NCBI RefSeq assembly: GCF_000091305.1
Contig: NC_013929.1
Location: 6,200,001-6,264,000 of the forward strand
Direction: 5' to 3'
DNA from: Streptomyces scabiei 87.22
GTDB taxonomy: Bacteria > Actinomycetota > Actinomycetes > Streptomycetales > Streptomycetaceae
Length of the DNA: 64,000 nt
Positions within the stretch are counted from its first letter, which is position 1. Each line of letters begins with the position of its first letter. This document shows positions 1 to 64,000 of the stretch, one piece after another. The position numbers were made by a program, and so were the translations under genes. The notes below the pieces were generated by a model. It was given only the letters and a program-made list of their open reading frames with translations. It was not told where the DNA came from and made no database searches.

Positions 1-1394
1 AGGTCGAGCCCCATGTGCTTGAGCGGAGTGCCGTGCCGGGTCTGCAGCAGGACCTGGCCGCGGCGCTTGACCAGGCGCCGGTCGAAGTCCACGTTGCTCA
101 CCAGGTACGTGGAGCGCGCCAGCGCCGTCCAGTACGCCATCGAGCCGGGGAGCACCCGCCGGGCCGCCACCGGCAGCGTGTGGTGGTGCTCCGGGCGTGC
201 GGCCCAGGAGGTGCGCATGTGGGGGACGTACGTACGGAAGGCGTTCTCCAGCGCGGCCGGGCCGCACTCGTAGCCGCGGCCGTCGTACGCGGCGAACACC
301 GCCCGGTCGGCGCGCAGCGGCAGCAGGCGCTGAAGGCGGTAGTGCAGACGCAGCCCGGCCGTACGGAACAGCCCGGCGAGGCCCCGCAGGAGGCGTCCGG
401 CGCCCCGGACCAGCCGTGCCCCGGCCCGCAGGGCGCGGTGGAGGCGCTGACCGCCGAGCAGCAGGAGCGCGCGCCGGAGCCGGGCGCGGGCGCGGACGGG
501 GGCGCCCGGCGTGCGGTAGCGGGCGCAGTGCGCGCGGACCGTGCGTACGAACTCGGCGCGAGCCTCGCGCGGCAGCCGGTGGCGCGCGGACAGCACGGAG
601 GTGAGGTGGTCGGTCATGAGCCGGAACAGCACCGGACGCCACTGCGCCAGCTCCGGCCGCTCGTCGAGGTACGCGAACACCCGGTCGTACTGGGCGAACA
701 CGTCGAAGTGGGCGCGGGTGACCGCCCCGAGCAGGCTGCCGTGGCGGCGCCGGCGGTGGTGGACGCAGACCCGGTCGAGGGTGGCGACGGACTCTGCGGC
801 CATCAGCACGGGGTACGTCCAGGCCGTGTCCTCGTACACGCCGGGCGGCAGACGGAAGTCGTGGTCCTCGACGAACTCCCGCTTGTACGCCTTGTTCCAC
901 ACCACCGGGCGGACGTGCAGCAGGCCCGGCCGGTCGTCGAGGCGGAAGGGGGCGGGGCCCCGCTCGGTGAGCCGGGGGGCGCCTGCGTCGCGGACGGACT
1001 CGCCCGACCAGGAGACGCGGGCGAAGTCGTGGACGAGGACGTCCGGTTCCCCGGTCTCCTTGACGCGGTCGGCGATCGCCTGGAGCGCGCCCGGTGTGAA
1101 CGTGTCGTCGCCGTCGAGGAAGAGGAGGTAGTCACCCCTCGCGTACTCCATCCCCTTGTTGCGGGCGGCACCCGGACCGGCGTTCTCCCGCAGGCGCACG
1201 GTGCTCCGCACCCGGGGGTCGCGGGCCGCGGCCTCGTCGGCGATGGCGCCGCAGTTGTCGGGGGAGGCGTCGTCGACGACGATCAGTTCGAGGTCGGTGA
1301 AGGACTGGGAGAGCACGGAATCCAGGCATTCCTGCAGGTACGCCTGAACCTTGTACGCGGGAACGATGACACTGAACCTGGGCAAGGGGGACAT
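1..1394 (-). CDS. GT2 glycosyltransferase / CDP-glycerol glycerophosphotransferase, 3' end cut by window
   Basis: The N-terminal part is a family 2 (GT-A) glycosyltransferase: it begins MSPLPRFSVIVPAYKV, followed by VVDDASPDN and the metal-binding FLDGDD. The residues near the window edge (QTRHGTPLKHMGLDL) match the start of the TagF/TarF CDP-glycerol:poly(glycerophosphate) glycerophosphotransferase domain. Such fusions build teichoic-acid-like or other phosphodiester wall polymers at the cytoplasmic membrane. About 464 codons are visible and the C-terminus lies outside the window. The start is the ATG at 1392-1394, just before the conserved beta strand; an overlapping ATG in another frame (1398) gives only a shadow reading. 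Family is confident; the polymer made is unknown. Confidence 0.85.
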   Translation of the reverse strand, partial: MSPLPRFSVIVPAYKVQAYLQECLDSVLSQSFTDLELIVVDDASPDNCGAIADEAAARDPRVRSTVRLRENAGPGAARNKGMEYARGDYLLFLDGDDTFTPGALQAIADRVKETGEPDVLVHDFARVSWSGESVRDAGAPRLTERGPAPFRLDDRPGLLHVRPVVWNKAYKREFVEDHDFRLPPGVYEDTAWTYPVLMAAESVATLDRVCVHHRRRRHGSLLGAVTRAHFDVFAQYDRVFAYLDERPELAQWRPVLFRLMTDHLTSVLSARHRLPREARAEFVRTVRAHCARYRTPGAPVRARARLRRALLLLGGQRLHRALRAGARLVRGAGRLLRGLAGLFRTAGLRLHYRLQRLLPLRADRAVFAAYDGRGYECGPAALENAFRTYVPHMRTSWAARPEHHHTLPVAARRVLPGSMAYWTALARSTYLVSNVDFDRRLVKRRGQVLLQTRHGTPLKHMGLD

Positions 1395-1620
1395 CCATGG
1401 GTCGGCGCGGGCATACTGCCCGGAAACGGCCGATGGGATGATTTGGTTACGGCGCGTGTTCCATACGGGGGATTTCAGGGGGAGTTGGGGGCGCGCGGGT
1501 GTGTACCGGGTGCGGACCGTGGTGAGTTGCGCGACCGGCCCCGCATCCCCTGCCTCGACCGCACCCCCGCGCCCGCCCCGCAACCACCTCCGCTGCCGCC
1601 GAACTCCCTTGTTCCCGCGC
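1395..1620. other. Intergenic spacer with no recognised feature
   Basis: A GC-rich stretch between the start of the wall-polymer transferase and the end of the ABC permease gene, both on the minus strand. It presumably carries the promoter of the transferase, but I see no clear promoter, hairpin or conserved small ORF. Confidence 0.4.
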
Positions 1621-2535
1621 CTACTTCACGGCCCCCGCCATCACCCCCGACACGAACTGCCGCTGGAACGCGAAGAACACGGCCAGCGGGATCACCATCG
1701 AGATGAACGCACCCGGCGCCAGCACCTCGATGTTGCTGCCGAACTGCCGTACCTGCTGCTGGAGCGCGACCGTCAGCGGCTGGGAGTCGGAGCTGGAGAA
1801 CACCAGCGCGACCAGCATGTCGTTCCACACCCACAGGAACTGGAAGATCCCCAGGGACGCCAACGCCGGTGCGGCCAGCGGCAGGACGACCGTCACGAAC
1901 AGCCGCACCTCGCCCGCCCCGTCCAGCCGCGCCGCCTCCAGCAGCTCACGAGGGATCTCCGCGAAGAAGTTCCGCAACAGGAAGATCGCGAACGGCAGTC
2001 CGAAGCCGACGTGGAAGAGGACGACTCCGATGATGTCGCCGAAGATCCCGAGGTCCCGGAAGAGACCGGACAGCGGGATCAGCGCCACCTGCACGGGCAC
2101 CACGAGCAGCCCCACCACGGCCATGAACCACCAGTCACGGCCCTTGAAGTCCAGCCAGGCGAAGGCGTATCCGGCCATCGCGCCGATCAGCACGACCAGC
2201 AGCGTCGCCGGGACCGTGATCCAGACCGTGTTGAACAGGGCGTCCGTGATGCCGTCGTTCTCCAGCAGCGACCGGTAGCTCTCGGTGGTGAGCTGGGCCG
2301 GGGCGGAGAAGACCGTCCACCAGCCGGAGGCGGAGATGTCGGTCGGGTCGCGGAACGACGAGACCAGCAGTCCGAAGGTCGGCACCAGCCAGAACAGCGC
2401 CACCAGCAGCAGGAACGCACGCAGTGCGCCGCCCGCCGCGCCGCTCGCGAGCCGGGCGGCGACGGAGCGCCTGCCCGCGGTCCCTGCCGGTGCGGCGGTT
2501 CCGGCGGCTCCGGGGCGTTCCTCGACAGTCGTCAC
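1621..2535 (-). CDS. Sugar ABC transporter permease, MalG type
   Basis: A 304-residue inner-membrane permease of a carbohydrate ABC importer. It has six hydrophobic segments and the cytoplasmic EAA loop that contacts the ATPase (EIPRELLEAARLDGAG). It ends in the usual MalG-like tail (FVSGVMAGAVK). The start is GTG at 2535, giving a 4-base overlap with the stop of the upstream permease gene, so the two are translationally coupled. No ATPase gene lies nearby; Streptomyces sugar importers of this type usually share the MsiK ATPase encoded elsewhere (known for the family, not visible here). Substrate unknown. Confidence 0.9.
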   Translation of the reverse strand: MTTVEERPGAAGTAAPAGTAGRRSVAARLASGAAGGALRAFLLLVALFWLVPTFGLLVSSFRDPTDISASGWWTVFSAPAQLTTESYRSLLENDGITDALFNTVWITVPATLLVVLIGAMAGYAFAWLDFKGRDWWFMAVVGLLVVPVQVALIPLSGLFRDLGIFGDIIGVVLFHVGFGLPFAIFLLRNFFAEIPRELLEAARLDGAGEVRLFVTVVLPLAAPALASLGIFQFLWVWNDMLVALVFSSSDSQPLTVALQQQVRQFGSNIEVLAPGAFISMVIPLAVFFAFQRQFVSGVMAGAVK

Positions 2536-3896
2536 CGCTGGCGCTCCTTCCTGAGGCGCCGGATGTTGACCCACATCACCGGCAGTACGAGCAGCAGCAG
2601 GACCACACCGATCGCGCTGCCGAGACCGAAGTCGCCCCCGCCGCCGTACGACACCAGATACAGCTGCAGGGCGAGGACGTTGGCCTCGTCCTGGGTGGGC
2701 TGGGGGGCGATGATGTAGACGAGGTCGAACACCTTCATCACGTTGATCATCAGCGTCACGAGGACGACGACCAGGACCGGCGCGAGCAGCGGCACGGTGA
2801 CCTTGCGGAACACCTGCCACTCGTTCGCCCCGTCCACCCGGGCCGCTTCGAGCAGATTGCGGTCGACCCCGGCGAGGCCCGCCGCGATCAGCACCATGGC
2901 GAAGCCGGCCCACATCCAGACGTACGACCCGATGACGGCCGGGGTGACGAGCGTCGGGCCCAGCCAGTCGATGCCGTTGTAGGGCGCCGCGAAGTTCGAG
3001 CCGGGCAGCCGGAGCCGGGACCCGTCGGCGGACTCCGGCAGGCGGAAGGTGCCGTCGGAGCCGCTGGTCGCGGTGGCGACGACCTCGCCCCCCTTCACCG
3101 CCTCGACCTTCACGCCCTTCAGCGCCTTCTCGCCCGGGTCGACGGCACCCTTCTCGCCGCCACCGCCGAGCCGGAAGTCCAGCCAGACGGTGCCGGTGAC
3201 GCCGTCGTCCTTCCCGGTCCCGGCGTTCTCGGCGTCCTGGGCGTCGCCGGGCAGCCGGTTGGGCGCGATACCGACGAGCGGGAGGAGCGCCGGGGTACCC
3301 GCCCGCACGGTGCCCTCCGTGGTGAACGACCCGCCGCCGGACGCCCGCAGATCGCTCACCTGGGCGTTCGGCCGGGCCTTCGGGTACACGGACTCGTCGA
3401 CGAAGACGTCGTGCACGGACGTCACGACCGCGTTGGCGACACCCTGGTCCGGGTCCTGCTCGTACACCAGCCGGAAGATGATGCCCGCGGCGAGCATCGA
3501 GATCGCCATCGGCATGAAGACGACCAGCTTGAACGCCGTTCCCCAGCGGATGCGTTCGGTCAGCACCGCGAAGATCAGTCCGAGCGCGGTGACCAGTGCG
3601 GGGGCCACCGCGACCCAGATCGCGGTGTTGCGTACGGCGACGAGGGTGGAGTCGTCGGAGAAGATCTCCGCGTAGTTGTCGAGGCCGACGAAGCCCGAGC
3701 CGTCCGCGTCGAACAGGCTCCGCCAGACCGAGTACCCGATGGGGTAGACCACGAGCGCGCCGAGCAGCACCAGCGCGGGCAGCAGGAACAGCACCGCCAC
3801 CCACAGCCGGGTGCCCGTCACGCTCTTGCGCGATGCGGCGGGGGGCGTCGGCAGCGCGCCGGCACCCCCCGCCGTCTTCGTCACGGCAGACGGCAT
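2532..3896 (-). CDS. Sugar ABC transporter permease, MalF type, with large extracytoplasmic insertion
   Basis: A 454-residue permease, about 150 residues longer than usual. Residues 31-145 contain the first three membrane segments and residues 315-454 the rest, with the EAA loop RNLLEAARVDGANEW near 345. Between them (about 150-310) lies a hydrophilic segment rich in Gly, Asp and Thr. Its stretch GVKVEAVKGGEVVATATSGS followed by DGTFRLPE reads like a carboxypeptidase-regulatory/SdrD-B-like beta-sandwich repeat. By topology this sits outside the membrane. It is the middle gene of a lipoprotein-permease-permease operon, 10 bases after the binding protein and overlapping the second permease. Function in sugar uptake is clear; the role of the insertion is not. 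Confidence 0.88.
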   Translation of the reverse strand: MPSAVTKTAGGAGALPTPPAASRKSVTGTRLWVAVLFLLPALVLLGALVVYPIGYSVWRSLFDADGSGFVGLDNYAEIFSDDSTLVAVRNTAIWVAVAPALVTALGLIFAVLTERIRWGTAFKLVVFMPMAISMLAAGIIFRLVYEQDPDQGVANAVVTSVHDVFVDESVYPKARPNAQVSDLRASGGGSFTTEGTVRAGTPALLPLVGIAPNRLPGDAQDAENAGTGKDDGVTGTVWLDFRLGGGGEKGAVDPGEKALKGVKVEAVKGGEVVATATSGSDGTFRLPESADGSRLRLPGSNFAAPYNGIDWLGPTLVTPAVIGSYVWMWAGFAMVLIAAGLAGVDRNLLEAARVDGANEWQVFRKVTVPLLAPVLVVVLVTLMINVMKVFDLVYIIAPQPTQDEANVLALQLYLVSYGGGGDFGLGSAIGVVLLLLVLPVMWVNIRRLRKERQR

Positions 3897-3906
3897 GAGG
3901 TCGTCG

Positions 3907-5367
3907 TCAGCCGTTCCCGTAGGCCTTCGCCGCGTCGGCCTCCAGCTGCTTCTGGGCCCCGGCCACGTCGTCGGGGTCCTTCAGGAAGTCCTGGAGGTCC
4001 TTCCACTCACCGACGCCCTGGGTGCCGCCGAACGCCGCCGGGGCCTGGTCGGACATGTCGAAGCGGAAGTCGTCGCCCGCCGCGAGCAGTGCCTTGGCGA
4101 TCTTCCGGGTGGCGTCGTCCTTGTAACTGGCCTCGTCCATCTCCTTGTTGGGGGAGAGGAAGCCGCCCTGGGCCGCCCAGATCTCCGCCGCGTCGGTCGA
4201 GGCGAGGAAGGTGAGCAGCGCCTGCGCGCCCTTGCCGTCCTTCAGGGCCACGGCCGCGTCACCGCCGGTGACCACGGGGGAGTCGTCGCCGACCGCCGGG
4301 AACGGGAAGACCTTGGCGTCCGTGCCGATCTTCGCGTCCGTGTCGCCGTTGATCGTGACGGCCACGAAGTCGCCCTCGAACACCATGCCCGCCGGAGTGT
4401 CCCCGCCGAACGTCTGGGTGATCGACTTCGGGTACTCCGTCTGCAGCGCGCCGGACGCCCCGCCCGCGATCAGGTCGTCCTTGCCCCACAGCTGGGCGAG
4501 CGTGGTGAGGGCGTCCTTGACGGAGGGGTCGGTCCACTTGATCTCGTGCTTGGCGAGCTGGTCGTACTTCTCCGGGCCCGCCTGCGAGAGGTAGACGTTC
4601 TCGAACCAGTCGGTGAGGGTCCAGCCGTCGGCGCCGCCGATGGACACGGCGGGGGAGCCGGCGTCGGAGAGGGTCTGCGCGGTCTGCAGGAACTCCTCCC
4701 AGGTCTTGGGTTCCTCGGTGATGCCGGCCGCCTCGAAGGCCGCGGTGTTGTACCAGACGAGGGACTTGTTGGCGGCCTTCGCGTAGACGCCGTACTGCTT
4801 GCCCTCGTAGGCGCCGAGGTCCTTCCAGCCGTCCGAGAAGTTCTTGTCCAGCTGCGCCTGGGCCTCGCTGCCGAGCGGCTTCACCCAGCCCTTCTCGGCG
4901 AACTGGTGCAGCACGCCGACCTGGGGCAGGAACGCCACGTCCGGCGGCTTGCCGCCCTCGATCTTGGTCCCGAGGAACGTGGAGGTGTTGTTGCCGGTCG
5001 GTACGAAGGTCACCGAGGCACCGGTGCGTTTCTCGAACTCGTCCAGCACCTTCTGGAAGTTGTCCAGCTCCGGGCCCGTGAAGACCGCCGCGACCTCCAG
5101 CTTCTGGCCGTCCAGCTTGGGCAGGCGCACGGTGGCCTCGTTGCCGCCCTCGCTGCCGTTGTCCCCCTTGTCGCCGCCGTCGTCGTCACCCCCGCACGCG
5201 GTGAGCGAGAGGGCGAGGACACCTGCGGCGAGGGCCGCGAGGGCTCTGGCCGTGGGGGGCCGGGTGGGCCCGCCGGCGGATGCGGGCTTGCTGGTGCGAA
5301 CCCCATGGCCTAAGAGGCGAATCCGGTTCGAGCGGTGTGTGCGGTGCGTGCCGTGCGTGTGGCGCAT
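3907..5367 (-). CDS. Sugar ABC transporter solute-binding lipoprotein
   Basis: An extracellular family 1 solute-binding protein that delivers sugar to the two permeases encoded downstream. The signal region ends in a lipobox (LALSLTAC) followed by a Gly/Asp linker, so the mature protein is lipid-anchored. The body has the usual pattern: FDEFEKRTGASVTFV-like N-domain, a WYNTAAFEAAGI hinge region and a SAEIWAAQGGFLSPN-like C-domain. Start assigned to the ATG at 5365-5367 (486 aa), preceded by a GGGG-containing site; the reading frame extends further upstream to 5451 but without a better start. The n-region is unusually long and His/Thr/Arg rich, so the true start is uncertain. Confidence 0.85.
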   Translation of the reverse strand: MRHTHGTHRTHRSNRIRLLGHGVRTSKPASAGGPTRPPTARALAALAAGVLALSLTACGGDDDGGDKGDNGSEGGNEATVRLPKLDGQKLEVAAVFTGPELDNFQKVLDEFEKRTGASVTFVPTGNNTSTFLGTKIEGGKPPDVAFLPQVGVLHQFAEKGWVKPLGSEAQAQLDKNFSDGWKDLGAYEGKQYGVYAKAANKSLVWYNTAAFEAAGITEEPKTWEEFLQTAQTLSDAGSPAVSIGGADGWTLTDWFENVYLSQAGPEKYDQLAKHEIKWTDPSVKDALTTLAQLWGKDDLIAGGASGALQTEYPKSITQTFGGDTPAGMVFEGDFVAVTINGDTDAKIGTDAKVFPFPAVGDDSPVVTGGDAAVALKDGKGAQALLTFLASTDAAEIWAAQGGFLSPNKEMDEASYKDDATRKIAKALLAAGDDFRFDMSDQAPAAFGGTQGVGEWKDLQDFLKDPDDVAGAQKQLEADAAKAYGNG

Positions 5368-5400
5368 CACTGACCCCGTTCTCCGTGCGTCGTCGAACGT

Positions 5401-5422
5401 AGAGCGCTGTCCCGTGCGCTCT
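5401..5422. promoter_or_regulatory. Inverted repeat upstream of the sugar-binding protein gene
   Basis: Seven-base arms AGAGCGC and GCGCTCT, separated by 8 bases, lie about 35 bases before the assigned start of the binding-protein gene. The position suits a repressor site or a 5' leader hairpin. No regulator gene is adjacent. Confidence 0.35.
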
Positions 5423-5580
5423 GGTCTACGCCGCGTGGTCGGGGGCGGCAAGAGCGGCTGCCGCGTCAGCGTCTTGATCGTGACCGCGTCGTGACCATGA
5501 GGGCGGTGTCGGGGTGCTTCGCGGGGCGCTTCACGAGGGGGCGGCGCGGTGTCGTGGTCGGGTGCCTGTGCGTCGTGGTC

Positions 5581-5785
5581 GCTCGCGCCGTTCCCCGCGC
5601 CCCTGTCGGGCCTGCGGCCCTCCTTGGGGGTGTGGGCAGCGCCCCGCTCGTGGGGGTTGCTCGCGCAGTTCCCCGCGCCCCTCGAGGGGGCCTGCGGCCC
5701 CTCGTCGGGGGATGTTGCGCTGTGTGGGTGAGTGGCGGGTGTGTTGGGGGTGCTCGCGCCGTTCCCCGCGCCCCCTGTCGGGGCG
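5581..5785. repeat. Three copies of a dispersed GC-rich repeat in a gene-free gap
   Basis: The 426-base gap between the binding-protein gene and the FHA/ATPase gene holds three near-identical copies (about 5581-5605, 5658-5684, 5751-5780) of the core GCTCGCGCNGTTCCCCGCGC. Each is followed by short GGGCCTGCGGCCC-type palindromes. The same core recurs near 12,010, 13,595, 16,530 and in inverse orientation near 12,080, 13,650 and 35,650. Open frames reading through this block are compositional artefacts. Confidence 0.75.
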
Positions 5786-5793
5786 GGGGACGG

Positions 5794-8700
5794 TCAGAGG
5801 AGGGACGGTACGTGGGCTGCCGAGACCTCTCGGGCCGCGCGGTCCAGGGCGCTGGCCAGGAGGGCCAGGTCGGTGGGGCCGTTGCCCAGTTCGCGGACGG
5901 GACGGCGGGCCGGCGGGTCGCCCATGCGTGACCAGTCGAGCGGCACCACGGTCGGGCGGAGGGTCGCGGTGCGGGGGATGCGGCCCGTGACCCGGCCCGC
6001 CTGGAACACGGTCGTCCGGCCCCCCTCGCCCAGCAGCTCCCCCCGGCCGGGCGCGGGTTCGTCCGGACCCGGCATCGGCGCGCTCAGGACCACGCGTCCG
6101 CCCGCCGCCCGGCCCAGCTCGCTCTCGCCCGCGCGCCCGCCGACACCGGTCGCGGCCACGAGATGCACCCCGAGACGCTCACCCTCCCGGGCCACCGCCT
6201 CCAGGGCCCGTACGACCGAACCCGCCGCCGGCCGCCCCGTGGACCCCAGAGCGGGTGACAGCAGGGCGTCCAGGTCGTCGACGACGACCACGAGCCGGGG
6301 CAGCTCCGAGGCCGCATCCCTGGTGGCCCCGCCCCTGCCGTCCGGGTCGGTGTTCCTGCGGCTCGCCGGCGGACGCAGCCGCAGGGTGGAGCTGGAGGAC
6401 GAGTCGAGGTCGGCGGCCCCGGCCCCCGAAGCCCCGGCCCCTGACGCGCCCGCCCCCGACACGCCCGCTCCCGACGGCGCCGAGCGCTGCGGGACGATAC
6501 GCCCCGAGACCTCACGCCGTGTGTGCCACTCCACGAACCCCAGCCCGTCGAGCAGTTCGTACCGCCGTTTCAGCTCCGTGATCAGGGACTGCGCGAACTC
6601 CCGCATCCGGACGGGGTCGTTGGCCGTGAGATGCGTCCCCACATGGGGCAGGTCCGTACAGACCCCGAGGCCCTCGCCGGTCCGCCCGCCTCCGCCACCG
6701 GTACCGGTGGCGCCGTCCCGTCCGTCCACGAGGGCGATGCCCAGCCGGTCGGGCCGCTCGGCGGCGGCGAGGGACGCGGCCACCGACCGCAGCAGCTCCG
6801 TACGGCCGCTCCCGGCGGGCCCCTCGATCAGCAGATGCGGCCCCTCGGCCACCAGATCCACCGAGACCGGACCGCGCGGCCCCGCGCCGAGCACGGCCCA
6901 GGCCCGCCCGCCGAGCGCCGTCGTGTCGTCGGCGGCGTCCGCCCACCGGGTCATCAGCGAGGCCGGTGTGGCCCGCGCCAGCCCCAGCTCGTCCAGCAGC
7001 CGCGCCGACTGCGGCAGCGGCGCCGAGACGCGCGTCTGCCGGTCCCCGGCCGTCCCGTCCGATCCGTCCGTCCGCAACGGCGCCAGCGCCCGCGCGAACC
7101 GCTCCGCCCACGCCGACGACACCGCGTCGAGCGTGGCCACCGTGCCCTGGTTCAGCAGCCCCGGGGCCTCGCCCGGGTCGAGGGAGGCCAGGTCCCGGGT
7201 GCCCGGACGCGTCCGTTCGTCGGCGCCGGAGCGCGCGCTCCCCGTGAGGTCGAGGTGGGGATGCGTACGGCCCCCCGCGGCGGGGTCGGCCGAGGCGGAG
7301 CCGTGGGCGGCGTCGTCGCGGCCCGAGCGGCCCTCCCGGGAGCGGCCCGGCGCGGCACCGTCCACCGGGCGACCGGAGCCGCCCGCGCCCGGTGCCCCGG
7401 AGCCGCCCCCCGCGCCGTATCCGGCGGAGGCGACCCGCAGCAGGCGCAGCGCCGTGGCCACGTCACCGCTGAGCAGGGCGACGGCCCCGCACGCGCGGAA
7501 CGCGGGCGAGGTCGCGCAGGCCGCCGCGTACGTCTCCGCCACCGGCGAGGCGGGTGACGCGGACTCCGTCTCGGCGAGGCACACGACATGGATCCCGGCG
7601 AGGGGCCCCTCCTGCGCCAGCCGCACCACGGCCTCCCGCACATCGGCGCCTCCGGGGTCCCCGTCCACGATCACCACCGTGTACGGCCCCGGGAAACCGT
7701 CGCCCGCCGGTCCGTCCTCCCGGGCCCACGAGGGCCGCCGCACGGTCCGCCGCCCGGGACCGCCCTCGTCCCCTCCGGTCCCGCGATCGGCCGAGCCGGG
7801 CGCCCCGGCGGCCGTCGCCCGTCCGCCGTCGGCGCCCGGAGTGCTCCCGGGCGCGTGTCCCGCCGCGTCCGCCGCGTGGTCCTCCACCCGGCGCAGCAGT
7901 TCGTCCAGCCGGGCCGTCGTCTGCTCGCGGTCGTAGGCGAGCAGGAGGCGGCAGTCCTGGCCGTGGGCGGGGCGGAGGTGGGGGAGCCAGCCGAGCCACG
8001 CCCAGTCGGCGGCCCGTTCCCCGGCGGTGCGGGAGCGGTCCGCGCTGATCAGCACCAGTTCCAGGGCGTCGGGCGAGTGCAGCGCGGCGAGCTGGGCCAC
8101 GACCGCGCGGGCCAGCCCCATCAGCCGGGGACGCGGCCCGGCCAGCCCCAGCGCCCCGACCTCGCGCAGCCCGGTGGTCACCGGCACCGCCGGCAGCAGA
8201 CCCGGTCCGTCCGGCGCCGGCCGGTCCGCCGTCCCCAGCCGCACCGTCAGTGCCTCCGGGTGGTCCGGCCCCCGCTCCCACAGCCGGGCACCCGGCCCGA
8301 GCGCGGTGAGCAGCAGCGCGGCGGGATCCGGCCAGGTCTCCGGCAGCCGCTCCCCACCGGACGGGAGCCACGAGGCCATCGCCCCGAGCTCGTCCTCGTC
8401 GTCCTCCGTGTCGTACTCGTACGGGTCGTACTCGGCCTCCGCCTGGGCCCGCCCGCCGGCCAGACGCCGGGCCCAGGCGCCGAAGCCGCCCCGTTTGCGC
8501 ACCCCGCGCGGCACGTCCGTGCCCCGCAGGGGCGTGCCCTTGCGCGTGCCCGACCCGGCGGGCCCGTCGACGTCCCCGGGTGCCGACGGCTCGCCGGGGC
8601 CGGGGGACCCGTCGGTGTCGTGGAACGCGCCCCTTCCGTGCGCGACCTCCGCCGCGCGCGTGTCCGCGGGCCGGTGGGCGTCCACGGCACCGCGGTGGTG

Positions 8701-9648
8701 GTCCTCGGTGTCGCGGGGGTGGTCACCGCCGCGCCCGCCGTGGGCGGCACCGGCCCGGTCAGGGGTGTCCGCCCCGCCGTCGTCCTCGTGCGTGTGGTCC
8801 CGGCCGGCACCGGACGCGGCCCGGCCCGCGCCGGCGGACCCCGCGCTCCGTGCCGTCCGTTCGATCCCGGGCACCCCGCCCTGCCCCGGCACCGTCCGCC
8901 GCTCGGCAGGGCCCCGACCGGAGCCGTGCGCCGCCTCCGTGCCGTCGGGGGAACCCGCGTCCCGGCCCCCGACGCGCACCCGCACGTGCCCTTCCCCGTC
9001 CGGGGCCGTCGAGATCCCCCGCGCGCCCGACGAGGAGGCCAGGCGGAGCGCGGACTCGCCGATGCGCAGCAGGGCGCCCGGGGCGAGGCGCACCGGACGG
9101 TCGCCCACGCGGACGCCGTCGAGCGTGGTGCCGTTGGTGGAGCCGAGGTCGACGACGGAGACCCGGCCGTCGGAGGCGAGCGTGACCGCGCAGTGCAGCC
9201 GGGAGACGTCCGGGTCGTCGAGCGGGACGTCGGCGTCGGCGGAACGGCCGACATGGATCTTGCCGCCGTGCAGCAGATGGACGCCGCCCGCGTCGGGGCC
9301 GGCCACGACATGGAGCTGCGCGGCGGCCTCGTCGACCTCGGGGCCCGCTTCGGCGGGGCCGCCCAGGGAGAGCACGGCGCCGTCGATGAGGGGCGGCTCG
9401 CCGAGGGTGCAGCGCTGGGCGTCGAGGCGCTCGGCACCGGCGTAGAGCACGATCTGCCCGCCGCCCGCCTCCCGGCTGCGCTCCAGCCGCTCCGCGCCGC
9501 CCTCGCCGACGGCGGACGCGAGGCCCGCGGTCACGGCGGCCAGCGCCGTCCCCGCGGGCGCCGTGACCAGCACGTCGCAGGCCGTGGCGCGTCCTCGCGG
9601 CTCGGAGGTCGGTCCCAGCGGGTCTACGACGGTCAGCCGGATCTGCAT
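5794..9648 (-). CDS. FHA-domain, FtsK/SpoIIIE (EccC-like) ATPase
   Basis: A protein of 1,284 residues. The first 100 or so resemble the leading FHA-like region of EssC. A canonical FHA domain follows at about 125-195 (HVGRSADADV, VSRLHC, DLGSTNGTTLDG), which binds phosphothreonine. A long low-complexity linker leads to an EccC-like region (RLWERGPDHPEAL, LGWLPHLRPAHG) and a degenerate first ATPase domain. The last domain has an intact Walker A (GPAGSGRTELLRS, about 940) and Walker B (RLVVVVDDLDALL, about 1115). No membrane helices are visible, unlike EssC/EccC, and no ESX secretion genes are nearby. It is divergent from two Ser/Thr kinases, which suggests kinase-FHA signalling. Start chosen at ATG 9648 (MQIRLTVVDP); the frame extends upstream but loses similarity. 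Confidence 0.8.
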   Translation of the reverse strand: MQIRLTVVDPLGPTSEPRGRATACDVLVTAPAGTALAAVTAGLASAVGEGGAERLERSREAGGGQIVLYAGAERLDAQRCTLGEPPLIDGAVLSLGGPAEAGPEVDEAAAQLHVVAGPDAGGVHLLHGGKIHVGRSADADVPLDDPDVSRLHCAVTLASDGRVSVVDLGSTNGTTLDGVRVGDRPVRLAPGALLRIGESALRLASSSGARGISTAPDGEGHVRVRVGGRDAGSPDGTEAAHGSGRGPAERRTVPGQGGVPGIERTARSAGSAGAGRAASGAGRDHTHEDDGGADTPDRAGAAHGGRGGDHPRDTEDHHRGAVDAHRPADTRAAEVAHGRGAFHDTDGSPGPGEPSAPGDVDGPAGSGTRKGTPLRGTDVPRGVRKRGGFGAWARRLAGGRAQAEAEYDPYEYDTEDDEDELGAMASWLPSGGERLPETWPDPAALLLTALGPGARLWERGPDHPEALTVRLGTADRPAPDGPGLLPAVPVTTGLREVGALGLAGPRPRLMGLARAVVAQLAALHSPDALELVLISADRSRTAGERAADWAWLGWLPHLRPAHGQDCRLLLAYDREQTTARLDELLRRVEDHAADAAGHAPGSTPGADGGRATAAGAPGSADRGTGGDEGGPGRRTVRRPSWAREDGPAGDGFPGPYTVVIVDGDPGGADVREAVVRLAQEGPLAGIHVVCLAETESASPASPVAETYAAACATSPAFRACGAVALLSGDVATALRLLRVASAGYGAGGGSGAPGAGGSGRPVDGAAPGRSREGRSGRDDAAHGSASADPAAGGRTHPHLDLTGSARSGADERTRPGTRDLASLDPGEAPGLLNQGTVATLDAVSSAWAERFARALAPLRTDGSDGTAGDRQTRVSAPLPQSARLLDELGLARATPASLMTRWADAADDTTALGGRAWAVLGAGPRGPVSVDLVAEGPHLLIEGPAGSGRTELLRSVAASLAAAERPDRLGIALVDGRDGATGTGGGGGRTGEGLGVCTDLPHVGTHLTANDPVRMREFAQSLITELKRRYELLDGLGFVEWHTRREVSGRIVPQRSAPSGAGVSGAGASGAGASGAGAADLDSSSSSTLRLRPPASRRNTDPDGRGGATRDAASELPRLVVVVDDLDALLSPALGSTGRPAAGSVVRALEAVAREGERLGVHLVAATGVGGRAGESELGRAAGGRVVLSAPMPGPDEPAPGRGELLGEGGRTTVFQAGRVTGRIPRTATLRPTVVPLDWSRMGDPPARRPVRELGNGPTDLALLASALDRAAREVSAAHVPSLL

Positions 9649-10198
9649 CGCCGTCAGCGGTCCCTTCCGCGCGGGCACCCGCGACGACGAGGACGAGACT
9701 GCGCGGTCCCCACCGCAGACTTCCCCCACCGCTCACGGGCACGTCGGCCAGTACTGGGAGGCATCCTCGCACCTGCCACCGACAACGTGCCCGCCGCCCG
9801 GCATCAAGTGATCTTGATTGGTCGGCTCTGCCCCCAAAAGTGCCTGACCAGTGCCCGCCAGTTGATCACTTGAGATCGGTCACGTCCCTTTCGGCAACGG
9901 CGTACGTCCGTATCGACCACCGCGTCCGTCCGTATCCGGAACGGCGCCCGCCCGTTCGCGGCAACCAACGCCCGGGCATGAGCGTCTTTCCATCGAACAC
10001 ACACGGGTACCCGTACGTACTCGCGGACACGGACACCGGCAGCCGGCTCACGGCAGGTCGGACCAAGGCAAACAAAACGGGCGGGACGAGTCGGGAAGAC
10101 GACAGCCCGGTACCGCGGACGACCGCACTACAGTGGGTCGGAACGCCCGCGGGACTCCAGGGTGTGACCAGGCAGGCAAGCAACAGGGAGCGCATGAC
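9649..10198. promoter_or_regulatory. Divergent promoter region between the FHA ATPase and PkaA-like kinase
   Basis: A 550-base region with no convincing gene. It holds a short dyad TCAAG-TGAT-CTTGA at 9804-9817. The segment ATCAAGTGATC (9803-9813) recurs almost exactly in inverse orientation as GATCACTTGAG at 9864-9874. Two repeats of CGTCCGTATC occur near 9905 and 9930. These are candidate operator elements for one or both divergent promoters; no regulator can be assigned. Confidence 0.35.
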
Positions 10199-11944
10199 GT
10201 GCGGCCGGTAGGGAGCAAGTACCTCCTTGAGGAGCCGATTGGACGCGGCGCCACAGGGGTTGTCTGGCGCGCCCGCCAGCGGGAGACCGCGGGGGCCGAG
10301 GCGGCCGTGCCCGGACACCCCGGCGAGACCGTGGCGATCAAGGTCCTCAAGGAGGAGCTCGCGAGCGACGCGGACATCGTGATGCGGTTCCTGCGGGAGC
10401 GCTCCGTGCTGCTCCGGCTCACCCACCCGAACGTCGTACGGGTACGGGACCTCGTCGTCGAGGGTGATCTGCTGGCGCTCGTCATGGACCTGATCGAGGG
10501 CCCCGACCTGCACCGCTACCTCCGGGAGAACGGCCCGTTCTCGCCCGTCGGCGCGGCCCTGCTCACCGCCCAGATCGCCGACGCGCTCGCCGCCAGTCAC
10601 GCCGACGGTGTCGTCCACCGCGACCTGAAGCCCGCCAACGTGCTGCTCAGGCAGGGCGGCGGCGAGATGCACCCGATGCTGACCGACTTCGGCATCGCCC
10701 GCCTCGCCGACTCCCCGGGCCTGACCCGGACCAGCGAGTTCGTCGGCACGCCCGCGTACGTGGCCCCCGAGTCCGCCGAGGGCCGGCCGCAGACCTCCGC
10801 CGTCGACATCTACGGCGCGGGCATCCTGATGTACGAGCTGGTCACCGGGCGCCCGCCGTTCAACGGCCAGTCCGCGCTCGAAGTGCTGCACCAGCACCTC
10901 AGCGCCGAGCCGCGCCGGCCCTCCACCGTTCCGGACCCGCTGTGGACGGTCATCGAGCGCTGTCTGCGCAAGAACCCGGACGAGCGGCCCAGCGCCGTCA
11001 ACCTCGCCCGCGCGCTGCGCATCGTCGCCGAGGGCGTCGGCGTGCACGCGAACTCCATGCAGATCGCCGCCGCCGACGGGGTGGGCCACATCCTGGCCCC
11101 CGACCCGGCCCCGGCCCAGGTGCCGGGCTCCGCCCCGGACCCGTTCGGCTCGGCCGACGCGACGCAGGTGCTGCCGCACGGCGCCGGCGCATACGACCCG
11201 AACGCCGCGACCAGCGTGCTCCCGCACACCTCCGGCCCGGCGGGCGCGGGGGACCCCACCACCGTGCTCCCGCACACCGGCGGCGCCGACCCCACGTCCG
11301 TCATGCCGCCGGTGCCCTCGCACGACCCCGGCGGCCGCCCGCCGGAGGAGCCGCACCCCTGGCAGAACCAGCTGCGCGCGGCCCGCGACCGCAACGAGCA
11401 GACCCAGATCCAGCAGTACCTCGACCCCGGCGAGGACCCGCTGCGCCGCCGCCCCCAGCGGCAGGCCAACCGCCAGCAGCCCCAGCAGCAGCCGCAGCGC
11501 CCTCCGCAGCAGCCGCCGCGCCGGCAGCAGCGCGGGGCCCAGGGCGGGCCCGGCGGCGGATACGGCCACCCGCAGCAGCAACAGCAGCCGTACGCCCCGC
11601 CCGCGCCGCAGCCGCAGCGCCAGCAGCCGCAGCGGTACGCGCCCGCGCCGCAGCCCCAGCAGCCGGCGCCCCGGCCCCAGCGGGAGCCGCGGCCGCCGCG
11701 TGAGCCGCGTCAGCGCAGTGCCAATCCGATGCGGATCCCGGGGCTCGGGTGCCTCAAGGGCTGCCTCTTCATGATCGTCCTGTTCGTCGTCGGTGGTTGG
11801 CTGATCTGGGAGTTCACGCCGCTGCAGGGGTGGATCGGCACCGGTAAGAGCTGGTGGGGTCAGCTCACCGACTGGGCGGGCGATGCAGGTAGGTTCGTCC
11901 GCGACCTCGTCAACTCCCAGGACTCGGGTGGCTCCGGCCAGTAG
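10199..11944 (+). CDS. pkaA: Hanks-type Ser/Thr protein kinase, PkaA-like
   Basis: A transmembrane kinase of 581 residues. The kinase domain occupies about 5-270, with glycine loop IGRGATGVVW, catalytic lysine in VAIKVLKEEL, HRDLKPANVLL near 140, DFGIAR near 163 and GTPAYVAPE. A segment then repeats T-x-V-L-P motifs (TQVLPH, TSVLPH, TTVLPH, TSVMPP), followed by a Pro/Gln/Arg-rich stretch. One membrane helix near the C-terminus (CLFMIVLFVVGGWLIWEF) leaves a short external tail. Start is GTG at 10199 with GGGAG 8 bases upstream; the open frame begins earlier at 10133 without a ribosome site. The next kinase gene and the divergent FHA protein are likely partners or substrates. Confidence 0.85.
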   Translation: MRPVGSKYLLEEPIGRGATGVVWRARQRETAGAEAAVPGHPGETVAIKVLKEELASDADIVMRFLRERSVLLRLTHPNVVRVRDLVVEGDLLALVMDLIEGPDLHRYLRENGPFSPVGAALLTAQIADALAASHADGVVHRDLKPANVLLRQGGGEMHPMLTDFGIARLADSPGLTRTSEFVGTPAYVAPESAEGRPQTSAVDIYGAGILMYELVTGRPPFNGQSALEVLHQHLSAEPRRPSTVPDPLWTVIERCLRKNPDERPSAVNLARALRIVAEGVGVHANSMQIAAADGVGHILAPDPAPAQVPGSAPDPFGSADATQVLPHGAGAYDPNAATSVLPHTSGPAGAGDPTTVLPHTGGADPTSVMPPVPSHDPGGRPPEEPHPWQNQLRAARDRNEQTQIQQYLDPGEDPLRRRPQRQANRQQPQQQPQRPPQQPPRRQQRGAQGGPGGGYGHPQQQQQPYAPPAPQPQRQQPQRYAPAPQPQQPAPRPQREPRPPREPRQRSANPMRIPGLGCLKGCLFMIVLFVVGGWLIWEFTPLQGWIGTGKSWWGQLTDWAGDAGRFVRDLVNSQDSGGSGQ

Positions 11945-11960
11945 GCCGCCCAGCAGCTCG

Positions 11961-12145
11961 GGGTGCGCGGGTTTCGTCGGCGGGTGCGGCTCCGGTGGGG
12001 CTTCTCACGCAGTTCCCCGCGCCCCTGAAAGCACAGGCCCCTGCGGGCCTGAAAAGCACGGGCGGAGCCCCTGCTTTTCAGGGGCGCGGGGAACTGCGCG
12101 ACCAGCCCTCACGCACCCGCGCCCGCCGACGAAACCCGCACCCGC
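11961..12145. repeat. Composite palindromic intergenic element between the two kinase genes
   Basis: The 347-base gap 11,945-12,291 is mostly one long imperfect inverted repeat. The outer arms contain GGGTTTCGTCGGCGGGTGCG (from 11,969) and, inverted, CCGCCGACGAAACCCGCACC-like sequence near 12,125. The inner arms are CAGTTCCCCGCGCCCCTGAAA (near 12,010) and its complement TTTCAGGGGCGCGGGGAACTG (near 12,076). It could form a very stable hairpin and act as a terminator or boundary between the two kinase genes. Related elements lie at 5.6, 13.6 and 35.7 kb. Confidence 0.7.
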
Positions 12146-12291
12146 ACCCCCTCACGCGCCCCCCACCCCCGCCCGCGCATCACGACACTGGGGACTTGTC
12201 GACATCCGAGGGGTGATTTCCGCCTCGGCGGTGAACCTTGGGGCCCGGGGCGCGTAGCTTTGTCGCCAACACGCGGCCTGTAGGAGCAGTC

Positions 12292-13530
12292 TTGGGACGG
12301 AAGATCGGAAGCCGGTACACCGCGAACCAGATTCTGGGGCGGGGCAGCGCCGGCACGGTGTGGCTCGGTGAGGGCCCGGAGGGCCCCGTCGCCATCAAGC
12401 TGCTGCGCGAGGACCTCTCGTCCGACCAGGAACTCGTCGGCCGCTTCGTCCAGGAGCGCACCGCGCTGCTGGGCCTCGACCACCCGAACGTCGTCTCCGT
12501 GCGCGACCTCGTCGTCGACGGCAACGACCTCGCCCTCGTCATGGACCTCGTCCGGGGCACGGACCTGCGCACCCGCCTCGACCGCGAGCGGCGCATGGCC
12601 CCCGAGGCGGCGGTCGCCGTCGTGGCCGACATCGCGGACGGCCTGGCGGCCGCGCACGCGGCCGGGGTCGTCCACCGGGACGTCAAGCCGGAGAACGTGC
12701 TGCTGGACATGCAGGGCCCCCTCGGCCCCGGAGGCGCACACCCGGCCCTGCTGACCGACTTCGGCGTCGCCAAGCTCATCGACTCCCCGCGCCGCACCCG
12801 CGCCACCAAGATCATCGGCACGCCGGACTACCTTGCCCCCGAGATCGTCGAGGGCCTGCCGCCCCGCGCGGCCGTGGACATCTACGCCCTGGCGACCGTG
12901 CTCTACGAGCTGCTGGCCGGCTTCACCCCGTTCGGCGGCGGCCACCCCGGCGCGGTGCTGCGCCGCCATGTCACCGAGACCGTCGTCCCGCTGCCCGGCA
13001 TCCCCGAGGAGCTGTGGCAGCTGCTCGTGCAGTGCCTGGCCAAGGCGCCGGCCTCGCGGCTGCGGGCGTCCGAGCTGGCCACGCGCCTGCGGGAGCAGCT
13101 GCCCCTGCTGGCCGGGATGCCCCCGCTGGACGTCGACGAGCCCGGGACGGAGTCCGGGGACGGGTACGAGGAGGCGCCCGCCGAGGCGGAGACGCCGCGC
13201 GAGCGGGTGCGGCGGGGGGCGGTGCCGCTGGTGCCGGGGGCCAAGCCGGACTCCAACCGCGACACCCACACGTCGATGCGGGTGCCGGGGCCGGACGAGC
13301 TGGCCGGGGGTGCGCGGGGGACCGCGCGGGTGCCCCGGGCGGCCGGGGCACCCCGGCCCGGGTCGGCACGCAACCGGGGCAGCACGGTGCGGCGCCGGCG
13401 GATCACGCTGGGCGCGGCGGCGGTGGCGCTGATCGCGGCCGTCGGTGTGGGTGCGTGGGCGGCGACCTCCGGCGACGAGGGCGGCGGGGCCCCGTCCGAC
13501 ACGAAGAATTCGGCGCCGGGGAATCCTTGA
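12292..13530 (+). CDS. pkaB: Hanks-type Ser/Thr protein kinase, PkaB-like
   Basis: A kinase of 412 residues. It has GRGSAGTVW, VAIKLLRED, HRDVKPENVLL, DFGVAK and GTPDYLAPE in the expected order over about residues 1-260. After that come an acidic, Pro-rich juxtamembrane linker, a basic stretch and a single membrane helix (ITLGAAAVALIAAVGVGAWA) with a short Gly/Ser-rich external tail and no sensor domain. The start is taken as TTG at 12292 because AGGAG sits 5 bases before it and the kinase fold begins directly after (LGRKIGSRY). The frame is open back to 12238. It is likely a paralogue of the preceding kinase, with which it shares orientation. Confidence 0.85.
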   Translation: MGRKIGSRYTANQILGRGSAGTVWLGEGPEGPVAIKLLREDLSSDQELVGRFVQERTALLGLDHPNVVSVRDLVVDGNDLALVMDLVRGTDLRTRLDRERRMAPEAAVAVVADIADGLAAAHAAGVVHRDVKPENVLLDMQGPLGPGGAHPALLTDFGVAKLIDSPRRTRATKIIGTPDYLAPEIVEGLPPRAAVDIYALATVLYELLAGFTPFGGGHPGAVLRRHVTETVVPLPGIPEELWQLLVQCLAKAPASRLRASELATRLREQLPLLAGMPPLDVDEPGTESGDGYEEAPAEAETPRERVRRGAVPLVPGAKPDSNRDTHTSMRVPGPDELAGGARGTARVPRAAGAPRPGSARNRGSTVRRRRITLGAAAVALIAAVGVGAWAATSGDEGGGAPSDTKNSAPGNP

Positions 13531-13549
13531 CCCGGGCGCCCAGGGGGGT

Positions 13550-13740
13550 GGGGGTGCGGGTCTCGTCAGCGGGTGCGCGTGCGTCGTGGTTGCTCGCGCA
13601 GTCCCCCGCGTCGCTTGGAACCTGGGGTGAGCCCGGGTTTCCAGGGGGCGCGGGGAACTGCACGAGAAGCCCCCACCCGCCCGCGGCCGAAGAACCCACC
13701 CCACCGGCCGGCAGCCGCCGACGAACCCGCACCCCGCATG
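13550..13740. repeat. Second composite palindromic element, between pkaB and prfB
   Basis: This gap carries the same elements as the one at 12.0 kb. An outer GGGTGCGGGTCTCGTCAGCG arm, then GTGCGTCGTGGTTGCTCGCG and a CAGTCCCCCGCG arm, are followed by GGCGCGGGGAACTGCACG and a closing CGCCGACGAACCCGCACCCC near 13,715. The copy is more diverged, with several arm mismatches. Confidence 0.6.
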
Positions 13741-13771
13741 GCCCGCCCGGCGGAGCCGTTACGCTGGGGGC

Positions 13772-14878
13772 GTGGCAGTCGTCGATGTATCCGAAGAGCT
13801 GAAGTCCCTCTCCTCGACCATGGAGTCGATCGAGGCCGTTTTGGACCTCGACAAACTGAGGGCAGACATCGCCGTGCTCGAGGAGCAGGCGGCCGTGCCG
13901 TCCCTGTGGGACAACCCGGACGAGGCGCAGAAGATCACCAGCAAGCTCTCCCACCTCCAGGCCGAGGTCAGGAAGGCGGAGGCGCTGCGCGGTCGGATCG
14001 ACGACCTCGGCGTCCTCTTCGAGATGGCCGAGGAGGAGGACGACCCGGACACCCGCGCGGAGGCCGAGTCGGAGCTGGCCTCCGTCAGGAAGGCGCTGGA
14101 CGAGATGGAGGTCCGTACCCTCCTGTCCGGCGAGTACGACTCCCGCGAGGCCCTGGTCAACATCCGCGCCGAGGCCGGTGGTGTGGACGCCGCCGACTTC
14201 GCCGAGAAGCTGCAGCGGATGTACCTGCGCTGGGCGGAGCAGAAGGGCTACAAGACCGAGATCTACGAGACCTCGTACGCGGAAGAGGCCGGCATCAAGT
14301 CGACCACCTTCGCCGTGCAGGTGCCGTACGCCTACGGCACGCTCTCCGTGGAGCAGGGCACGCACCGGCTCGTGCGCATCTCGCCGTTCGACAATCAGGG
14401 GCGGCGCCAGACCTCCTTCGCCGGTGTCGAGGTGCTGCCCGTGGTCGAGCAGACCGACCACATCGAGATCGACGAGTCCGAACTGCGCGTGGACGTCTAC
14501 CGCTCCTCCGGGCCCGGCGGCCAGGGCGTCAACACCACCGACTCCGCGGTGCGGCTGACCCACCTCCCCACCGGCATCGTGGTCTCCTGCCAGAACGAGC
14601 GTTCGCAGATCCAGAACAAGGCGTCCGCGATGAACGTCCTCCAGGCCAAGCTCCTCGACCGGCGCCGGCAGGAGGAGCAGGCCAGGATGGACGCGCTCAA
14701 GGGCGACGGCGGCAACTCCTGGGGCAACCAGATGCGTTCGTACGTGCTGCACCCGTACCAGATGGTCAAGGACCTCCGTACCGAGTACGAAGTCGGCAAC
14801 CCCGAGGCCGTGTTCAACGGCGAGATCGAAGGCTTCCTGGAGGCCGGGATTCGCTGGCGCAAGCAGCAGGAGAAGTAG
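13772..14878 (+). CDS. prfB: Peptide chain release factor 2
   Basis: Class I release factor that reads UGA/UAA stop codons on the ribosome. Its 368 residues have the RF2 codon-recognition tripeptide SPF ([11 protein letters not shown]) and the catalytic GGQ loop ([14 protein letters not shown]) that hydrolyses peptidyl-tRNA. The helical N-terminal domain is complete. Start is GTG at 13772 ([10 protein letters not shown]). The frame is uninterrupted, so the programmed frameshift known from E. coli prfB is absent. It heads the conserved actinobacterial block prfB-ftsE-ftsX-smpB. Confidence 0.97.
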
Positions 14879-14905
14879 ACAACCCCGGAACAGCGCTTTA
14901 TCGAC

Positions 14906-14940
14906 AAGGCAACTGCCTTCTCATGGGAGGCAGTTGCCTT
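14906..14940 (+). terminator. Hairpin terminator after prfB
   Basis: A perfect 12-bp stem (AAGGCAACTGCC / GGCAGTTGCCTT) with an 11-base loop, 28 bases past the prfB stop codon. The T-run is replaced by GTGTGTGGGG, as is common in high-GC actinobacteria. Confidence 0.85.
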
Positions 14941-15186
14941 GTGTGTGGGGGGATGTCTGGGTATTACGTCACACTCACATGTCGTTGTCCTGCCCAAATG
15001 CGGTGAACGGGACATCGCGCGCGCAACGACCTTGACGTTGCTGCGAAAACTGGGAAGTCTGGCGTATGGCATGCGCATTACTGGGGTGCATGTGAACCGG
15101 GGGACTTCGACCCAACCGACTGCTCCCGTTGATCGCGGCCCCGGGCGCTGCTCCATCTACTGATAGCTACTGGGGGTAGCAGCCAT
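14941..15186 (+). promoter_or_regulatory. Upstream region of the LAETG surface-protein gene
   Basis: Comparatively AT-rich for this window and free of genes. A TTGACG box (near 15,033) could be a -35 element. Directly before the start codon the sequence GCTACTGGGGGTAGC can fold and also supplies the GGGGG ribosome site. No known riboswitch fold is recognised. Confidence 0.3.
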
Positions 15187-16086
15187 ATGACGAAGAAGAC
15201 GCGGATCCGCGTGGCGCGAATAGCCGCCGGTGCCGTGATCGCCGCCGGCGCGTCGCTGACCGCCGCGGGCGCCGCTGCCGCGCTGGACCTCGGTGTCGGC
15301 GTCGGTGTCAGCACCGACGACGGCGGTTCAGCCGAGATCGGTGTCTCGGTCCAGACCGGCAAGGACACCGAGGGCACCAGCATCGGTGCGTCCGAGGGCT
15401 CGACGTCCGAGGGCACCACCTCTGAGGGCACGACGTCCGAGGGGACGACGTCCGAGGGCACCACGTCCGAGGGGACGACCTCCGAGGGCACGACCTCTGA
15501 GGGCTCGACGTCCGAGGGCACCACGTCCGAGGGCACCACCTCTGAGGGCACCACCTCTGCGGGCTCGACGTCCGAGGGCACGACGTCCGAGGGCACGACC
15601 TCCAACGGGTCGTCGTCCAACGGCTCGACGTCCAACGGCAGCTCGAACTCCGGCGGTTCGTCGTCCAACGGCAGCTCGAACTCCGGTGGTTCGAACTCCG
15701 GTGGCTCGAACTCCGGCGGCTCGTCGTCCAACGGCAGCTCGAACTCGGGCGGTTCGAACTCCGGCGGTTCCTCCGACGGCGGTTCGAACTCCGGCGGCTC
15801 CACGGACGGCGGCTCGACCTCGGGCGGTTCCTCCGACGGCGGCTCCACCTCCGGTGGCACCGACCCCGACGGCGGCAACGACGAGGCCGTCCAGCAGGAG
15901 GGCTCCTCCGCCCTCACGGACACGGGCTCCGAGACCCAGGCCCAGGGCGCCGGCAGCGGCGAGCTGGCCGAGACCGGTGCCACCGAGACCGCGTTCCTGG
16001 TGATCGGCGCCGCCACGATGATCGCCGGCGGTATCGGCTTCCGTCTGCTGCCGCGCCTGATGGTCGGCCGCGGCGCCGCCGCCTGA
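15187..16086 (+). CDS. Repeat-rich surface protein with LAETG sortase signal
   Basis: A 299-residue exported protein. Residues 1-35 form a signal peptide (basic start, then hydrophobic core [18 protein letters not shown]). Residues about 70-145 are roughly fourteen [10 protein letters not shown] pentapeptide repeats. Residues 145-230 are SNGSS, SNSGG and SDGGS repeats. The C-terminus has LAETG, a hydrophobic helix and a basic tail, the cell-wall sorting signal recognised by Streptomyces class E sortases (LAxTG; family knowledge). It is probably an anchored stalk or spacer on the cell surface, possibly glycosylated on Ser/Thr. No sortase gene is nearby. Repeats are conserved at DNA level in 15-base units, so length may vary between strains. 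Confidence 0.85.
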
Positions 16087-16122
16087 TCGTCCGCGATCGC
16101 GCGCACAGCCGTACACAGACGC

Positions 16123-16151
16123 AAGGCCCGGGGCAGCCAGCCCCGGGCCTT
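16123..16151. terminator. Bidirectional terminator between convergent genes
   Basis: Perfect 12-bp stem (AAGGCCCGGGGC / GCCCCGGGCCTT) with a 5-base loop between the surface-protein gene (plus) and the small zinc-ribbon gene (minus). The position fits termination from both sides. Confidence 0.85.
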
Positions 16152-16171
16152 CGTCGTACCTCCGTGCCGCT

Positions 16172-16363
16172 CTATGCCGTCTGGTGCGCCAGCAGCGCCA
16201 CCGCGGCTATCAGGATCGCCAGGAGGGCGATCAAGGTCATGGGGCTCAGGCTCGCGAAGGGGTTCTCCTGCTGGAGCCGCTCACGGCTGGCCCGGCACAC
16301 GTGGCAGCGGCCCTCGGCGACGGGGGACGCGCAGTTCGCGCACACCAACCGGTCGTACGTCAT
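16172..16363 (-). CDS. Small zinc-ribbon membrane protein
   Basis: A 63-residue protein. The N-terminus has two Cys pairs (LVCANCASP and CHVCRAS), the layout of a small zinc ribbon, and the C-terminus is a single membrane helix ([19 protein letters not shown]). The function is unknown. It is divergent from ftsE and convergent with the surface-protein gene. The Cys pairs and the clear helix, in a frame without other explanation, argue it is real. Confidence 0.75.
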
Positions 16364-16519
16364 GCGCCTCGCCCTCCTTGCAATGGCCTCACACCTACCT
16401 CAACGCTTCACGGAAGCGGACCGTTCCTCCCCACCACTGTGCCAGGTTCCCCGGGAGGTTGCGCGGGGGCCCGGAAAAGGGGAGGGTGCCCCCCCGTCAC
16501 GCGGCCGGAAGCCGCCGGG

Positions 16520-16560
16520 GGCTCCTCGCGCACTTCCCCGCGCCCTGTACCGGGCCGGGG
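16520..16560. repeat. Partial copy of the dispersed GC-rich repeat before ftsE
   Basis: CTCCTCGCGCACTTCCCCGCG-like sequence followed by a CGGGCCGGGGGCGG stretch matches one arm of the intergenic palindromic elements seen elsewhere. It lies in the promoter gap between the zinc-ribbon gene and ftsE. Confidence 0.5.
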
Positions 16561-16606
16561 GCGGTACAGTCTCGTCCATCCATTCCCGACGGCTTGTGGT
16601 GCATCC

Positions 16607-17296
16607 GTGATCCGATTCGACAACGTGTCCAAGGTCTACCCCAAGCAGACCCGCCCCGCACTCAGGGATGTGTCCCTGGAGGTCGAGAAGGGCGAGTTCG
16701 TGTTCCTCGTGGGCTCGTCCGGCTCCGGCAAGTCCACCTTCCTGCGACTGATCCTCCGGGAGGAGCGGTGCAGCCAGGGGCAGGTGCACGTCCTGGGCAA
16801 GGATCTCGCGCGCCTGTCCAACTGGAAGGTGCCGCAGATGCGCCGCCAGCTCGGGACCGTGTTCCAGGACTTCCGGCTGCTGCCGAACAAGACCGTCGGT
16901 GAGAACGTCGCCTTCGCGCAGGAGGTCATCGGCAAGTCGCGCGGCGAGATCCGCAAGTCCGTGCCGCAGGTGCTGGAACTGGTCGGCCTCGGCGGCAAGG
17001 AGGAGCGCAGGCCTGGCGAGCTGTCCGGTGGTGAGCAGCAGCGCGTGGCCATCGCGCGGGCCTTCGTGAACCGGCCCAAGCTCCTCATCGCGGACGAGCC
17101 CACCGGCAATCTCGACCCGCAGACCTCCGTCGGCATCATGAAGCTGCTCGACCGGATCAACCGGACGGGCACCACCGTGGTGATGGCGACCCACGACCAG
17201 AACATCGTGGACCAGATGCGCAAGCGCGTCATCGAGCTGGAGAAGGGCCGCCTCGTCCGCGACCAGGCACGCGGCGTCTACGGCTACCAGCACTGA
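16607..17296 (+). CDS. ftsE: Cell-division ABC ATPase FtsE
   Basis: The 229-residue ATPase of the FtsEX complex, which couples ATP hydrolysis at the septal membrane to peptidoglycan hydrolase activation. It shows Walker [11 protein letters not shown]-loop [13 protein letters not shown], signature [14 protein letters not shown], Walker [13 protein letters not shown] and the switch His in ATHDQ. The start is GTG at 16607 ([12 protein letters not shown]); the open frame extends far upstream but the extension is not ABC-like. The cognate ftsX begins 36 bases downstream. Confidence 0.96.
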
Positions 17297-17332
17297 CCGC
17301 CCCCGTCCACGGAAAGGCTTAGCGACAACGCC

Positions 17333-18250
17333 ATGCGCGCCCAGTTCGTCCTGTCGGAGATCGGTGTCGGTCTCCGCCGCAACCTCACGATGACCTTCGC
17401 GGTCATCGTCTCCGTCGCCCTGTCCCTCGCCCTGTTCGGCGGATCGCTGTTGATGAGCGACCAGGTCGGCCAGATGAAGGGCTACTGGTACGACAAGGTC
17501 AACGTCTCCGTCTTCCTCTGCAACAAGAGCGACGCGGCGTCCGACCCCAACTGCGCCAAGGGCGCCGTCACGACCGAGCAGAAGAAGCAGATCAAGTCGG
17601 ATCTCGACAAGATGGGGGTCGTCGAGAACGTCGAGCACGAGTCGCAGGACGAGGCGTACAAGCACTACAAGGAGCAGTTCGGCGACTCCCCGCTGGCCAG
17701 CAGCCTCACCCCGGACCAGATGCAGGAGTCGTACCGGATCAAGCTGAAGGACCCGGAGAAGTACCAGGTCATCGCGAGCGCCTTCAACGGCCGTGACGGT
17801 GTGCAGTCGGTGCAGGACCAGAAGGGCATCCTCGACAACCTCTTCCGGCTGCTCGGCTATCTCAACTGGGCTGCGCGCGGTGTCATGGCGGTCATGCTGA
17901 TCGTGGCGCTGCTGCTGATCGTCAACACGGTGCGCGTCTCGGCCTTCAGCCGCCGGCGTGAGACGGGGATCATGCGGCTGGTCGGCGCCTCCGGCTTCTA
18001 CATCCAGGCGCCGTTCATCATGGAGGCCGCCGTCGCGGGGATCATCGGCGGCACGATCGCGTGCGCCTTCCTGATCCTCGGGCAGTACTTCGTCATCGAC
18101 AACGGGGTGTCACTGTCCCAGAACCTGCCGTTGATCAATTTCGTCGGCTGGGACGCCGTGCTGACCAAGCTGCCGCTCATCCTCGCGGCGAGCTTCCTGA
18201 TGCCCGCGTTGGCCGCCTTCTTCGCGTTGCGCAAGTACCTGAAGGTGTGA
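17333..18250 (+). CDS. ftsX: Cell-division membrane protein FtsX
   Basis: A 305-residue membrane partner of FtsE. A first helix near 22-42 is followed by a large external domain (about 45-180), then three more helices (MAVMLIVALLLIVNTVRV, EAAVAGIIGGTIACAFLIL, PLILAASFLMPALAAFFAL). This is the four-helix FtsX/MacB layout. The external domain has two Cys (FLCNKS and PNCAKG), plausibly a disulfide. Start ATG 17333. Confidence 0.96.
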   Translation: MRAQFVLSEIGVGLRRNLTMTFAVIVSVALSLALFGGSLLMSDQVGQMKGYWYDKVNVSVFLCNKSDAASDPNCAKGAVTTEQKKQIKSDLDKMGVVENVEHESQDEAYKHYKEQFGDSPLASSLTPDQMQESYRIKLKDPEKYQVIASAFNGRDGVQSVQDQKGILDNLFRLLGYLNWAARGVMAVMLIVALLLIVNTVRVSAFSRRRETGIMRLVGASGFYIQAPFIMEAAVAGIIGGTIACAFLILGQYFVIDNGVSLSQNLPLINFVGWDAVLTKLPLILAASFLMPALAAFFALRKYLKV

Positions 18251-18317
18251 CGCATGCCCCTGGGGCCGTACCGGCAAGGACCGGTACGGCCCTTCGCGTT
18301 GTCCTAGACTCGCCGAC

Positions 18318-19571
18318 ATGCCAGGCCGCGACGTGTTCTCCCGCCCGTCACCCGCCACCACCCTCCTGGGTGCGCTGCGCGCGGCCTCTGCGCACTCGAC
18401 CGGCCGGATCGGCCGCGGGGCCGCCCTGACCCTGGTCTTCGCGAGCGTGCTCGCCACGGGCGCCGCGACCGGCCTCTTCGACGCCCCGCCCGGCGGGACG
18501 GCCGCCGTCGTGAAACCCTCCCGCTCCGCCCCGGCCGGCCGGGAGCAGGACGTCGCCGCCGCCGCCGCGGCGGCCATGGCCGAGGGCGAGTCCCCGGTGG
18601 AGGCCGCCGAGCGGGCCGTCAGCCGCAGCGGCGACCGGTGGGGCGCGGTCTACTCCGAGGGCGAGTACGAGCAGTTCGAGGAGGCCCTCGACGGCGAGTA
18701 CACCGGCGTCGGCCTCTGGGCCCGGCTGCGGCGCGACGGCCATGTCGAGGTCGCCCGGGTGCAGGACGGCTCCCCCGCTGCCGACGCCGGGATCCGCGCG
18801 GGCGACCGGCTCGTCGGCGTCGACGGGGAGAAGGTCGACGGACGCCCGGTCACCGAGGTCGTCTCCTTACTGCGCGGCGACGCGATCGACGGGGGGACCG
18901 GGAACACCGGCACCCCCGAGAGCGCGGCCGCCGGTACCGAGGTGTCGCTGGAGCTGCGGCGCGGCGCCCGGACCCTCCACGAGACCCTGCGCCGGGCAAG
19001 GCTGTCCACCGAGGACGTGACCGTGAGCCGCACCGCCGGCGGGGTCGGTGTCATCACGGTCGACGCCTTCACCAAGGGCTCGGGGGACGTCGTCCGCAGG
19101 GCCGTCGAGCGGTCCGCCGGCACGACGGGCTTCGTCCTCGACCTCCGTGGCAACTCCGGCGGTCTGGTCTCCGAGGCGGTCACCGCCGCCTCCGCCTTCC
19201 TCGACGGCGGCCTCGTCGCCACCTACGACGTCAACGGCGAGCAGCGGGCCCTGCACGCCGAACCCGGCGGCGACACCGCCAGGGCGCTGGTCGTGCTGGT
19301 CGACGGCGGCACGATGAGCGCGGCCGAGCTGCTCACCGGCGCGCTGCAGGACCGGGGCCGCGCGGTGGTCGTCGGCTCCCGCACCTTCGGCAAGGGCTCC
19401 GTGCAGATGCCGAGCCGCCTGCCCGACGGATCCGTCGCCGAACTGACCGTCGGCCACTACCGCACCCCCTCCGGCCGGGGCGTCGACGGCCGCGGCATCA
19501 CCCCCGACCTCGAAGCGGACGAGGACGCCCTCCAGCGGGCCGAGACGGTGCTGAGCGGCCTCGGGCAGTGA
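18318..19571 (+). CDS. S41 C-terminal processing protease with PDZ domain
   Basis: A 417-residue CtpA-like serine protease. It has an N-terminal membrane helix (about 34-55), a PDZ domain (about 130-215; YTGVGLWARL, AGIRAGDRLVGVDG) and an S41 catalytic domain. The Ser is in the GGTMSAAELLTG segment and the Lys in RTFGKGSVQMP, giving a Ser-Lys dyad facing the cell exterior. It lies between ftsX and smpB, as in other Streptomyces. Its substrate is unknown; a role in envelope protein turnover linked to division is an inference from position. Confidence 0.9.
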   Translation: MPGRDVFSRPSPATTLLGALRAASAHSTGRIGRGAALTLVFASVLATGAATGLFDAPPGGTAAVVKPSRSAPAGREQDVAAAAAAAMAEGESPVEAAERAVSRSGDRWGAVYSEGEYEQFEEALDGEYTGVGLWARLRRDGHVEVARVQDGSPAADAGIRAGDRLVGVDGEKVDGRPVTEVVSLLRGDAIDGGTGNTGTPESAAAGTEVSLELRRGARTLHETLRRARLSTEDVTVSRTAGGVGVITVDAFTKGSGDVVRRAVERSAGTTGFVLDLRGNSGGLVSEAVTAASAFLDGGLVATYDVNGEQRALHAEPGGDTARALVVLVDGGTMSAAELLTGALQDRGRAVVVGSRTFGKGSVQMPSRLPDGSVAELTVGHYRTPSGRGVDGRGITPDLEADEDALQRAETVLSGLGQ

Positions 19572-19631
19572 GCCGCCCTCGTTAATCGGCTTCCCGCGGA
19601 CCCCCTTCGTAGTGCGAAAATGGGCGGCACT

Positions 19632-20186
19632 ATGAGCAAGGGAATGTACGTACCGAAGGAGTCCCAGCCCAAGCAGGGCGGGGCGGCCACCAAGGGCCGG
19701 GACGGCGAGAAGGGCGGCAAGAAGAAGATCGTCGCCCAGAACAAGAAGGCCCGGCACGACTACGCGATCATCGACACCTACGAGGCCGGGCTCGTCCTCA
19801 TGGGGACCGAGGTCAAGTCGCTGCGCGAGGGACGGACCTCGCTGGCCGACGGCTTCGTCCAGATCGACCGGGGGGAGGCATGGCTGCACAACGCCCACAT
19901 CCCCGAGTACCACCAGGGCAGCTGGACCAACCACTCCGCGCGCCGCAAGCGGAAGCTGCTGCTGCACCGCGAGGAGATCGACAAGCTGGAGTCCAAGGCA
20001 CAGGAGACGGGTCACACGATCGTGCCCCTGGCCCTGTACTTCAAGGACGGCCGGGCGAAGGCCGAGATCGCTCTCGCACGCGGCAAGAAGGAGTACGACA
20101 AGCGGCAGACGCTGCGCGAGCAGCAGGACCGGCGGGAGTCGGACCGGGCGATCGCGGCGGCCAAGCGGAAGCAGCGCGAGGCGTAG
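19632..20186 (+). CDS. smpB: tmRNA-binding protein SmpB
   Basis: The protein binds tmRNA and guides it into the A site of stalled ribosomes for trans-translation. Its 184 residues carry the SmpB beta-barrel signature ([46 protein letters not shown]) and a basic C-terminal tail ([17 protein letters not shown]) that enters the mRNA channel. The N-terminus has a Lys/Gly-rich extension of about 35 residues, common in Streptomyces. Start set at ATG 19632, which has GGGCGG upstream; an in-frame ATG at 19620 lacks a ribosome site. The ssrA gene follows directly. Confidence 0.95.
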
Positions 20187-20306
20187 CCACCACGCGGTGG
20201 TGTCACGGGGAATACGGTGGCACGCGCTCGCGTTGGTCACGTACGATGGCATCCGCACCTCACAGCGGGTGCACACCCTCCCCGGAGGGGCTTGAAAAAA
20301 CAACAT

Positions 20307-20705
20307 GGGGATGATCGGTTTCGACAGCGGATGTCGAGGCAGGGGAAGCGTGTCGAGGAAGCGGCCACGATCTCGTTAACCACAGGCCGAAAAAAATAAT
20401 CGCCAATTCCAAGAGCGATTCTCCGCAGCAGCAGTTCTCCCTCGCCGCCTGATCTCAGGTAGCGACGAGACTGCTCCTGCACTAAGGAGTGTCAGCCCGG
20501 GGCTGTTCCCGACCCGGATCCTGGCATCAGCTAGGGGACTAAACCTTGATCCCGGTCACGGGGTGAAGAGGGAAATCTAACAGTGACTGGGCCCGTCGGC
20601 GACTTGTTCGCGTGATCGCCGGGGCCGAGAAAATCACAGCGAACTGCACACGGAGAAGCCCTGGTTCCACACCGTTGGACGCGGGTTCGATTCCCGCCAT
20701 CTCCA
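20307..20705 (+). ncRNA. ssrA: tmRNA (10Sa RNA)
   Basis: The 5' end GGGGATG pairs with CATCTCC at 20,698-20,704 to form the tRNA-like acceptor stem. The T arm GCGGGTTCGATTCCCGC precedes it. The tag frame begins at the resume codon GCC (20,402) and encodes ANSKSDSPQQQFSLAA, then TGA at 20,450-20,452. This ends in the LAA degron typical of tmRNA tags. CCA is not encoded (ACAA follows the stem) and must be added. The position after smpB matches other Streptomyces. Confidence 0.95.
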
Positions 20706-20720
20706 CAATTCCCATGTGGG

Positions 20721-20756
20721 CGAAGCCCCCGCTGCCGAACGGCAGCGGGGGCTTCG
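20721..20756 (+). terminator. Terminator after tmRNA
   Basis: A perfect 16-bp stem (CGAAGCCCCCGCTGCC paired with GGCAGCGGGGGCTTCG) and a 4-base loop, 16 bases past the tmRNA 3' end. It also lies just downstream of the convergent LacI gene and may serve both. Confidence 0.9.
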
Positions 20757-20783
20757 TCATGTCTCAGCGCGTCCGGCGTCCGG

Positions 20784-21797
20784 TCATCCCGCCACCCGGC
20801 GCGCCGTGCTCGCCCGCACCGTCAGCCGGGGCGGGAGCAGGGTGGCCTCGGGGACGGGGGTGCCGGAGAGCTTCCTCATCAGCAGGGCCACCGCCTGTTC
20901 GCCCACCTCCGCCGCCGGGATGGCGATCGAGGTGACGGGCACGGGGAGGGCCGCGGCGACGTCGTCCGGGCACAGGGCCGTGATCGAGAGGTCGGCGGGG
21001 ACCCGCAGGCCCAGCTGCTCGAACGCGTCGACGAGGGGCTCCAGGACCGCCTCGTTGTGGATCAGCACACCCGTGAGCGCCGGCTGCTCGCGCAGGAGGC
21101 GTTCCGCGACCGCGCGGGCCGCCGCCGGGGTGGCCTCGCACGGGTGGACCGTGGAGGACATGCCGTTGCGGGTCGCGGCCGAGGTGAACCCCTGGACGAC
21201 CCGCTGGGCGAACGAGGTCCGGCGGACGTAGACCTCGGGCGGGGAGCCGATGAGGGCCACCACGCGGTGCCCCAGCCCGGCCAGGTGCTCCACGCACAGC
21301 TCGCCCGCCGTCCTGAAGTCCAGGTCGATGCAGGTCAGGCCGGAGCCGTCGGAGGGGAGCCCGATCAGCACCGAAGGCCGGTCCAGGGAGCGCAGCAACG
21401 GCAGCCGGGGATCGTGGAGTTGGACGTCCATCACGATCAGCGCGTCCACCAGGGCCGAGTCCGCGACCCGGCGCAGCCCCTCCTCGCCCTCCTCCTGCGT
21501 CAGCAGCAGGACGTCGTGGTCGTGCGCGCGGGCCGTGGTGACCGCCGCGACCGCGAACCGCATGACCACGGGCACATGGATCCCGGCCCGTAACGGCATC
21601 ACCATCGCCAGCACGTTCGACCTGCTGCTGGCCAGGGCGCGGGCGCCCGCGTGCGGACGGTAGCCCAGCTCATGGATGGACGCCTCGACCCGGGCCCGGG
21701 TCTCCGCCGAGATCGGCCGTTTGCCGCTCAGGGCGTACGAGACGGTGCTGGGGGAGACGCCCGCGTGCCGGGCCACGTCCGTGATCTTCACCGTCAC
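20784..21797 (-). CDS. LacI-family transcriptional repressor
   Basis: A 337-residue regulator. The N-terminal helix-turn-helix and hinge helix are clear (VKITDVARHAGVSPSTVSYA, then RALASSRSNVLAMV). A periplasmic-binding-protein-like sugar-sensing domain follows. The start is taken as GTG at 21797, which overlaps the stop of the upstream xylosidase gene by 4 bases; a GTG two codons later (21791) is better spaced from GAGGAAG and is an alternative. Co-transcription with a GH31 glycosidase suggests it responds to an alpha-xyloside or related sugar and represses this operon through the palindromes near 24,404-24,443 (inference). Confidence 0.9.
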   Translation of the reverse strand: MTVKITDVARHAGVSPSTVSYALSGKRPISAETRARVEASIHELGYRPHAGARALASSRSNVLAMVMPLRAGIHVPVVMRFAVAAVTTARAHDHDVLLLTQEEGEEGLRRVADSALVDALIVMDVQLHDPRLPLLRSLDRPSVLIGLPSDGSGLTCIDLDFRTAGELCVEHLAGLGHRVVALIGSPPEVYVRRTSFAQRVVQGFTSAATRNGMSSTVHPCEATPAAARAVAERLLREQPALTGVLIHNEAVLEPLVDAFEQLGLRVPADLSITALCPDDVAAALPVPVTSIAIPAAEVGEQAVALLMRKLSGTPVPEATLLPPRLTVRASTARRVAG

Positions 21798-24076
21798 GGC
21801 TTCCTCGTTCCCGCGGGGGCCGACTCCTCGTCCAGGTCCATCGTCACAAAGCCCGTGCCCGCCTCCGCCCGGACCTCCCGGCCCCCGGCCGCGAGCCCCC
21901 ACGGCGCCCTGGGGTTCCCGCACGACGCCCGCAGCACCCGGCCCTCCCGGACGACGGTGAAGGTCACGTCGCCCACCGGCACGGTGACCCGGGCCCCGTG
22001 GGCGAGGCCGTACGCACGCAGCGTGACCCCGTCGGCGTAGTCGTAGTCCGGGCGGTCGGTCACCGCGCCGACCGGGACGACCGCGCCGGGCCGGACCAGC
22101 AGCGGCACGCTGGTGAAGTCGTGCCGTTCGCGGACCCACCGGGGGCCGGTGACCGTCCCGCCGTCCGCGAAGCGGGTCCAGGTGCCCTCGGGCACGTAGT
22201 ACGTGACGTCGCCCTCGTCGCTGAAGACGGGGGCCACGAGGAGGTCGGGGCCGAGCATGTACTGGCGTTCCAGATGCGCGCAGCCCGGGTCGTCCGGGAA
22301 CTCCAGCACCATCGCGCGCATCATGGGGACGCCCTCGGTGTGGGCGGTGCGCGCGGCCTGGTGGAGATAGGGCATCAGGCCGAGTTTCAGCCGGGTGAAC
22401 GCGCGCAGGACGTCCACCGACTCGTCGTCGAAGAGCCAGGGCACCCGGTACGACGACGACCCGTGCAGACGGCTGTGGGAGGACAGCAGACCGAAGGCGA
22501 TCCACCGCTTGAACAGCGCGGGGGTCGGGGTGCCCTCGAAGCCGCCGATGTCATGGCTCCAGTACCCGAAGCCCGACAGCCCCAGCGACAGCCCGCCGCG
22601 CAGCGACTCGGCCATCGCCTCGTACGTCGACTCGCAGTCGCCGCCCCAGTGGACGGGGAAGCTCTGGCTGCCGGCCGTCGCGGACCGGGCGAAGAGCACC
22701 GCCTCACCCTCGCCCCGGTGCTTGCGCAGCACGTCGAAGACCGTGCGGTTGTAGAGGTACGTGTAGTAGTTGTGCATCCGCTCCGGGTCGGTGCCGTCGG
22801 ACCACGCCACGTCCAGGGGCACCCGCTCGCCGAAGTCGGTTTTGAAGCAGTCCACGCCCTGGGCGAGCAGCGCCTCCAGCTTCGAGGCGTACCACGCGCG
22901 GGCCGCCGGGCTGGTGAAGTCGACCAGCGCCATCCCGGGCTGCCAGAGGTCCCACTGCCAGACGTCGCCGTCCGGGCGGCACAGAAGGTGGCCGAGGTCC
23001 CTGCCCTCGGCGAACAGTGGGGAGCGCTGGGCGATGTAGGGGTTGATCCAGACGCTGATCCGCAGACCCCGGCGCTTGAGGCGCGCCAGCATGCCCTCCG
23101 GATCGGGGAAGACCCGGGGGTCCCACGTGAAGTCGCACCACTGGAACTCGCGCATCCAGAAACAGTCGAAGTGGAAGACGGACAGCGGCAGCCGGCGCTC
23201 CCGCATGCCGTCGATGAACGAGGTCACCGTCTCCTCGTCGTAGGAGGTGGTGAAGGAGGTCGACAGCCACAGGCCGAACGACCAGGCGGGCGGCAGGGCC
23301 GGGCGGCCGGTGAGGGCCGTGTACTTGCGGAGGATCTCCTTCGGGGTCGGGCCGTAGATGACGTAGTACGTCAGCTGCTGGGTCTCCGCGCTGAACTGCA
23401 CCCTCGATACGACCTCCGAGGCGACCTCGAAGGAGACCCGGCCGGGGTGGTCGACGAAGACGCCGTAGCCCGCGTCGGTCAGGTAGAACGGCACGTTCTT
23501 GTACGCCTGTTCGGTGGCCGTGCCGCCGTCGGCGTTCCAGACGTCCACGGTCTGGCCGTTCTTGACGAGCGGGCCGAAGCGTTCACCCAGGCCGTACACC
23601 GAGGTGCCGACGCCCAGGTTGAGCTGTTCGCGCAGGTGGTGGGCGCCGGACGCCTCGCGCATGATGCCCATCGACCGGGGGCCGCTGGTGGTGAGGGTGC
23701 GGCCGTGGGCGAGGAAGTCGACGCGCCAGGGGCCGGTGCGGGAGACACGGACCGACAGTTCCCCGGCGGTGAGGGTGGCGTGCTCGTCGTCGTAGGAGGT
23801 GTGCGGGGTGAACTCCTCGGTGGTCAGCTCGAAACGGGGCCCGCGGGGCCGTTCGCCCTCGAAGTGGGTGAAGGTGACGCCGATGACGTCGGGCATCGGG
23901 GCGTGCGCGTCGATCGTCACGACCGGTCCCTTCAGCAGGTCGCCGCGGTGGCGGACGGGCCGGGTGGGGGCGTGCACCCGCAGGGTGCCGTCCGTGACGG
24001 TGACGTCGAGGACCTCGACCGGATGGGCCGCGGTGACGCCCTCGCGGAGCAGCCAGTAGCCGTCGGTGAACTTCAT
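21794..24076 (-). CDS. GH31 alpha-xylosidase, YicI-like
   Basis: A 760-residue cytoplasmic glycoside hydrolase of family 31, close to the usual YicI length. The nucleophile Asp is in CFKTDFGERVP and the acid/base Asp in HWGGDCEST. The YicI-type segment FHFDCFWMREFQWCDFTWD and the N-terminal GLGERFGPLVKNGQ loop are present. No signal peptide is seen, so it acts on imported alpha-xylosyl oligosaccharides. The gene overlaps the LacI regulator by 4 bases. No transporter is adjacent. Its start ATG (24076) has a GGGGT-rich leader of about 330 bases before the operator-like sites. Confidence 0.93.
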   Translation of the reverse strand: MKFTDGYWLLREGVTAAHPVEVLDVTVTDGTLRVHAPTRPVRHRGDLLKGPVVTIDAHAPMPDVIGVTFTHFEGERPRGPRFELTTEEFTPHTSYDDEHATLTAGELSVRVSRTGPWRVDFLAHGRTLTTSGPRSMGIMREASGAHHLREQLNLGVGTSVYGLGERFGPLVKNGQTVDVWNADGGTATEQAYKNVPFYLTDAGYGVFVDHPGRVSFEVASEVVSRVQFSAETQQLTYYVIYGPTPKEILRKYTALTGRPALPPAWSFGLWLSTSFTTSYDEETVTSFIDGMRERRLPLSVFHFDCFWMREFQWCDFTWDPRVFPDPEGMLARLKRRGLRISVWINPYIAQRSPLFAEGRDLGHLLCRPDGDVWQWDLWQPGMALVDFTSPAARAWYASKLEALLAQGVDCFKTDFGERVPLDVAWSDGTDPERMHNYYTYLYNRTVFDVLRKHRGEGEAVLFARSATAGSQSFPVHWGGDCESTYEAMAESLRGGLSLGLSGFGYWSHDIGGFEGTPTPALFKRWIAFGLLSSHSRLHGSSSYRVPWLFDDESVDVLRAFTRLKLGLMPYLHQAARTAHTEGVPMMRAMVLEFPDDPGCAHLERQYMLGPDLLVAPVFSDEGDVTYYVPEGTWTRFADGGTVTGPRWVRERHDFTSVPLLVRPGAVVPVGAVTDRPDYDYADGVTLRAYGLAHGARVTVPVGDVTFTVVREGRVLRASCGNPRAPWGLAAGGREVRAEAGTGFVTMDLDEESAPAGTRKP

Positions 24077-24403
24077 GGGGGTGGGGGTCCTTTCCGGGGC
24101 CTCGGGCCTGCTTCACGGCTTCCACCGCGATGCCGCGGGTGGGCGTGCGCTGCTTCCGGCCGGCCGCCGCGCAGGCAGCCGGGCTGCGGATGCCGTCGGC
24201 TCCTACGGCGCGAGCGCTGCCTCGACGGCCTCGCGGGGGAGCCGCCCGAGGACCGAGGAGTCTCGCGCCCGTCCGCCGTCCACACCGCCGCGGGCGGCCC
24301 GGGGCAGGGCTCCGCCCGGAGCCGCCGCAGCCTCCGCCGTACGCCTTCGTGCCGTCAACATCCTGCGCCTCCGGGGGAGTCGGACGGATCGTCGAAAGGG
24401 GCA
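24077..24403. other. Gene-free leader upstream of the GH31 gene, possible relic
   Basis: About 330 bases separate the xylosidase start from the operator-like palindromes. On the minus strand, a reading from an ATG near 24,362 runs for about 50 codons (MLTARRRTAEAAA then ending LPREAVEAALAP) and stops at about 24,203. I recognise no family. It could be a decayed gene or simply a long leader; a missing transporter gene is one guess. Confidence 0.3.
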
Positions 24404-24443
24404 GTCGAATCGCTTCGACGAATGACGTCGAAGCGCTTCGACG
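24404..24443. promoter_or_regulatory. Two LacI-type operator palindromes
   Basis: The 18-base sequence CGTCGAAGCGCTTCGACG at 24,426-24,443 is a perfect palindrome with a central CG-containing GCGC core, the classical form of LacI-family operators. A second, imperfect copy GTCGAATCGCTTCGAC lies immediately upstream at 24,404-24,419. They are the likely binding sites of the LacI regulator encoded with the xylosidase. They also lie about 310 bases upstream of the divergent matA gene. Confidence 0.7.
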
Positions 24444-24570
24444 GACGGTAGAGGCGTGACGGTGACGCGTCAATGGGGCGGGTCGACGGGGAGCGGTCGG
24501 GCCGTGTGCGGGGCGGCGGAATTATGAGGGTCAGACCTTGCGGACGGGGGGATTTCGCCCACAGATGCAC

Positions 24571-24582
24571 TCATCATGATGA
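24571..24582. promoter_or_regulatory. 12-base perfect palindrome upstream of matA
   Basis: TCATCATGATGA is a perfect dyad about 170 bases before the matA start, in an AT-richer stretch that probably holds the matAB promoter. Regulator unknown. Confidence 0.35.
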
Positions 24583-24752
24583 CCTTCGCCTGACGGCACA
24601 CACATACACATCTTTCCCGCCCATACATTCGTTGGCCAGGGTGCGTGTGATGGGTGGGGCGCCCCGGAGCGGGTGGGGGCCCGGTCCGGTACAGGAAGTG
24701 CGACAGCCCGGCATCGAACACGCGCCCGGAACGATCCCGTGGGGGGAAGTGC

Positions 24753-25841
24753 GTGCACGTCGACAACTGGCCCAACGGCATTCAGCCGAAGCGGACCGAG
24801 GGCGAAACCGAAGGCCCCGGTCCCGGCCGTGGAGGTAATGGCTCCGGCGAGGTGGTCTGGCCCGAGGCCGCCGACAGAACGGGCGCCGTGTCCCGGACGG
24901 AACGGGACCACGGAGGCGGAGTCTCCGGACGGACGGGGACCTCCGGGTCCGCCGGCCTCGGAGTGCTCCGGCAGCCGGCCGCCCCCGGGGCCGTGCCGGG
25001 TGTCGACCCGGCCCCCTGGGAGCAGCCCGGCCGGCCGGGCCGCAATCACGATCCGCACGAGGTGACCGTGCAACTCGACGGCGTGGGGCGCGAAGTGGAC
25101 GAGGGCCAGGGCAGGCACGCCGGCCGGGCCGCGGACGCGGCGGGCGCCGGCCAGGACTCCGACGGCCCCGTCTTCGTGGACGAGTCGGGCCGCCGCAGGA
25201 ACCTCTACCGGCGGCTGGGCATCGCCGTCGGCACCGCGTGCGCGGCGTACGCCGTGGTCATCGTCGGCACCCTGGTGTCGGGCAACTCGGACGCGCCCTG
25301 GCTGCCGGTGCCGATGCAGAAGGACGACAAGCCGGCGGGCAAGGTGGACACACCCCCGCTGCCGGCCGAGTCGGACGACCGGTCCGACGAGGCCGAGGGC
25401 TTCGTACCGGACGCGGGTCCGGGCGGCGGCCGTACGGGAGCGACGTCCTCGCCCGGCGCCAAGTCCCCGGCCGGTGCGTCCGGCAAGGCCAAGCAGCCGG
25501 CGACGTCCGGCAGTGCCGAGCCGTCGGCCGGGCCCAGCCCCAAGGCGACACCGAAGCCCCAGCCGAAGCCGAGCGGCGGCGCCAAGGACCCCGAGCCGTC
25601 CGCCCCCGCGCCCGAGCCGCCGAAGGTCGACCCCAGCCCCGCGGAGCCGCCCCCGGCCTCGCCCACGCCCTCCGAGACCGGCACGCCCGACCCGGGCCCG
25701 GGCTCCGGCACGGACACCGTCGCCGACGGTCCGGCGTCCCCGGCGCCCGTCGAGCCCGCCCCGTCGGCACCGCAGGACTCGCAGAGCCCGCAGGAGCCGG
25801 CGAGTCCGCAGGACCCGCAGAACCCGGAGAGCCCCGCCTGA
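24753..25841 (+). CDS. matA: MatA-like single-pass membrane protein with Pro-rich external region
   Basis: A 362-residue protein with a cytoplasmic low-complexity N-terminus, one membrane helix (LGIAVGTACAAYAVVIVGTLV, about 155-175) and a long extracellular region rich in Pro, Ser, Lys and Glu. It is the first gene of an operon: its stop shares a base with the start of the polysaccharide synthase gene. The gene pair matches the matA-matB locus of Streptomyces, known to be required for an extracellular beta-1,6-GlcNAc-type polymer that makes mycelia stick together. MatA may be an accessory of synthesis. Start is GTG 24753 with GGGGGGAAG upstream. Confidence 0.7.
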   Translation: MHVDNWPNGIQPKRTEGETEGPGPGRGGNGSGEVVWPEAADRTGAVSRTERDHGGGVSGRTGTSGSAGLGVLRQPAAPGAVPGVDPAPWEQPGRPGRNHDPHEVTVQLDGVGREVDEGQGRHAGRAADAAGAGQDSDGPVFVDESGRRRNLYRRLGIAVGTACAAYAVVIVGTLVSGNSDAPWLPVPMQKDDKPAGKVDTPPLPAESDDRSDEAEGFVPDAGPGGGRTGATSSPGAKSPAGASGKAKQPATSGSAEPSAGPSPKATPKPQPKPSGGAKDPEPSAPAPEPPKVDPSPAEPPPASPTPSETGTPDPGPGSGTDTVADGPASPAPVEPAPSAPQDSQSPQEPASPQDPQNPESPA

Positions 25842-28195
25842 TGACCCGCTCCCAGCGCGGCGGCACGCCTTCGCGTGCCGCCGCCCAAGGCCGTACCCGC
25901 GCACCGCGGGCACGAGCACCGCAGGCCCCCGAGAGCGGGGCGGCCGACGCCCCGGCCGGCGACAACCCCGACAGCCCGAGCCCCGGCCCGAGTTCCGGCA
26001 GGAGCCCGCGCAAGCGGGGGCGCAAGCGTTCCGGGCGTCGCGTGCCGCTGCGCTATCTGCTGCCCTGTGTCCTGCTCCTCGCCCTGATGGCCATGCTGAT
26101 GCTGCGCGGGTACGTGCACAGCGAGATCCTCGCGGACCACCGGGTCGGGCCGCCCGTGGCGAACGACCGGGTCCCGAAGGAGATACTCGGGGGCGGGCCC
26201 GTGATCGACACCCGTTCGGGCCGCGGGACCAGCCTCGACATCCCGGATCACGAGCTGGTCCTGACCTTCGACGACGGACCCGACCCCACGTGGACCCCCA
26301 AGGTCCTCGACATGCTGAGGAAGCACGACGCCAAGGCCGTCTTCTTCATCACCGGCACGATGGCCTCGCGCTACCCCGACCTGGTGCGGCGGATGGTCGA
26401 CGAGGGCCACGAGATCGGGCTGCACACCTTCAACCACCCCGACCTCTCGCTCCAGAGCAAGGACCGCATCGACTGGGAGCTGTCCCAGAACCAGCTCGCG
26501 CTCGCGGGCGCCGCGGGCATCCGCACCTCGCTGTTCCGGCCGCCGTACTCCTCGTTCTCGGACCAGATGGACAACCGGACCTGGCCGGTCACCGAGTACA
26601 TCGGCAGCCGCGGCTACATCACCGTCGTCAGCGACACCGACAGCCAGGACTGGGCCCGGCCCGGCGTCGACGAGATCATCCGCCGGGCCACGCCCGAGCG
26701 CCCCGGTGACGGGCACATCGTGCTGATGCACGACGCCGGCGGCGACCGTTCGCAGACCGTCGCCGCGCTGGACCGCTACATCGGCGGACTCCAGGCCGAG
26801 GGCTACACGTTCGACACCCTCACCGGCGCGCTGGACGCCCCCAGCGCGCACACCCCGGTCACCGGCCTCGGCCTGGTGAAGGGCAAGGTCTGGGTGACGC
26901 TGGTGCAGGTCTCGGAGCGGACGACCGGCGTCCTCGTGGTCGCCCTCGCGGTCGTCGGCGTCCTGGTCCTCGCCCGCTTCGGCCTGATGCTGATCCTGTC
27001 GGTCGCGCACGCCCGCAAGGTCAGGCGCCGCGGCTTCCGCTGGGGTCCGGACGGACCCGTGACCGAGCCGGTGTCGGTGCTCGTCCCGGCGTACAACGAG
27101 GCCAAGTGCATCGAGAAGACGGTCCGTTCGCTGGTGGCGAGCGACCACCCCATCGAGGTGCTGGTCATCGACGACGGCTCCAGCGACGGCACGGCCGGCA
27201 TCGTCGAGGAACTGGGCAAGGACCTGCCGGGCGTCCGTGTCGTGCGGCAGCTCAACGCGGGCAAGCCGGCCGCCCTCAACCGGGGTATCGCCAACGCCCG
27301 GCACGAGATCATCGTGATGATGGACGGCGACACGGTCTTCGAGCAGTCCACCGTCCGTGAGCTGGTCCAGCCGTTCGCCGACCCGAGGGTCGGCGCGGTC
27401 GCGGGCAACGCCAAGGTCGGCAACCGCGACACCATGATCGGCGCCTGGCAGCACATCGAGTACGTGATGGGCTTCAACCTCGACCGCCGGATGTACGACG
27501 TCCTGCGCTGCATGCCGACGATCCCCGGCGCGGTCGGGGCGTTCCGGCGCACGGCCCTCGACCGCGTCGGCGGCATGAGCGAGGACACCCTCGCCGAGGA
27601 CACCGACATCACCATGGCCATGCACCGCGACGGCTGGCACGTCGTGTACGCCGAGAACGCGCGCGCCTGGACCGAGGCCCCCGAATCCGTCCAGCAGCTG
27701 TGGTCGCAGCGCTACCGCTGGTCGTACGGCACGATGCAGGCGATCTGGAAGCACCGCGGCTCCCTCTTCGACCGGGGGCCCTCGGGCCGCTTCGGCCGCG
27801 TGGGCCTGCCGTTGGTCTCCCTCTTCATGGTCGTGGCCCCCCTGCTGGCCCCGCTCATCGACGTCTTCCTGCTCTACGGGCTGGTCTTCGGGCCCACGCA
27901 GAAGACGATCGGTGCCTGGCTGGGCGTCCTGGCGGTCCAGGTGGTGTGCGCCGCGCTGGCGTTCCGCCTCGACAAGGAGCGCATGACCCATCTGATCTCG
28001 CTCCCGCTCCAGCAGATCCTCTACCGCCAGCTCATGTACGTCGTGCTGCTGCAGTCGTGGATCACGGCCCTGACCGGCGGCCGGCTGCGCTGGCAGAAGC
28101 TGCGGCGGACCGGGGCCGTGGGGCTGCCGGGCGCGCCGGAACAGGCGGCCGCCGTGCCGCGGCAGCCGTCGGAGGAACGGAGGCCGGTCGGATGA
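25841..28195 (+). CDS. matB: Bifunctional polysaccharide deacetylase / PgaC-type synthase, MatB-like
   Basis: A 784-residue membrane enzyme. A cytoplasmic Arg-rich start and one helix (about 68-90) precede an extracellular NodB deacetylase domain (about 138-330) with TFDDGPDPTWTP, HTFNHPDL and FRPPYSSF. After another helix comes a processive GT2 domain (about 405-640) with VLVPAYNEAKC, VIDDGSSDGT, MMDGDT, AEDTDITMAMHR and QRYRWSYGT. Multiple C-terminal helices form the export pore. This pairing makes and partly deacetylates a GlcNAc polymer. It is translationally coupled to the genes before and after it. Confidence 0.85.
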   Translation: MTRSQRGGTPSRAAAQGRTRAPRARAPQAPESGAADAPAGDNPDSPSPGPSSGRSPRKRGRKRSGRRVPLRYLLPCVLLLALMAMLMLRGYVHSEILADHRVGPPVANDRVPKEILGGGPVIDTRSGRGTSLDIPDHELVLTFDDGPDPTWTPKVLDMLRKHDAKAVFFITGTMASRYPDLVRRMVDEGHEIGLHTFNHPDLSLQSKDRIDWELSQNQLALAGAAGIRTSLFRPPYSSFSDQMDNRTWPVTEYIGSRGYITVVSDTDSQDWARPGVDEIIRRATPERPGDGHIVLMHDAGGDRSQTVAALDRYIGGLQAEGYTFDTLTGALDAPSAHTPVTGLGLVKGKVWVTLVQVSERTTGVLVVALAVVGVLVLARFGLMLILSVAHARKVRRRGFRWGPDGPVTEPVSVLVPAYNEAKCIEKTVRSLVASDHPIEVLVIDDGSSDGTAGIVEELGKDLPGVRVVRQLNAGKPAALNRGIANARHEIIVMMDGDTVFEQSTVRELVQPFADPRVGAVAGNAKVGNRDTMIGAWQHIEYVMGFNLDRRMYDVLRCMPTIPGAVGAFRRTALDRVGGMSEDTLAEDTDITMAMHRDGWHVVYAENARAWTEAPESVQQLWSQRYRWSYGTMQAIWKHRGSLFDRGPSGRFGRVGLPLVSLFMVVAPLLAPLIDVFLLYGLVFGPTQKTIGAWLGVLAVQVVCAALAFRLDKERMTHLISLPLQQILYRQLMYVVLLQSWITALTGGRLRWQKLRRTGAVGLPGAPEQAAAVPRQPSEERRPVG

Positions 28196-29373
28196 GCACC
28201 CTCACCCGGGACTCGGCGCCGCAGACCCCGGCCGCCCCGCCCGCCTCCGGCCGGGACCGTTACTTCGACCTGCTGCGGGCCCTCGCCATCTTCCGCGTGG
28301 TCCTCTACCACCTCGCCGGCTGGAGCTGGCTGCCGCTCGTCTTCCCCTCCATGGGCGTGATGTTCGCGCTCGCCGGGAACCTGATGGCGCGCTCGCTGAA
28401 GCGCCCCGCCCTGGGGGTCGTCAGGGGCCGGCTCCGCCGACTGCTGCCCCCGGTGTGGCTGTTGGGCGTCGTCGGCGTGACGGGCATGGTGGCCCAGGGC
28501 TGGGCGCCCGACCCGTACTGGCATCCCCTGTGGTGGTGGTTCCACCTCGCGTTCTGGATCCTCCCGGTCAGCGAGCCGCCGTACGCCGACGGCCTGCCCG
28601 GGGTGCACGGCTTCATCGGCGCCGACTGGGCCGTGGAACTGGCCGGACCCCTCTGGTACGTGCGCACCTACATCTGGTACGTCGTCCTCTCCCCGGTGCT
28701 GCTGCGCGCGCTGCGCCGGATGCCGGTGGTGACGGTCCTCGCGCCGCTCGCCCTGGCGGCCCTGCTGGAGCTGGGCTGGCTGGTCGTCCCCGGGGAGCGG
28801 CTCGCCTCGGGCTTCACGGACTTCACCACCTTCGGCGCCTGCTGGCTCCTCGGCATGGCCCACCAGGAGGGCATCCTCAGGCGCCTGCCGAGGTACGTGG
28901 TGCCGTCCGTGGCCCCGGCACTCGCCCTGGCCGGTCTCTGGTTCGCGTTCGGCGGCGACTACGGCCAGGGCCACGACCTGGACGACATGCCGTTCGCCCA
29001 GTCGCTGTGGTCCGTCGCCGCGGTGGCGCTGCTGCTGCACCTGAGCCCGTCGTGGTCGCAGTGGCCGCCGCGGCTGCGCCGCTGGGACGGGGTGATCACC
29101 TTCCTCAACTCCCGCGCGGTGACGATCTATCTCTGGCACACCACCTGCATCATGATCGCCTCGACCCAGTGGGACCGGCTGTGGGACGTGGTGTTCCTCG
29201 AACAGCACGCCCCCTGGCTGCTGGAGAGCGTCTGGCCCGTGCTGGCGCTGACCTGGCTGCTGGTCGTCGGCTGCGTGGTCGCGTTCGGCTGGGCGGAGGA
29301 TCTCGCGGCCCGGCGCAGGCCGCGGTTGTGGCCGCGGAGTGGGGATGCCGGGAGGGCCGCGAGCAGGTCCTGA
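28192..29373 (+). CDS. Membrane-bound acyltransferase (acyltransferase 3 family)
   Basis: A 393-residue integral membrane protein with about ten hydrophobic segments. It begins with the acyltransferase-3 signature RDRYFDLLRALAIFRVVLYH, which includes the conserved Arg and His. A later segment (INSRAVTIYLWHTTC-like) also fits the family. It overlaps the stop of the synthase gene by 4 bases (ATGA), so it belongs to the same operon and probably adds acetyl or other acyl groups to the exported polymer (inference). Confidence 0.85.
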   Translation: MSTLTRDSAPQTPAAPPASGRDRYFDLLRALAIFRVVLYHLAGWSWLPLVFPSMGVMFALAGNLMARSLKRPALGVVRGRLRRLLPPVWLLGVVGVTGMVAQGWAPDPYWHPLWWWFHLAFWILPVSEPPYADGLPGVHGFIGADWAVELAGPLWYVRTYIWYVVLSPVLLRALRRMPVVTVLAPLALAALLELGWLVVPGERLASGFTDFTTFGACWLLGMAHQEGILRRLPRYVVPSVAPALALAGLWFAFGGDYGQGHDLDDMPFAQSLWSVAAVALLLHLSPSWSQWPPRLRRWDGVITFLNSRAVTIYLWHTTCIMIASTQWDRLWDVVFLEQHAPWLLESVWPVLALTWLLVVGCVVAFGWAEDLAARRRPRLWPRSGDAGRAASRS

Positions 29374-29537
29374 CAGGGGCAGCCGGTTACGTGTGCTCAG
29401 TCATGTATTGACCCGGTAACCAACCGGGATACGTACTTGCGTGCGACTGAGCGGGTGGTGGATGTTGGGCTCGCTGGAGGCAGGTGTTCCACGCACGTCG
29501 TGCCTCGCCGAAGCGACTCAAGGAGTGACACCCGCCG

Positions 29538-30344
29538 ATGACTCAGCCTCCCGGCCCGCCGTACGACGGGTACGGCACGCAGCCGCCCCAGCAGCCGTAC
29601 CCGGGTCCGTACACGCCCCCGGGCCAGGCCCCCGGCCAGCCGCCGAACCCGTACGCGACGGTTCCGCAGCAGCCGTACGGGGGTGGCGGGCAGCAGCCGT
29701 ACGGGCCGCCCGGCGCACCGGGGGCACCGAACTACGGTCCGCAGTACGGGGGTTACCCGCCGCCGCCCCCGCCGTCCGGGGGTGGCGGCAAGGTCGCGCT
29801 GATCATCGTGGCCGCCGTGGCGGCGCTCGCGGTGATCGGCGGCGGCGTCTTCCTCCTCGCCGGTGACGGGGACGACACCGACACGGCCCGGCCCGGGCGG
29901 AGCACGTCGGCGTCGGCGTCCGAGAGCCCGGAGGAGTCGGAGGAGCCCACCGACGAGGCCACGGAGGAGGCCACCGGCACGCCCGACGGCGGTCTGGACG
30001 ACGGAGGTTCCTCCACCGCGCCGGCCAAGGGCGTCGAGGGCCAGTGGCAGGACGACGAGGCCCGCACCCTGACCATCGGCGCCGAGCAGACGGCCGGCGA
30101 GACCAAGGGCCAGCACCCGCTGTCCTACATCGACATGGTCGGCGGCAAGGGCATCATGACCGGCGTCGGCAAGTACCGCGACGACAACAACTTCCGTATC
30201 GCCCTCACGCCCATGGCCTCGAAGAACATCAACGACGACGACGTCACCTTCGCCACGGTCCGCCGCTCCGGCGACGACGTGGTCATCACCTGGGAGGCCG
30301 GGGGCACGGACACGCTCAGCTATGTGGGCGAGGCGACGGGCTGA
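29538..30344 (+). CDS. Pro/Gly/Tyr-rich single-pass membrane protein
   Basis: A 268-residue protein of unknown function. The cytoplasmic N-terminus (1-80) is a PYGG/QQPY-type Pro-Gln-Gly-Tyr stretch. One membrane helix follows (KVALIIVAAVAALAVIGGGV), then an acidic Ser/Glu linker and a C-terminal domain of about 100 residues beginning VEGQWQDDEARTLTIG. That domain looks like a small beta-rich external domain. This plan is common in actinobacterial envelope proteins. The promoter lies in the 164-base gap after the acyltransferase. Confidence 0.8.
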   Translation: MTQPPGPPYDGYGTQPPQQPYPGPYTPPGQAPGQPPNPYATVPQQPYGGGGQQPYGPPGAPGAPNYGPQYGGYPPPPPPSGGGGKVALIIVAAVAALAVIGGGVFLLAGDGDDTDTARPGRSTSASASESPEESEEPTDEATEEATGTPDGGLDDGGSSTAPAKGVEGQWQDDEARTLTIGAEQTAGETKGQHPLSYIDMVGGKGIMTGVGKYRDDNNFRIALTPMASKNINDDDVTFATVRRSGDDVVITWEAGGTDTLSYVGEATG

Positions 30345-30502
30345 CCACGGGCAGGACGCGGAGCCCGGCGACGTGGACGCCGTCGGGCACCGCCCCCGCG
30401 GATCGCCGGGCGGCGACCCCCGAGGCCGCGCGGGACCGGCGGCAACCCGGGGCCGGGGCGGCGGCGACTGAGGGGAAGGGAGAGGCGGGGGAGCGTCCAC
30501 AC

Positions 30503-31072
30503 ATGAAGAGCGATGCCGAACACATCCACGCGTTCGCGGCCTGGATCGAAGGGGTGATGCGGGCGCACGGATACGACATCGACGGCCCGCGCGGCGGCGG
30601 CAGGACCAGGCTCGCCGAGGACGCGGGGGTGCACCGGGCGGCCATCACCCGGCTGCTGCAGCGCCGGAGCATGCCGGACCTGGAGACGATGCGGGGCCTG
30701 TCCCGGGCGCTTGGCGTCCCGGTCCGCGACCTCCTGATCCGCTCGGGCAAGCTCACCGAGCAGGACCTGCCCCGGCCGCCGGCGCCGCCCGGAACCACCA
30801 CGGCCGCCGAAGCCCAGCCGCTCTCCGCCGAGCAGGCGGCGAGGGCGCTCGGTATCCCGGAGCACCTGCGGGCGGCCTTCGTCCGGATCACCGAAGAGCT
30901 CAGACACGGCACGGCCCCCGACTCCACTGTCCCGGACGCGGACGCGGACACGGACGCGGATGCGGATGCGGGCACGGACGCGGATGCGGGCACGGACGCG
31001 GGCATAGGCACGGCCGCGGACACAGGCACGGACGCGGGCACCGGCCCGGACGGGCCGGGCGGCGGCCCCTGA
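30503..31072 (+). CDS. XRE-family DNA-binding regulator with Asp/Ala/Thr repeat tail
   Basis: A 189-residue protein. Residues 10-75 form a Cro/C1-type helix-turn-helix (TRLAEDAGVHRAAITRLLQR, then MRGLSRALGVPVRDLLIRSG). Residues 145-189 are a DADADTDADAGTDA low-complexity tail. The plan is common in Streptomyces but the target is not evident. Start is ATG 30503 with GGGGGAG 11 bases before. It is followed by a strong terminator. Confidence 0.8.
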   Translation: MKSDAEHIHAFAAWIEGVMRAHGYDIDGPRGGGRTRLAEDAGVHRAAITRLLQRRSMPDLETMRGLSRALGVPVRDLLIRSGKLTEQDLPRPPAPPGTTTAAEAQPLSAEQAARALGIPEHLRAAFVRITEELRHGTAPDSTVPDADADTDADADAGTDADAGTDAGIGTAADTGTDAGTGPDGPGGGP

Positions 31073-31108
31073 CCTGCTGAGGCGCCCGACCGTCGCCCTT
31101 CCCTGTGA

Positions 31109-31145
31109 GGGCCGTACACGGCTTCTGCCGTGTACGGCCCTTTTT
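31109..31145 (+). terminator. Strong intrinsic terminator with T-run
   Basis: A perfect 14-bp stem (GGGCCGTACACGGC / GCCGTGTACGGCCC), a TTCT loop and five T residues, 37 bases past the XRE gene stop. This is unusually classical for a high-GC genome. Confidence 0.95.
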
Positions 31146-31173
31146 CGCAGCCGGGCCGGAACGTCGTACGGCG

Positions 31174-31192
31174 TTGCGCACACTGTGCGCAA
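31174..31192. promoter_or_regulatory. 19-base operator-like palindrome before the beta-lactamase-fold gene
   Basis: TTGCGCACACTGTGCGCAA is a perfect dyad around a central C. Related half-sites follow within 45 bases: GTACAGTG and GCACAGTGTGCG. They lie 100 bases before the hydrolase start, where a promoter is expected, and suggest a dimeric repressor that binds several sites. No regulator gene is adjacent on the downstream side; the XRE gene just upstream is a candidate. Confidence 0.5.
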
Positions 31193-31291
31193 TGCGTACA
31201 GTGTTCCTTGTCGCCGCACAGTGTGCGACGGCGGCTCCACCACCCTCGTCCGGCCATCGGCATCACGCCTCCGACACCCGAAGGACCCGCC

Positions 31292-32665
31292 ATGACCCAG
31301 CGCCCCGCCCTCGACCTCGCCCACTGGCAGCAGCGCCTCGACACCCTCCGCGCCGCTCACGGAGTACCCGGCGCGACGCTCGCCTTCCTCGCCCACGGCG
31401 AGATCCACGAACTGGCGAGCGGTGTGCTCAGCACGGCGACCGGCGTCGAGGCGACGACCGACTCCGTCTTCCAGCTCGGCTCGATCGCGAAGGTCTACAC
31501 GGCCGCCCTCGTCATGCAGCTGGTGGAGTCCGGCGAACTCGACCTGGACGTCCCGGTGGTGAAGGTGCTGCCGGAGTTCGCGACCGTCGACCCGGCCGCC
31601 ACCGAGGTCATCACCCCCCGCATGCTGCTCTCCCACACCAGTGGCCTGACGTGCGACTTCCACATCGACACGGGGCGCGGCGACGACGCGATCGCCCGGT
31701 ACGTCGAGGCCGCGAAGGGCGTGGCGATGGACTGCCCGCCGGGTACGGCGGTGTCGTACAGCGGGATCGGGTACGTCGTGCTCGGCCGGATCGTCGAGGT
31801 GCTGACCGGGCTGACCTGGGACCAGGCGCTCAGGGAGCGGGTGTTCGCGCCGCTCGGACTGGCGCACACCATGACCCTGCCGGAGGAGGCGCTGCCGTTC
31901 CGCGTCGCCATGGGACACATGGCGGGGGAGGACGGAACACAGACCCCGGCCCCCGCCTGGGACCTGATGCCGCGCGCGGCCGGCCCGGGCGCCAGGGTGC
32001 TCGCCACCGCCGGTGACGTGGTCCGGTACGCGAAGGCCCACCTCGACGGCGGCGCCGGCATCCTGCGCCCCGAGACCGTGTCGGCGATGCAGGCACGCGA
32101 GACCGACGTGCCCGACAAGTGGACGGTGAGCGCCGACGGCTGGGGGCTCGGCTGGACCCTGTACGACTGGGACGGCGTCCCGGGCCACGGGCACGACGGC
32201 GCCGCGACCGGTCAGTACGCCTTCCTCCGCGTCGCGCCGACGAAGGGCGTCGCCGTCGCCCTGCTCACCAACGGCGGCGCCTCCCGCCTCCTCTACGCCG
32301 ATCTGCTGCGCGAGCTGATGGCGGAGCCGGCCGGCGTCACGATGCCCGCGCCGTTCGCCCCCGCCGCCGAGCCGCCCGCCGTCGACATCACGCCCTGGAC
32401 CGGTACGTACAAGAGGGAGGGAGTCGTCATCACGATCGGCGAGAGGAACGGCACACCGCACCTCACGTACGCCTTCGTCGACGGGATGGTGGGCTACTCG
32501 CCGGACCTGGAGATGGACCTCGTCCCCCTGTCGGAGACGGTGTTCGCCGGTGCGGGCGGCGGCTCCTCGTTCGCGGAGGACTGGATGCCTGTGGTCTTCG
32601 CCACGCTGAGCGACGGCACCCGGTGCGCCTACATTGGCATGAGGGCCGCGCCGAAGGTGGCATGA
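31292..32665 (+). CDS. Serine hydrolase of the beta-lactamase / PBP-like fold (class C type)
   Basis: A 457-residue protein with the SxxK nucleophile in QLGSIAKVYTA and the class C region ending in GHGHDGAATG, an HDG variant of the KTG box. The second motif reads YSGIGY, where Y-x-N is usual, so the Asn is Gly. A C-terminal lipocalin-like or small beta domain follows (about 370-457). No signal peptide is seen, so it is probably cytoplasmic and an esterase or D-aminopeptidase relative, not a secreted lactamase. Start is ATG 31292. Confidence 0.8.
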   Translation: MTQRPALDLAHWQQRLDTLRAAHGVPGATLAFLAHGEIHELASGVLSTATGVEATTDSVFQLGSIAKVYTAALVMQLVESGELDLDVPVVKVLPEFATVDPAATEVITPRMLLSHTSGLTCDFHIDTGRGDDAIARYVEAAKGVAMDCPPGTAVSYSGIGYVVLGRIVEVLTGLTWDQALRERVFAPLGLAHTMTLPEEALPFRVAMGHMAGEDGTQTPAPAWDLMPRAAGPGARVLATAGDVVRYAKAHLDGGAGILRPETVSAMQARETDVPDKWTVSADGWGLGWTLYDWDGVPGHGHDGAATGQYAFLRVAPTKGVAVALLTNGGASRLLYADLLRELMAEPAGVTMPAPFAPAAEPPAVDITPWTGTYKREGVVITIGERNGTPHLTYAFVDGMVGYSPDLEMDLVPLSETVFAGAGGGSSFAEDWMPVVFATLSDGTRCAYIGMRAAPKVA

Positions 32666-32846
32666 CCACCGGGTATGACGCCCCGCTCACCGATTCCTCA
32701 CCGGCAGGTCCGCGCATCCGTGAGAGCGAAGTTCCCTTCCGGTCACCCGGTGCCACAGAACAGGAAACGCGCTCTCCCTACCTTCGGGACTCATCACCCC
32801 TCATCCCCGCATCGCAACACCTGAGCCCGGAGAACGTGGAGGCGTC

Positions 32847-34229
32847 ATGACAGCCCCGAGCACTGCCCCCGCATCGAGCAGGGGAGGCCGCTGGATCCAG
32901 CACTGGGATCCCGAGAACGAGGCCTTCTGGAACGAGACCGGCGAGAAGGTCGCCCGTCGCAACCTGATCTTCTCGGTGCTGTCGGAGCACATCGGCTTCT
33001 CCGTCTGGACCGTGTGGTCGGTGATGGTGCTGTTCATGGGCCCGGAGTACGGGCTCACCCCGGCCGACAAGTTCTTCATCGTCTCGATGGCCACGCTGGT
33101 CGGCGCGATCGTCCGCATCCCGTACACCTTCGCGGTGGCCCTCTTCGGCGGCCGCAACTGGACGGTCGTCTCCGCGAGCCTGCTGCTCATCCCGACGGTG
33201 GCGGCCTTCCTCGTGATGGAGCCGGGGACCTCGTTCAACACGTTCCTGCTCTGCGCGATGCTGGCCGGTATCGGCGGCGGCAACTTCGCCTCCTCCATGA
33301 CCAACATCAACGCCTTCTTCCCGCTGCGGAAGAAGGGCTGGGCACTCGGCCTCAACGCGGGCGGCGGCAACATCGGCGTCCCGGTCGTGCAGCTCATCGG
33401 TCTCGCCGTCATCGGCGCCTCCGGCGGTCCCCGCGTCCTCCTGGGGATCTACATCCCGCTCATCGTGATCGCCGCCGCCCTGGCCTGGATCAAGATGGAC
33501 AACATCGCGTCGCTGAAGAACGACACCGGCGCGGCCAAGGACGCCGTCAAGGACGCCCACACCTGGATCATGTCCTTCCTCTACATCGGCACCTTCGGCT
33601 CCTTCATCGGCTACAGCTTCGCCTTCGGCCTGGTCCTGCAGACCCAGTTCGGCCGTACGCCCCTGGAGTCCGCGTACGTCACCTTCATCGGCCCCCTGCT
33701 CGGCTCGCTGATCCGCCCCGTCGGCGGCGCGCTCGCCGACAAGTACGGCGGCGCCAAGATCACCCTGTGGAACTACGTCGCCATGGCCGGCGCCACCGGG
33801 ATCATCGTCATCGCCTCCATGCAGAAGTCGCTCCCGCTGTTCACCGGCGCCTTCATCGTGCTCTTCGTCCTCAGCGGCCTCGGCAACGGCTCCACCTTCA
33901 AGATGATCCCGGGCATCTTCCAGGCCAAGGCCCTCGCCAAGGGGCTGGACGGCGAGGAGGCCGCGGCCTACGGACGCCGCCTCTCCGGTGCCTCCATGGG
34001 CATCATCGGCGCGGTGGGCGCGCTCGGCGGCCTCGGCATCAACCTGGCCTTCCGCCAGTCCTTCCTCACCGTCGGCTCCGGCACCGGAGCCTTCGTCTCC
34101 TTCCTCGCCTTCTACGGCCTCTGCTTCGCGGTGACCTGGGCCGTATACCTTCGCCGCCCGGCCTCGAACGTCTCTGCGGCGACGACCGCCACGGAAGCGA
34201 AGCCGCAGCTCAGCTATGCCGAGGTGTGA
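32847..34229 (+). CDS. narK: Nitrate/nitrite transporter of the NarK family
   Basis: A 460-residue major-facilitator transporter with about 12 membrane helices. It has the nitrate-porter signatures GIGGGNFASSMTNINAFFP and NAGGGNIGVPVVQL. It moves nitrate in and/or nitrite out across the cytoplasmic membrane. The HemD/winged-helix regulator follows on the same strand after a terminator, a pairing also known in mycobacteria. A 181-base leader precedes it. Direction of transport cannot be told from sequence. Confidence 0.9.
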   Translation: MTAPSTAPASSRGGRWIQHWDPENEAFWNETGEKVARRNLIFSVLSEHIGFSVWTVWSVMVLFMGPEYGLTPADKFFIVSMATLVGAIVRIPYTFAVALFGGRNWTVVSASLLLIPTVAAFLVMEPGTSFNTFLLCAMLAGIGGGNFASSMTNINAFFPLRKKGWALGLNAGGGNIGVPVVQLIGLAVIGASGGPRVLLGIYIPLIVIAAALAWIKMDNIASLKNDTGAAKDAVKDAHTWIMSFLYIGTFGSFIGYSFAFGLVLQTQFGRTPLESAYVTFIGPLLGSLIRPVGGALADKYGGAKITLWNYVAMAGATGIIVIASMQKSLPLFTGAFIVLFVLSGLGNGSTFKMIPGIFQAKALAKGLDGEEAAAYGRRLSGASMGIIGAVGALGGLGINLAFRQSFLTVGSGTGAFVSFLAFYGLCFAVTWAVYLRRPASNVSAATTATEAKPQLSYAEV

Positions 34230-34282
34230 CATCACCCATGGCCTGACACGTGTGACGTAACACCAGCGACATCAACCCGAAC

Positions 34283-34312
34283 CGAGCCTGTCACGCACCG
34301 TTGACAGGCTCG
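34283..34312 (+). terminator. Terminator after narK
   Basis: A perfect 11-bp stem (CGAGCCTGTCA / TGACAGGCTCG) with an 8-base loop, 54 bases past narK and before the regulator gene. Confidence 0.85.
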
Positions 34313-34397
34313 TTCGGCATGCGGGTGCGTCGATCGGCGCACCCGCACGCAACAGAGCTTCGACTGAGTGCAACGACTCGACTGCGGGACGAGAGCC

Positions 34398-35618
34398 ATG
34401 TTTGACGAACAGCAGCGACCCGAGCGATCAGATCGAGCCGATCGACCAGACAGGACGGTTCTGATGGATCGGATGGATCGGACAGCGCCGACGGACCACG
34501 GGCCGCTCGCGGGCTTCACCGTGGGCGTCACGGCCGCCCGCCGGGCCGACGAGCTGGGAGCACTGCTCCAGCGCCGCGGAGCCGCGGTCCTGCACGCCCC
34601 CGCCCTGCGCATCGTGCCGCTCGCCGACGACAGCGAACTGCTCGCCGCGACCAAGGACCTGCTCGACCAGGCCCCCGACATCGTGGTGGCGACCACGGCG
34701 ATCGGCTTCCGCGGCTGGATCGAGGCGGCGGACGGCTGGGGCCTCGGGGAGGCGCTCCTCGACCGGCTGCGGGGCGTCGAACTCCTCGCGCGCGGACCGA
34801 AGGTGAAGGGTGCCATCCGCGCCGCCGGACTCACCGAGGAGTGGTCCCCCTCCTCCGAATCCATGGCCGAGGTGCTCGACCGGCTGCTGGAGCAGGGCGT
34901 CGAGGGCCGTCGTCTCGCCATCCAGCTCCACGGCGAACCCCTCCCCGGCTTCGTGGAGTCCCTGCGGGCCGCCGGAGCGGAGGTCGTGGGTGTCCCCGTG
35001 TACCGCTGGATGCCCCCCGAGGACATCACCCCCATGGACCGCCTCCTCGACGCGGCGATCGGCCGCGGCCTCGACGCCCTCACCTTCACCAGCGCCCCGG
35101 CGGCGGCCTCCCTGCTCTCCCGCGCCGAGGACCGGGGCCTGCTCCCGGAGCTGCTCAACGCCCTCGGCCACGACGTCCTCCCCGCCTGCGTGGGCCCGGT
35201 GACGGCACTGCCCCTCCAGGCCCACGGCGTGGACACGGTCCAGCCCGAGCGGTTCCGCCTCGGCCCCCTGGTCCAGCTCCTGTGCCAGGAACTCCCCGGC
35301 CGCGCCCGCACGTTGCCCATCGCCGGCCACCGGGTGGAGATCCGGGGCCACGCGGTCCTCGTCGACGGCGACCTCCGCCCCGTCCCTCCGGCGGGCATGT
35401 CCCTGCTGCGCGCGCTCTGCCGCCGTCCGGGCTGGGTCGTCCCCCGCTCGGACCTCCTCAAGGCCCTCCCCGGCGCCGGCCGCGACGAACACGCCGTGGA
35501 AACGGCCATGGCCCGCCTCCGCACATCCCTGGGCACCCCCAAACTCATCCAGACAGTGGTCAAACGCGGCTACCGCCTGGCCCTGGACCCAACGGCGGAC
35601 ACGAAGTACGACACGTAA
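34398..35618 (+). CDS. nnaR: HemD-like domain fused to a winged-helix regulator, NnaR-like
   Basis: A 406-residue two-domain protein. Residues about 35-300 resemble uroporphyrinogen-III synthase (FTVGVTAARRADELGALLQR, GLDALTFTSAPAAASLL). Residues 310-400 are an OmpR/PhoB-type winged helix (MSLLRALCRRPGWVVPRSDL, then VKRGYRLAL). The fusion next to narK matches the nitrate-assimilation regulator NnaR of mycobacteria and Streptomyces; the HemD part probably serves as a sensor more than an enzyme (inference). An Asp/Arg/Met-rich N-terminus (RSDRADRPDRT) precedes the fold. Start is uncertain: ATG 34398 has GGACGAG upstream; GTG 34368 and ATG 34464 are alternatives. Confidence 0.82.
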   Translation: MFDEQQRPERSDRADRPDRTVLMDRMDRTAPTDHGPLAGFTVGVTAARRADELGALLQRRGAAVLHAPALRIVPLADDSELLAATKDLLDQAPDIVVATTAIGFRGWIEAADGWGLGEALLDRLRGVELLARGPKVKGAIRAAGLTEEWSPSSESMAEVLDRLLEQGVEGRRLAIQLHGEPLPGFVESLRAAGAEVVGVPVYRWMPPEDITPMDRLLDAAIGRGLDALTFTSAPAAASLLSRAEDRGLLPELLNALGHDVLPACVGPVTALPLQAHGVDTVQPERFRLGPLVQLLCQELPGRARTLPIAGHRVEIRGHAVLVDGDLRPVPPAGMSLLRALCRRPGWVVPRSDLLKALPGAGRDEHAVETAMARLRTSLGTPKLIQTVVKRGYRLALDPTADTKYDT

Positions 35619-35624
35619 AGGACC

Positions 35625-35885
35625 AGGGGCGCAGCCCCTGCCTTTTCAGGGGCGCGGGGAACGGCGCGACCAGCCCCCACCGGACCCGCAGGTCGGGGGG
35701 GGCCGTAGGGGCGCAGCCCCTGGTCTTTCAGGGGCGCGGGGAACGGCGCGACCAGCCCCCACCGGACCCGCAGGTCGGGGGGCCGTAGGGGCGCAGCCCC
35801 TGGTCTTTCAGGGGCGCGAGGAACTGCGCGAGAAGCCCCACCGGACCCGCGGGTTGGGGGTCGAAGGGGCGCAGCCCCTGGGAAG
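35625..35885. repeat. Tandem array of palindromic intergenic repeats
   Basis: The 426-base gap after the nnaR-like gene holds three tandem copies, about 85-88 bases each (starting near 35,629, 35,711 and 35,790), plus a partial fourth near 35,869. Each contains GGGGCGCAGCCCCTG, then TTTCAGGGGCGCGGGGAAC, GCGCGACCAGCCCCCACC and GGACCCGCAGGTCGGGGG. Copies 1 and 2 are nearly identical. Each unit can fold by itself. They belong to the same family as the elements at 5.6, 12.0 and 13.6 kb. The rest of the gap (35,886-36,044) shows nothing recognisable. Confidence 0.85.
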
Positions 35886-36044
35886 GGACGGGCAAGGGCG
35901 GCGGGGGCGAACCGAACCGGCCGCACACCGAAGGGTTCCCGCCCGGCGTGCGCCCAGGCACTGTAAGGGGTACGTACCTCCCGAGCGCAGCGCGCAGCGC
36001 ATCGCACCCCTGCCGGCCGGCAACCCCACGGCGGTGACAAGCCC

Positions 36045-36614
36045 ATGGCACCAGACCCCCGCTTCGACTGCGGCCACCTCTGCCTGGACCTCCTCGCCAC
36101 CACCCACCCCGAGGAACAACTCGACACCCCGGACGCCCTGCGCACCTGGATCACCGCCGCCCGCCTGGTCCCCGAGGGCACCCACCTCGCCCCCGTCACC
36201 CCGCACTGGCTGGTCGACTTCCGGGAACTACGCGGACACGTCGGGCAGTTGGTCCACGCCGGCCCGGACCGGGACCCCGCCGACCTCTCCCTGGCCCGGG
36301 TCAACGACCTGGCGTGCGCCCCCACTCCGGCCCCCCGGGCCGTCCGCACGGACGACGGCACCCTCACCCGCACCCTGCACCACACACCCGACCGCGCGTC
36401 CCTGCTCGCCCTGATCGCCCGCGACACCGTGGAGCTGCTCACCGACCCGGCGGCCCGCGCCGCCCTGCGCCGCTGTGCGGGCGACAACTGCCCCATCGTG
36501 TACGTCGACACCTCCCGAGGCCGTCGCCGCCGTTGGTGCTCCAGCGAGATCTGCGGCAATCGCGAGCGCGTGGCCCGGCACCGCCGCCGAGCCGCCGCCC
36601 TGGCCCGCGTGTAG
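36045..36614 (+). CDS. CGNR zinc-finger protein
   Basis: A 189-residue protein. The N-terminal part belongs to the ABATE-like domain (RFDCGHLCLDLLATTH). The C-terminal CGNR zinc finger has Cys residues in CAGDNC and WCSSEICGNRERVARHRRR, so it is a nucleic-acid-binding protein and probable transcription regulator. It stands alone between the repeat array and the sigma-factor operon. Target unknown. Confidence 0.85.
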   Translation: MAPDPRFDCGHLCLDLLATTHPEEQLDTPDALRTWITAARLVPEGTHLAPVTPHWLVDFRELRGHVGQLVHAGPDRDPADLSLARVNDLACAPTPAPRAVRTDDGTLTRTLHHTPDRASLLALIARDTVELLTDPAARAALRRCAGDNCPIVYVDTSRGRRRRWCSSEICGNRERVARHRRRAAALARV

Positions 36615-36904
36615 CCGGGACGCGGAAGCCCACCCCCGTTACCCACCCCGACAGTTGGGCAAACCCCTGCTGGCCGTAAAGAAGCAGCAGTGCTGTTTTT
36701 CACATCGCGACGCGGGAGTCTTCACAATTCCCGTCCATGCGTGCCGGTTTAAGCAGGGATATGGGACCACTTGTCCCCCAGCTGCCCCACCCGCACCGCG
36801 TTTAATCGAGAAAGTTGTGGCTCAACTCTGAACACACAACTGGTTACCTACGTATCCCGATGTGAGCGACCGACTGGGGGAACCCCCGGACACCGGAGGT
36901 AGCC

Positions 36905-37480
36905 GTGCGCAAGGATTCCGCTGTGGCCGATGAACGCCCGCACAGGGCACGACATCGCGCATCGCAGCCCTCAGAGCCTGATGAGGAGCTGATGCGCGCG
37001 CTGTACCGCGAGCACGCTGGACCCTTGCTCGCGTACGTGCTGCGTCTGGTCGCGGGCGACCGCCAGCGTGCCGAGGACGTTGTGCAGGAAACTCTCATCC
37101 GGGCCTGGAAGAACGCCGGTCAGCTCAATCGAGCGACCGGATCGGTACGCCCCTGGCTGGTGACGGTCGCACGTCGCATCGTCATCGACGGCCACCGCAG
37201 CCGGCAGGCCCGGCCGCAGGAGGTCGACCCGTCGCCGCTGGAGGTCATCCCCGCGGAGGACGAGATCGACAAGGCGTTGTGGCTGATGACACTGTCGGAC
37301 GCGCTGGACGACCTGACCCCTGCTCACAGGGAAGTCCTGGTCGAGACCTATTTCAAAGGGCGTACGGTCAATGAGGCGGCCGAGACGCTTGGCATCCCCA
37401 GTGGCACCGTCCGCTCCCGGGTGTTCTACGCCCTGCGGTCGATGAAGCTGGCTCTAGAGGAGCGCGGGGTGACGGCATGA
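36905..37480 (+). CDS. sigU: ECF RNA polymerase sigma factor, SigU-like
   Basis: A 191-residue extracytoplasmic-function sigma factor. Region 2 (about 28-95; LMRALYREHAGPLLAYVLRL, RAEDVVQETLIRAWKNA, VRPWLVTVARR) melts the -10 element. Region 4 (about 130-185; LTPAHREVLVETYFKGRTV, GIPSGTVRSRVFYALRSM) binds -35. Start is GTG 36905. Its stop overlaps the anti-sigma gene by 4 bases. The order next to the helicase and malic-enzyme genes matches the sigU locus remembered from S. coelicolor. The GGTTACCTACGTATCCC stretch near 36,841 may be its promoter. Confidence 0.85.
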   Translation: MRKDSAVADERPHRARHRASQPSEPDEELMRALYREHAGPLLAYVLRLVAGDRQRAEDVVQETLIRAWKNAGQLNRATGSVRPWLVTVARRIVIDGHRSRQARPQEVDPSPLEVIPAEDEIDKALWLMTLSDALDDLTPAHREVLVETYFKGRTVNEAAETLGIPSGTVRSRVFYALRSMKLALEERGVTA

Positions 37481-38295
37481 GCAACATCTACGGGGGGTAT
37501 GGACCGGGAATGCCCGGATCTGTGCAAGGAGCCCAGGGGTCCGGCGACAACATCCACGAGACCGTCGGCGCGTACGCCCTCGGGATACTGGACGACGCCG
37601 AGGCCACACAGTTCGAAATCCACCTCGCCACGTGCGAGTGGTGCGGCCAGCAGCTCGACGAGCTGGCCGGTATGGAACCGATGCTGGCCGCGCTCGCGGA
37701 CCTCCCCGCCGCTCAGGGGACACCCGCGATCGGTGAGTCCCTGTCCGCGAAACCGACCACCGGACTCGCGGACCGCCTGGTCGGCGAGGTCGTCCAGCAC
37801 CGCGCGAAGAAGAGCCGGCGCAACTTCTTCATGCTCGCGGCGGGCGTCGCCCTGATCGTCGGCGGCCCCACGGCCGTGTTCGCGACGACGGGCGGCGGGG
37901 ACTCGGAGACGCCTCCGGTCGCCAGCCAGCCCGCCCACGACGCCTTCGTCAAGATGGCCGACAAGGACAAGGTCTCCGGCACCGACGCGGCCACCCAGGT
38001 CAGCGCCACGGTCGCCATGGAGTCCAAGGCATGGGGCACGCACGCGGTCCTGGAGCTGAAGAACGTCAAGGGTCCGGAGAAGTGCTCGCTCATCGCCGTC
38101 GGCAAGAACGGCGAGCGCGAGACGGTCACCTCCTGGTCCGTCCCGAAGTGGGGCTACGGCATCAAGAACGCCACGACCGAGCAGGCGAAGAACCCGCTCT
38201 ACGTCCACGGCGGCGCCGCCTTCACACCGGACCAGATCGACCACTTCGAGGTTCTGACCTTCAGCGGGAAGAAGCTCGTCTCGGTCAAGGCATGA
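37477..38295 (+). CDS. Zinc-binding anti-sigma factor (membrane-anchored)
   Basis: A 272-residue cognate anti-sigma factor. The cytoplasmic N-terminal domain has the zinc-anti-sigma motif (HETVGAYALGILDD followed by HLATCEWC, an HxxxCxxC). One membrane helix (NFFMLAAGVALIVGGPTAVF, about 115-135) and an external domain of about 130 residues follow. It overlaps the sigma gene by 4 bases, so the two are made together and the sigma factor is held until a membrane signal releases it. Confidence 0.88.
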   Translation: MSNIYGGYGPGMPGSVQGAQGSGDNIHETVGAYALGILDDAEATQFEIHLATCEWCGQQLDELAGMEPMLAALADLPAAQGTPAIGESLSAKPTTGLADRLVGEVVQHRAKKSRRNFFMLAAGVALIVGGPTAVFATTGGGDSETPPVASQPAHDAFVKMADKDKVSGTDAATQVSATVAMESKAWGTHAVLELKNVKGPEKCSLIAVGKNGERETVTSWSVPKWGYGIKNATTEQAKNPLYVHGGAAFTPDQIDHFEVLTFSGKKLVSVKA

Positions 38296-38316
38296 CACGT
38301 CGGAACACGTGGTGAG

Positions 38317-38355
38317 AGGACCCCGGTCGGGCACATAGCCTGACGGGGTCCTTTT
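38317..38355 (+). terminator. Terminator of the sigma/anti-sigma operon
   Basis: The stem AGGACCCCGGTC / GACGGGGTCCT has one bulged base and a 13-base loop, and is followed by TTTT. It lies 22 bases past the anti-sigma stop. Confidence 0.8.
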
Positions 38356-38399
38356 CGCGTACGGTAGACGGCTGCCCAGCACGTCAGAAGGGGGCCCGG

Positions 38400-40697
38400 G
38401 TGGCCGCTCAGGTTCAGCAGGAAACGCTCGACTCCGCTCACGACTCGGTGCGTGAGAAGGAGATCGGCGTCGAACAGGAACATCTGGACCGGGTGTACCG
38501 GCGCCTCGAGGAGAAGATCCACGAGGCCGAGTTCCTGATGAACGACGCGGCCCAGCGCGGCCAGGTCGGCACCCCCGGCGCACTCGCCGAGCGGGACGCC
38601 CAGGTCTTCCGCGCCGGCATCCATCTGAACCGGCTGAACAACGAGTTCGAGGACTTCCTGTTCGGCCGTATCGACCTGCTGCTCGGCAAGGACGGCAAGA
38701 AGGGCCCCGACGGCGCGTACACCGCCGTCGAGCCGGCCGAGGGCGCCGTCCGCCCCGACAACACCGCCGACATCGCCGAGACCCTCCACATCGGCCGTAT
38801 CGGCGTCCTGGACTCGGAGTACGCGCCGCTGGTCATCGACTGGCGCGCCCCGGCCGCCGCCCCCTTCTACCGCTCGACCCCGGTCGACCCCGGCCGGGTC
38901 GTCCGCCGCCGGGTCATCCGCTCCAAGGGCCGCAAGGTGCTCGGCGTCGAGGACGACCTGATGCGCCCCGAGCTGAAGGCATCCCTCGACGGCGGTGAAC
39001 TGGCCGTCATCGGCGACGGCGCGCTGATGGCCGCCCTCGGGCAGGCCCGCAGCCACACCATGCGCGACATCGTCGCCTCCATCCAGGCCGAACAGGACCT
39101 GGTGATCCGCGCCCCCGCCGCCTCCGTGACCTACGTCGAGGGCGGCCCCGGCACCGGCAAGACCGCCGTCGCCCTGCACCGCGCGGCGTACCTCCTCTAC
39201 CAGGACCGGCGCCGGTACGCGGGCGGCATCCTGATCGTCTCCCCGACCCCGCTGCTGGTCGCCTACACCGAGGGCGTGCTGCCGTCCCTCGGCGAGGAGG
39301 GGCAGGTCGCCATCCGGGCGATCGGCTCCCTGGTCGACGGTGCGGAGGCCACGCTGTACGACTCCCCGGCCGTGGCCCGGGCCAAGGGCTCGTACCGCAT
39401 GCTCAAGGTGCTGCGGAAGGCCGCCCGGGGCGCCCTGGAGTCGGGCGACGCGCCCACCCGCCTCCGGGTCGTCGCCTTCGGCCGGCGCGTCGAGCTGGAG
39501 GCCCCCGACCTGGACCGCATCCGCCACAACGCGCTCGGCGGCACGGCCCCCGTCAACCTGCTGCGCCCCCGCGCCCGCAAGCTCCTCCTCGACGCCCTGT
39601 GGTCCCGGTCGGGCGCCGCGGGCCGGCACAGCGACCCGGAGCTGGCCGCCGAGCTGCGCTCCTCCTTCGACGAGGACATCACGAGCGAGGACGACTTCAT
39701 CGCCTTCCTCGACGCCTGGTGGCCCGAACTGACCCCGCGCGGTGTGCTGGAGGCCATGTCCGACGAGCGCCGCCTCGGCCGCTGGGCCCGGCGCATCCTC
39801 AACCCCGGCGAGGTCCGCCGGGTCGCCCGCTCCCTGAAGCGCGAGGGCCTGTCGGTCCACGACGTCGCCGTGCTGGACGAACTCCAGGCCGTGCTCGGCG
39901 CGCCGGCCCGCCCGCGGAAGAAGCGCGACCACGACCCCCTGGACCAGCTCACGGGGCTGGAGGAGCTGATGCCGGTCCGCGAGGAGACCCAGCGGGAGCG
40001 GGCCGAGCGGCTGGCGCAGGAGCGCACCGAGTACGCGCACGTCATCGTCGACGAGGCCCAGGACCTCACCCCGATGCAGTGGCGGATGGTCGGCCGCCGG
40101 GGCCGTCACGCCACCTGGACGGTCGTCGGGGACCCGGCCCAGTCCTCCTGGTCCGACCCGGACGAGGCGGCCGAGGCCCGCGACGAGGCGCTGGGCAGCC
40201 GCCCGCGCCGCCGCTTCACCCTCACCGTCAACTACCGCAACCCGGCCGAGATCGCCGAACTGGCGGCCAAGGTCCTGGCACTGGCCATGCCGGGCTCCGA
40301 GTCCCCCTCGGCGGTCCGCTCCACCGGCGTCGAGCCGCGCTTCGTCACCGCCGTCCGGGAGCCCCTGGCCCGCACGGTCCGCGCGGAGGCGGCGCGTCTG
40401 CTGGACCTCGTCGACGGCACGGTCGGCGTCGTCGTCGCCATGAACCGCCGGGACGAGGCCGCCCGCTGGCTGGCCGGCCTCGGCGACCGCGTCGTCGCGC
40501 TCGGCAGCCTGGAGGCGAAGGGGCTGGAGTACGACGCCACGGTGGTCGTCTCCCCGGCGGAGATCGCGGACGAGTCCCCGGCCGGACTGCGTGTGCTGTA
40601 CGTCGCACTCACCCGTGCGACGCAGCAGCTGACGGTCGTGTCGGCGGAGCGGGACGACCCCGACGCGAAGGGGGTCCCGGACCTGTTGCGCGACTGA
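38400..40697 (+). CDS. HelD/UvrD-like superfamily 1 helicase
   Basis: A 765-residue protein. A coiled-coil N-terminus (about 15-85) precedes an SF1 helicase core. Motif I is EGGPGTGKTAVALHRA (about 240), motif II IVDEAQDLTPMQW (about 550), a later motif is LTVNYRNPAEIAELA, and motif VI is YVALTRATQQLTVV. The N-terminal arm and the EFEDFLFGRIDLL segment resemble HelD/HelR proteins, which remove RNA polymerase from DNA. A DNA-repair helicase role is the alternative. Start is GTG 38400 with AAGGGGG upstream. No rifamycin-associated promoter element is seen. Confidence 0.8.
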   Translation: MAAQVQQETLDSAHDSVREKEIGVEQEHLDRVYRRLEEKIHEAEFLMNDAAQRGQVGTPGALAERDAQVFRAGIHLNRLNNEFEDFLFGRIDLLLGKDGKKGPDGAYTAVEPAEGAVRPDNTADIAETLHIGRIGVLDSEYAPLVIDWRAPAAAPFYRSTPVDPGRVVRRRVIRSKGRKVLGVEDDLMRPELKASLDGGELAVIGDGALMAALGQARSHTMRDIVASIQAEQDLVIRAPAASVTYVEGGPGTGKTAVALHRAAYLLYQDRRRYAGGILIVSPTPLLVAYTEGVLPSLGEEGQVAIRAIGSLVDGAEATLYDSPAVARAKGSYRMLKVLRKAARGALESGDAPTRLRVVAFGRRVELEAPDLDRIRHNALGGTAPVNLLRPRARKLLLDALWSRSGAAGRHSDPELAAELRSSFDEDITSEDDFIAFLDAWWPELTPRGVLEAMSDERRLGRWARRILNPGEVRRVARSLKREGLSVHDVAVLDELQAVLGAPARPRKKRDHDPLDQLTGLEELMPVREETQRERAERLAQERTEYAHVIVDEAQDLTPMQWRMVGRRGRHATWTVVGDPAQSSWSDPDEAAEARDEALGSRPRRRFTLTVNYRNPAEIAELAAKVLALAMPGSESPSAVRSTGVEPRFVTAVREPLARTVRAEAARLLDLVDGTVGVVVAMNRRDEAARWLAGLGDRVVALGSLEAKGLEYDATVVVSPAEIADESPAGLRVLYVALTRATQQLTVVSAERDDPDAKGVPDLLRD

Positions 40698-40828
40698 GCG
40701 GGTGGTCGGTCGGCCGCGGGCGCGGGGCTGTGCCGACATGCGGCTCCGCCACGCGGGCGCGGCCGGCCACGAACCACCCGCACCCGCCGACGCATCGCCA
40801 ACTCCCCGAACTCCGAGGCGCCTGTTAG

Positions 40829-40972
40829 CCTTGTGGATGGCACCGGCTCGATCCAAGCCCCCGGGCCCAACCTTCGTCGCTACGAGCGACCACTTGCCGC
40901 GAGGCGAGCATGGCGGGTCGGTGCCACTGAACGTACGAAGAGGTCCACGTCGAATGTGACGTGGACCTCTTC
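40829..40972 (+). ncRNA. Candidate small RNA upstream of the malic-enzyme gene
   Basis: The 402-base gap 40,698-41,099 has no convincing gene but ends in a strong terminator (40,937-40,972), 240 bases past the helicase stop. A TAGCCT box at 40,826-40,831 could be a -10 element. A transcript between them would be about 140 nt and contains smaller dyads such as GTCGCTACGAGCGAC. It may be an independent sRNA or only the helicase 3' UTR. Confidence 0.25.
40937..40972 (+). terminator. Strong hairpin terminator
   Basis: A perfect 15-bp stem (GAAGAGGTCCACGTC / GACGTGGACCTCTTC) with a 6-base loop, followed by TCGTTGTG. It isolates the malic-enzyme gene from upstream transcription. Confidence 0.85.
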
Positions 40973-41099
40973 TCGTTGTGAACAAAACGTTCTCAACCCC
41001 GGACGGCTAACGCCTACCCGGCGGTAGGTGCGACGATCGGACGGCAAAACGCAGCAAACGCAGTAGCAGAAGTACGCGCGAAAGCAGAGGAAGTCGGCC

Positions 41100-42512
41100 A
41101 TGGCAACGGCGCCCAGCGTCTCCTACTCGATGACGGTCCGGCTGGAGGTGCCCGCGAGCGGAACCGCGGTCTCCCAGCTCACCGGAGCCGTCGAGTCCCA
41201 CGGAGGCTCGGTGACGGGCCTCGACGTGACCGCATCCGGCCACGAGAAGCTCCGTATCGACGTCACCATCGCCGCGACCTCCACCGCGCACGCCGACGAG
41301 ATCGTCGAGCAGTTGCGCGACATCGAGGGCGTGACGCTCGGCAAGGTCTCCGACCGTACGTTCCTGATGCACCTCGGCGGCAAGATCGAGATGGCGTCGA
41401 AGCACCCCATCCGCAACCGTGACGACCTCTCGATGATCTACACCCCCGGCGTGGCCCGCGTCTGCATGGCGATCGCCGAGAACCCCGAGGACGCCCGCCG
41501 CCTCACCATCAAGCGCAACTCCGTTGCGGTCGTGACGGACGGCTCCGCCGTGCTCGGCCTCGGCAACATCGGCCCCAAGGCCGCGCTGCCCGTCATGGAG
41601 GGCAAGGCGGCCCTCTTCAAGCGGTTCGCCGGCATCGACGCCTGGCCGCTGTGCCTGGACACCCAGGACACCGACGCGATCGTCGAGATCGTCAAGGCCA
41701 TCGCCCCCGGCTTCGCGGGCATCAACCTGGAGGACATCTCCGCGCCCCGCTGCTTCGAGATCGAGGCCCGGCTGCGCGAGGCCCTCGACATCCCCGTCTT
41801 CCACGACGACCAGCACGGCACGGCGATCGTCGTCCTCGCCGCCCTCACCAACGCGCTGCGCGTCGCGGGCAAGGCGATCGGGGACATCCGCGTCGTCATG
41901 TCCGGCGCCGGCGCGGCCGGCACGGCCATCCTCAAGCTGCTCATCGCCGCCGGTGTGAAGAACGCCGTCGTGGCCGACATCCACGGTGTCGTGCACTGCG
42001 ACCGCACCGACCTGGTCGACGCCGCCGCCGACTCACCGCTGCGCTGGATCGCGGACAACACCAACCCCGAGGGCCTCACGGGCACGCTCAAGGAGGCCGT
42101 GCGCGACGCCGACGTCTTCATCGGCGTCTCCGCCCCGAACGTCCTCGACGGCGACGACGTGGCCGCCATGGCCGACAACGCGATCGTGTTCGCGCTCGCG
42201 AACCCCGACCCCGAGGTCGACCCCGCCGTCGCCCGCCAGACGGCGGCCGTCGTGGCCACCGGCCGCTCGGACTTCCCGAACCAGATCAACAACGTGCTGG
42301 TCTTCCCGGGTGTCTTCCGCGGTCTGCTCGACGCCCAGTCCCGCACCGTCAACACCGAGATGATGCTCGCCGCGGCGACCGCGCTCGCGAACGTCGTCAC
42401 CGAGGACGAGCTGAACCCGAACTACATCATCCCGAGCGTCTTCAACGACAAGGTCGCCGGCGCGGTCGCCGGGGCGGTCCGCGAGGCCGCGAAGGCGGCG
42501 GCGTCGGCCTGA
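41100..42512 (+). CDS. NAD(P)-dependent malic enzyme with N-terminal ACT domain
   Basis: A 470-residue enzyme that decarboxylates malate to pyruvate in the cytoplasm and yields NADPH or NADH. Residues 1-85 form an ACT regulatory domain. The catalytic part has MIYTPGVARVC (catalytic Tyr), ALPVMEGKAALFK (Lys), NLEDISAPRCFEIE and FHDDQHGTAIV (metal ligands), then the Rossmann loop VMSGAGAAGTA. The length fits small bacterial malic enzymes plus the ACT domain. Start ATG 41100. Cofactor preference cannot be settled by eye. Confidence 0.93.
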   Translation: MATAPSVSYSMTVRLEVPASGTAVSQLTGAVESHGGSVTGLDVTASGHEKLRIDVTIAATSTAHADEIVEQLRDIEGVTLGKVSDRTFLMHLGGKIEMASKHPIRNRDDLSMIYTPGVARVCMAIAENPEDARRLTIKRNSVAVVTDGSAVLGLGNIGPKAALPVMEGKAALFKRFAGIDAWPLCLDTQDTDAIVEIVKAIAPGFAGINLEDISAPRCFEIEARLREALDIPVFHDDQHGTAIVVLAALTNALRVAGKAIGDIRVVMSGAGAAGTAILKLLIAAGVKNAVVADIHGVVHCDRTDLVDAAADSPLRWIADNTNPEGLTGTLKEAVRDADVFIGVSAPNVLDGDDVAAMADNAIVFALANPDPEVDPAVARQTAAVVATGRSDFPNQINNVLVFPGVFRGLLDAQSRTVNTEMMLAAATALANVVTEDELNPNYIIPSVFNDKVAGAVAGAVREAAKAAASA

Positions 42513-42614
42513 GCCCGGCGCTGTGACGGTTGCCACGCCCCGCGTCATCGGCGCGTCGCGGGGCCGCGGGGCTTGCGCCGCCCTTTAGTGTGGCGGCCAA
42601 GCTCAGGCCTGCCA

Positions 42615-42677
42615 CGACTCCCAAGGGTGTTCATATGACTCCCAGGGGTGTTCGTGTGACTCCCAGGGGTGCTGGAT
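42615..42677. repeat. Three 21-base direct repeats upstream of the hup promoter
   Basis: Three consecutive 21-base units (42,615-42,635; 42,636-42,656; 42,657-42,677) share the core GACTCCCARGGGTG. The period equals two helical turns, so proteins bound there would line up on one DNA face. The array ends at the candidate -35 box of the HU gene, suggesting an activator or repressor binding array. Confidence 0.7.
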
Positions 42678-42707
42678 TGGCTTTCCCGCCGCAGGTGAGT
42701 GCAGGAT
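42677..42707 (+). promoter_or_regulatory. Candidate hup promoter
   Basis: TTGGCT (42,677-42,682) and CAGGAT (42,702-42,707) resemble -35 and -10 boxes of the housekeeping sigma factor, with a slightly long 19-base spacer. They lie 75 bases before the HU start. Confidence 0.4.
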
Positions 42708-42781
42708 GCGTTTCTGGGCGCGAGGGTCTGACGACGGACCCGGGTCCGCCTCAACGGCAAGAAGAACACGGGAGTAACAAC

Positions 42782-43063
42782 ATGAACCGCAGTGAGCTGG
42801 TGGCCGCCCTGGCCGACCGCGCCGAGGTGACCCGCAAGGACGCCGACGCCGTGCTGGCCGCGTTCGCCGAGGTCGTCGGCGACATCGTCGCCAAGGGCGA
42901 CGAGAAGGTCACCATCCCCGGCTTCCTGACTTTCGAGCGCACCCACCGTGCCGCTCGTACCGCTCGTAACCCGCAGACCGGCGACCCGATCCAGATCCCG
43001 GCCGGCTACAGCGTGAAGGTCTCCGCGGGCAGCAAGCTCAAGGAAGCGGCCAAGGGCAAGTAG
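42782..43063 (+). CDS. hup: Histone-like DNA-binding protein HU
   Basis: A 93-residue HU protein that bends and compacts nucleoid DNA as a dimer. It starts MNRSELVAALADRAEVTRKD and carries the signature GFLTFERTHRAARTARNPQT with the DNA-inserting arm. This is the short vegetative form; it lacks the Lys/Ala-rich C-terminal tail of the second Streptomyces HU. It is monocistronic, flanked by a 21-base repeat array upstream and a terminator downstream. Confidence 0.97.
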   Translation: MNRSELVAALADRAEVTRKDADAVLAAFAEVVGDIVAKGDEKVTIPGFLTFERTHRAARTARNPQTGDPIQIPAGYSVKVSAGSKLKEAAKGK

Positions 43064-43112
43064 CCTCGCCCTCCGTCCTTCCGGGGATGGTGTGGCGCGC
43101 GTGGAACGCCGG

Positions 43113-43150
43113 ATGGGGGCGGCACCTGGTCTTCCAGGTGCCGCCCCCAT
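43113..43150 (+). terminator. Terminator after hup
   Basis: A perfect 17-bp stem (ATGGGGGCGGCACCTGG / CCAGGTGCCGCCCCCAT) with a TCTT loop, 49 bases past the HU stop. Confidence 0.9.
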
Positions 43151-43218
43151 CGTGCGTGTGCGGCCGCGGGTCCGGCGTGGCCGGCCGCGCCCCGCGGCGG
43201 AGCCGCAGATGTCACAGC

Positions 43219-43269
43219 CCCGCGCCCCTGGAGAAGCGGGGCTGCGCCCCTGCTTCTCCAGGGCGGGGT
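43219..43269. repeat. GC-rich hairpin next to the murA stop
   Basis: The segment GCGCCCCTGGAGAAGCGGGG plus its inverse CCCTGCTTCTCCAGGGCGGGG can fold. It resembles the arms of the dispersed intergenic elements and, lying directly at the end of murA (minus strand), may act as its terminator. Confidence 0.55.
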
Positions 43270-43270
43270 T

Positions 43271-44617
43271 CTAGCCCAGCGCCTTGCCCGGCAGCTCGAC
43301 CTTGGCGCCCAGCTCCATGAGCTTCTCCATGAAGTTCTCGTAGCCACGGTTGATCAGCTCGATGCCGTGGACCCGGGACGTGCCCTGGGCCGCCAGCGCC
43401 GCGATGAGGTACGAGAAGCCGCCGCGGAGGTCGGGGATGACCAGGTCGGCGCCCTGCAGCCGGGTGGGGCCGGAGACGACCGCCGAGTGCAGGAAGTTGC
43501 GCTGGCCGAAGCGGCAGTTCGAGCCGCCGAGGCACTCGCGGTACAGCTGGATGTGCGCGCCCATCTGGTTCAGCGCGGAGGTGAAGCCGAGGCGGGACTC
43601 GTAGACCGTCTCGTGGACGATCGACAGACCCGTGGCCTGCGTCAGGGCCACGACCAGGGGCTGCTGCCAGTCGGTCTGGAAGCCGGGGTGGACGTCCGTC
43701 TCCAGCGCGATCGACTTCAGCTGGCCGCCCGGGTGCCAGAAGCGGATGCCCTCGTCGTCGATCTCGAAGGCGCCGCCCACCTTGCGGTAGGTGTTCAGGA
43801 ACGTCATCATCGAGCGCTGCTGGGCGCCCCGGATGTAGATGTCGCCCTCGGTCGCCAGCGCGGCGGACGCCCAGGAGGCGGCCTCCAGGCGGTCCGGGAG
43901 CGCCTTGTGGTTGTAGCCGCCGAGCGAGTCCACACCGGTGATGCGGATCGTGCGGTCGGTGTCCATCGCGATGATGGCGCCCATCTTCTGCAGGACGCAG
44001 ATCAGGTCCTCGATCTCTGGCTCGATGGCCGCGTTCGCGAGTTCCGTCACGCCCTCCGCGAGGACGGCCGTGAGCAGCACCTGCTCGGTCGCGCCCACCG
44101 ACGGGTACGGCAGCTGGATCTTCGTACCGCGCAGCCGCCGCGGCGCCTCCAGGTACTGTCCGTCCTCGCGCTTCTCGATCTTCGCGCCGAACTGCCGCAG
44201 CACCTCGAAGTGGAAGTCGATCGGCCGGCCGCCGATGTCGCAGCCGCCGAGACCGGGGATGAAGGCGTGGCCGAGCCGGTGCAGCAGCGGGCCGCAGAAC
44301 AGGATCGGGATGCGCGACGAGCCCGCGTGGGCGTCGATGTCGGCGACGTTCGCGCTCTCCACGTTCGTCGGGTCCATCACCAGCTCGCCCGGCTCGTCAC
44401 CCGGGCGGACCGTTACGCCATGCAGCTGCAGCAGCCCGCGCACGACCCGGACGTCGCGGATGTCGGGCACGTTGCGCAGCCGGCTCGGACCGCTGCCGAG
44501 CAGCGCGGCGACCATGGCCTTGGGTACGAGGTTCTTCGCACCGCGGACACGGATCTCGCCACTGAGCGGGGTGCCGCCGTGTACAAGCAGTACGTCGTCA
44601 GAGCCGTTGACGGTCAT
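43271..44617 (-). CDS. murA: UDP-N-acetylglucosamine 1-carboxyvinyltransferase
   Basis: A 448-residue enzyme for the first committed step of peptidoglycan precursor synthesis (enolpyruvyl transfer from PEP to UDP-GlcNAc). It has the EPSP-synthase/MurA fold: GEIRVRGAKNLVPKAM near the N-terminus with the substrate-binding Lys-Asn, and the active-site Cys in LGGCDIGGRPIDFH, the fosfomycin target position. Start ATG 44617. Convergent with the HU gene. Streptomyces commonly carry two murA paralogues; which one this is cannot be decided here. Confidence 0.92.
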   Translation of the reverse strand: MTVNGSDDVLLVHGGTPLSGEIRVRGAKNLVPKAMVAALLGSGPSRLRNVPDIRDVRVVRGLLQLHGVTVRPGDEPGELVMDPTNVESANVADIDAHAGSSRIPILFCGPLLHRLGHAFIPGLGGCDIGGRPIDFHFEVLRQFGAKIEKREDGQYLEAPRRLRGTKIQLPYPSVGATEQVLLTAVLAEGVTELANAAIEPEIEDLICVLQKMGAIIAMDTDRTIRITGVDSLGGYNHKALPDRLEAASWASAALATEGDIYIRGAQQRSMMTFLNTYRKVGGAFEIDDEGIRFWHPGGQLKSIALETDVHPGFQTDWQQPLVVALTQATGLSIVHETVYESRLGFTSALNQMGAHIQLYRECLGGSNCRFGQRNFLHSAVVSGPTRLQGADLVIPDLRGGFSYLIAALAAQGTSRVHGIELINRGYENFMEKLMELGAKVELPGKALG

Positions 44618-44918
44618 GGATCTCGCGTTCCGTGGAGTTCGGGCAGAGGCTTTCCGGCGTGGACGGACGGCCGGTGGACCCGTGGTGCGGGACCGGCGCG
44701 GCGTGGGCCGGAGAGCTAGCGTAATCGCCGCCCACCCCCCTTCCGTAAGCCCCGGGACTTCTCAGCCACGTCATGGATTCGCCACAACACGAACCGTCCA
44801 CGACCGGCCACACGGGGTGACCGCCGGGGGCGTGCGCCCCCTGTGCCTCCCCCCGCCGTGAGCTGCGCGCACACCGCTGAGGGCATTGGCTCCCCGCGCG
44901 GGGGCAGGATGCGGGATC
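44618..44918. promoter_or_regulatory. Divergent promoter gap between murA and the YqgE-like gene
   Basis: About 300 bases without a convincing gene. The murA-proximal part is GC-rich; the middle (near 44,770-44,815) is AT-richer (CATGGATTCGCCACAACACG) and probably contains the promoters. No clear operator is seen. Confidence 0.35.
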
Positions 44919-45500
44919 ATGTCTGGCATGACCGAGGTGTCCTCGCTCACAGGGCGGCTGCTCGTGGCCACGCCCGCCCTGGCGGACCCGAACTTCGACC
45001 GCGCTGTCGTGCTGCTCCTCGACCACGACGAGAAGGGCTCGCTCGGCGTGGTCCTCAACCGTCCCACCCCGGTCGGCGTCGCCGACATCCTGGAGGACTG
45101 GGCGGAACTCGCCGGCGAACCGGGGGTCGTCTTCCAGGGCGGCCCGGTGCAGCTGGACTCGGCGCTGGGGGTCGCGGTGATCCCCGGCGGCGGTTCGGCG
45201 GACCGGGCACCGCTGGGCTGGCGGCGGGTGCACGGCGCGATCGGCCTCGTCGACCTGGAGGCCCCGCCGGAGCTGCTCGCCTCCGCGCTCGGCTCGCTGC
45301 GCATCTTCGCCGGGTACGCCGGCTGGGGGCCCGGCCAGCTGGAGGACGAGCTGGCGGAGGGGGCCTGGTACGTCGTCGAGTCCGAACCCGGCGACGTCTC
45401 CTCGCCCTGTCCGGAAAGGCTCTGGCGGGAGGTCCTGCGCCGCCAGCGCAGCGAACTCGCGATGGTGGCCACCTACCCGGACGACCCTTCGCTCAACTGA
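44919..45500 (+). CDS. YqgE/AlgH family protein (DUF179)
   Basis: A 193-residue protein of the YqgE/AlgH family (LTGRLLVATPALADPNFDRA, LLDHDEKGSLGVVLNRPT, GGPVQLDS, FAGYAGWGPGQLEDEL). The family is widespread but its biochemical role is unclear. Two start ATGs are possible (44,919 and 44,928), neither with a strong ribosome site; the first is used here. The DUF3039 gene follows after 28 bases. Confidence 0.9.
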   Translation: MSGMTEVSSLTGRLLVATPALADPNFDRAVVLLLDHDEKGSLGVVLNRPTPVGVADILEDWAELAGEPGVVFQGGPVQLDSALGVAVIPGGGSADRAPLGWRRVHGAIGLVDLEAPPELLASALGSLRIFAGYAGWGPGQLEDELAEGAWYVVESEPGDVSSPCPERLWREVLRRQRSELAMVATYPDDPSLN

Positions 45501-45528
45501 TGCCCGTGCCCTTCAGTACCCTTGCGTC

Positions 45529-45810
45529 ATGAGCACTCTTGAGCCCGAGCGCGGTACTGGTACGGGGACCCTCGTCGAGCCGACGCCGCAGACGTCGCAC
45601 GGCGACGGTGACCACGAGCGCTTCGCCCACTACGTCCAGAAGGACAAGATCATGGCGAGCGCCCTCGACGGCACGCCCGTCGTGGCGTTGTGCGGCAAGG
45701 TGTGGGTCCCGGGCCGTGACCCGAAGAAGTACCCGGTGTGCCCCATGTGCAAGGAGATCTTCGAGTCCCTCGGCGCGGGCGGCGACGACCAGGGCGACGG
45801 CAAGAAGTAA
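45529..45810 (+). CDS. DUF3039 small zinc-binding protein
   Basis: A 93-residue protein conserved in actinobacteria next to the YqgE-like gene. The Cys residues in VVALCGKVWVPGRDPKKYP and VCPMCKEIFE form a probable zinc site. Function unknown. Start ATG 45529. Confidence 0.88.
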   Translation: MSTLEPERGTGTGTLVEPTPQTSHGDGDHERFAHYVQKDKIMASALDGTPVVALCGKVWVPGRDPKKYPVCPMCKEIFESLGAGGDDQGDGKK

Positions 45811-45937
45811 CCCGCACGACCGGCTCGGAGGCACCCGTACGGACGGCAGGGGCCGCGCCCCGTGCCGTCCGGGTGCCTCCGGCCTTCGTGGTGCCCCGGG
45901 TCCGCCGCTCCCGCGGAGCGTCGCTTTCGGATCACAA

Positions 45938-45953
45938 GGTGGTACAGACCTCT
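45938..45953. promoter_or_regulatory. DasR-responsive-element-like site
   Basis: GGTGGTACAGACCTCT matches the dre consensus (roughly ACTGGTCTAGACCACT) at most central positions, including TGGT and AGACC. It also matches the TGGTCCAGACCT repeat known from Streptomyces chitinase promoters except for one base. It lies about 105 bases before the ABC lipoprotein gene, next to a possible TTGTGG (-35) and CATAGC (-10). The operon's hexosaminidase fits GlcNAc control by DasR. Confidence 0.6.
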
Positions 45954-45989
45954 TGTGGTCATGTTCATGTACTCCATAGCCTCCGGTGT

Positions 45990-46027
45990 GTTGTGTAGAG
46001 CAGAACGCCCGTTGCAGAGAATGCAAC
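45990..46027. promoter_or_regulatory. Paired inverted repeats before the aminosugar ABC operon
   Basis: GTTGCA-GAGAA-TGCAAC at 46,011-46,027 is a perfect spaced dyad. Just upstream GTTGTGTAGAGCAGAAC (near 45,990) has the same layout with mismatches. They sit 30-70 bases before the start codon, downstream of the likely promoter, as expected for a second, pathway-specific repressor. Confidence 0.5.
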
Positions 46028-46058
46028 ACTCCGCTCCCCCCTCCGGAGGAACAGCTTC

Positions 46059-47360
46059 ATGAGGCTCGCCACCCGACTCGTCGTGCCCGTCGCGGCCCTG
46101 GCCCTCGCCGGACTGACCGCCTGCGCCCCCCAGACCTCCGACAACTCCTCGTCGGGAGAGGACGAGAAGACCGGCACCCTGCGGGTCTGGCTCTTCCAGG
46201 AGGTGAACAACGAGCCGAAGCAGCAGGTCGTCGACAAGGTGGTCACCGCCTTCGAGAAGGCGCACGACGGCGCGAAGGTGAAGGTCGAGTACATCCCCGT
46301 CGAGACCCGCGCCCAGCGCATCAAGGCCGCCTTCAACGACCCCAGGAGCGCTCCGGACCTCATCGAGTACGGCAACACCGACACGGCCGGCTATGTGAAG
46401 GACGGCGGACTCGCCGACATCACCCGGGAGTTCAACGACTGGTCCGACGCCAAGGCCACCGACCCGACCGCCAGAACCTCCGTGACGGTCGACGGCAAGG
46501 TCTACGGGGCACCCTTCTTCGTGGGTGTGCGCGCGCTCTACTACCGCACCGACGTCTTCGAGCGCCTGAACCTGGAGGCACCGAAGTCCCTGGCCGAACT
46601 GGCCACCACCGCCAAGCGCATCCGCGCCGCCGAGCCCGGCCTGTACGGGATCGTCGTCGGCGGTGCCTACACCTACGGCGCGATGCCCTTCGTCTGGGCC
46701 CACGGCGGCGAGATGGCCGAGGGCAAGGGCGGCTCGTACGCCTCCACGATCGACACCCCGGCCGCCCGCAAGGGCATCGAGGCATACACCTCGCTCTTCG
46801 GTGACGACAACTGCCCGGCCGCCAAGTGCGCGGGCATGGGCGGCAACGACACGGTCACCGCGTTCGCGGCCGGCAAGGCGGGCATGGCGATCGGCGGCGA
46901 CTTCAGCCACGCCGCCATAGAGGCCGGCAAGGTCAAGGGCAAGTACGCGGTCGTACCCCTTCCGGGGGTGAAGCCCGGCTCGGTGGCCCCGGCGTTCGCG
47001 GGCGGCAACAACGTCGGCGTCCTGAAGAGCACCACGCACCGCACCCTCGCCGTCGACCTGATGAAGCGGCTGGCGTCCAAGAAGACCCAGGGCGCACTCT
47101 TCGACGCGATGGGCTTCCTGCCGACGTACACCGACGCACGGGCCGCGGCGGCCGAGAAGGAGCCGTTCATCGAGCCCTTCGTCAAGACGCTCTCCTCCGG
47201 TACGAAGTTCGTGCCCGCCTCCCCGGCCTGGGCGCAGATCGACGCCTCGCTGGTGCTGCCGACGATGTTCCAATACGTCGTCAGCGGCAAGAAGGACGTG
47301 GCCGAGGCGTCGACGGACGCGGCGAAGCAGATGAACGACGTGTTCGGCACGGTCGGCTGA
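46059..47360 (+). CDS. Sugar ABC transporter solute-binding lipoprotein (aminosugar type)
   Basis: A 433-residue extracellular binding protein with lipobox LAGLTAC (Cys about 22). The fold is that of family 1 solute-binding proteins (GTLRVWLFQE, APDLIEYGNTD, GAPFFVGVRALYYRTDVF, AMPFVWAHGGEM). It heads an operon with two permeases and a cytoplasmic beta-N-acetylhexosaminidase, so the ligand is probably a chitobiose-like or other HexNAc oligosaccharide (inference). As with most Streptomyces sugar importers, no ATPase gene is present. Confidence 0.9.
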   Translation: MRLATRLVVPVAALALAGLTACAPQTSDNSSSGEDEKTGTLRVWLFQEVNNEPKQQVVDKVVTAFEKAHDGAKVKVEYIPVETRAQRIKAAFNDPRSAPDLIEYGNTDTAGYVKDGGLADITREFNDWSDAKATDPTARTSVTVDGKVYGAPFFVGVRALYYRTDVFERLNLEAPKSLAELATTAKRIRAAEPGLYGIVVGGAYTYGAMPFVWAHGGEMAEGKGGSYASTIDTPAARKGIEAYTSLFGDDNCPAAKCAGMGGNDTVTAFAAGKAGMAIGGDFSHAAIEAGKVKGKYAVVPLPGVKPGSVAPAFAGGNNVGVLKSTTHRTLAVDLMKRLASKKTQGALFDAMGFLPTYTDARAAAAEKEPFIEPFVKTLSSGTKFVPASPAWAQIDASLVLPTMFQYVVSGKKDVAEASTDAAKQMNDVFGTVG

Positions 47361-47364
47361 CCCG

Positions 47365-48312
47365 ATGGCGGTGCACGACACGGTCGACAAGACCGCCGGA
47401 CGGGTCGCGCTCACCCGAGCCGCGGCCCGTCCGCCCCGCCGGCGTGAAGTGACCCCCTGGCTCTACCTCGCCCCCGCGCTCGTCGTCCTCGGCGCCCTCC
47501 TCCTCTACCCCGTCTACCAGCTCGGCCTCATCTCGCTGTTCGAGTACACCCAGGCCCAGGTCAGCGGCGGTGAACCGGCGTCCTTCCGGGGACTGGGGAA
47601 CTACGAACGCCTGTTCGTGGACGCCGAGTTCTGGCGGGTGCTCCTGTCCACGGTCGTCTTCGCGGCGGCCTGTGTGGTGTCCACGCTCGCCGTGGGGTGC
47701 GCGCTCGCCGTCCTGCTGACACGAGTACGGGCCGTGCCGCGCCTGGCGCTGATGCTGGCGGCGCTCGGGGCGTGGGCGACGCCCGCGGTCACCGGCTCCA
47801 CGGTGTGGCTGCTGCTGTTCGACCCGGACTTCGGCCCGGTCAACCGGGTCCTGGGGCTCGGCGACCACTCCTGGACCTACGGGCGGTACAGCGCCTTCCT
47901 CCTCGTCCTGCTCGAAGTGGTGTGGTGTTCCTTCCCGTTCGTGATGGTGACCGTCTACGCCGGCATCCGCTCCGTACCGTCCGAGGTGCTGGAGGCCGCG
48001 GCCCTGGACGGCGCCTCGCCATGGCGGATCTGGCGGTCGGTCCTCGCGCCGATGCTCCGGCCGATCCTCGTCGTCGTCACCCTTCAGTCGATCATCTGGG
48101 ACTTCAAGGTCTTCACCCAGATCTATGTGATGACGGGCGGCGGCGGTATCGCGGGCCAGAACCTCGTCCTGAACGTGTACGCCTACCAGAAGGCTTTCGC
48201 GTCCTCCCAGTACGGCCTCGGTTCGGCCATCGGGGTGGTGATGCTGGTGATTCTGCTGGCGGTCACCCTGGTCTATTTGCGACTGCTGCGCCGACAGGGG
48301 GAGGAGCTGTGA
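47365..48312 (+). CDS. Sugar ABC transporter permease, MalF type (aminosugar operon)
   Basis: A 315-residue permease with six membrane segments and the EAA loop PSEVLEAAALDGASPWRIW. It starts 4 bases after the binding-protein stop and overlaps the second permease. It has normal length, unlike the MalF-type permease at 2.5-3.9 kb. Confidence 0.93.
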   Translation: MAVHDTVDKTAGRVALTRAAARPPRRREVTPWLYLAPALVVLGALLLYPVYQLGLISLFEYTQAQVSGGEPASFRGLGNYERLFVDAEFWRVLLSTVVFAAACVVSTLAVGCALAVLLTRVRAVPRLALMLAALGAWATPAVTGSTVWLLLFDPDFGPVNRVLGLGDHSWTYGRYSAFLLVLLEVVWCSFPFVMVTVYAGIRSVPSEVLEAAALDGASPWRIWRSVLAPMLRPILVVVTLQSIIWDFKVFTQIYVMTGGGGIAGQNLVLNVYAYQKAFASSQYGLGSAIGVVMLVILLAVTLVYLRLLRRQGEEL

Positions 48313-49151
48313 ATTCGAGGGGATTCCCGCGACGGCCCCGGCGGTTCGCCGCCGATGCGTCGGCCCTGGTCATCGCGGCCGTGGTGGCGTTTCCGCTGTA
48401 CTGGATGGTGCTGAGCGCGGTCAGGCCGACGGGGGAGATCGAGTCGGCCGAACCCCGGCCCTGGACCCTCGCGCCGACCCTCGATTCCTTCCGCCGCGTC
48501 TTCGGGCAGCAGGAATTCGGCCGTTACTTCGCCAACAGCCTTGTCGTCGCCTGCACGGTGGTGGTCGTCTCCGCGCTGATCGCGTTTCTCGCGGCGACGG
48601 CGGTCACCCGATTCCGTTTCCGGTTCCGGACCACTCTGCTCATCATGTTCCTCGTGGCCCAGATGGTGCCCGTGGAGGCCCTCACCATCCCGCTCTTCTT
48701 CCAGCTGCGCGACCTCGGCCAACTCAACACCCTGGGCGCGCTGATCCTGCCCCACATCGCGTTCTCGCTGCCGTTCGCGATCTGGATGCTGCGCGGCTTC
48801 GTGCAGGCCGTCCCCGAGTCGCTGGAGGAGGCCGCCCAGCTCGACGGGGCGAGCCGGTCCCGGTTCCTCTGGCAGATCCTCTTCCCGCTCGTCCTCCCGG
48901 GGCTGGTGGCCACCAGCGTCTTCTCCTTCATCTCGGCCTGGAACGACTTCCTGTTCGCCAAGTCGTTCATCATCAGCGACACGTCGCGGTCGACGCTGCC
49001 GATGGCCCTGCTGGTGTTCTACAAGCCCGAGGACCCGGACTGGGGAGGGGTGATGGCCGCCTCCACGGTGATGACGCTCCCGGTGCTGGTCTTCTTCGTA
49101 CTCGTACAGCGGCGGCTGGTCTCCGGACTGGGCGGCGCGGTCAAGGACTGA
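48309..49151 (+). CDS. Sugar ABC transporter permease, MalG type (aminosugar operon)
   Basis: A 280-residue permease with six membrane segments and the EAA loop PESLEEAAQLDGASRSRF. It ends LVSGLGGAVKD like other MalG-type proteins. The GTG start at 48309 overlaps the preceding stop codon (GTGA). The hexosaminidase gene begins one base after its stop. Confidence 0.93.
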   Translation: MNSRGFPRRPRRFAADASALVIAAVVAFPLYWMVLSAVRPTGEIESAEPRPWTLAPTLDSFRRVFGQQEFGRYFANSLVVACTVVVVSALIAFLAATAVTRFRFRFRTTLLIMFLVAQMVPVEALTIPLFFQLRDLGQLNTLGALILPHIAFSLPFAIWMLRGFVQAVPESLEEAAQLDGASRSRFLWQILFPLVLPGLVATSVFSFISAWNDFLFAKSFIISDTSRSTLPMALLVFYKPEDPDWGGVMAASTVMTLPVLVFFVLVQRRLVSGLGGAVKD

Positions 49152-49152
49152 C

Positions 49153-50811
49153 GTGAAACGGACGGACCCGATGACCACCGACCGGACCGGAACCGACCTG
49201 ATCCCGGCGCCGCTGGCCGTCGAGGGCCCCCTGCGCCGCGGTGTACCGCTCGACGGGAACACCACCCTGTGGGCGGCGCCGGGCACCGAGGACACCGCCC
49301 GCTGGCTGCGCTCGACCGTCGGCGCCGCCCTCGGGCTGTCCCTGCCGCCCGGCCCCGAGGACGCCCGCGACGCCGTACGCCTGTGCCTCGACGACGGCCT
49401 GGCGCCGGAGGAGTACCGGCTCGGGGCCGCCCCCGACCGGGGCATCGAGATCCGCGGGGGCGGTCCGGCGGGCGTCTTCTGGGGCGCCCAGACCCTGCGC
49501 CAGCTGCTCGGTCCCGAGGCGTTCCGGCGCGCCCCCGTGCGCCCCGGGGGCACCTACGGCGTCCCGCACCAGACCGTGCGGGACGCTCCCCGCTTCGCCT
49601 GGCGCGGCCTCATGCTCGACGTCGCCCGTCACTTCCTCCCCAAGGACCAGGTCCTGCGCTACGTGGACCTGATGGCCGCGCACAAACTCAACGTCCTCCA
49701 CCTCCACCTGACGGACGACCAGGGCTGGCGGATCGAGATCGAGCGGTACCCGAGGCTGACGGAGGTCGGCTCCTGGCGGGCGCGCACGAGATTCGGCCAC
49801 CGCGCGTCACCGCTCTGGGAGGAGAAACCGCACGGCGGCCACTACACGAAGGACGACCTCCGCGAGATCGTCGCCTACGCGGCCGCGCGGCACATCACCG
49901 TGGTGCCCGAGATCGACGTCCCCGGACACAGCCAGGCCGCCATCGCCGCGTATCCGGAACTCGGCAACACCGACGTCGTCGACACGGCCGCCCTCACCGT
50001 CTGGGACACCTGGGGCATCAGCACGAACGTCCTCGCCCCCACCGACGGCACCCTGCGCTTCTACGAGGGGGTGTTCGAGGAGGTCCTGGAGCTGTTCCCC
50101 TCGCCCTTCGTGCACATCGGCGGCGACGAGTGCCCCAAGGACCAGTGGCGCGGTTCGGCCACCGCGCAGGCCCGTGTCCGGGAACTGGGGCTCGCGGACG
50201 AGGACGCCCTGCAGTCGTGGTTCGTCCGGCACTTCGACAACTGGCTGACCGCGCGCGGGCGTCGCCTGATCGGATGGGACGAGATCCTCCAGGGCGGCCT
50301 CGCGCCGGGGGCGGCCGTGTCGTCCTGGCGGGGCTACGCGGGCGGCATCACGGCGGCCCGCGCCGGCCACGACGTGGTGATGTGCCCCGAGCAGCAGGTG
50401 TACCTGGACCACCGTCAGGACGGCGGCCCCGACGAGCCGGTGCCCATCGGCTGGGTGCGCACCCTGGAGGACGTCTTCCGGTTCGAGCCGGTGCCACCGG
50501 AGTTGACGCCCGACGAGGCCCGGCACGTGCTCGGCACCCAGGCCAACGTGTGGACCGAGGCGATGGAGGACGCCGCCCGCGTGGACTACCAGACCTTCCC
50601 GCGCCTGGCGGCCTTCGCCGAGGTGGCCTGGAGCCGGCTCCCCGCCCCCGCCGAGCGGGACTTCGCCGATTTCGAGCGCCGGATGGCCGCGCACTACCGG
50701 CGGCTCGACGCCCTGGGGGTCGGTTATCGGCCGCCTTCGGGCCCGCGCCCGTGGCAGCGGCGGCCCGGCGTGCTCGGACGTCCGATCGAGGGGAAGCCCC
50801 CGAACGTGTGA
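49153..50811 (+). CDS. GH20 beta-N-acetylhexosaminidase, cytoplasmic
   Basis: A 552-residue family 20 glycosidase. It has an N-terminal GH20b domain (about 15-135), then the TIM barrel with LHLHLTDDQGWRIEI, the substrate-assisted catalytic pair in FVHIGGDECPKDQW (Asp-Glu) and the Trp-rich SSWRGYAGG loop. There is no signal peptide, so it cleaves imported HexNAc oligosaccharides inside the cell. It is the last gene of the operon with the importer. Start is GTG 49153 or ATG 49171; both have a ribosome site. Confidence 0.93.
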   Translation: MKRTDPMTTDRTGTDLIPAPLAVEGPLRRGVPLDGNTTLWAAPGTEDTARWLRSTVGAALGLSLPPGPEDARDAVRLCLDDGLAPEEYRLGAAPDRGIEIRGGGPAGVFWGAQTLRQLLGPEAFRRAPVRPGGTYGVPHQTVRDAPRFAWRGLMLDVARHFLPKDQVLRYVDLMAAHKLNVLHLHLTDDQGWRIEIERYPRLTEVGSWRARTRFGHRASPLWEEKPHGGHYTKDDLREIVAYAAARHITVVPEIDVPGHSQAAIAAYPELGNTDVVDTAALTVWDTWGISTNVLAPTDGTLRFYEGVFEEVLELFPSPFVHIGGDECPKDQWRGSATAQARVRELGLADEDALQSWFVRHFDNWLTARGRRLIGWDEILQGGLAPGAAVSSWRGYAGGITAARAGHDVVMCPEQQVYLDHRQDGGPDEPVPIGWVRTLEDVFRFEPVPPELTPDEARHVLGTQANVWTEAMEDAARVDYQTFPRLAAFAEVAWSRLPAPAERDFADFERRMAAHYRRLDALGVGYRPPSGPRPWQRRPGVLGRPIEGKPPNV

Positions 50812-51098
50812 GACGAGCGCGAACCCGGGGGACCGAAAGCGCGTGCCCTGCGACCGTGGCCTCCCGGGGAACAAGAGGCGCAAGGGGAGTGAGGGGCAAC
50901 ACAAGTGGCAATGCACACCTATGGGTGAAGCCGTTCCAAAACGGACCACCTCGCGGGTGAGGTGGGCGAATGCCGCGTGGCGGACCCCGGCGTTCGGGCC
51001 TCGCGAGAATGTGCCAGAGTTGCCACGTCCGCCCTGTCAGCACGTACCGTACGGCAACACAGGCGGACCAGGTGGGGCAGCGGGAAGGGGCATCCGGT
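50812..51098. other. Spacer and leader of the molybdenum-hydroxylase operon
   Basis: About 290 bases with an AT-richer centre (ACACAAGTGGCAATGCACAC, near 50,900). It probably contains the promoter. The open frame from 50,970 runs into the downstream gene, but its first 43 codons show no similarity to the family. Confidence 0.35.
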
Positions 51099-51992
51099 TT
51101 GACCACGCACGCACCGCAGGCGGCGCAGGCCGTGACCCTGCCCGGCTCGCTCGACGAGGCCGTGGCGGCTCTCTCCGTCATGCCCTGGGCGGTTCCGGTG
51201 GCGGGTGGCACGGACCTCATGGCCGCGGTCAACTCCGGGCAGCTCAGGCCCGCCGCGCTGGTCGGGCTCGGCAGGATCAGCGAGATCCGCGGCTGGCAGT
51301 ACCAGGACGGACACGCCCTCCTGGGGGCGGGACTGACGCACGCCCGGATGGGGCGCCCGGACTTTGCGGCGCTCATTCCGGCGCTCGCCGCCGCCGCGCG
51401 CGCCGCCGGACCACCGCAGATCCGCAACGCGGGCACCCTCGGCGGCAACATCGCGACGGCCGCCCCCACCGGGGACGCGCTGCCCGTGCTGGCCGCCCTG
51501 GAGGCCACGCTGATCATCGCGGGCCCGGGCGGGGGCCGGCGCGAGATGCCCGTTTCGCACCTGCTGGCCGGCATGGAGATGTTGCGGCCCGGTGAACTCA
51601 TCGGCTTCGTGCGCGTGCCGCTGCTGCACGCGCCGCAGGTCTTCCTGAAGGCCACCGGCCGCACCGGCCCCGGTCGCGCGGTGGCCTCCGTCGCCCTCGT
51701 CCTGGACCCCGCCCGGCGCGGGGTGCGGTGTGCCGTCGGTGCCATAGCGCCGATGCCGCTGCGGCCGCTGGACGCCGAGGCGTGGGTCGGCCGGCTGATC
51801 GACTGGGACGGCGAGCGCACCCTCGTCCCCGAGGCGCTGCAGGCCTTCGGCGAGTACGTCGCCGCCGCCTGCATCCCCGATCCGGCCCCCGAGGTCGACG
51901 GCACGGTGGCGCCGCTTCCGCCCGCCGTACTGCATCTGCGGCGCACCGTCGCCGCGCTGGCCCGACGAGCACTGGGGAGGGCACTGTCGTGA
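51099..51992 (+). CDS. Molybdenum hydroxylase, FAD-binding subunit (CoxM/XdhB type)
   Basis: A 297-residue FAD subunit of a xanthine-dehydrogenase/aldehyde-oxidase type enzyme. It has the FAD pyrophosphate-binding VAGGTDLMAAVN and RNAGTLGGNIATAAPTGDAL motifs. It passes electrons from the Fe-S subunit to the acceptor. Start is read as TTG 51099 with GGAAGGGG upstream; upstream in-frame codons lack family similarity. It overlaps the Fe-S subunit gene (GTGA). Confidence 0.85.
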   Translation: MTTHAPQAAQAVTLPGSLDEAVAALSVMPWAVPVAGGTDLMAAVNSGQLRPAALVGLGRISEIRGWQYQDGHALLGAGLTHARMGRPDFAALIPALAAAARAAGPPQIRNAGTLGGNIATAAPTGDALPVLAALEATLIIAGPGGGRREMPVSHLLAGMEMLRPGELIGFVRVPLLHAPQVFLKATGRTGPGRAVASVALVLDPARRGVRCAVGAIAPMPLRPLDAEAWVGRLIDWDGERTLVPEALQAFGEYVAAACIPDPAPEVDGTVAPLPPAVLHLRRTVAALARRALGRALS

Positions 51993-53863
51993 CCGACGAC
52001 CAGCACGGAGAAGGCACCCCGCAGCAGGGGAGCCAGGGCGGCTGGGAGCGGCTGCCGCAGGGCGACTACGACGACGGCGCCACGACGTTCGTGCAGCTCC
52101 CCGAGGGGGGCATCGACGCGCTGCTCGCCGCCGACAGCCCGCTGGCCGCGCCCGGCCACGGCTATGTCCCGCCGCAGATAGCGTCGAACGCCATCAACCC
52201 GGTCAACCCCGTCAACACCATCGACACGGCGCACACCGCCGGGACCGACCCGTCGGTCCCGGGTACGTGGGCGATGCCGGCCGGGGGTGCCGAGTGGCAC
52301 GACCCGAACGCAGGGCAGCCGCAGCCGCCCGCCCAGGACGCGTTCACGTACAACCCCGCCTCGACCGGGCAGTGGACGTTCGAGGAGCCTGCCGCGCAGG
52401 AAGGGGCCGCTCCCGGTCACGATGTGACGGGCGAGTGGTCGATTCCGGTCGCCGGGGGTGACCTTCCGGACGAATCCGGGGAGTTCAGCACGTCGGCCCT
52501 CGTCGAGCAGTGGGGCGGCACCCCGCCCGCCACGCTGCCCGGCGGCGCCGCCGCGCCCTGGGCCACCGAGGAGATCGGCACGGCGTGGACCGCGCCGCCC
52601 CCGGCCCGCCCCGAGGAGCGCACGGCCGAGGAACACGCGGCCGAGGACGGAACGCCGCCGGGGAGCGAGACGGGCGCGGCCCGGGAGGCCGCCGGGAAGC
52701 CCTCGGCGGCCCCTGGGGAGGCGTACGCCGACACGGCCTCCGAGACCGCCGGGCCGTCCCCGGAGGCCGCCCAGGACCCCGCTGAGCCGGTCGAGGCCGA
52801 GGCGCGCACCGACGCCGGGGCGCACGACGCGGCCGAGGGCGGAGCCGAGCGGCCCGACGCGACCGAGACCACTCCCGGGGAGGACACCGAGAGCGACGCG
52901 GAGCCGTCCGCCGAGGAGTCCGCCCCGGTCCCGCCCCCGCACGACGACCACCCCCTCGCCTCCTACGTCCTGCGCGTCAACGGCACCGAGCGGCCCGTCA
53001 GCGACGCCTGGATCGGCGAGTCCCTGCTCTACGTGCTGCGCGAGCGGCTCGGCCTCGCGGGCGCCAAGGACGGCTGCTCGCAGGGCGAGTGCGGCGCCTG
53101 CAACGTGCAGGTCGACGGCCGGCTCGTGGCGTCCTGCCTGGTCCCCGGCGTCACCGCCGCGGGCAGCGAGGTACGCACCGTCGAGGGCCTCGCCGCCGAC
53201 GGGCAGCCCTCCGACGTGCAGCGCGCCCTCGCCCGGTGCGGCGCCGTCCAGTGCGGGTTCTGCGTGCCCGGCATGGCGATGACCCTGCACGACCTCCTGG
53301 AGGGCAACCCCGCCCCCACCGACCTGGAGACCCGCCAGGCGCTCTGCGGCAACCTGTGCCGCTGCTCCGGCTACCGGGGCGTCCTGGCGGCCGTCCGTGA
53401 CGTCGTCGCCGAACGCGAGGCCCACTCGGCCGCCGAGAACGAGGCCGCCGCGGACACCGACGAGGCCCGCATCCCGCACCAGGCGGGCCCCGGCGCCGGC
53501 GGCGTCAACACGGCAGCGTTCGACTCCCGCAGCGCGCCCCCGCAGGCACCCCACGACCCCGACCGCTCCTACGGCGGCCAGGGGCTGTCGTTCACCGGCC
53601 CGGACGACTCGTACGGCGGGCAGGGCCAGTCCTTCGCCGCGCAGAGCGACACCTACGGCGGGCAGGGCCAGAACTTCGCGGTCCAGAGCGACACGTACGG
53701 CGGGCAGGGCCAGAACTTCGCCGCCCAGAACGACACCTACGGCGGCCAGGGCCAGAACTTCGGCGGCCAGTCCCTCGGCGGCCCGGACGACTCGTACGGC
53801 GGGCAGGACGACTCGTACGGCGGTCAGGGCCGGTCGTTCGGCCAGGACGGAGGCCAGGCGTGA
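51989..53863 (+). CDS. 2Fe-2S subunit of molybdenum hydroxylase with long extensions
   Basis: A 624-residue protein; the family norm is about 150-200. The canonical two [2Fe-2S] clusters lie at about 325-475: GCSQGECGACNVQVDG and a further Cys for the first, then CGFCVPGMAM and CGNLCRCSGYRG for the second. In front is an acidic, Pro/Ala/Glu/Thr-rich low-complexity region of about 320 residues. Behind are repeats of DTYGGQGQNF/SYGGQG. Frame and codon bias are continuous, so this is one gene. It overlaps both neighbours by 4 bases. The extensions have no function known to me. Confidence 0.85.
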   Translation: MTDDQHGEGTPQQGSQGGWERLPQGDYDDGATTFVQLPEGGIDALLAADSPLAAPGHGYVPPQIASNAINPVNPVNTIDTAHTAGTDPSVPGTWAMPAGGAEWHDPNAGQPQPPAQDAFTYNPASTGQWTFEEPAAQEGAAPGHDVTGEWSIPVAGGDLPDESGEFSTSALVEQWGGTPPATLPGGAAAPWATEEIGTAWTAPPPARPEERTAEEHAAEDGTPPGSETGAAREAAGKPSAAPGEAYADTASETAGPSPEAAQDPAEPVEAEARTDAGAHDAAEGGAERPDATETTPGEDTESDAEPSAEESAPVPPPHDDHPLASYVLRVNGTERPVSDAWIGESLLYVLRERLGLAGAKDGCSQGECGACNVQVDGRLVASCLVPGVTAAGSEVRTVEGLAADGQPSDVQRALARCGAVQCGFCVPGMAMTLHDLLEGNPAPTDLETRQALCGNLCRCSGYRGVLAAVRDVVAEREAHSAAENEAAADTDEARIPHQAGPGAGGVNTAAFDSRSAPPQAPHDPDRSYGGQGLSFTGPDDSYGGQGQSFAAQSDTYGGQGQNFAVQSDTYGGQGQNFAAQNDTYGGQGQNFGGQSLGGPDDSYGGQDDSYGGQGRSFGQDGGQA

Positions 53864-56175
53864 GCAACGAAACCGTCATCGCGGCGCCCGCGGGCCCCGG
53901 CGAGGCCGCGGCAGCCCCCGAGCCGGTGCCGCACGGCCTGGGCGTGTCCCTGCCGTCCGCCGACTCCCGCGCCAAGTCCGAGGGCACCTTCCCGTACGCG
54001 GCTGACCTGTGGGCCGAGGGCCTGCTGTGGGCCGCCGTGCTCCGCTCCCCGCACCCCCACGCGCGCATCGTGTCCATCGACACGTCCCACGCGCGCGAGA
54101 TGCCCGGCGTACGGGCCGTCATCACGCACGAGGACGTGCCGGGCGTCGCCCTGCACGGCCGGGGCAAGGCCGACCGGCCCCTGTTCGCCTCCGAGGTCGT
54201 CCGCCACCACGGCGAGCCCATCGCGGCCGTCGCCGCCGACCACCCCGACACCGCGCGGATGGCCGCCGCCGCCGTCATCGTCGAGTACGAGGTGCTCGAC
54301 CCGGTGATCGACCCCGAGCAGGCGTTCGAGGCCGAGCCCCTGCACCCCGACGGCAACCTCATCCGCCACATCCCGCTGCGCCACGGCGACCCGAACGCGT
54401 CCGGCGAGATCGTGGTCGAGGGCCAGTACCGCATCGGCCGCGCGGACCCCGCCCCCATCGGTGCCGAGGCCGGTCTCGCCGTGCCCCGCCCCGACGGCGG
54501 CGTCGAGCTGTACGTGGCCTCCACCGACCCGCACACCGACCGCGACGCGGCCGCCGCCTGCTACGGCCTGGCCCCCGACCGCGTCAAGATCGTCGTCACC
54601 GGCGTCCCCGGCGCCACCGCCGACCGCGAGGACCAGGGCTTCCAGCTCCCGCTCGGCCTGCTGGCCCTGAAGACGGGCTGCCCGGTCAAACTGACGGCCA
54701 CCCGCGAGGAGTCCTTCCTCGGCCACGCCCACCGGCACCCCACCCTGCTGCGCTACCGCCACCACGCGGACGCCGAGGGCAGGATCGTCAAGGTCGAGGC
54801 GCAGATCCTGCTGGACGCGGGCGCGTACGCCGACACCTCCTCGGAGGCGCTGGCCGCCGCCGTCTCCTTCGCCTGCGGCCCCTACGTCGTCCCCAACGCC
54901 TTCATCGAGGGCTGGGCGGTCCGCACCAACAACCCGCCCTCCGGCCATGTGCGCGGCGAGGGCGCGCTGCAGGTGTGTGCCGCGTACGAGGCGCAGATGG
55001 ACAAGCTCGCGAAGAAGCTGGGCATCGACCCGGCGGAACTGCGCATGCGCAATGTGATGTCCACGGGCGACGTGCTGCCGACGGGCCAGTCCGTGACCTG
55101 CCCGGCGCCGGTCGCCGAACTCCTCCAGGCCGTCCAGGAGTTCCCGCTCCCGGCCCTGCCCAAGGACACCCCCGAGGACGAGTGGCTGCTCCCGGGCGGC
55201 CCCGAGGGCGCGGGCGAGCCCGGCGCCGTCCGGCGCGGCGTCGGCTACGGCCTCGGCATGGTCCACATGCTCGGCGCCGAGGGCGCGGACGAGGTCTCCA
55301 CGGCCACGGTGAAGGTCCACGACGGCATCGCGACCGTGCTGTGCGCGGCCGTCGACACCGGGCAGGGCTTCTCCACCCTCGCCCGGCAGATCGTCCAGGA
55401 GACCCTGGGCATCGACGAGGTCCACATCGCCCAGGTCGACACCGACCAGCCCCCGGCCGGCCCGAGCTGTCGGGGCCGCCACACCTGGGTCTCCGGCGGC
55501 GCGGTGGAGCGGGCGGCCAAGATGGTCCGCACCCAGCTCCTGCAGCCGCTGGCCCACAAGTTCGGCATGTCCACGGAACTGCTGCAGATCACCGACGGCA
55601 AGATCACCTCGTACGACGGTGTGCTGTCCACCACGGTCGCGGAGGCGATGGACGGCAAGGAACTCTGGGCCACCGCCCAGTGCCGCCCGCACCCCACCGA
55701 GCCGCTGGACGAGGCGGGCCAGGGCGACGCGTTCGTGGGCCTGGCGTTCTGCGCGATCCGCGCGGTGGTGGACGTCGACATCGAGCTCGGCTCCGTACGG
55801 GTCGTGGAGCTGGCCGTCGCCCAGGACGTCGGCCGGATCCTGCACCCGGCACAGCTCGCCGCCCGCATCGAGGCCGGCGTCACCCAGGGGGTGGGCGTGG
55901 CCCTCACGGAGAACCTCCGCACCCCCCGGGGCCTCATCCGCCACCCCGACCTCACCGGCTACGCCCTGCCGACCGCCCTGGACGCCCCCGACATCCAGAT
56001 CGTCAAACTGGTGGAGGAGCGGGACGTCGTCGCCCCCTTCGGCGCGAAGGCGGCCAGCGCGGTGCCGGTGGTCACGTCCCCGGCGGCCATCGCGGCGGCC
56101 GTCCGCGCGGCCACCGGGCGCCCCGTGAACCGGTTGCCGATCCGGCCGCAGGCCGCGGTGGTGACGGGGACGTAG
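53860..56175 (+). CDS. Molybdopterin-binding subunit of a xanthine-dehydrogenase family enzyme
   Basis: A 771-residue large subunit with the usual domains: an ALDH-like N-part (PHARIVSIDTSHAREMPGVR) and Mo-cofactor loops (VRGEGALQVCAAYEA, DTGQGFSTLARQIVQETLG). The C-terminal cofactor loop reads FGAKAASAVPVVTSP where the family has G-x-K-x-x-G-E-P-P; the catalytic Glu is therefore replaced by Ala. The enzyme may act differently or be inactive. It is the last gene of the FAD / Fe-S / Mo operon. Substrate unknown. Confidence 0.88.
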   Translation: MSNETVIAAPAGPGEAAAAPEPVPHGLGVSLPSADSRAKSEGTFPYAADLWAEGLLWAAVLRSPHPHARIVSIDTSHAREMPGVRAVITHEDVPGVALHGRGKADRPLFASEVVRHHGEPIAAVAADHPDTARMAAAAVIVEYEVLDPVIDPEQAFEAEPLHPDGNLIRHIPLRHGDPNASGEIVVEGQYRIGRADPAPIGAEAGLAVPRPDGGVELYVASTDPHTDRDAAAACYGLAPDRVKIVVTGVPGATADREDQGFQLPLGLLALKTGCPVKLTATREESFLGHAHRHPTLLRYRHHADAEGRIVKVEAQILLDAGAYADTSSEALAAAVSFACGPYVVPNAFIEGWAVRTNNPPSGHVRGEGALQVCAAYEAQMDKLAKKLGIDPAELRMRNVMSTGDVLPTGQSVTCPAPVAELLQAVQEFPLPALPKDTPEDEWLLPGGPEGAGEPGAVRRGVGYGLGMVHMLGAEGADEVSTATVKVHDGIATVLCAAVDTGQGFSTLARQIVQETLGIDEVHIAQVDTDQPPAGPSCRGRHTWVSGGAVERAAKMVRTQLLQPLAHKFGMSTELLQITDGKITSYDGVLSTTVAEAMDGKELWATAQCRPHPTEPLDEAGQGDAFVGLAFCAIRAVVDVDIELGSVRVVELAVAQDVGRILHPAQLAARIEAGVTQGVGVALTENLRTPRGLIRHPDLTGYALPTALDAPDIQIVKLVEERDVVAPFGAKAASAVPVVTSPAAIAAAVRAATGRPVNRLPIRPQAAVVTGT

Positions 56176-56343
56176 GGGCGCGTGCGCGACCCCCGGCACA
56201 GCCCCTGAGGTGCGTGTTCGCGTGTACGGCGGGCGTTGTCGGTGGGGCGGCGTATGGTTCTCGGCAGTGGGGACGACGACCGCTCGGCGGCGCGTGATCC
56301 GCCACGGGGGACGCACACCGCGAACCATGTGCCGGGGGGAGCC

Positions 56344-56946
56344 ATGAGCACAATGACGATGGGGACAATGGGCCTGACGGACCTGAACGACCTGAACGAT
56401 CTGCACGACATGAACGACATGAACGACCTGGCGGTGCTGACCGGGCGACCGGCCACGCGCTCCGGACTGGCGCTGGACCTGCCCGCCAGACTGCTGGACG
56501 AGGAGTTCGGCCAGAGCAGGGTGTGGCGCTTCGAGGACTTCGACTTCCCGGCCACGCTCACCCACGAGCCGACCCGCCGCTTCCTGCGGGACATGGGCCT
56601 GCCCGAGGACCACGGCTTCTTCCAGCTCGACACGGACATCCCGCTGCCGACGCTCGCCGAGTACCTGGCGGACACCGGCCGGCCCGCCGGCCCCGGCCGA
56701 CTCCCGGACAGAGCCGCCCACTTGATCCGCCTGGGTCACTTCGTCGAGGGCAGCAGCCTCGTCGTCGACGGCACCACCGGGGCGGTCCTCAACTGGAGCG
56801 AGACCGAGTCGACCCTCTGCCCCCTCGACGCCGACATCTCCACCCTGGCCTTCACCCTCTGGCTCCTGCACCGCGAGAGGCACGAGGGAACGGCCGCGGG
56901 CTGCTGGGTGGAGACCCTGCGCAACAGGGCCTGCGCGGGCCTCTGA
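56344..56946 (+). CDS. SUKH-family (SUKH-4-like) immunity protein
   Basis: A 200-residue soluble protein. Residues 60-200 match the SUKH-4 pattern seen in Streptomyces (ARLLDEEFGQSRVWRFEDFD, FLRDMGLPEDHGFFQLDTDI, VDGTTGAVLNW). The N-terminus holds tandem NDLNDLHDMNDMND repeats. SUKH proteins usually neutralise polymorphic toxins, but no toxin gene is adjacent. Start is ATG 56344 with GGGGGGA directly upstream. It is the last chromosomal gene before the integrated element. Confidence 0.7.
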   Translation: MSTMTMGTMGLTDLNDLNDLHDMNDMNDLAVLTGRPATRSGLALDLPARLLDEEFGQSRVWRFEDFDFPATLTHEPTRRFLRDMGLPEDHGFFQLDTDIPLPTLAEYLADTGRPAGPGRLPDRAAHLIRLGHFVEGSSLVVDGTTGAVLNWSETESTLCPLDADISTLAFTLWLLHRERHEGTAAGCWVETLRNRACAGL

Positions 56947-57005
56947 GCCCCCGCGGGCCCTGACGCCCGCCGGGCGCACGAGCACGGCCGACCGCCCACA
57001 CGAGA

Positions 57006-57035
57006 ACGGCCGACCACGGAGAAGCGGTCGGCCGT
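57006..57035. terminator. Hairpin beside the tRNA fragment
   Basis: A perfect 10-bp stem (ACGGCCGACC / GGTCGGCCGT) with a 10-base loop, 60 bases past the SUKH gene and 11 bases past the 3' end of the tRNA fragment. It may terminate the original tRNA gene (minus strand) and the SUKH gene (plus). Confidence 0.65.
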
Positions 57036-57045
57036 CACGTCGTAC

Positions 57046-57090
57046 TGGAGGCCGTGGCGGGAATCGAACCCACGTAACTCGCTTTGCAGG
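57046..57090 (-). other. 3' part of a tRNA gene, attachment-site core of an integrated element
   Basis: On the minus strand the sequence reads CTGCAAAGCGAG, a short variable region, GTGGGTTCGATTCCCGC (T arm), CACGGCC and TCCA. This is the anticodon loop (GCA, hence Cys-like; U73 also fits Cys) to the 3' end of a tRNA. The sequence before the anticodon loop cannot pair as an anticodon stem and no 5' half follows, so the gene is truncated. Integrating elements that use tRNA 3' ends leave exactly such a duplicate at one border. Confidence 0.75.
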
Positions 57091-57551
57091 TTTGTCGGTG
57101 CTGGTCGGAGCATGATCCGGAAGTGTTCGGCGAAGTTCATTGCTGTACACACACTGTGTCTGGCGGGGGGAGTGAACGGCCCCGGACGACCGTGCACGGC
57201 GATGAACGAGACGGAAACTGAGACGGAGCGCGGTCAGGCACGTGGAACCGCGCCTACGAACTCCTCGCCCTTATCGGGGCCCCGGGGGCCTGAGCCATGG
57301 CCCGCCGCGAAAGTCAGGTCCACACACACCCAGGGCGTCGAGAGGGCTGTCTCGGTGTATCGGTCAGGCTGGAGGTACTGCTCCATGATCACCTCCGGTG
57401 GATGCCCGCTCGCCGTGAGAGTTCTCGCAGTCGAGCTTCAGACAGTACCGATCCGCTAGATTCCGCCTAAACCCTGCCAGGAACGGCAAGATGCGGCACC
57501 ATGTGTGATCAAAGCCGCGCAAGGGTCGGCTGCTCCGTTTGGGAGGATCTG
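57091..57551. other. Element border spacer without a clear gene
   Basis: About 460 bases. Short frames exist on both strands (for example a 50-codon minus reading MEQYLQPDRYTETALSTPW, near 57,386-57,240), but none matches a family I know. The part near 57,440-57,551 probably carries the promoter of the RexA-like gene. Confidence 0.35.
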
Positions 57552-58466
57552 ATGCCGTCGTTCCAGTTCTGCCTGTACGAGGTATCGGTGCGGCAATTCA
57601 TGAAGAAAGATAAGCGGCGCCTTGTTGCAGAGTTCAACTCGCGGCGGCATGACCTGTTCAAGAGTCTGCAAGATTTCATGAATGACCAACTGGGCACGAA
57701 AGGGGTTTCTCTCCAGAAGAGTGAGCATTACATTCGACTTAAGAAAATCGAAGACAATTCGAGAGTCCTGTGGTCGACCGTCGAGACGGGAAAATTCGGA
57801 AATCCGGGGATTGTTGTTGCGACGGACACTGGAGACAATGCGTTTGACATTAAAGCCACCGACGCCCCCACGTACCCTCTGCGGCAATGTTTTGTCGTCC
57901 CGCGTTCCGGTGAGTCTGCTATCTGGGCAACTGAGGTGATTGGTCAATCTACAGCCATCACCTCGCTCTGGACGCCGTTTAGTGACTGGTTCAAGGAAGA
58001 ATACGAATCTGATCGCCTCGTTGTCGATAGGGAGCCTCTTCAAAGTACTAGCGCATGGAACGCTTTCATTGATGAATCGGAACTGCAAGAGATTAGCTTC
58101 CTTGTGCGTGTCCGGGATTCTGATGGAGCGGTGGGCGTTCGCACGCAGGAGTACAAGGCGAAAAGCGGTCGTGGGACACGCCTTAAAAAGGACTGGATCC
58201 GAATGGCGCTTTCGCGCGATTTGCCACCGTCCGCAGTCTTCACGGCTACGGGTATTCCAGACCCCGATGAAGTGCACCTGAACATCGAGCGCGACGGAAA
58301 GAGCCGAACCATCGTGGTGGGCAGAATCTTCCCTCGCTTCATGTATCAGATCGAAACTCCGAACGGCCTTCGCCCCGACGACGCGACCTTCCAGCGGGAG
58401 GTGTTGTCAGAGGTAGGTGCTTCACTTGACCTGATGGGGGTCAGCCGCGGTGATTGGCAGGCGTGA
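57552..58466 (+). CDS. RexA-like soluble protein of a putative two-gene exclusion cassette
   Basis: A 304-residue soluble protein with codon use unlike the chromosome. I do not recognise a close family by sequence, but the order of segments recalls lambda RexA (279 aa). It has a hydrophobic beta start (FQFCLYEV), a YIRLKKIEDNS strand-turn near 60, and a QCFVVPRSGESAIWATEVIG segment near 112-131. RexA has FVEGDTIGFARTVFG at the equivalent place. STAITSLWTPFSDWF and LVVDREPLQST then parallel RexA's TSDLTDFL and VQIEPLMRGT. The next gene encodes a four-helix membrane protein, as RexB is. Start is ATG 57552 with GGGAGGA upstream; the frame opens 17 codons earlier without a ribosome site. Confidence 0.6.
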   Translation: MPSFQFCLYEVSVRQFMKKDKRRLVAEFNSRRHDLFKSLQDFMNDQLGTKGVSLQKSEHYIRLKKIEDNSRVLWSTVETGKFGNPGIVVATDTGDNAFDIKATDAPTYPLRQCFVVPRSGESAIWATEVIGQSTAITSLWTPFSDWFKEEYESDRLVVDREPLQSTSAWNAFIDESELQEISFLVRVRDSDGAVGVRTQEYKAKSGRGTRLKKDWIRMALSRDLPPSAVFTATGIPDPDEVHLNIERDGKSRTIVVGRIFPRFMYQIETPNGLRPDDATFQREVLSEVGASLDLMGVSRGDWQA

Positions 58467-58492
58467 CCTGAGGCTGCGCAGGCGGAGGGTGC

Positions 58493-59029
58493 ATGAGCGT
58501 CAAGTGGAGCGTTGCCAAGATCGCCGTTGCTCACTTCAAAACGTACTGGGATGCCAACAAGGATCGCCCTATGGCGTCCGACTATGTGACCTTCCTGGGC
58601 GTTCCTATATTGCTCGCGATCTTCGCAGGAATCATGACTCATGCGGGTCACTTTCATATTCGAGATGTGTCCAAGCTGATTGGTGGCATGGGTGTTTTTA
58701 CGGGGCTTTTGTTTGGGCTTCTAACGAATGTCTTCACGCTAAGCCTGCGCGTTCGTCGAGACGAGGGCCTAGATCCGGAGAATGAGGTCGTTAAGCAAGT
58801 GCGTGAACTGTTCTTCAATGTCTCCTGGGCGGTCGTAGTAGGGTGCGTCCTGATCACTGTGCTAGTGCTGGCCGCCGCGACGCATTCGACGACATCGGCG
58901 CTCGGATCACTTTGGACCGGACTGCTTACTTTTCTCTTTCTGCATCTTATGCTCACGATTCTCATGGCTCTTAAGAGGTTGTGGTATGCGCACGATAAAG
59001 TGGCCAAACTTCCAGCAAAGGAAGAGTGA
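58493..59029 (+). CDS. RexB-like four-helix membrane protein
   Basis: A 178-residue integral membrane protein with helices at about 31-50, 62-84, 107-129 and 139-161. A charged cytoplasmic loop lies between helices 2 and 3 (LRVRRDEGLDPENEVVKQVR), with a charged C-terminus (KRLWYAHDKV). RexB of lambda (144 aa) has the same four-helix plan with an Arg/Lys-rich central loop and a short charged tail. It follows the RexA-like gene by 26 bases on the same strand and shares its lower GC content, so both likely form one operon. By analogy it could be a channel opened by the soluble partner on phage infection (inference). Confidence 0.6.
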   Translation: MSVKWSVAKIAVAHFKTYWDANKDRPMASDYVTFLGVPILLAIFAGIMTHAGHFHIRDVSKLIGGMGVFTGLLFGLLTNVFTLSLRVRRDEGLDPENEVVKQVRELFFNVSWAVVVGCVLITVLVLAAATHSTTSALGSLWTGLLTFLFLHLMLTILMALKRLWYAHDKVAKLPAKEE

Positions 59030-59358
59030 CGGATTTTCCTGCTTTTAAGGTTGGCTGGGAATTTTCCGACCTCGCTGAGGTGGGCTCTGATCCCGTCATA
59101 GCGGCAGTGCTCATGGTGTCGCACGACAACTGAACATGCTTCGATCGGAACTACGTGAATCGAGATGGGGCCGGTACCTGACGCTCCCGCATTGTCGTCC
59201 TTGAGTGAGAAGCGTGTGGTAGCGGGTCGATATGGGGAGGTGCGACGTGCCGCGGGCTTAGCATCTCCTCCTTGGCCTGGCGTCGCCTCTCTCACGGAGC
59301 GTGGCAGGACCGTGCGACCCTTGGCAGTGAGCGATGGAGCAACGTGAGAGGAGCCGAA
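59030..59358. promoter_or_regulatory. Spacer between the RexAB-like pair and the GntR regulator
   Basis: About 330 bases. No hairpin with a T-run is evident after the membrane-protein gene. A minus-strand reading contains HHEHCRYDGIRAHLSEVGKF, which does not belong to a family I can name. The GntR promoter probably lies near 59,150-59,340. Confidence 0.35.
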
Positions 59359-59805
59359 GTGCCGGATGCTAGTCCGCGCGGAACCTACCTGGTCATTGCG
59401 GAGACGCTGCGAAACGAGATCCAGGCAGAGCAGGCTGGCGACACCTTGCCGTCAGAGGCCGACCTGATGGACTCGCACCACGTCTCCCGAAACACGATCC
59501 GCCGCGCGCTTAAGGCGCTCGAAGCTGACGGGGTCGTCGAGTCTGCTCCCGGGATCGGATGGCGCGTGGTCCGGGAAGGCGACCGCCGGTCGCTCGCGGA
59601 GCGCATGACGGACGTGATCAAAGAGGACTCACTCTCGGTAGGAGACACGTACCCGTCCGAAGCGAAGCTGTGTGAGCGGTTCGGCGCGTCCCGGACCGCC
59701 GTGCGCCGTGTTCTCGCCCACATGGAAGGAAATGGGCTGCTCGCCACCGTGCACGGCAAGGGGCGAACCGTGCGCGCACTCCCGACCCACACCGCCCGGT
59801 CGTAG
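59359..59805 (+). CDS. GntR-type regulator with two winged-helix domains, KorSA-like
   Basis: A 148-residue protein made of two GntR winged helices and no effector domain. The first (about 5-75) has LPSEADLMDSHHVSRNTIRR and the second (about 80-145) YPSEAKLCERFGASRTAVRR. The GntR protein KorSA of pSAM2 represses the element's transfer/activation genes; this protein is a candidate for the same role. Start is GTG 59359 with GAGGAG upstream. The HD gene follows after 11 bases. Confidence 0.75.
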   Translation: MPDASPRGTYLVIAETLRNEIQAEQAGDTLPSEADLMDSHHVSRNTIRRALKALEADGVVESAPGIGWRVVREGDRRSLAERMTDVIKEDSLSVGDTYPSEAKLCERFGASRTAVRRVLAHMEGNGLLATVHGKGRTVRALPTHTARS

Positions 59806-59816
59806 TCTTGGCCGCC

Positions 59817-60386
59817 ATGGGACTGACTGAGTGGGCATACACGCTCTCTGAATCGTTGCTTTCCGATCCGCTCCCGCGCCGGTGGGCGCACTCGCTCGGG
59901 GTTGCCGAGCGCGCTCGCTCCCTGAGCCCGATCCTGCGAGACGACGCCGAGCTGTTGGAAGCTGCCGCTGTGCTGCATGACATCGGCTACTCGCCGGCCA
60001 TCGCGGCCACAGGCTTCCATCCCCTGGATGGTGCACGGTTCCTCAGAGATCAGGAAGGTGCGGACGAACGGGTTGTTCGCCTTGTGGCCCATCACTCCTG
60101 TGCCTTGCTGGAAGCGGAGGAACGCGGACTTCGCCAGGAACTTGAAGGCGAGTTCGAGCTAGAGCGCCCCGACCTGGTCGACGCGTTGCTGTACTGCGAC
60201 ATGACGACGACGCCGGACGGGACGCAGACGACGCCGACCGAGCGGTTGGATGAGATCGTGCAGCGATACGGCCCGGACACGATCGTCGGTCGGTTCATTC
60301 AGCGCGCGGCCCCCGAGATCCATGCAGCGTCGAAGCGTGTTGGTGGTCGGATGACGGAAGTTTCTGTTGGCGGTCAGCCGACGTAG
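59817..60386 (+). CDS. HD-domain phosphohydrolase
   Basis: A 189-residue HD-superfamily protein. The metal ligands appear in order: His in RWAHSLGVAERA, the HD pair in AAVLHDIGYSP, His in FHPLDGARFL and HH in LVAHHSCALLE. Such proteins hydrolyse nucleotides or phosphoesters. The gene follows the GntR gene closely and is convergent with the Nudix gene; the two genes' 3' ends overlap by 13 bases. Start ATG 59817; a TTG three codons earlier is possible. Confidence 0.82.
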   Translation: MGLTEWAYTLSESLLSDPLPRRWAHSLGVAERARSLSPILRDDAELLEAAAVLHDIGYSPAIAATGFHPLDGARFLRDQEGADERVVRLVAHHSCALLEAEERGLRQELEGEFELERPDLVDALLYCDMTTTPDGTQTTPTERLDEIVQRYGPDTIVGRFIQRAAPEIHAASKRVGGRMTEVSVGGQPT

Positions 60387-60847
60387 GGCTCTTGGCGCGC
60401 GCCATCGAGACCGTGCCGGATTCGCAGCATCATCGAAGGGTGGATGTCCAACCCGTCAAGGTCCGCTGGATCAATCCAGCGGACCTCTTTCGATTCGCTG
60501 CTTGTGCGCAGAGAACCGCTGACCGGGTGGGCCCGGAAGCAGATGGAGAACTGTTGCCGGACCTCGCCGTTGTCGTACGCCAACACGTGTTGAGGGTCGG
60601 TGTAGAGCCCGACGATGTTGTCTATCTCAACATCGATACCGGTCTCCTCCCGGACCTCGCGTACGACCGTGTCCGCGATGCGTTCGCCGATGTCGTGGCC
60701 GCCACCGGGTAGGGCCCAAAGGTCGTTGTCCGTCTTGTGGATGAGCAACAGACGTCCCGCATCGTCGCGGACCACTGCCGTCACCGAGGGGACCACAGAG
60801 TTGGCCTTTGGGGCGTTCGGGTCGCGGAAGTAGTCAATCCGGCTCAT
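60374..60847 (-). CDS. Nudix hydrolase, possible pSAM2 Pif-like immunity factor
   Basis: A 157-residue Nudix protein with the complete box (GGGHDIGERIADTVVREV, then REETGID). It hydrolyses nucleoside diphosphates linked to another moiety. In pSAM2 a Nudix protein (Pif) blocks redundant transfer into a host that already carries the element; the location in a similar element makes that role plausible here. Start ATG 60847 overlaps the stop of the XRE gene by 4 bases, so the two are co-translated. Confidence 0.8.
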   Translation of the reverse strand: MSRIDYFRDPNAPKANSVVPSVTAVVRDDAGRLLLIHKTDNDLWALPGGGHDIGERIADTVVREVREETGIDVEIDNIVGLYTDPQHVLAYDNGEVRQQFSICFRAHPVSGSLRTSSESKEVRWIDPADLDGLDIHPSMMLRIRHGLDGARQEPYVG

Positions 60848-61614
60848 GAGTGCGTTCCCTCCCAATCGGCGGGCGAGGAGATCGGGCGGGCCGACTCCCA
60901 CACCTTCTCAACACTCTCGGCGTAGGCGTCGAAGAGTTCGCCTCCCGGGACGTGCCGCAGGTGGAGCACGGGGGACATGTAGGCGCCGACCCCGTAGAGA
61001 TGGCCGTTCGTCAGCATTTCGTCATCGGCCCGGTAGATCGAGTTGTAGAGCGTCGTGCCGTGCAGACGGAACTCGACACCAGGGAGTCCGAAGAGCGGGC
61101 CGTAGTTGATGAGGGCGTTCCGAATCTTGCCCGCCATCGCAGCGCCGATCCCTTCGTCCTCGCCGCGTACGGCCACGGCCGGGGACGTGGGCTCCCCCAA
61201 CATGAAGCGGATAGGCACTCCGTCGCCCGCCTTCTCCTTCACGATGCGGTGAAACGTCGCGTCCTCGGTGAGCCAGAACCCCGAGTACACCAGTAGGTCA
61301 AACTGTCGGGTTGCCTGGGCGTACAGGGTCGTCCAAAGGGTCTGCATGACGACGGATCGGTGCGGATAGAGCCTGACCAACTCCGCGTTGCCGGTGGCTG
61401 TCACTTCGGCCGATGTCCGTTCGTCCGGCCAGAGGTACGAGACTTCGCACTTCAAGAGTGAAGCTGTCGCGTACTGGAAGCGCCGATAAGGCTTGCGCTC
61501 GGGGTCGTTGATCCAGCGTTCGACCGTCTTGGCCGCGACACCGAGTCGTTCGGCGACCTCATCAAGGGTCAGGCCCAAGTCGACTATCGCGCCGCGCAGT
61601 CGCTCGTTGGCCAC
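60844..61614 (-). CDS. XRE-type regulator fused to a phospholipase-D-like domain
   Basis: A 256-residue protein. Residues 5-60 form a helix-turn-helix (LGLTLDEVAERLGVAAKTVE, then RWINDP). Residues 85-250 resemble a PLD-superfamily domain seen with XRE regulators in Streptomyces (LVRLYPHRSVVMQTLW, LLVYSGFWL, RLHGTTLYNSIYRADDEML). The HKD motif is not intact: His is followed by Gly-Thr-Thr rather than x-Lys. It may sense a ligand instead of cutting one. It is co-transcribed with the Nudix gene. Confidence 0.75.
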   Translation of the reverse strand: MANERLRGAIVDLGLTLDEVAERLGVAAKTVERWINDPERKPYRRFQYATASLLKCEVSYLWPDERTSAEVTATGNAELVRLYPHRSVVMQTLWTTLYAQATRQFDLLVYSGFWLTEDATFHRIVKEKAGDGVPIRFMLGEPTSPAVAVRGEDEGIGAAMAGKIRNALINYGPLFGLPGVEFRLHGTTLYNSIYRADDEMLTNGHLYGVGAYMSPVLHLRHVPGGELFDAYAESVEKVWESARPISSPADWEGTHS

Positions 61615-61700
61615 GTCAACCTCCGCTCACTCGGGACGACTTGGTACGACTTCACGGTAACCAAGAACGCCCCAGGTCGTACAGGTGCGAAGTCGAGCGT
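61615..61700 (-). promoter_or_regulatory. Upstream region of the XRE-Nudix operon with repeat half-sites
   Basis: GACGACTTGGTACGACTTC has two direct ACGACTT copies, and GGTCGTACAGG follows in inverse sense near 61,675. CTTGGT and ACCAAG also flank the centre. These are plausible autoregulatory sites of the XRE protein. Confidence 0.35.
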
Positions 61701-61800
61701 CGCCGCCGTCGGCGCCACTCTGTATGTACATCGAGCGCGAGGGGCGCGCGAACTCCAAACAGCCGAAGGGCTTGACGGGGTGAACCTCCCTCTGCAAGAT

Positions 61801-61825
61801 GAGGAACACGTACTACATGTTCCTC
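61801..61825. promoter_or_regulatory. 25-base dyad, operator-like
   Basis: GAGGAACA and TGTTCCTC form perfect 8-base arms around CGTACTACA. It stands 210 bases upstream of the XRE start and 500 bases before the transfer operon. A site for one of the element's GntR or XRE regulators is likely. Confidence 0.5.
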
Positions 61826-62095
61826 TCGATTGGATCGCTTTGGCGGGCCGATCGAGCGCACGAATGCAGAGGGCGGGGACGCTGCAATCCCGCTAAAGGC
61901 CAGGGGATCAATCAGGGCTTCGGCCCGGTCTGGCGAGGTGGCCCGGTGACCGCGAGCAACGGCCGGCGTGTGGGGACGTGGTCCCCCTTGCAGTGATGTT
62001 GCGTACCCCTTCGACCTGGGAGTTCTGATGATTCGACGAACCTTGTGGGCGTCGCCGTGATGGACCGGCCGACGGCGCCCGTGCGATGCCCGAGC

Positions 62096-62291
62096 CAGTG
62101 AGCGGAGCGCACGCGCTCACTGTCGATCCGGTCCGCCCCCTTCCTGCCATCGCAGCGGCTAGCGCTGCGGCCGGTTGCCTCCCTCGCCCGTCCGACCGCG
62201 CTTCGTGCGCGGGTCGTACGGGCGGGGCGGAGGGGAGCCGGGGATCCGACTTCAACGGCGCGCGGCCCCGGGTGTCCAGACCCGGGGCCGC
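62096..62291 (+). promoter_or_regulatory. Structured leader with four stem-loops before the transfer operon
   Basis: Four hairpins follow one another. The first is CAGTGAGCG / CGCTCACTG (62,096-62,122) and the second CGCAGCG / CGCTGCG (62,151-62,169). The third is CGACCGCGC with its bulged partner GCGCGGGTCG (62,193-62,216). The fourth is GCGGCCCCGGGT / ACCCGGGGCCGC (62,262-62,291), the strongest, which ends 38 bases before the first gene. This could be a regulated leader, an attenuator, or a small structured RNA. The remainder of the gap 61,826-62,095 shows no gene. Confidence 0.5.
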
Positions 62292-62329
62292 TGACGGGCC
62301 GTTCAACCCTGTGAGAGGAACACGACCCA

Positions 62330-62599
62330 ATGAAGACCATCGTGACTGTTCAGGACGCTGTTACGGCGTTCGCCGACTTCATGGAGCCGACGGATGCGGA
62401 GTTGGACGCGATCGAGGTGGAGTCGCCGCTGATTCTGGCGGAGGTCGACCTGTTGGACGCGCAGATCATCACCCTCGACCACGCCCCGAACGTGGTGGAC
62501 GCCCGCCGGATCCGCCGGGCCCGGAACAAGGTGCTGGCCGCCCGCCGGGACCTGCTCAACCGCACCGCCGACGGCCGCACGGCGGGCGGTGCCGCGTGA
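62330..62599 (+). CDS. DUF6284-type small protein, first gene of the transfer operon
   Basis: An 89-residue helical protein (FADFMEPTDAELDAIEVESP, then VDARRIRRARNKVLAARRDL). Proteins of this type are typical of Streptomyces integrative elements ahead of the spd genes; the function is unknown. Its stop overlaps the next start (GTGA). Confidence 0.75.
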   Translation: MKTIVTVQDAVTAFADFMEPTDAELDAIEVESPLILAEVDLLDAQIITLDHAPNVVDARRIRRARNKVLAARRDLLNRTADGRTAGGAA

Positions 62600-63048
62600 G
62601 CGCCGCCGACCAGAACCTGACGGCCGCGCATGCTGAGGTGAAGGCGGAGATCGCGCGGACGGACACGAAGACCGGTCTGCTGCTGGCGTTCATCGGTGCG
62701 GTGCTGGCCGGTGCGTGGACGGTCGCCAAGGACACCCCGCTCAGCCTGCCCGCGTACATCGTGGGCGGGGCCGGGATGGTGGTGCTGGTCGTGGCGGCGG
62801 GTCTGCTGCTGCGGGCGGTGCGGCCGAACCTCAAGGGCCGGCACGGTTTCCCGCTGTGGGCGACGCTCACCGCCGAGGAGATCACGGCCACGCTCGCCGA
62901 GGTCGACCGCAGAGCGGACATCGCGGGTCTGTCGCGGCTCGCGGTCGCCAAGTTCACCGGCCTGCGCCGCGCCATCGACCTCACCTGTGCCGGCGGGGCG
63001 CTGCTCGCCCTCGCGGTGCTGATCGCTGTGGTGGGGGGTGCGGCATGA
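62596..63048 (+). CDS. Pycsar-effector-like membrane protein (DUF5706 type)
   Basis: A 150-residue membrane protein. An N-terminal amphipathic segment (AHAEVKAEIARTDTKTGLLL) leads directly into helix 1 (about 27-44). Helix 2 lies at about 53-73, a central soluble helical part follows, and a last helix lies near 128-146. The DxKTGxLLAFxGA start is the hallmark of Pycsar-system membrane effectors, which damage the membrane upon cyclic UMP/CMP. No cyclase gene is adjacent, so in this transfer operon it may instead have a housekeeping role such as spreading. It overlaps both neighbours. Confidence 0.65.
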   Translation: MSAADQNLTAAHAEVKAEIARTDTKTGLLLAFIGAVLAGAWTVAKDTPLSLPAYIVGGAGMVVLVVAAGLLLRAVRPNLKGRHGFPLWATLTAEEITATLAEVDRRADIAGLSRLAVAKFTGLRRAIDLTCAGGALLALAVLIAVVGGAA

Positions 63049-63248
63049 GTGCCAACCCGACTCCGCAGGGCTTCGCCCTGCTGCTGATCGTGCTGGGCGG
63101 GGTCGTCATGCTGACCGCCACCATCGGCACGGTCGTGACACACGAGCACGTGTGGAAGGCCGTGGTCGCGGCCGGCGGCGCCGTTCAGGTCGCCGGATGG
63201 CTGCTGCACGCTCGCCGTCTGCGCCGCCTGACGGGCGGTGCCCGATGA
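63045..63248 (+). CDS. Small two-helix membrane protein
   Basis: A 67-residue protein with two hydrophobic helices (GFALLLIVLGGVVMLTATIG and VVAAGGAVQVAGWLLHA) and a basic tail (RRLRRLTGGAR). No family is recognised. Four-base overlaps on both sides (ATGA) place it firmly in the operon; small Spd-type membrane proteins of conjugative elements look like this. Confidence 0.75.
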   Translation: MSANPTPQGFALLLIVLGGVVMLTATIGTVVTHEHVWKAVVAAGGAVQVAGWLLHARRLRRLTGGAR

Positions 63249-63571
63249 ACGGCCGGGTAATGCGGGCGCAGATCACGCAGCGCTGCTGCGGCACGACGGC
63301 CCCGGAGAAGACCGCCGGCCCGTGCTGGCAGTTGTTCGTGGTGATGACCGGCCGCGTCGACGACTGGCCCGTGTTCACGTGGCCGACGTCGGCGCCGGTG
63401 CCGCCGGTCGAGGAGCGGACGGCCGTGCTGGCGGCGCTCGGCTACCGGCTCTCCGACGACGCTGAGTGGGAGTGGTGCGAGGACGCCACCTCGGCCTACC
63501 ACCCGCACCCGGTACGCGTGTCCTTGATGGCTGCGGCGCAGGTCCGGCCGCTGGACGGGGGTTCCGTATGA
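63245..63571 (+). CDS. DUF6303-type small protein
   Basis: A 108-residue soluble protein (CWQLFVVMTGRVDDWPVFTW, LAALGYRLSDDAEWEWCED). This type occurs in Streptomyces integrative elements just ahead of spdB2. Function unknown. ATGA overlap with both neighbours. Confidence 0.75.
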   Translation: MNGRVMRAQITQRCCGTTAPEKTAGPCWQLFVVMTGRVDDWPVFTWPTSAPVPPVEERTAVLAALGYRLSDDAEWEWCEDATSAYHPHPVRVSLMAAAQVRPLDGGSV

Positions 63572-64000
63572 AGGGCAAGACCGTTCTTCCCGCCGTCGCG
63601 ATGACGGCGGTGTCCATGGTGCTCACCCTCGCCGTGGTCGTGATGTGGCTGGGCACGGCGATGCCGTGGCCGGTCGCGCTGGTCGTCGGTCTCGGCATCG
63701 ACGGCGGGTGGCTGGCGACCCTCGCCTACGAACGCCGTCTCGCCGCGCAGGGCGACCACAACCGCACGGTGACCGCCGTCGGCTGGTCGTTCGGCCTGGT
63801 CGCCACCGGTGTCCTGGTCGCGCACGCGCTCACCGCCGAGACTTCCGCCGGCGCGTGGCTGGCCGTGGCGTGGTTGCCGGTCGCGGCAAAGGCGCTGTGG
63901 CTGGTGCACGGACTGTGGGAGCGGACCGCGCTCACCCCGGCCGCTGTCGGTGCGATCCGGGGAATCCAGCAAGAGGCCCGCGACGAAGCGGCCGTGGCCC
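63568..64000 (+). CDS. SpdB2-like plasmid-spread membrane protein (DUF2637), 3' end cut by window
   Basis: At least 144 residues are visible. Four hydrophobic helices occur (TVLPAVAMTAVSMVLTLAVV, WPVALVVGLGIDGGWLATLA, VTAVGWSFGLVATGVLVAHAL, then WLAVAWLPVAAKALWLVHGL). This is the DUF2637/SpdB2 pattern. SpdB proteins help incoming conjugative elements spread through the septa of recipient mycelium. In related elements the TraSA DNA translocase follows. Confidence 0.8.
   Translation, partial: MKGKTVLPAVAMTAVSMVLTLAVVVMWLGTAMPWPVALVVGLGIDGGWLATLAYERRLAAQGDHNRTVTAVGWSFGLVATGVLVAHALTAETSAGAWLAVAWLPVAAKALWLVHGLWERTALTPAAVGAIRGIQQEARDEAAVA

Follow-up and report, generated by a model that had tools for sequence, protein, structure and literature searches.

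The half tRNA near the right end of the window (the whole 64,000-nucleotide stretch of Streptomyces scabiei 87.22 DNA analysed here) almost certainly marks the distal attachment site of an actinomycete integrative and conjugative element (AICE) of 16,421 bp that entered a tRNA-Cys(GCA) gene in its 3′ half. The element is delimited to the base, and the window shows only part of it. It adds one more member to a well-known kind, and the general phenomenon is textbook material. The repeats, the intact tRNA, the gene set, the element-free sites, a sibling insertion and remnants are all seen directly in the sequences.

On the minus strand, 57048–57090 reads as the 3′ half of tRNA-Cys(GCA); it comprises the anticodon (GCA), the T arm and the acceptor strand and stops one base beyond the discriminator. 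The first-pass annotation, made from the sequence alone, had placed a truncated Cys-like tRNA at 57046–57090 on this strand, with its break at the anticodon loop. The half tRNA is indeed present, but the exact repeat is the 43 bp of 57048–57090 and G000:C1:6273469–6273511 (57047 differs, and 57046 is a chance match), and the break is one base away from the loop: the repeat opens with the final base of the anticodon stem, three bases ahead of GCA. No whole tRNA was found there by ARAGORN, and Rfam gave only an 18-nt T-arm match to tmRNA, which is sub-threshold (14.9 versus 47 bits). The sole ARAGORN match in the window was an ordinary tmRNA gene at 20307–20706.

When the repeat pattern was searched with up to three mismatches in the whole genome (10,148,695 bases, one contig), two places were found, the window copy and G000:C1:6273467–6273509, and the reversed pattern, used as the control in the same search, was found in none: two copies in the whole genome are far beyond chance. 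They are in direct orientation and 16,421 bp apart. The second copy lies beyond the window, inside an intact tRNA-Cys(GCA) gene (G000:C1:6273469–6273541, minus strand). The target is not the sole tRNA-Cys(GCA) of the genome but a divergent isodecoder, since there are at least two further genes for this tRNA with another type of sequence.

The features on the window side are collected in Table 1; for the element beyond the window, adding 55000 to a coordinate of locus L003 gives the window coordinate. From the half tRNA, the gene order is two cargo genes, GntR, HD, Nudix (minus), HTH (minus), the PycTM-like gene with two transmembrane segments (2TM) and DUF6303, followed by the SpdB-like, PAPS-reductase-like and TraB genes, two replication-like genes, the excisionase and the tyrosine integrase. 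The GC content is 72.9% in the 2 kb to the left of the repeat, 67.2% in the whole element and 72.7% in the 16 kb to the right of the tRNA; within the element, it is 56.0% in the cargo region (the first 2 kb) and 68.8% in the remainder.

Table 1 Features in the window around the half tRNA and in the part of the element that the window covers
Feature	Position	Strand	Remark
SUKH-4 family gene, left flank outside the element, conserved tRNA neighbour	56344..56946	+	
Hairpin after the displaced tRNA tail, read as a presumed leftover native terminator	57003..57038	-	similar hairpin in L117 and L118
3′ half of tRNA-Cys(GCA), presumably the displaced native half; almost certainly the distal attachment-site copy	57048..57090	-	43-bp direct repeat, twin at G000:C1:6273469-6273511
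Cargo gene 1, 304 aa	57552..58466	+	no match in Pfam, NCBIfam, PADLOC, PHROGs
Cargo gene 2, 178 aa, four hydrophobic segments	58493..59029	+	Pfam below cut-offs; PHROGs holin E = 0.009
GntR-family regulator	59272..59805	+	
HD-domain protein	59808..60386	+	
Nudix-domain protein	60374..60901	-	presumably resembles pSAM2 Pra
Helix-turn-helix protein	60844..61614	-	Pfam matches below cut-offs; 93% identical in sibling L172
Small membrane protein matching PycTM (PF18967)	62596..63048	+	start trimmed by eye
DUF6303 protein	63245..63571	+	start trimmed by eye
SpdB-like spread protein	63568..64000, continuing past the window to 64431	+	83% identical to NZ_CP108827.1 DNA annotated spdB

The features of an AICE, namely a site-specific integrase, repeats at a tRNA 3′ end, a Tra protein of the FtsK/SpoIIIE type and an excisionase, are present. 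Integration at a tRNA 3′ end with direct repeats is usual for AICEs, if not universal, and their integrases are of the tyrosine or serine kind. The integrase here is 412 aa long, matches Phage_integrase (E = 4.4e-18) and shows the R, K, HxxR and GW...Y motifs, which we take to be catalytic; its gene stops 0.74 kb short of the intact tRNA. The excisionase matches TIGR01764 with 41.5 bits (cut-off 28.8). TraB passes the cut-off of PF01580 (FtsK_SpoIIIE; 28.8 versus 24 bits), matches phrog_1358 (E = 7e-22) and has the Walker A/B motifs; its score against the NCBIfam plasmid_TraB model is 19.6 bits, far under the cut-off of 800, and phmmer gave no PDB relatives at E ≤ 0.01. The known replication proteins of AICEs are of the RepSA, RepAM and Prim-Pol/RepPP types. 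Neither of the two replication-like genes reaches a Pfam cut-off: the first has no Pfam match and a weak hhalign match to an annotated primase/polymerase (probability 63%), and the second has a sub-threshold VapE-like match. The replication genes are, judging from these scores, not clearly of any known AICE type. The PAPS-reductase-like gene (L003:9428–10252, equivalent to 64428–65252 of the window) matched PADLOC SspD (E = 6e-14) and phrog_424.

Six relatives (L115–L120), picked for matching flanks on both sides, show the site without the element. In all six, the order is the xanthine-dehydrogenase (XDH)-like gene, SUKH-4, one tRNA-Cys and the MFS gene, with the next right-hand gene also kept, and queries with the integrase, TraB, Rep and cargo gene 1 gave no matches at E ≤ 1e-5 within 14–15 kb. 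The SUKH-4 match is less than 200 bp from the tRNA in L115 and L116 and 0.6–4.7 kb from it in the other four; the gap is 2.2 kb in L117 and 4.7 kb in L118. In G182 and G196, a single aligned piece covers bases 2–337 and 2–335, respectively, of the joined empty-site query, crossing the join at 300; G182 has a 62% integrase on another contig. In the genome with the best XDH match (G108; 98%), the MFS gene is recognisable only at its end. Because the flank after its tRNA is element-like (score 30.5 versus a shuffle maximum of 17.5), G108 is not a clean empty site, and a past occupant is suggested.

These results bear on the rest of the first-pass annotation, whose reading is supported in substance. 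The composition change that it saw to the right of the half tRNA (72.9% GC in the 2 kb on the left, 56.0% in the 2 kb on the right) is real; its description of the left-hand genes as core genes holds in so far as the XDH-like and SUKH-4 genes adjoin the same tRNA in all six relatives examined; and what it took for the border of an integrative and conjugative element does bound an AICE-type gene set. An intact tRNA with the same bases downstream (16.4 kb away), an integrase gene beside one border and relatives that are element-free with a single tRNA copy (six of six) had been named as things to look for, and all were found. Neither of the contrary outcomes that it had named, the lack of a downstream match and the presence of the region in all relatives with no second copy, was observed.

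The information on the tRNA tails and on the hairpins behind them may tell which of the two copies is native. After the window copy, CCA and then a hairpin follow; L117 and L118 have a similar hairpin behind their intact tRNA. In five genomes (G049, G181, G125, G087 and G109), BLAST pieces run from the window-copy hairpin (query 218–219) through the tRNA into the right flank. A comparison of 90-nt flanks gives weaker evidence: when their likeness to the flank of the window copy was scored, L118 alone of the six relatives exceeded the shuffle maximum (20.0 versus 17.5); L117 (19.0 versus 19.5), L115, L116, L119 and L120 did not. After the restored intact tRNA, CTA and then another strong hairpin follow, inside the element. 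The window copy is probably the displaced native tail of the chromosome, and the element would have supplied the other tail with a replacement terminator. By a hairpin rule of our own devising, terminator-like hairpins were found within 80 nt after the tRNA in 30 of 34 tRNA-Cys loci and 27 of 35 tRNA-Ser(CGA) loci with related integrases, as compared with 209 of 1600 random 80-mers from the same loci, a coarse control. The idea that elements always remove the encoded CCA from the restored tRNA was refuted: besides CCA, the tails on the element side can also be CTA, CTG, CAA or CCG, depending on the locus.

We propose, from sequence comparison, the following course for integration and for the later steps of excision, replication and transfer. 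The tyrosine integrase would recombine the tRNA 3′-half copy of the element with the chromosomal one, with the crossover most likely in the anticodon loop, at the beginning of the repeat. The chromosomal 5′ half would be joined to the 3′ half of the element, restoring an intact tRNA with an element-borne terminator behind it, and the native 3′ half would stay behind at 57048–57090, 16.4 kb away, together with its CCA and terminator. The excisionase together with the integrase would reverse the integration, and the FtsK-type TraB and Spd proteins would move the circle between mycelia.

The same site is occupied in another genome. The sibling insertion in G168 (L172) uses the same tRNA-Cys and has 43 identical bp at both ends, with 18,274 bp between the repeats and a left arm that closely resembles the present one. 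Its integrase (86%), Xis (73%, 55 residues), Rep1 (60%) and GntR-HD-Nudix-HTH block (82–93%) are similar to those of the present element, whereas its TraB is only 28% identical, neither cargo gene has a match there, and its length is 18.3 kb. The alike integrase and regulator block beside a divergent TraB represents a mosaic exchange of modules.

The flank pattern of the element type was found in 12 of 199 genomes. This pattern was rejected as proof of occupancy: in G186, the match is on a different contig from the tRNA-Cys, and among the other 11 genomes only three (G000, G114 and G168) have an integrase of at least 85% there. Eight genomes were selected because they have the element-type flank but no close intact integrase at that place. 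Two repeats were found in four of them, with 3.4 kb (L163), 4.1 kb (L168), 6.6 kb (L170) and 0.8 kb (L167) between the repeats and with the integrase partial, broken or undetected; the other four (L164, L165, L166 and L169) have a single repeat copy with up to 11 mismatches. Another locus, L171 (9 kb, far end outside), has the integrase, Xis and one repeat copy. L163, L171 and L172 are the same as L078, L028 and L021 of the integrase-relative set and are not independent of it. Several elements per site and their decay are known for AICEs (PMC9513070). The tRNA-Cys between the XDH/SUKH-4 block and the MFS gene is a reused site, documented here as empty, occupied and decaying.

The remnants raise the question of whether the present element is itself an AICE by descent that has decayed and is no longer mobile, a reading compatible with the proposed course except for its last steps. 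Four of the eight picked genomes do carry such remnants at this site, with two repeats 0.8–6.6 kb apart. Here, however, the integrase, excisionase and TraB frames are open, the integrase and TraB align with their relatives almost from end to end, and the two repeats agree in all 43 bp, which argues against decay; we consider loss of mobility unlikely.

A prophage in the tRNA, instead of a conjugative element, is very improbable. Related phage integrases do exist (1353 phage records match, each with a best place below 60% identity), and cargo gene 2 has a weak holin match in PHROGs (E = 0.009). Nevertheless, the whole interval gave no megablast match in 50,697 phage records, ten element proteins matched no head, tail or packaging family in PHROGs, and an FtsK-type TraB and SpdB are present. 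It is also hardly conceivable that the half tRNA is a pseudogene of the dispersed kind, with no relation to the interval. Genomes do contain tRNA fragments, as is generally known, but 43 identical bp in direct orientation, a composition jump at the break, an integrase at the far end, conserved outer neighbours and the same geometry in L172 all speak against it, and the half tRNA and the interval are missing together in all six flank-matched relatives examined.

Relatives of the integrase were sought by an integrase scan of genome contigs, from which 80 of 112 confirmed loci were kept: 35 with tRNA-Cys, 39 with other tRNA predictions only (mostly Ser CGA) and 6 with none. The tree, built by a quick search with 31 of its 73 inner branches weak, has 76 rows (75 of the 80 loci and the window; 70 labelled; matches shorter than 332 residues excluded). 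On it, a single change (support 99) accounts for the Cys label, and two changes are needed for Ser(CGA). Identity to the present integrase is 84–90% in 31 Cys rows and 56–81% in 34 Ser(CGA) rows. In the AU test, the labelled Cys rows alone held together gave p = 0.063; the starred branch of the tree consists of these 32 and one unlabelled row. The Cys-targeting integrases cluster beside the Ser(CGA)-targeting ones. Because close integrases with different tRNA targets were already noted by Ghinet et al. (PMC3218068, section 6), these groups are a further example; such neighbouring groups with different tRNAs are useful for studying target change in tyrosine integrases. In a draw of 199 genomes from the same genus, an integrase match at E ≤ 1e-140 was seen in 48; in six of these, own genome included, it reaches at least 85%.

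Among known systems, pSAM2 has tRNA-Pro as its target, and it also has GntR and Nudix regulators. The class named in the first-pass annotation, that of pSAM2, holds for an AICE with a tyrosine integrase in a tRNA 3′ end and is refined as to the target, tRNA-Cys. The pSAM2-type AICEs, surveyed by Ghinet et al. (2011, PMC3218068), share the tyrosine integrase, the insertion at a tRNA 3′ end and the FtsK-like Tra, whereas the present element differs in its target tRNA-Cys(GCA), its replication genes, which are assigned to no known AICE type, and its cargo. No AICE at tRNA-Cys was named in the literature search, and "cys" occurs zero times in the main texts of PMC3218068 and PMC9513070; we make no claim that AICEs at this tRNA are new. 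In PMC8388888, tRNA-Cys appears with an antisense RNA. A circular Streptomyces plasmid (NZ_CP108827.1; 13,544 bp) has the annotated order GntR, spdB, FtsK, primase/polymerase, DUF3631, HTH and integrase. Its SpdB and TraB are, respectively, 83% and 55.5% identical to those of the element; in contrast, it was deposited as a free circle and has no matches to the integrase, Xis and Rep of the element at E ≤ 1e-3.

The low-GC cargo pair (57552–59029) is the least-known part of the element and is hard to place. Cargo gene 1, which matched nothing in the four family libraries of Table 1, occurs in 3 of the 297 genomes of a family draw, own genome included, and cargo gene 2 adjoins it in all three carriers. 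One of the other two carriers is of the same genus and the other of the same family; in G417, the pair lies within 10 kb of AICE-type genes. The AlphaFold model of cargo gene 1, made from 3 sequences, has a mean pLDDT of 42. The pair could be an undescribed two-gene module of about 56% GC, kept together on AICE-like DNA and travelling with AICEs as a membrane-acting phage-defence or element-exclusion system, a speculative idea to which we give little weight.

The PycTM-like gene was also considered as a Pycsar effector, next to which such a defence system would encode a pyrimidine cyclase, and this was rejected: no cyclase was found nearby with the PF00211 model, which would miss a cyclase outside it, and the only PF00211 match of the genome is about 2.4 Mb away. 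A related 2TM gene (72%) stands beside SpdB and TraB in L185, and with this a role in transfer agrees better; the product is perhaps a membrane protein of the transfer module that a family model labels as defence. L185 (G000:C1:5955000–5974000) is a second AICE-like region of the same genome, located outside the window, in which TraB is 92%, SpdB 87% and the 2TM protein 72% identical to those of the present element.
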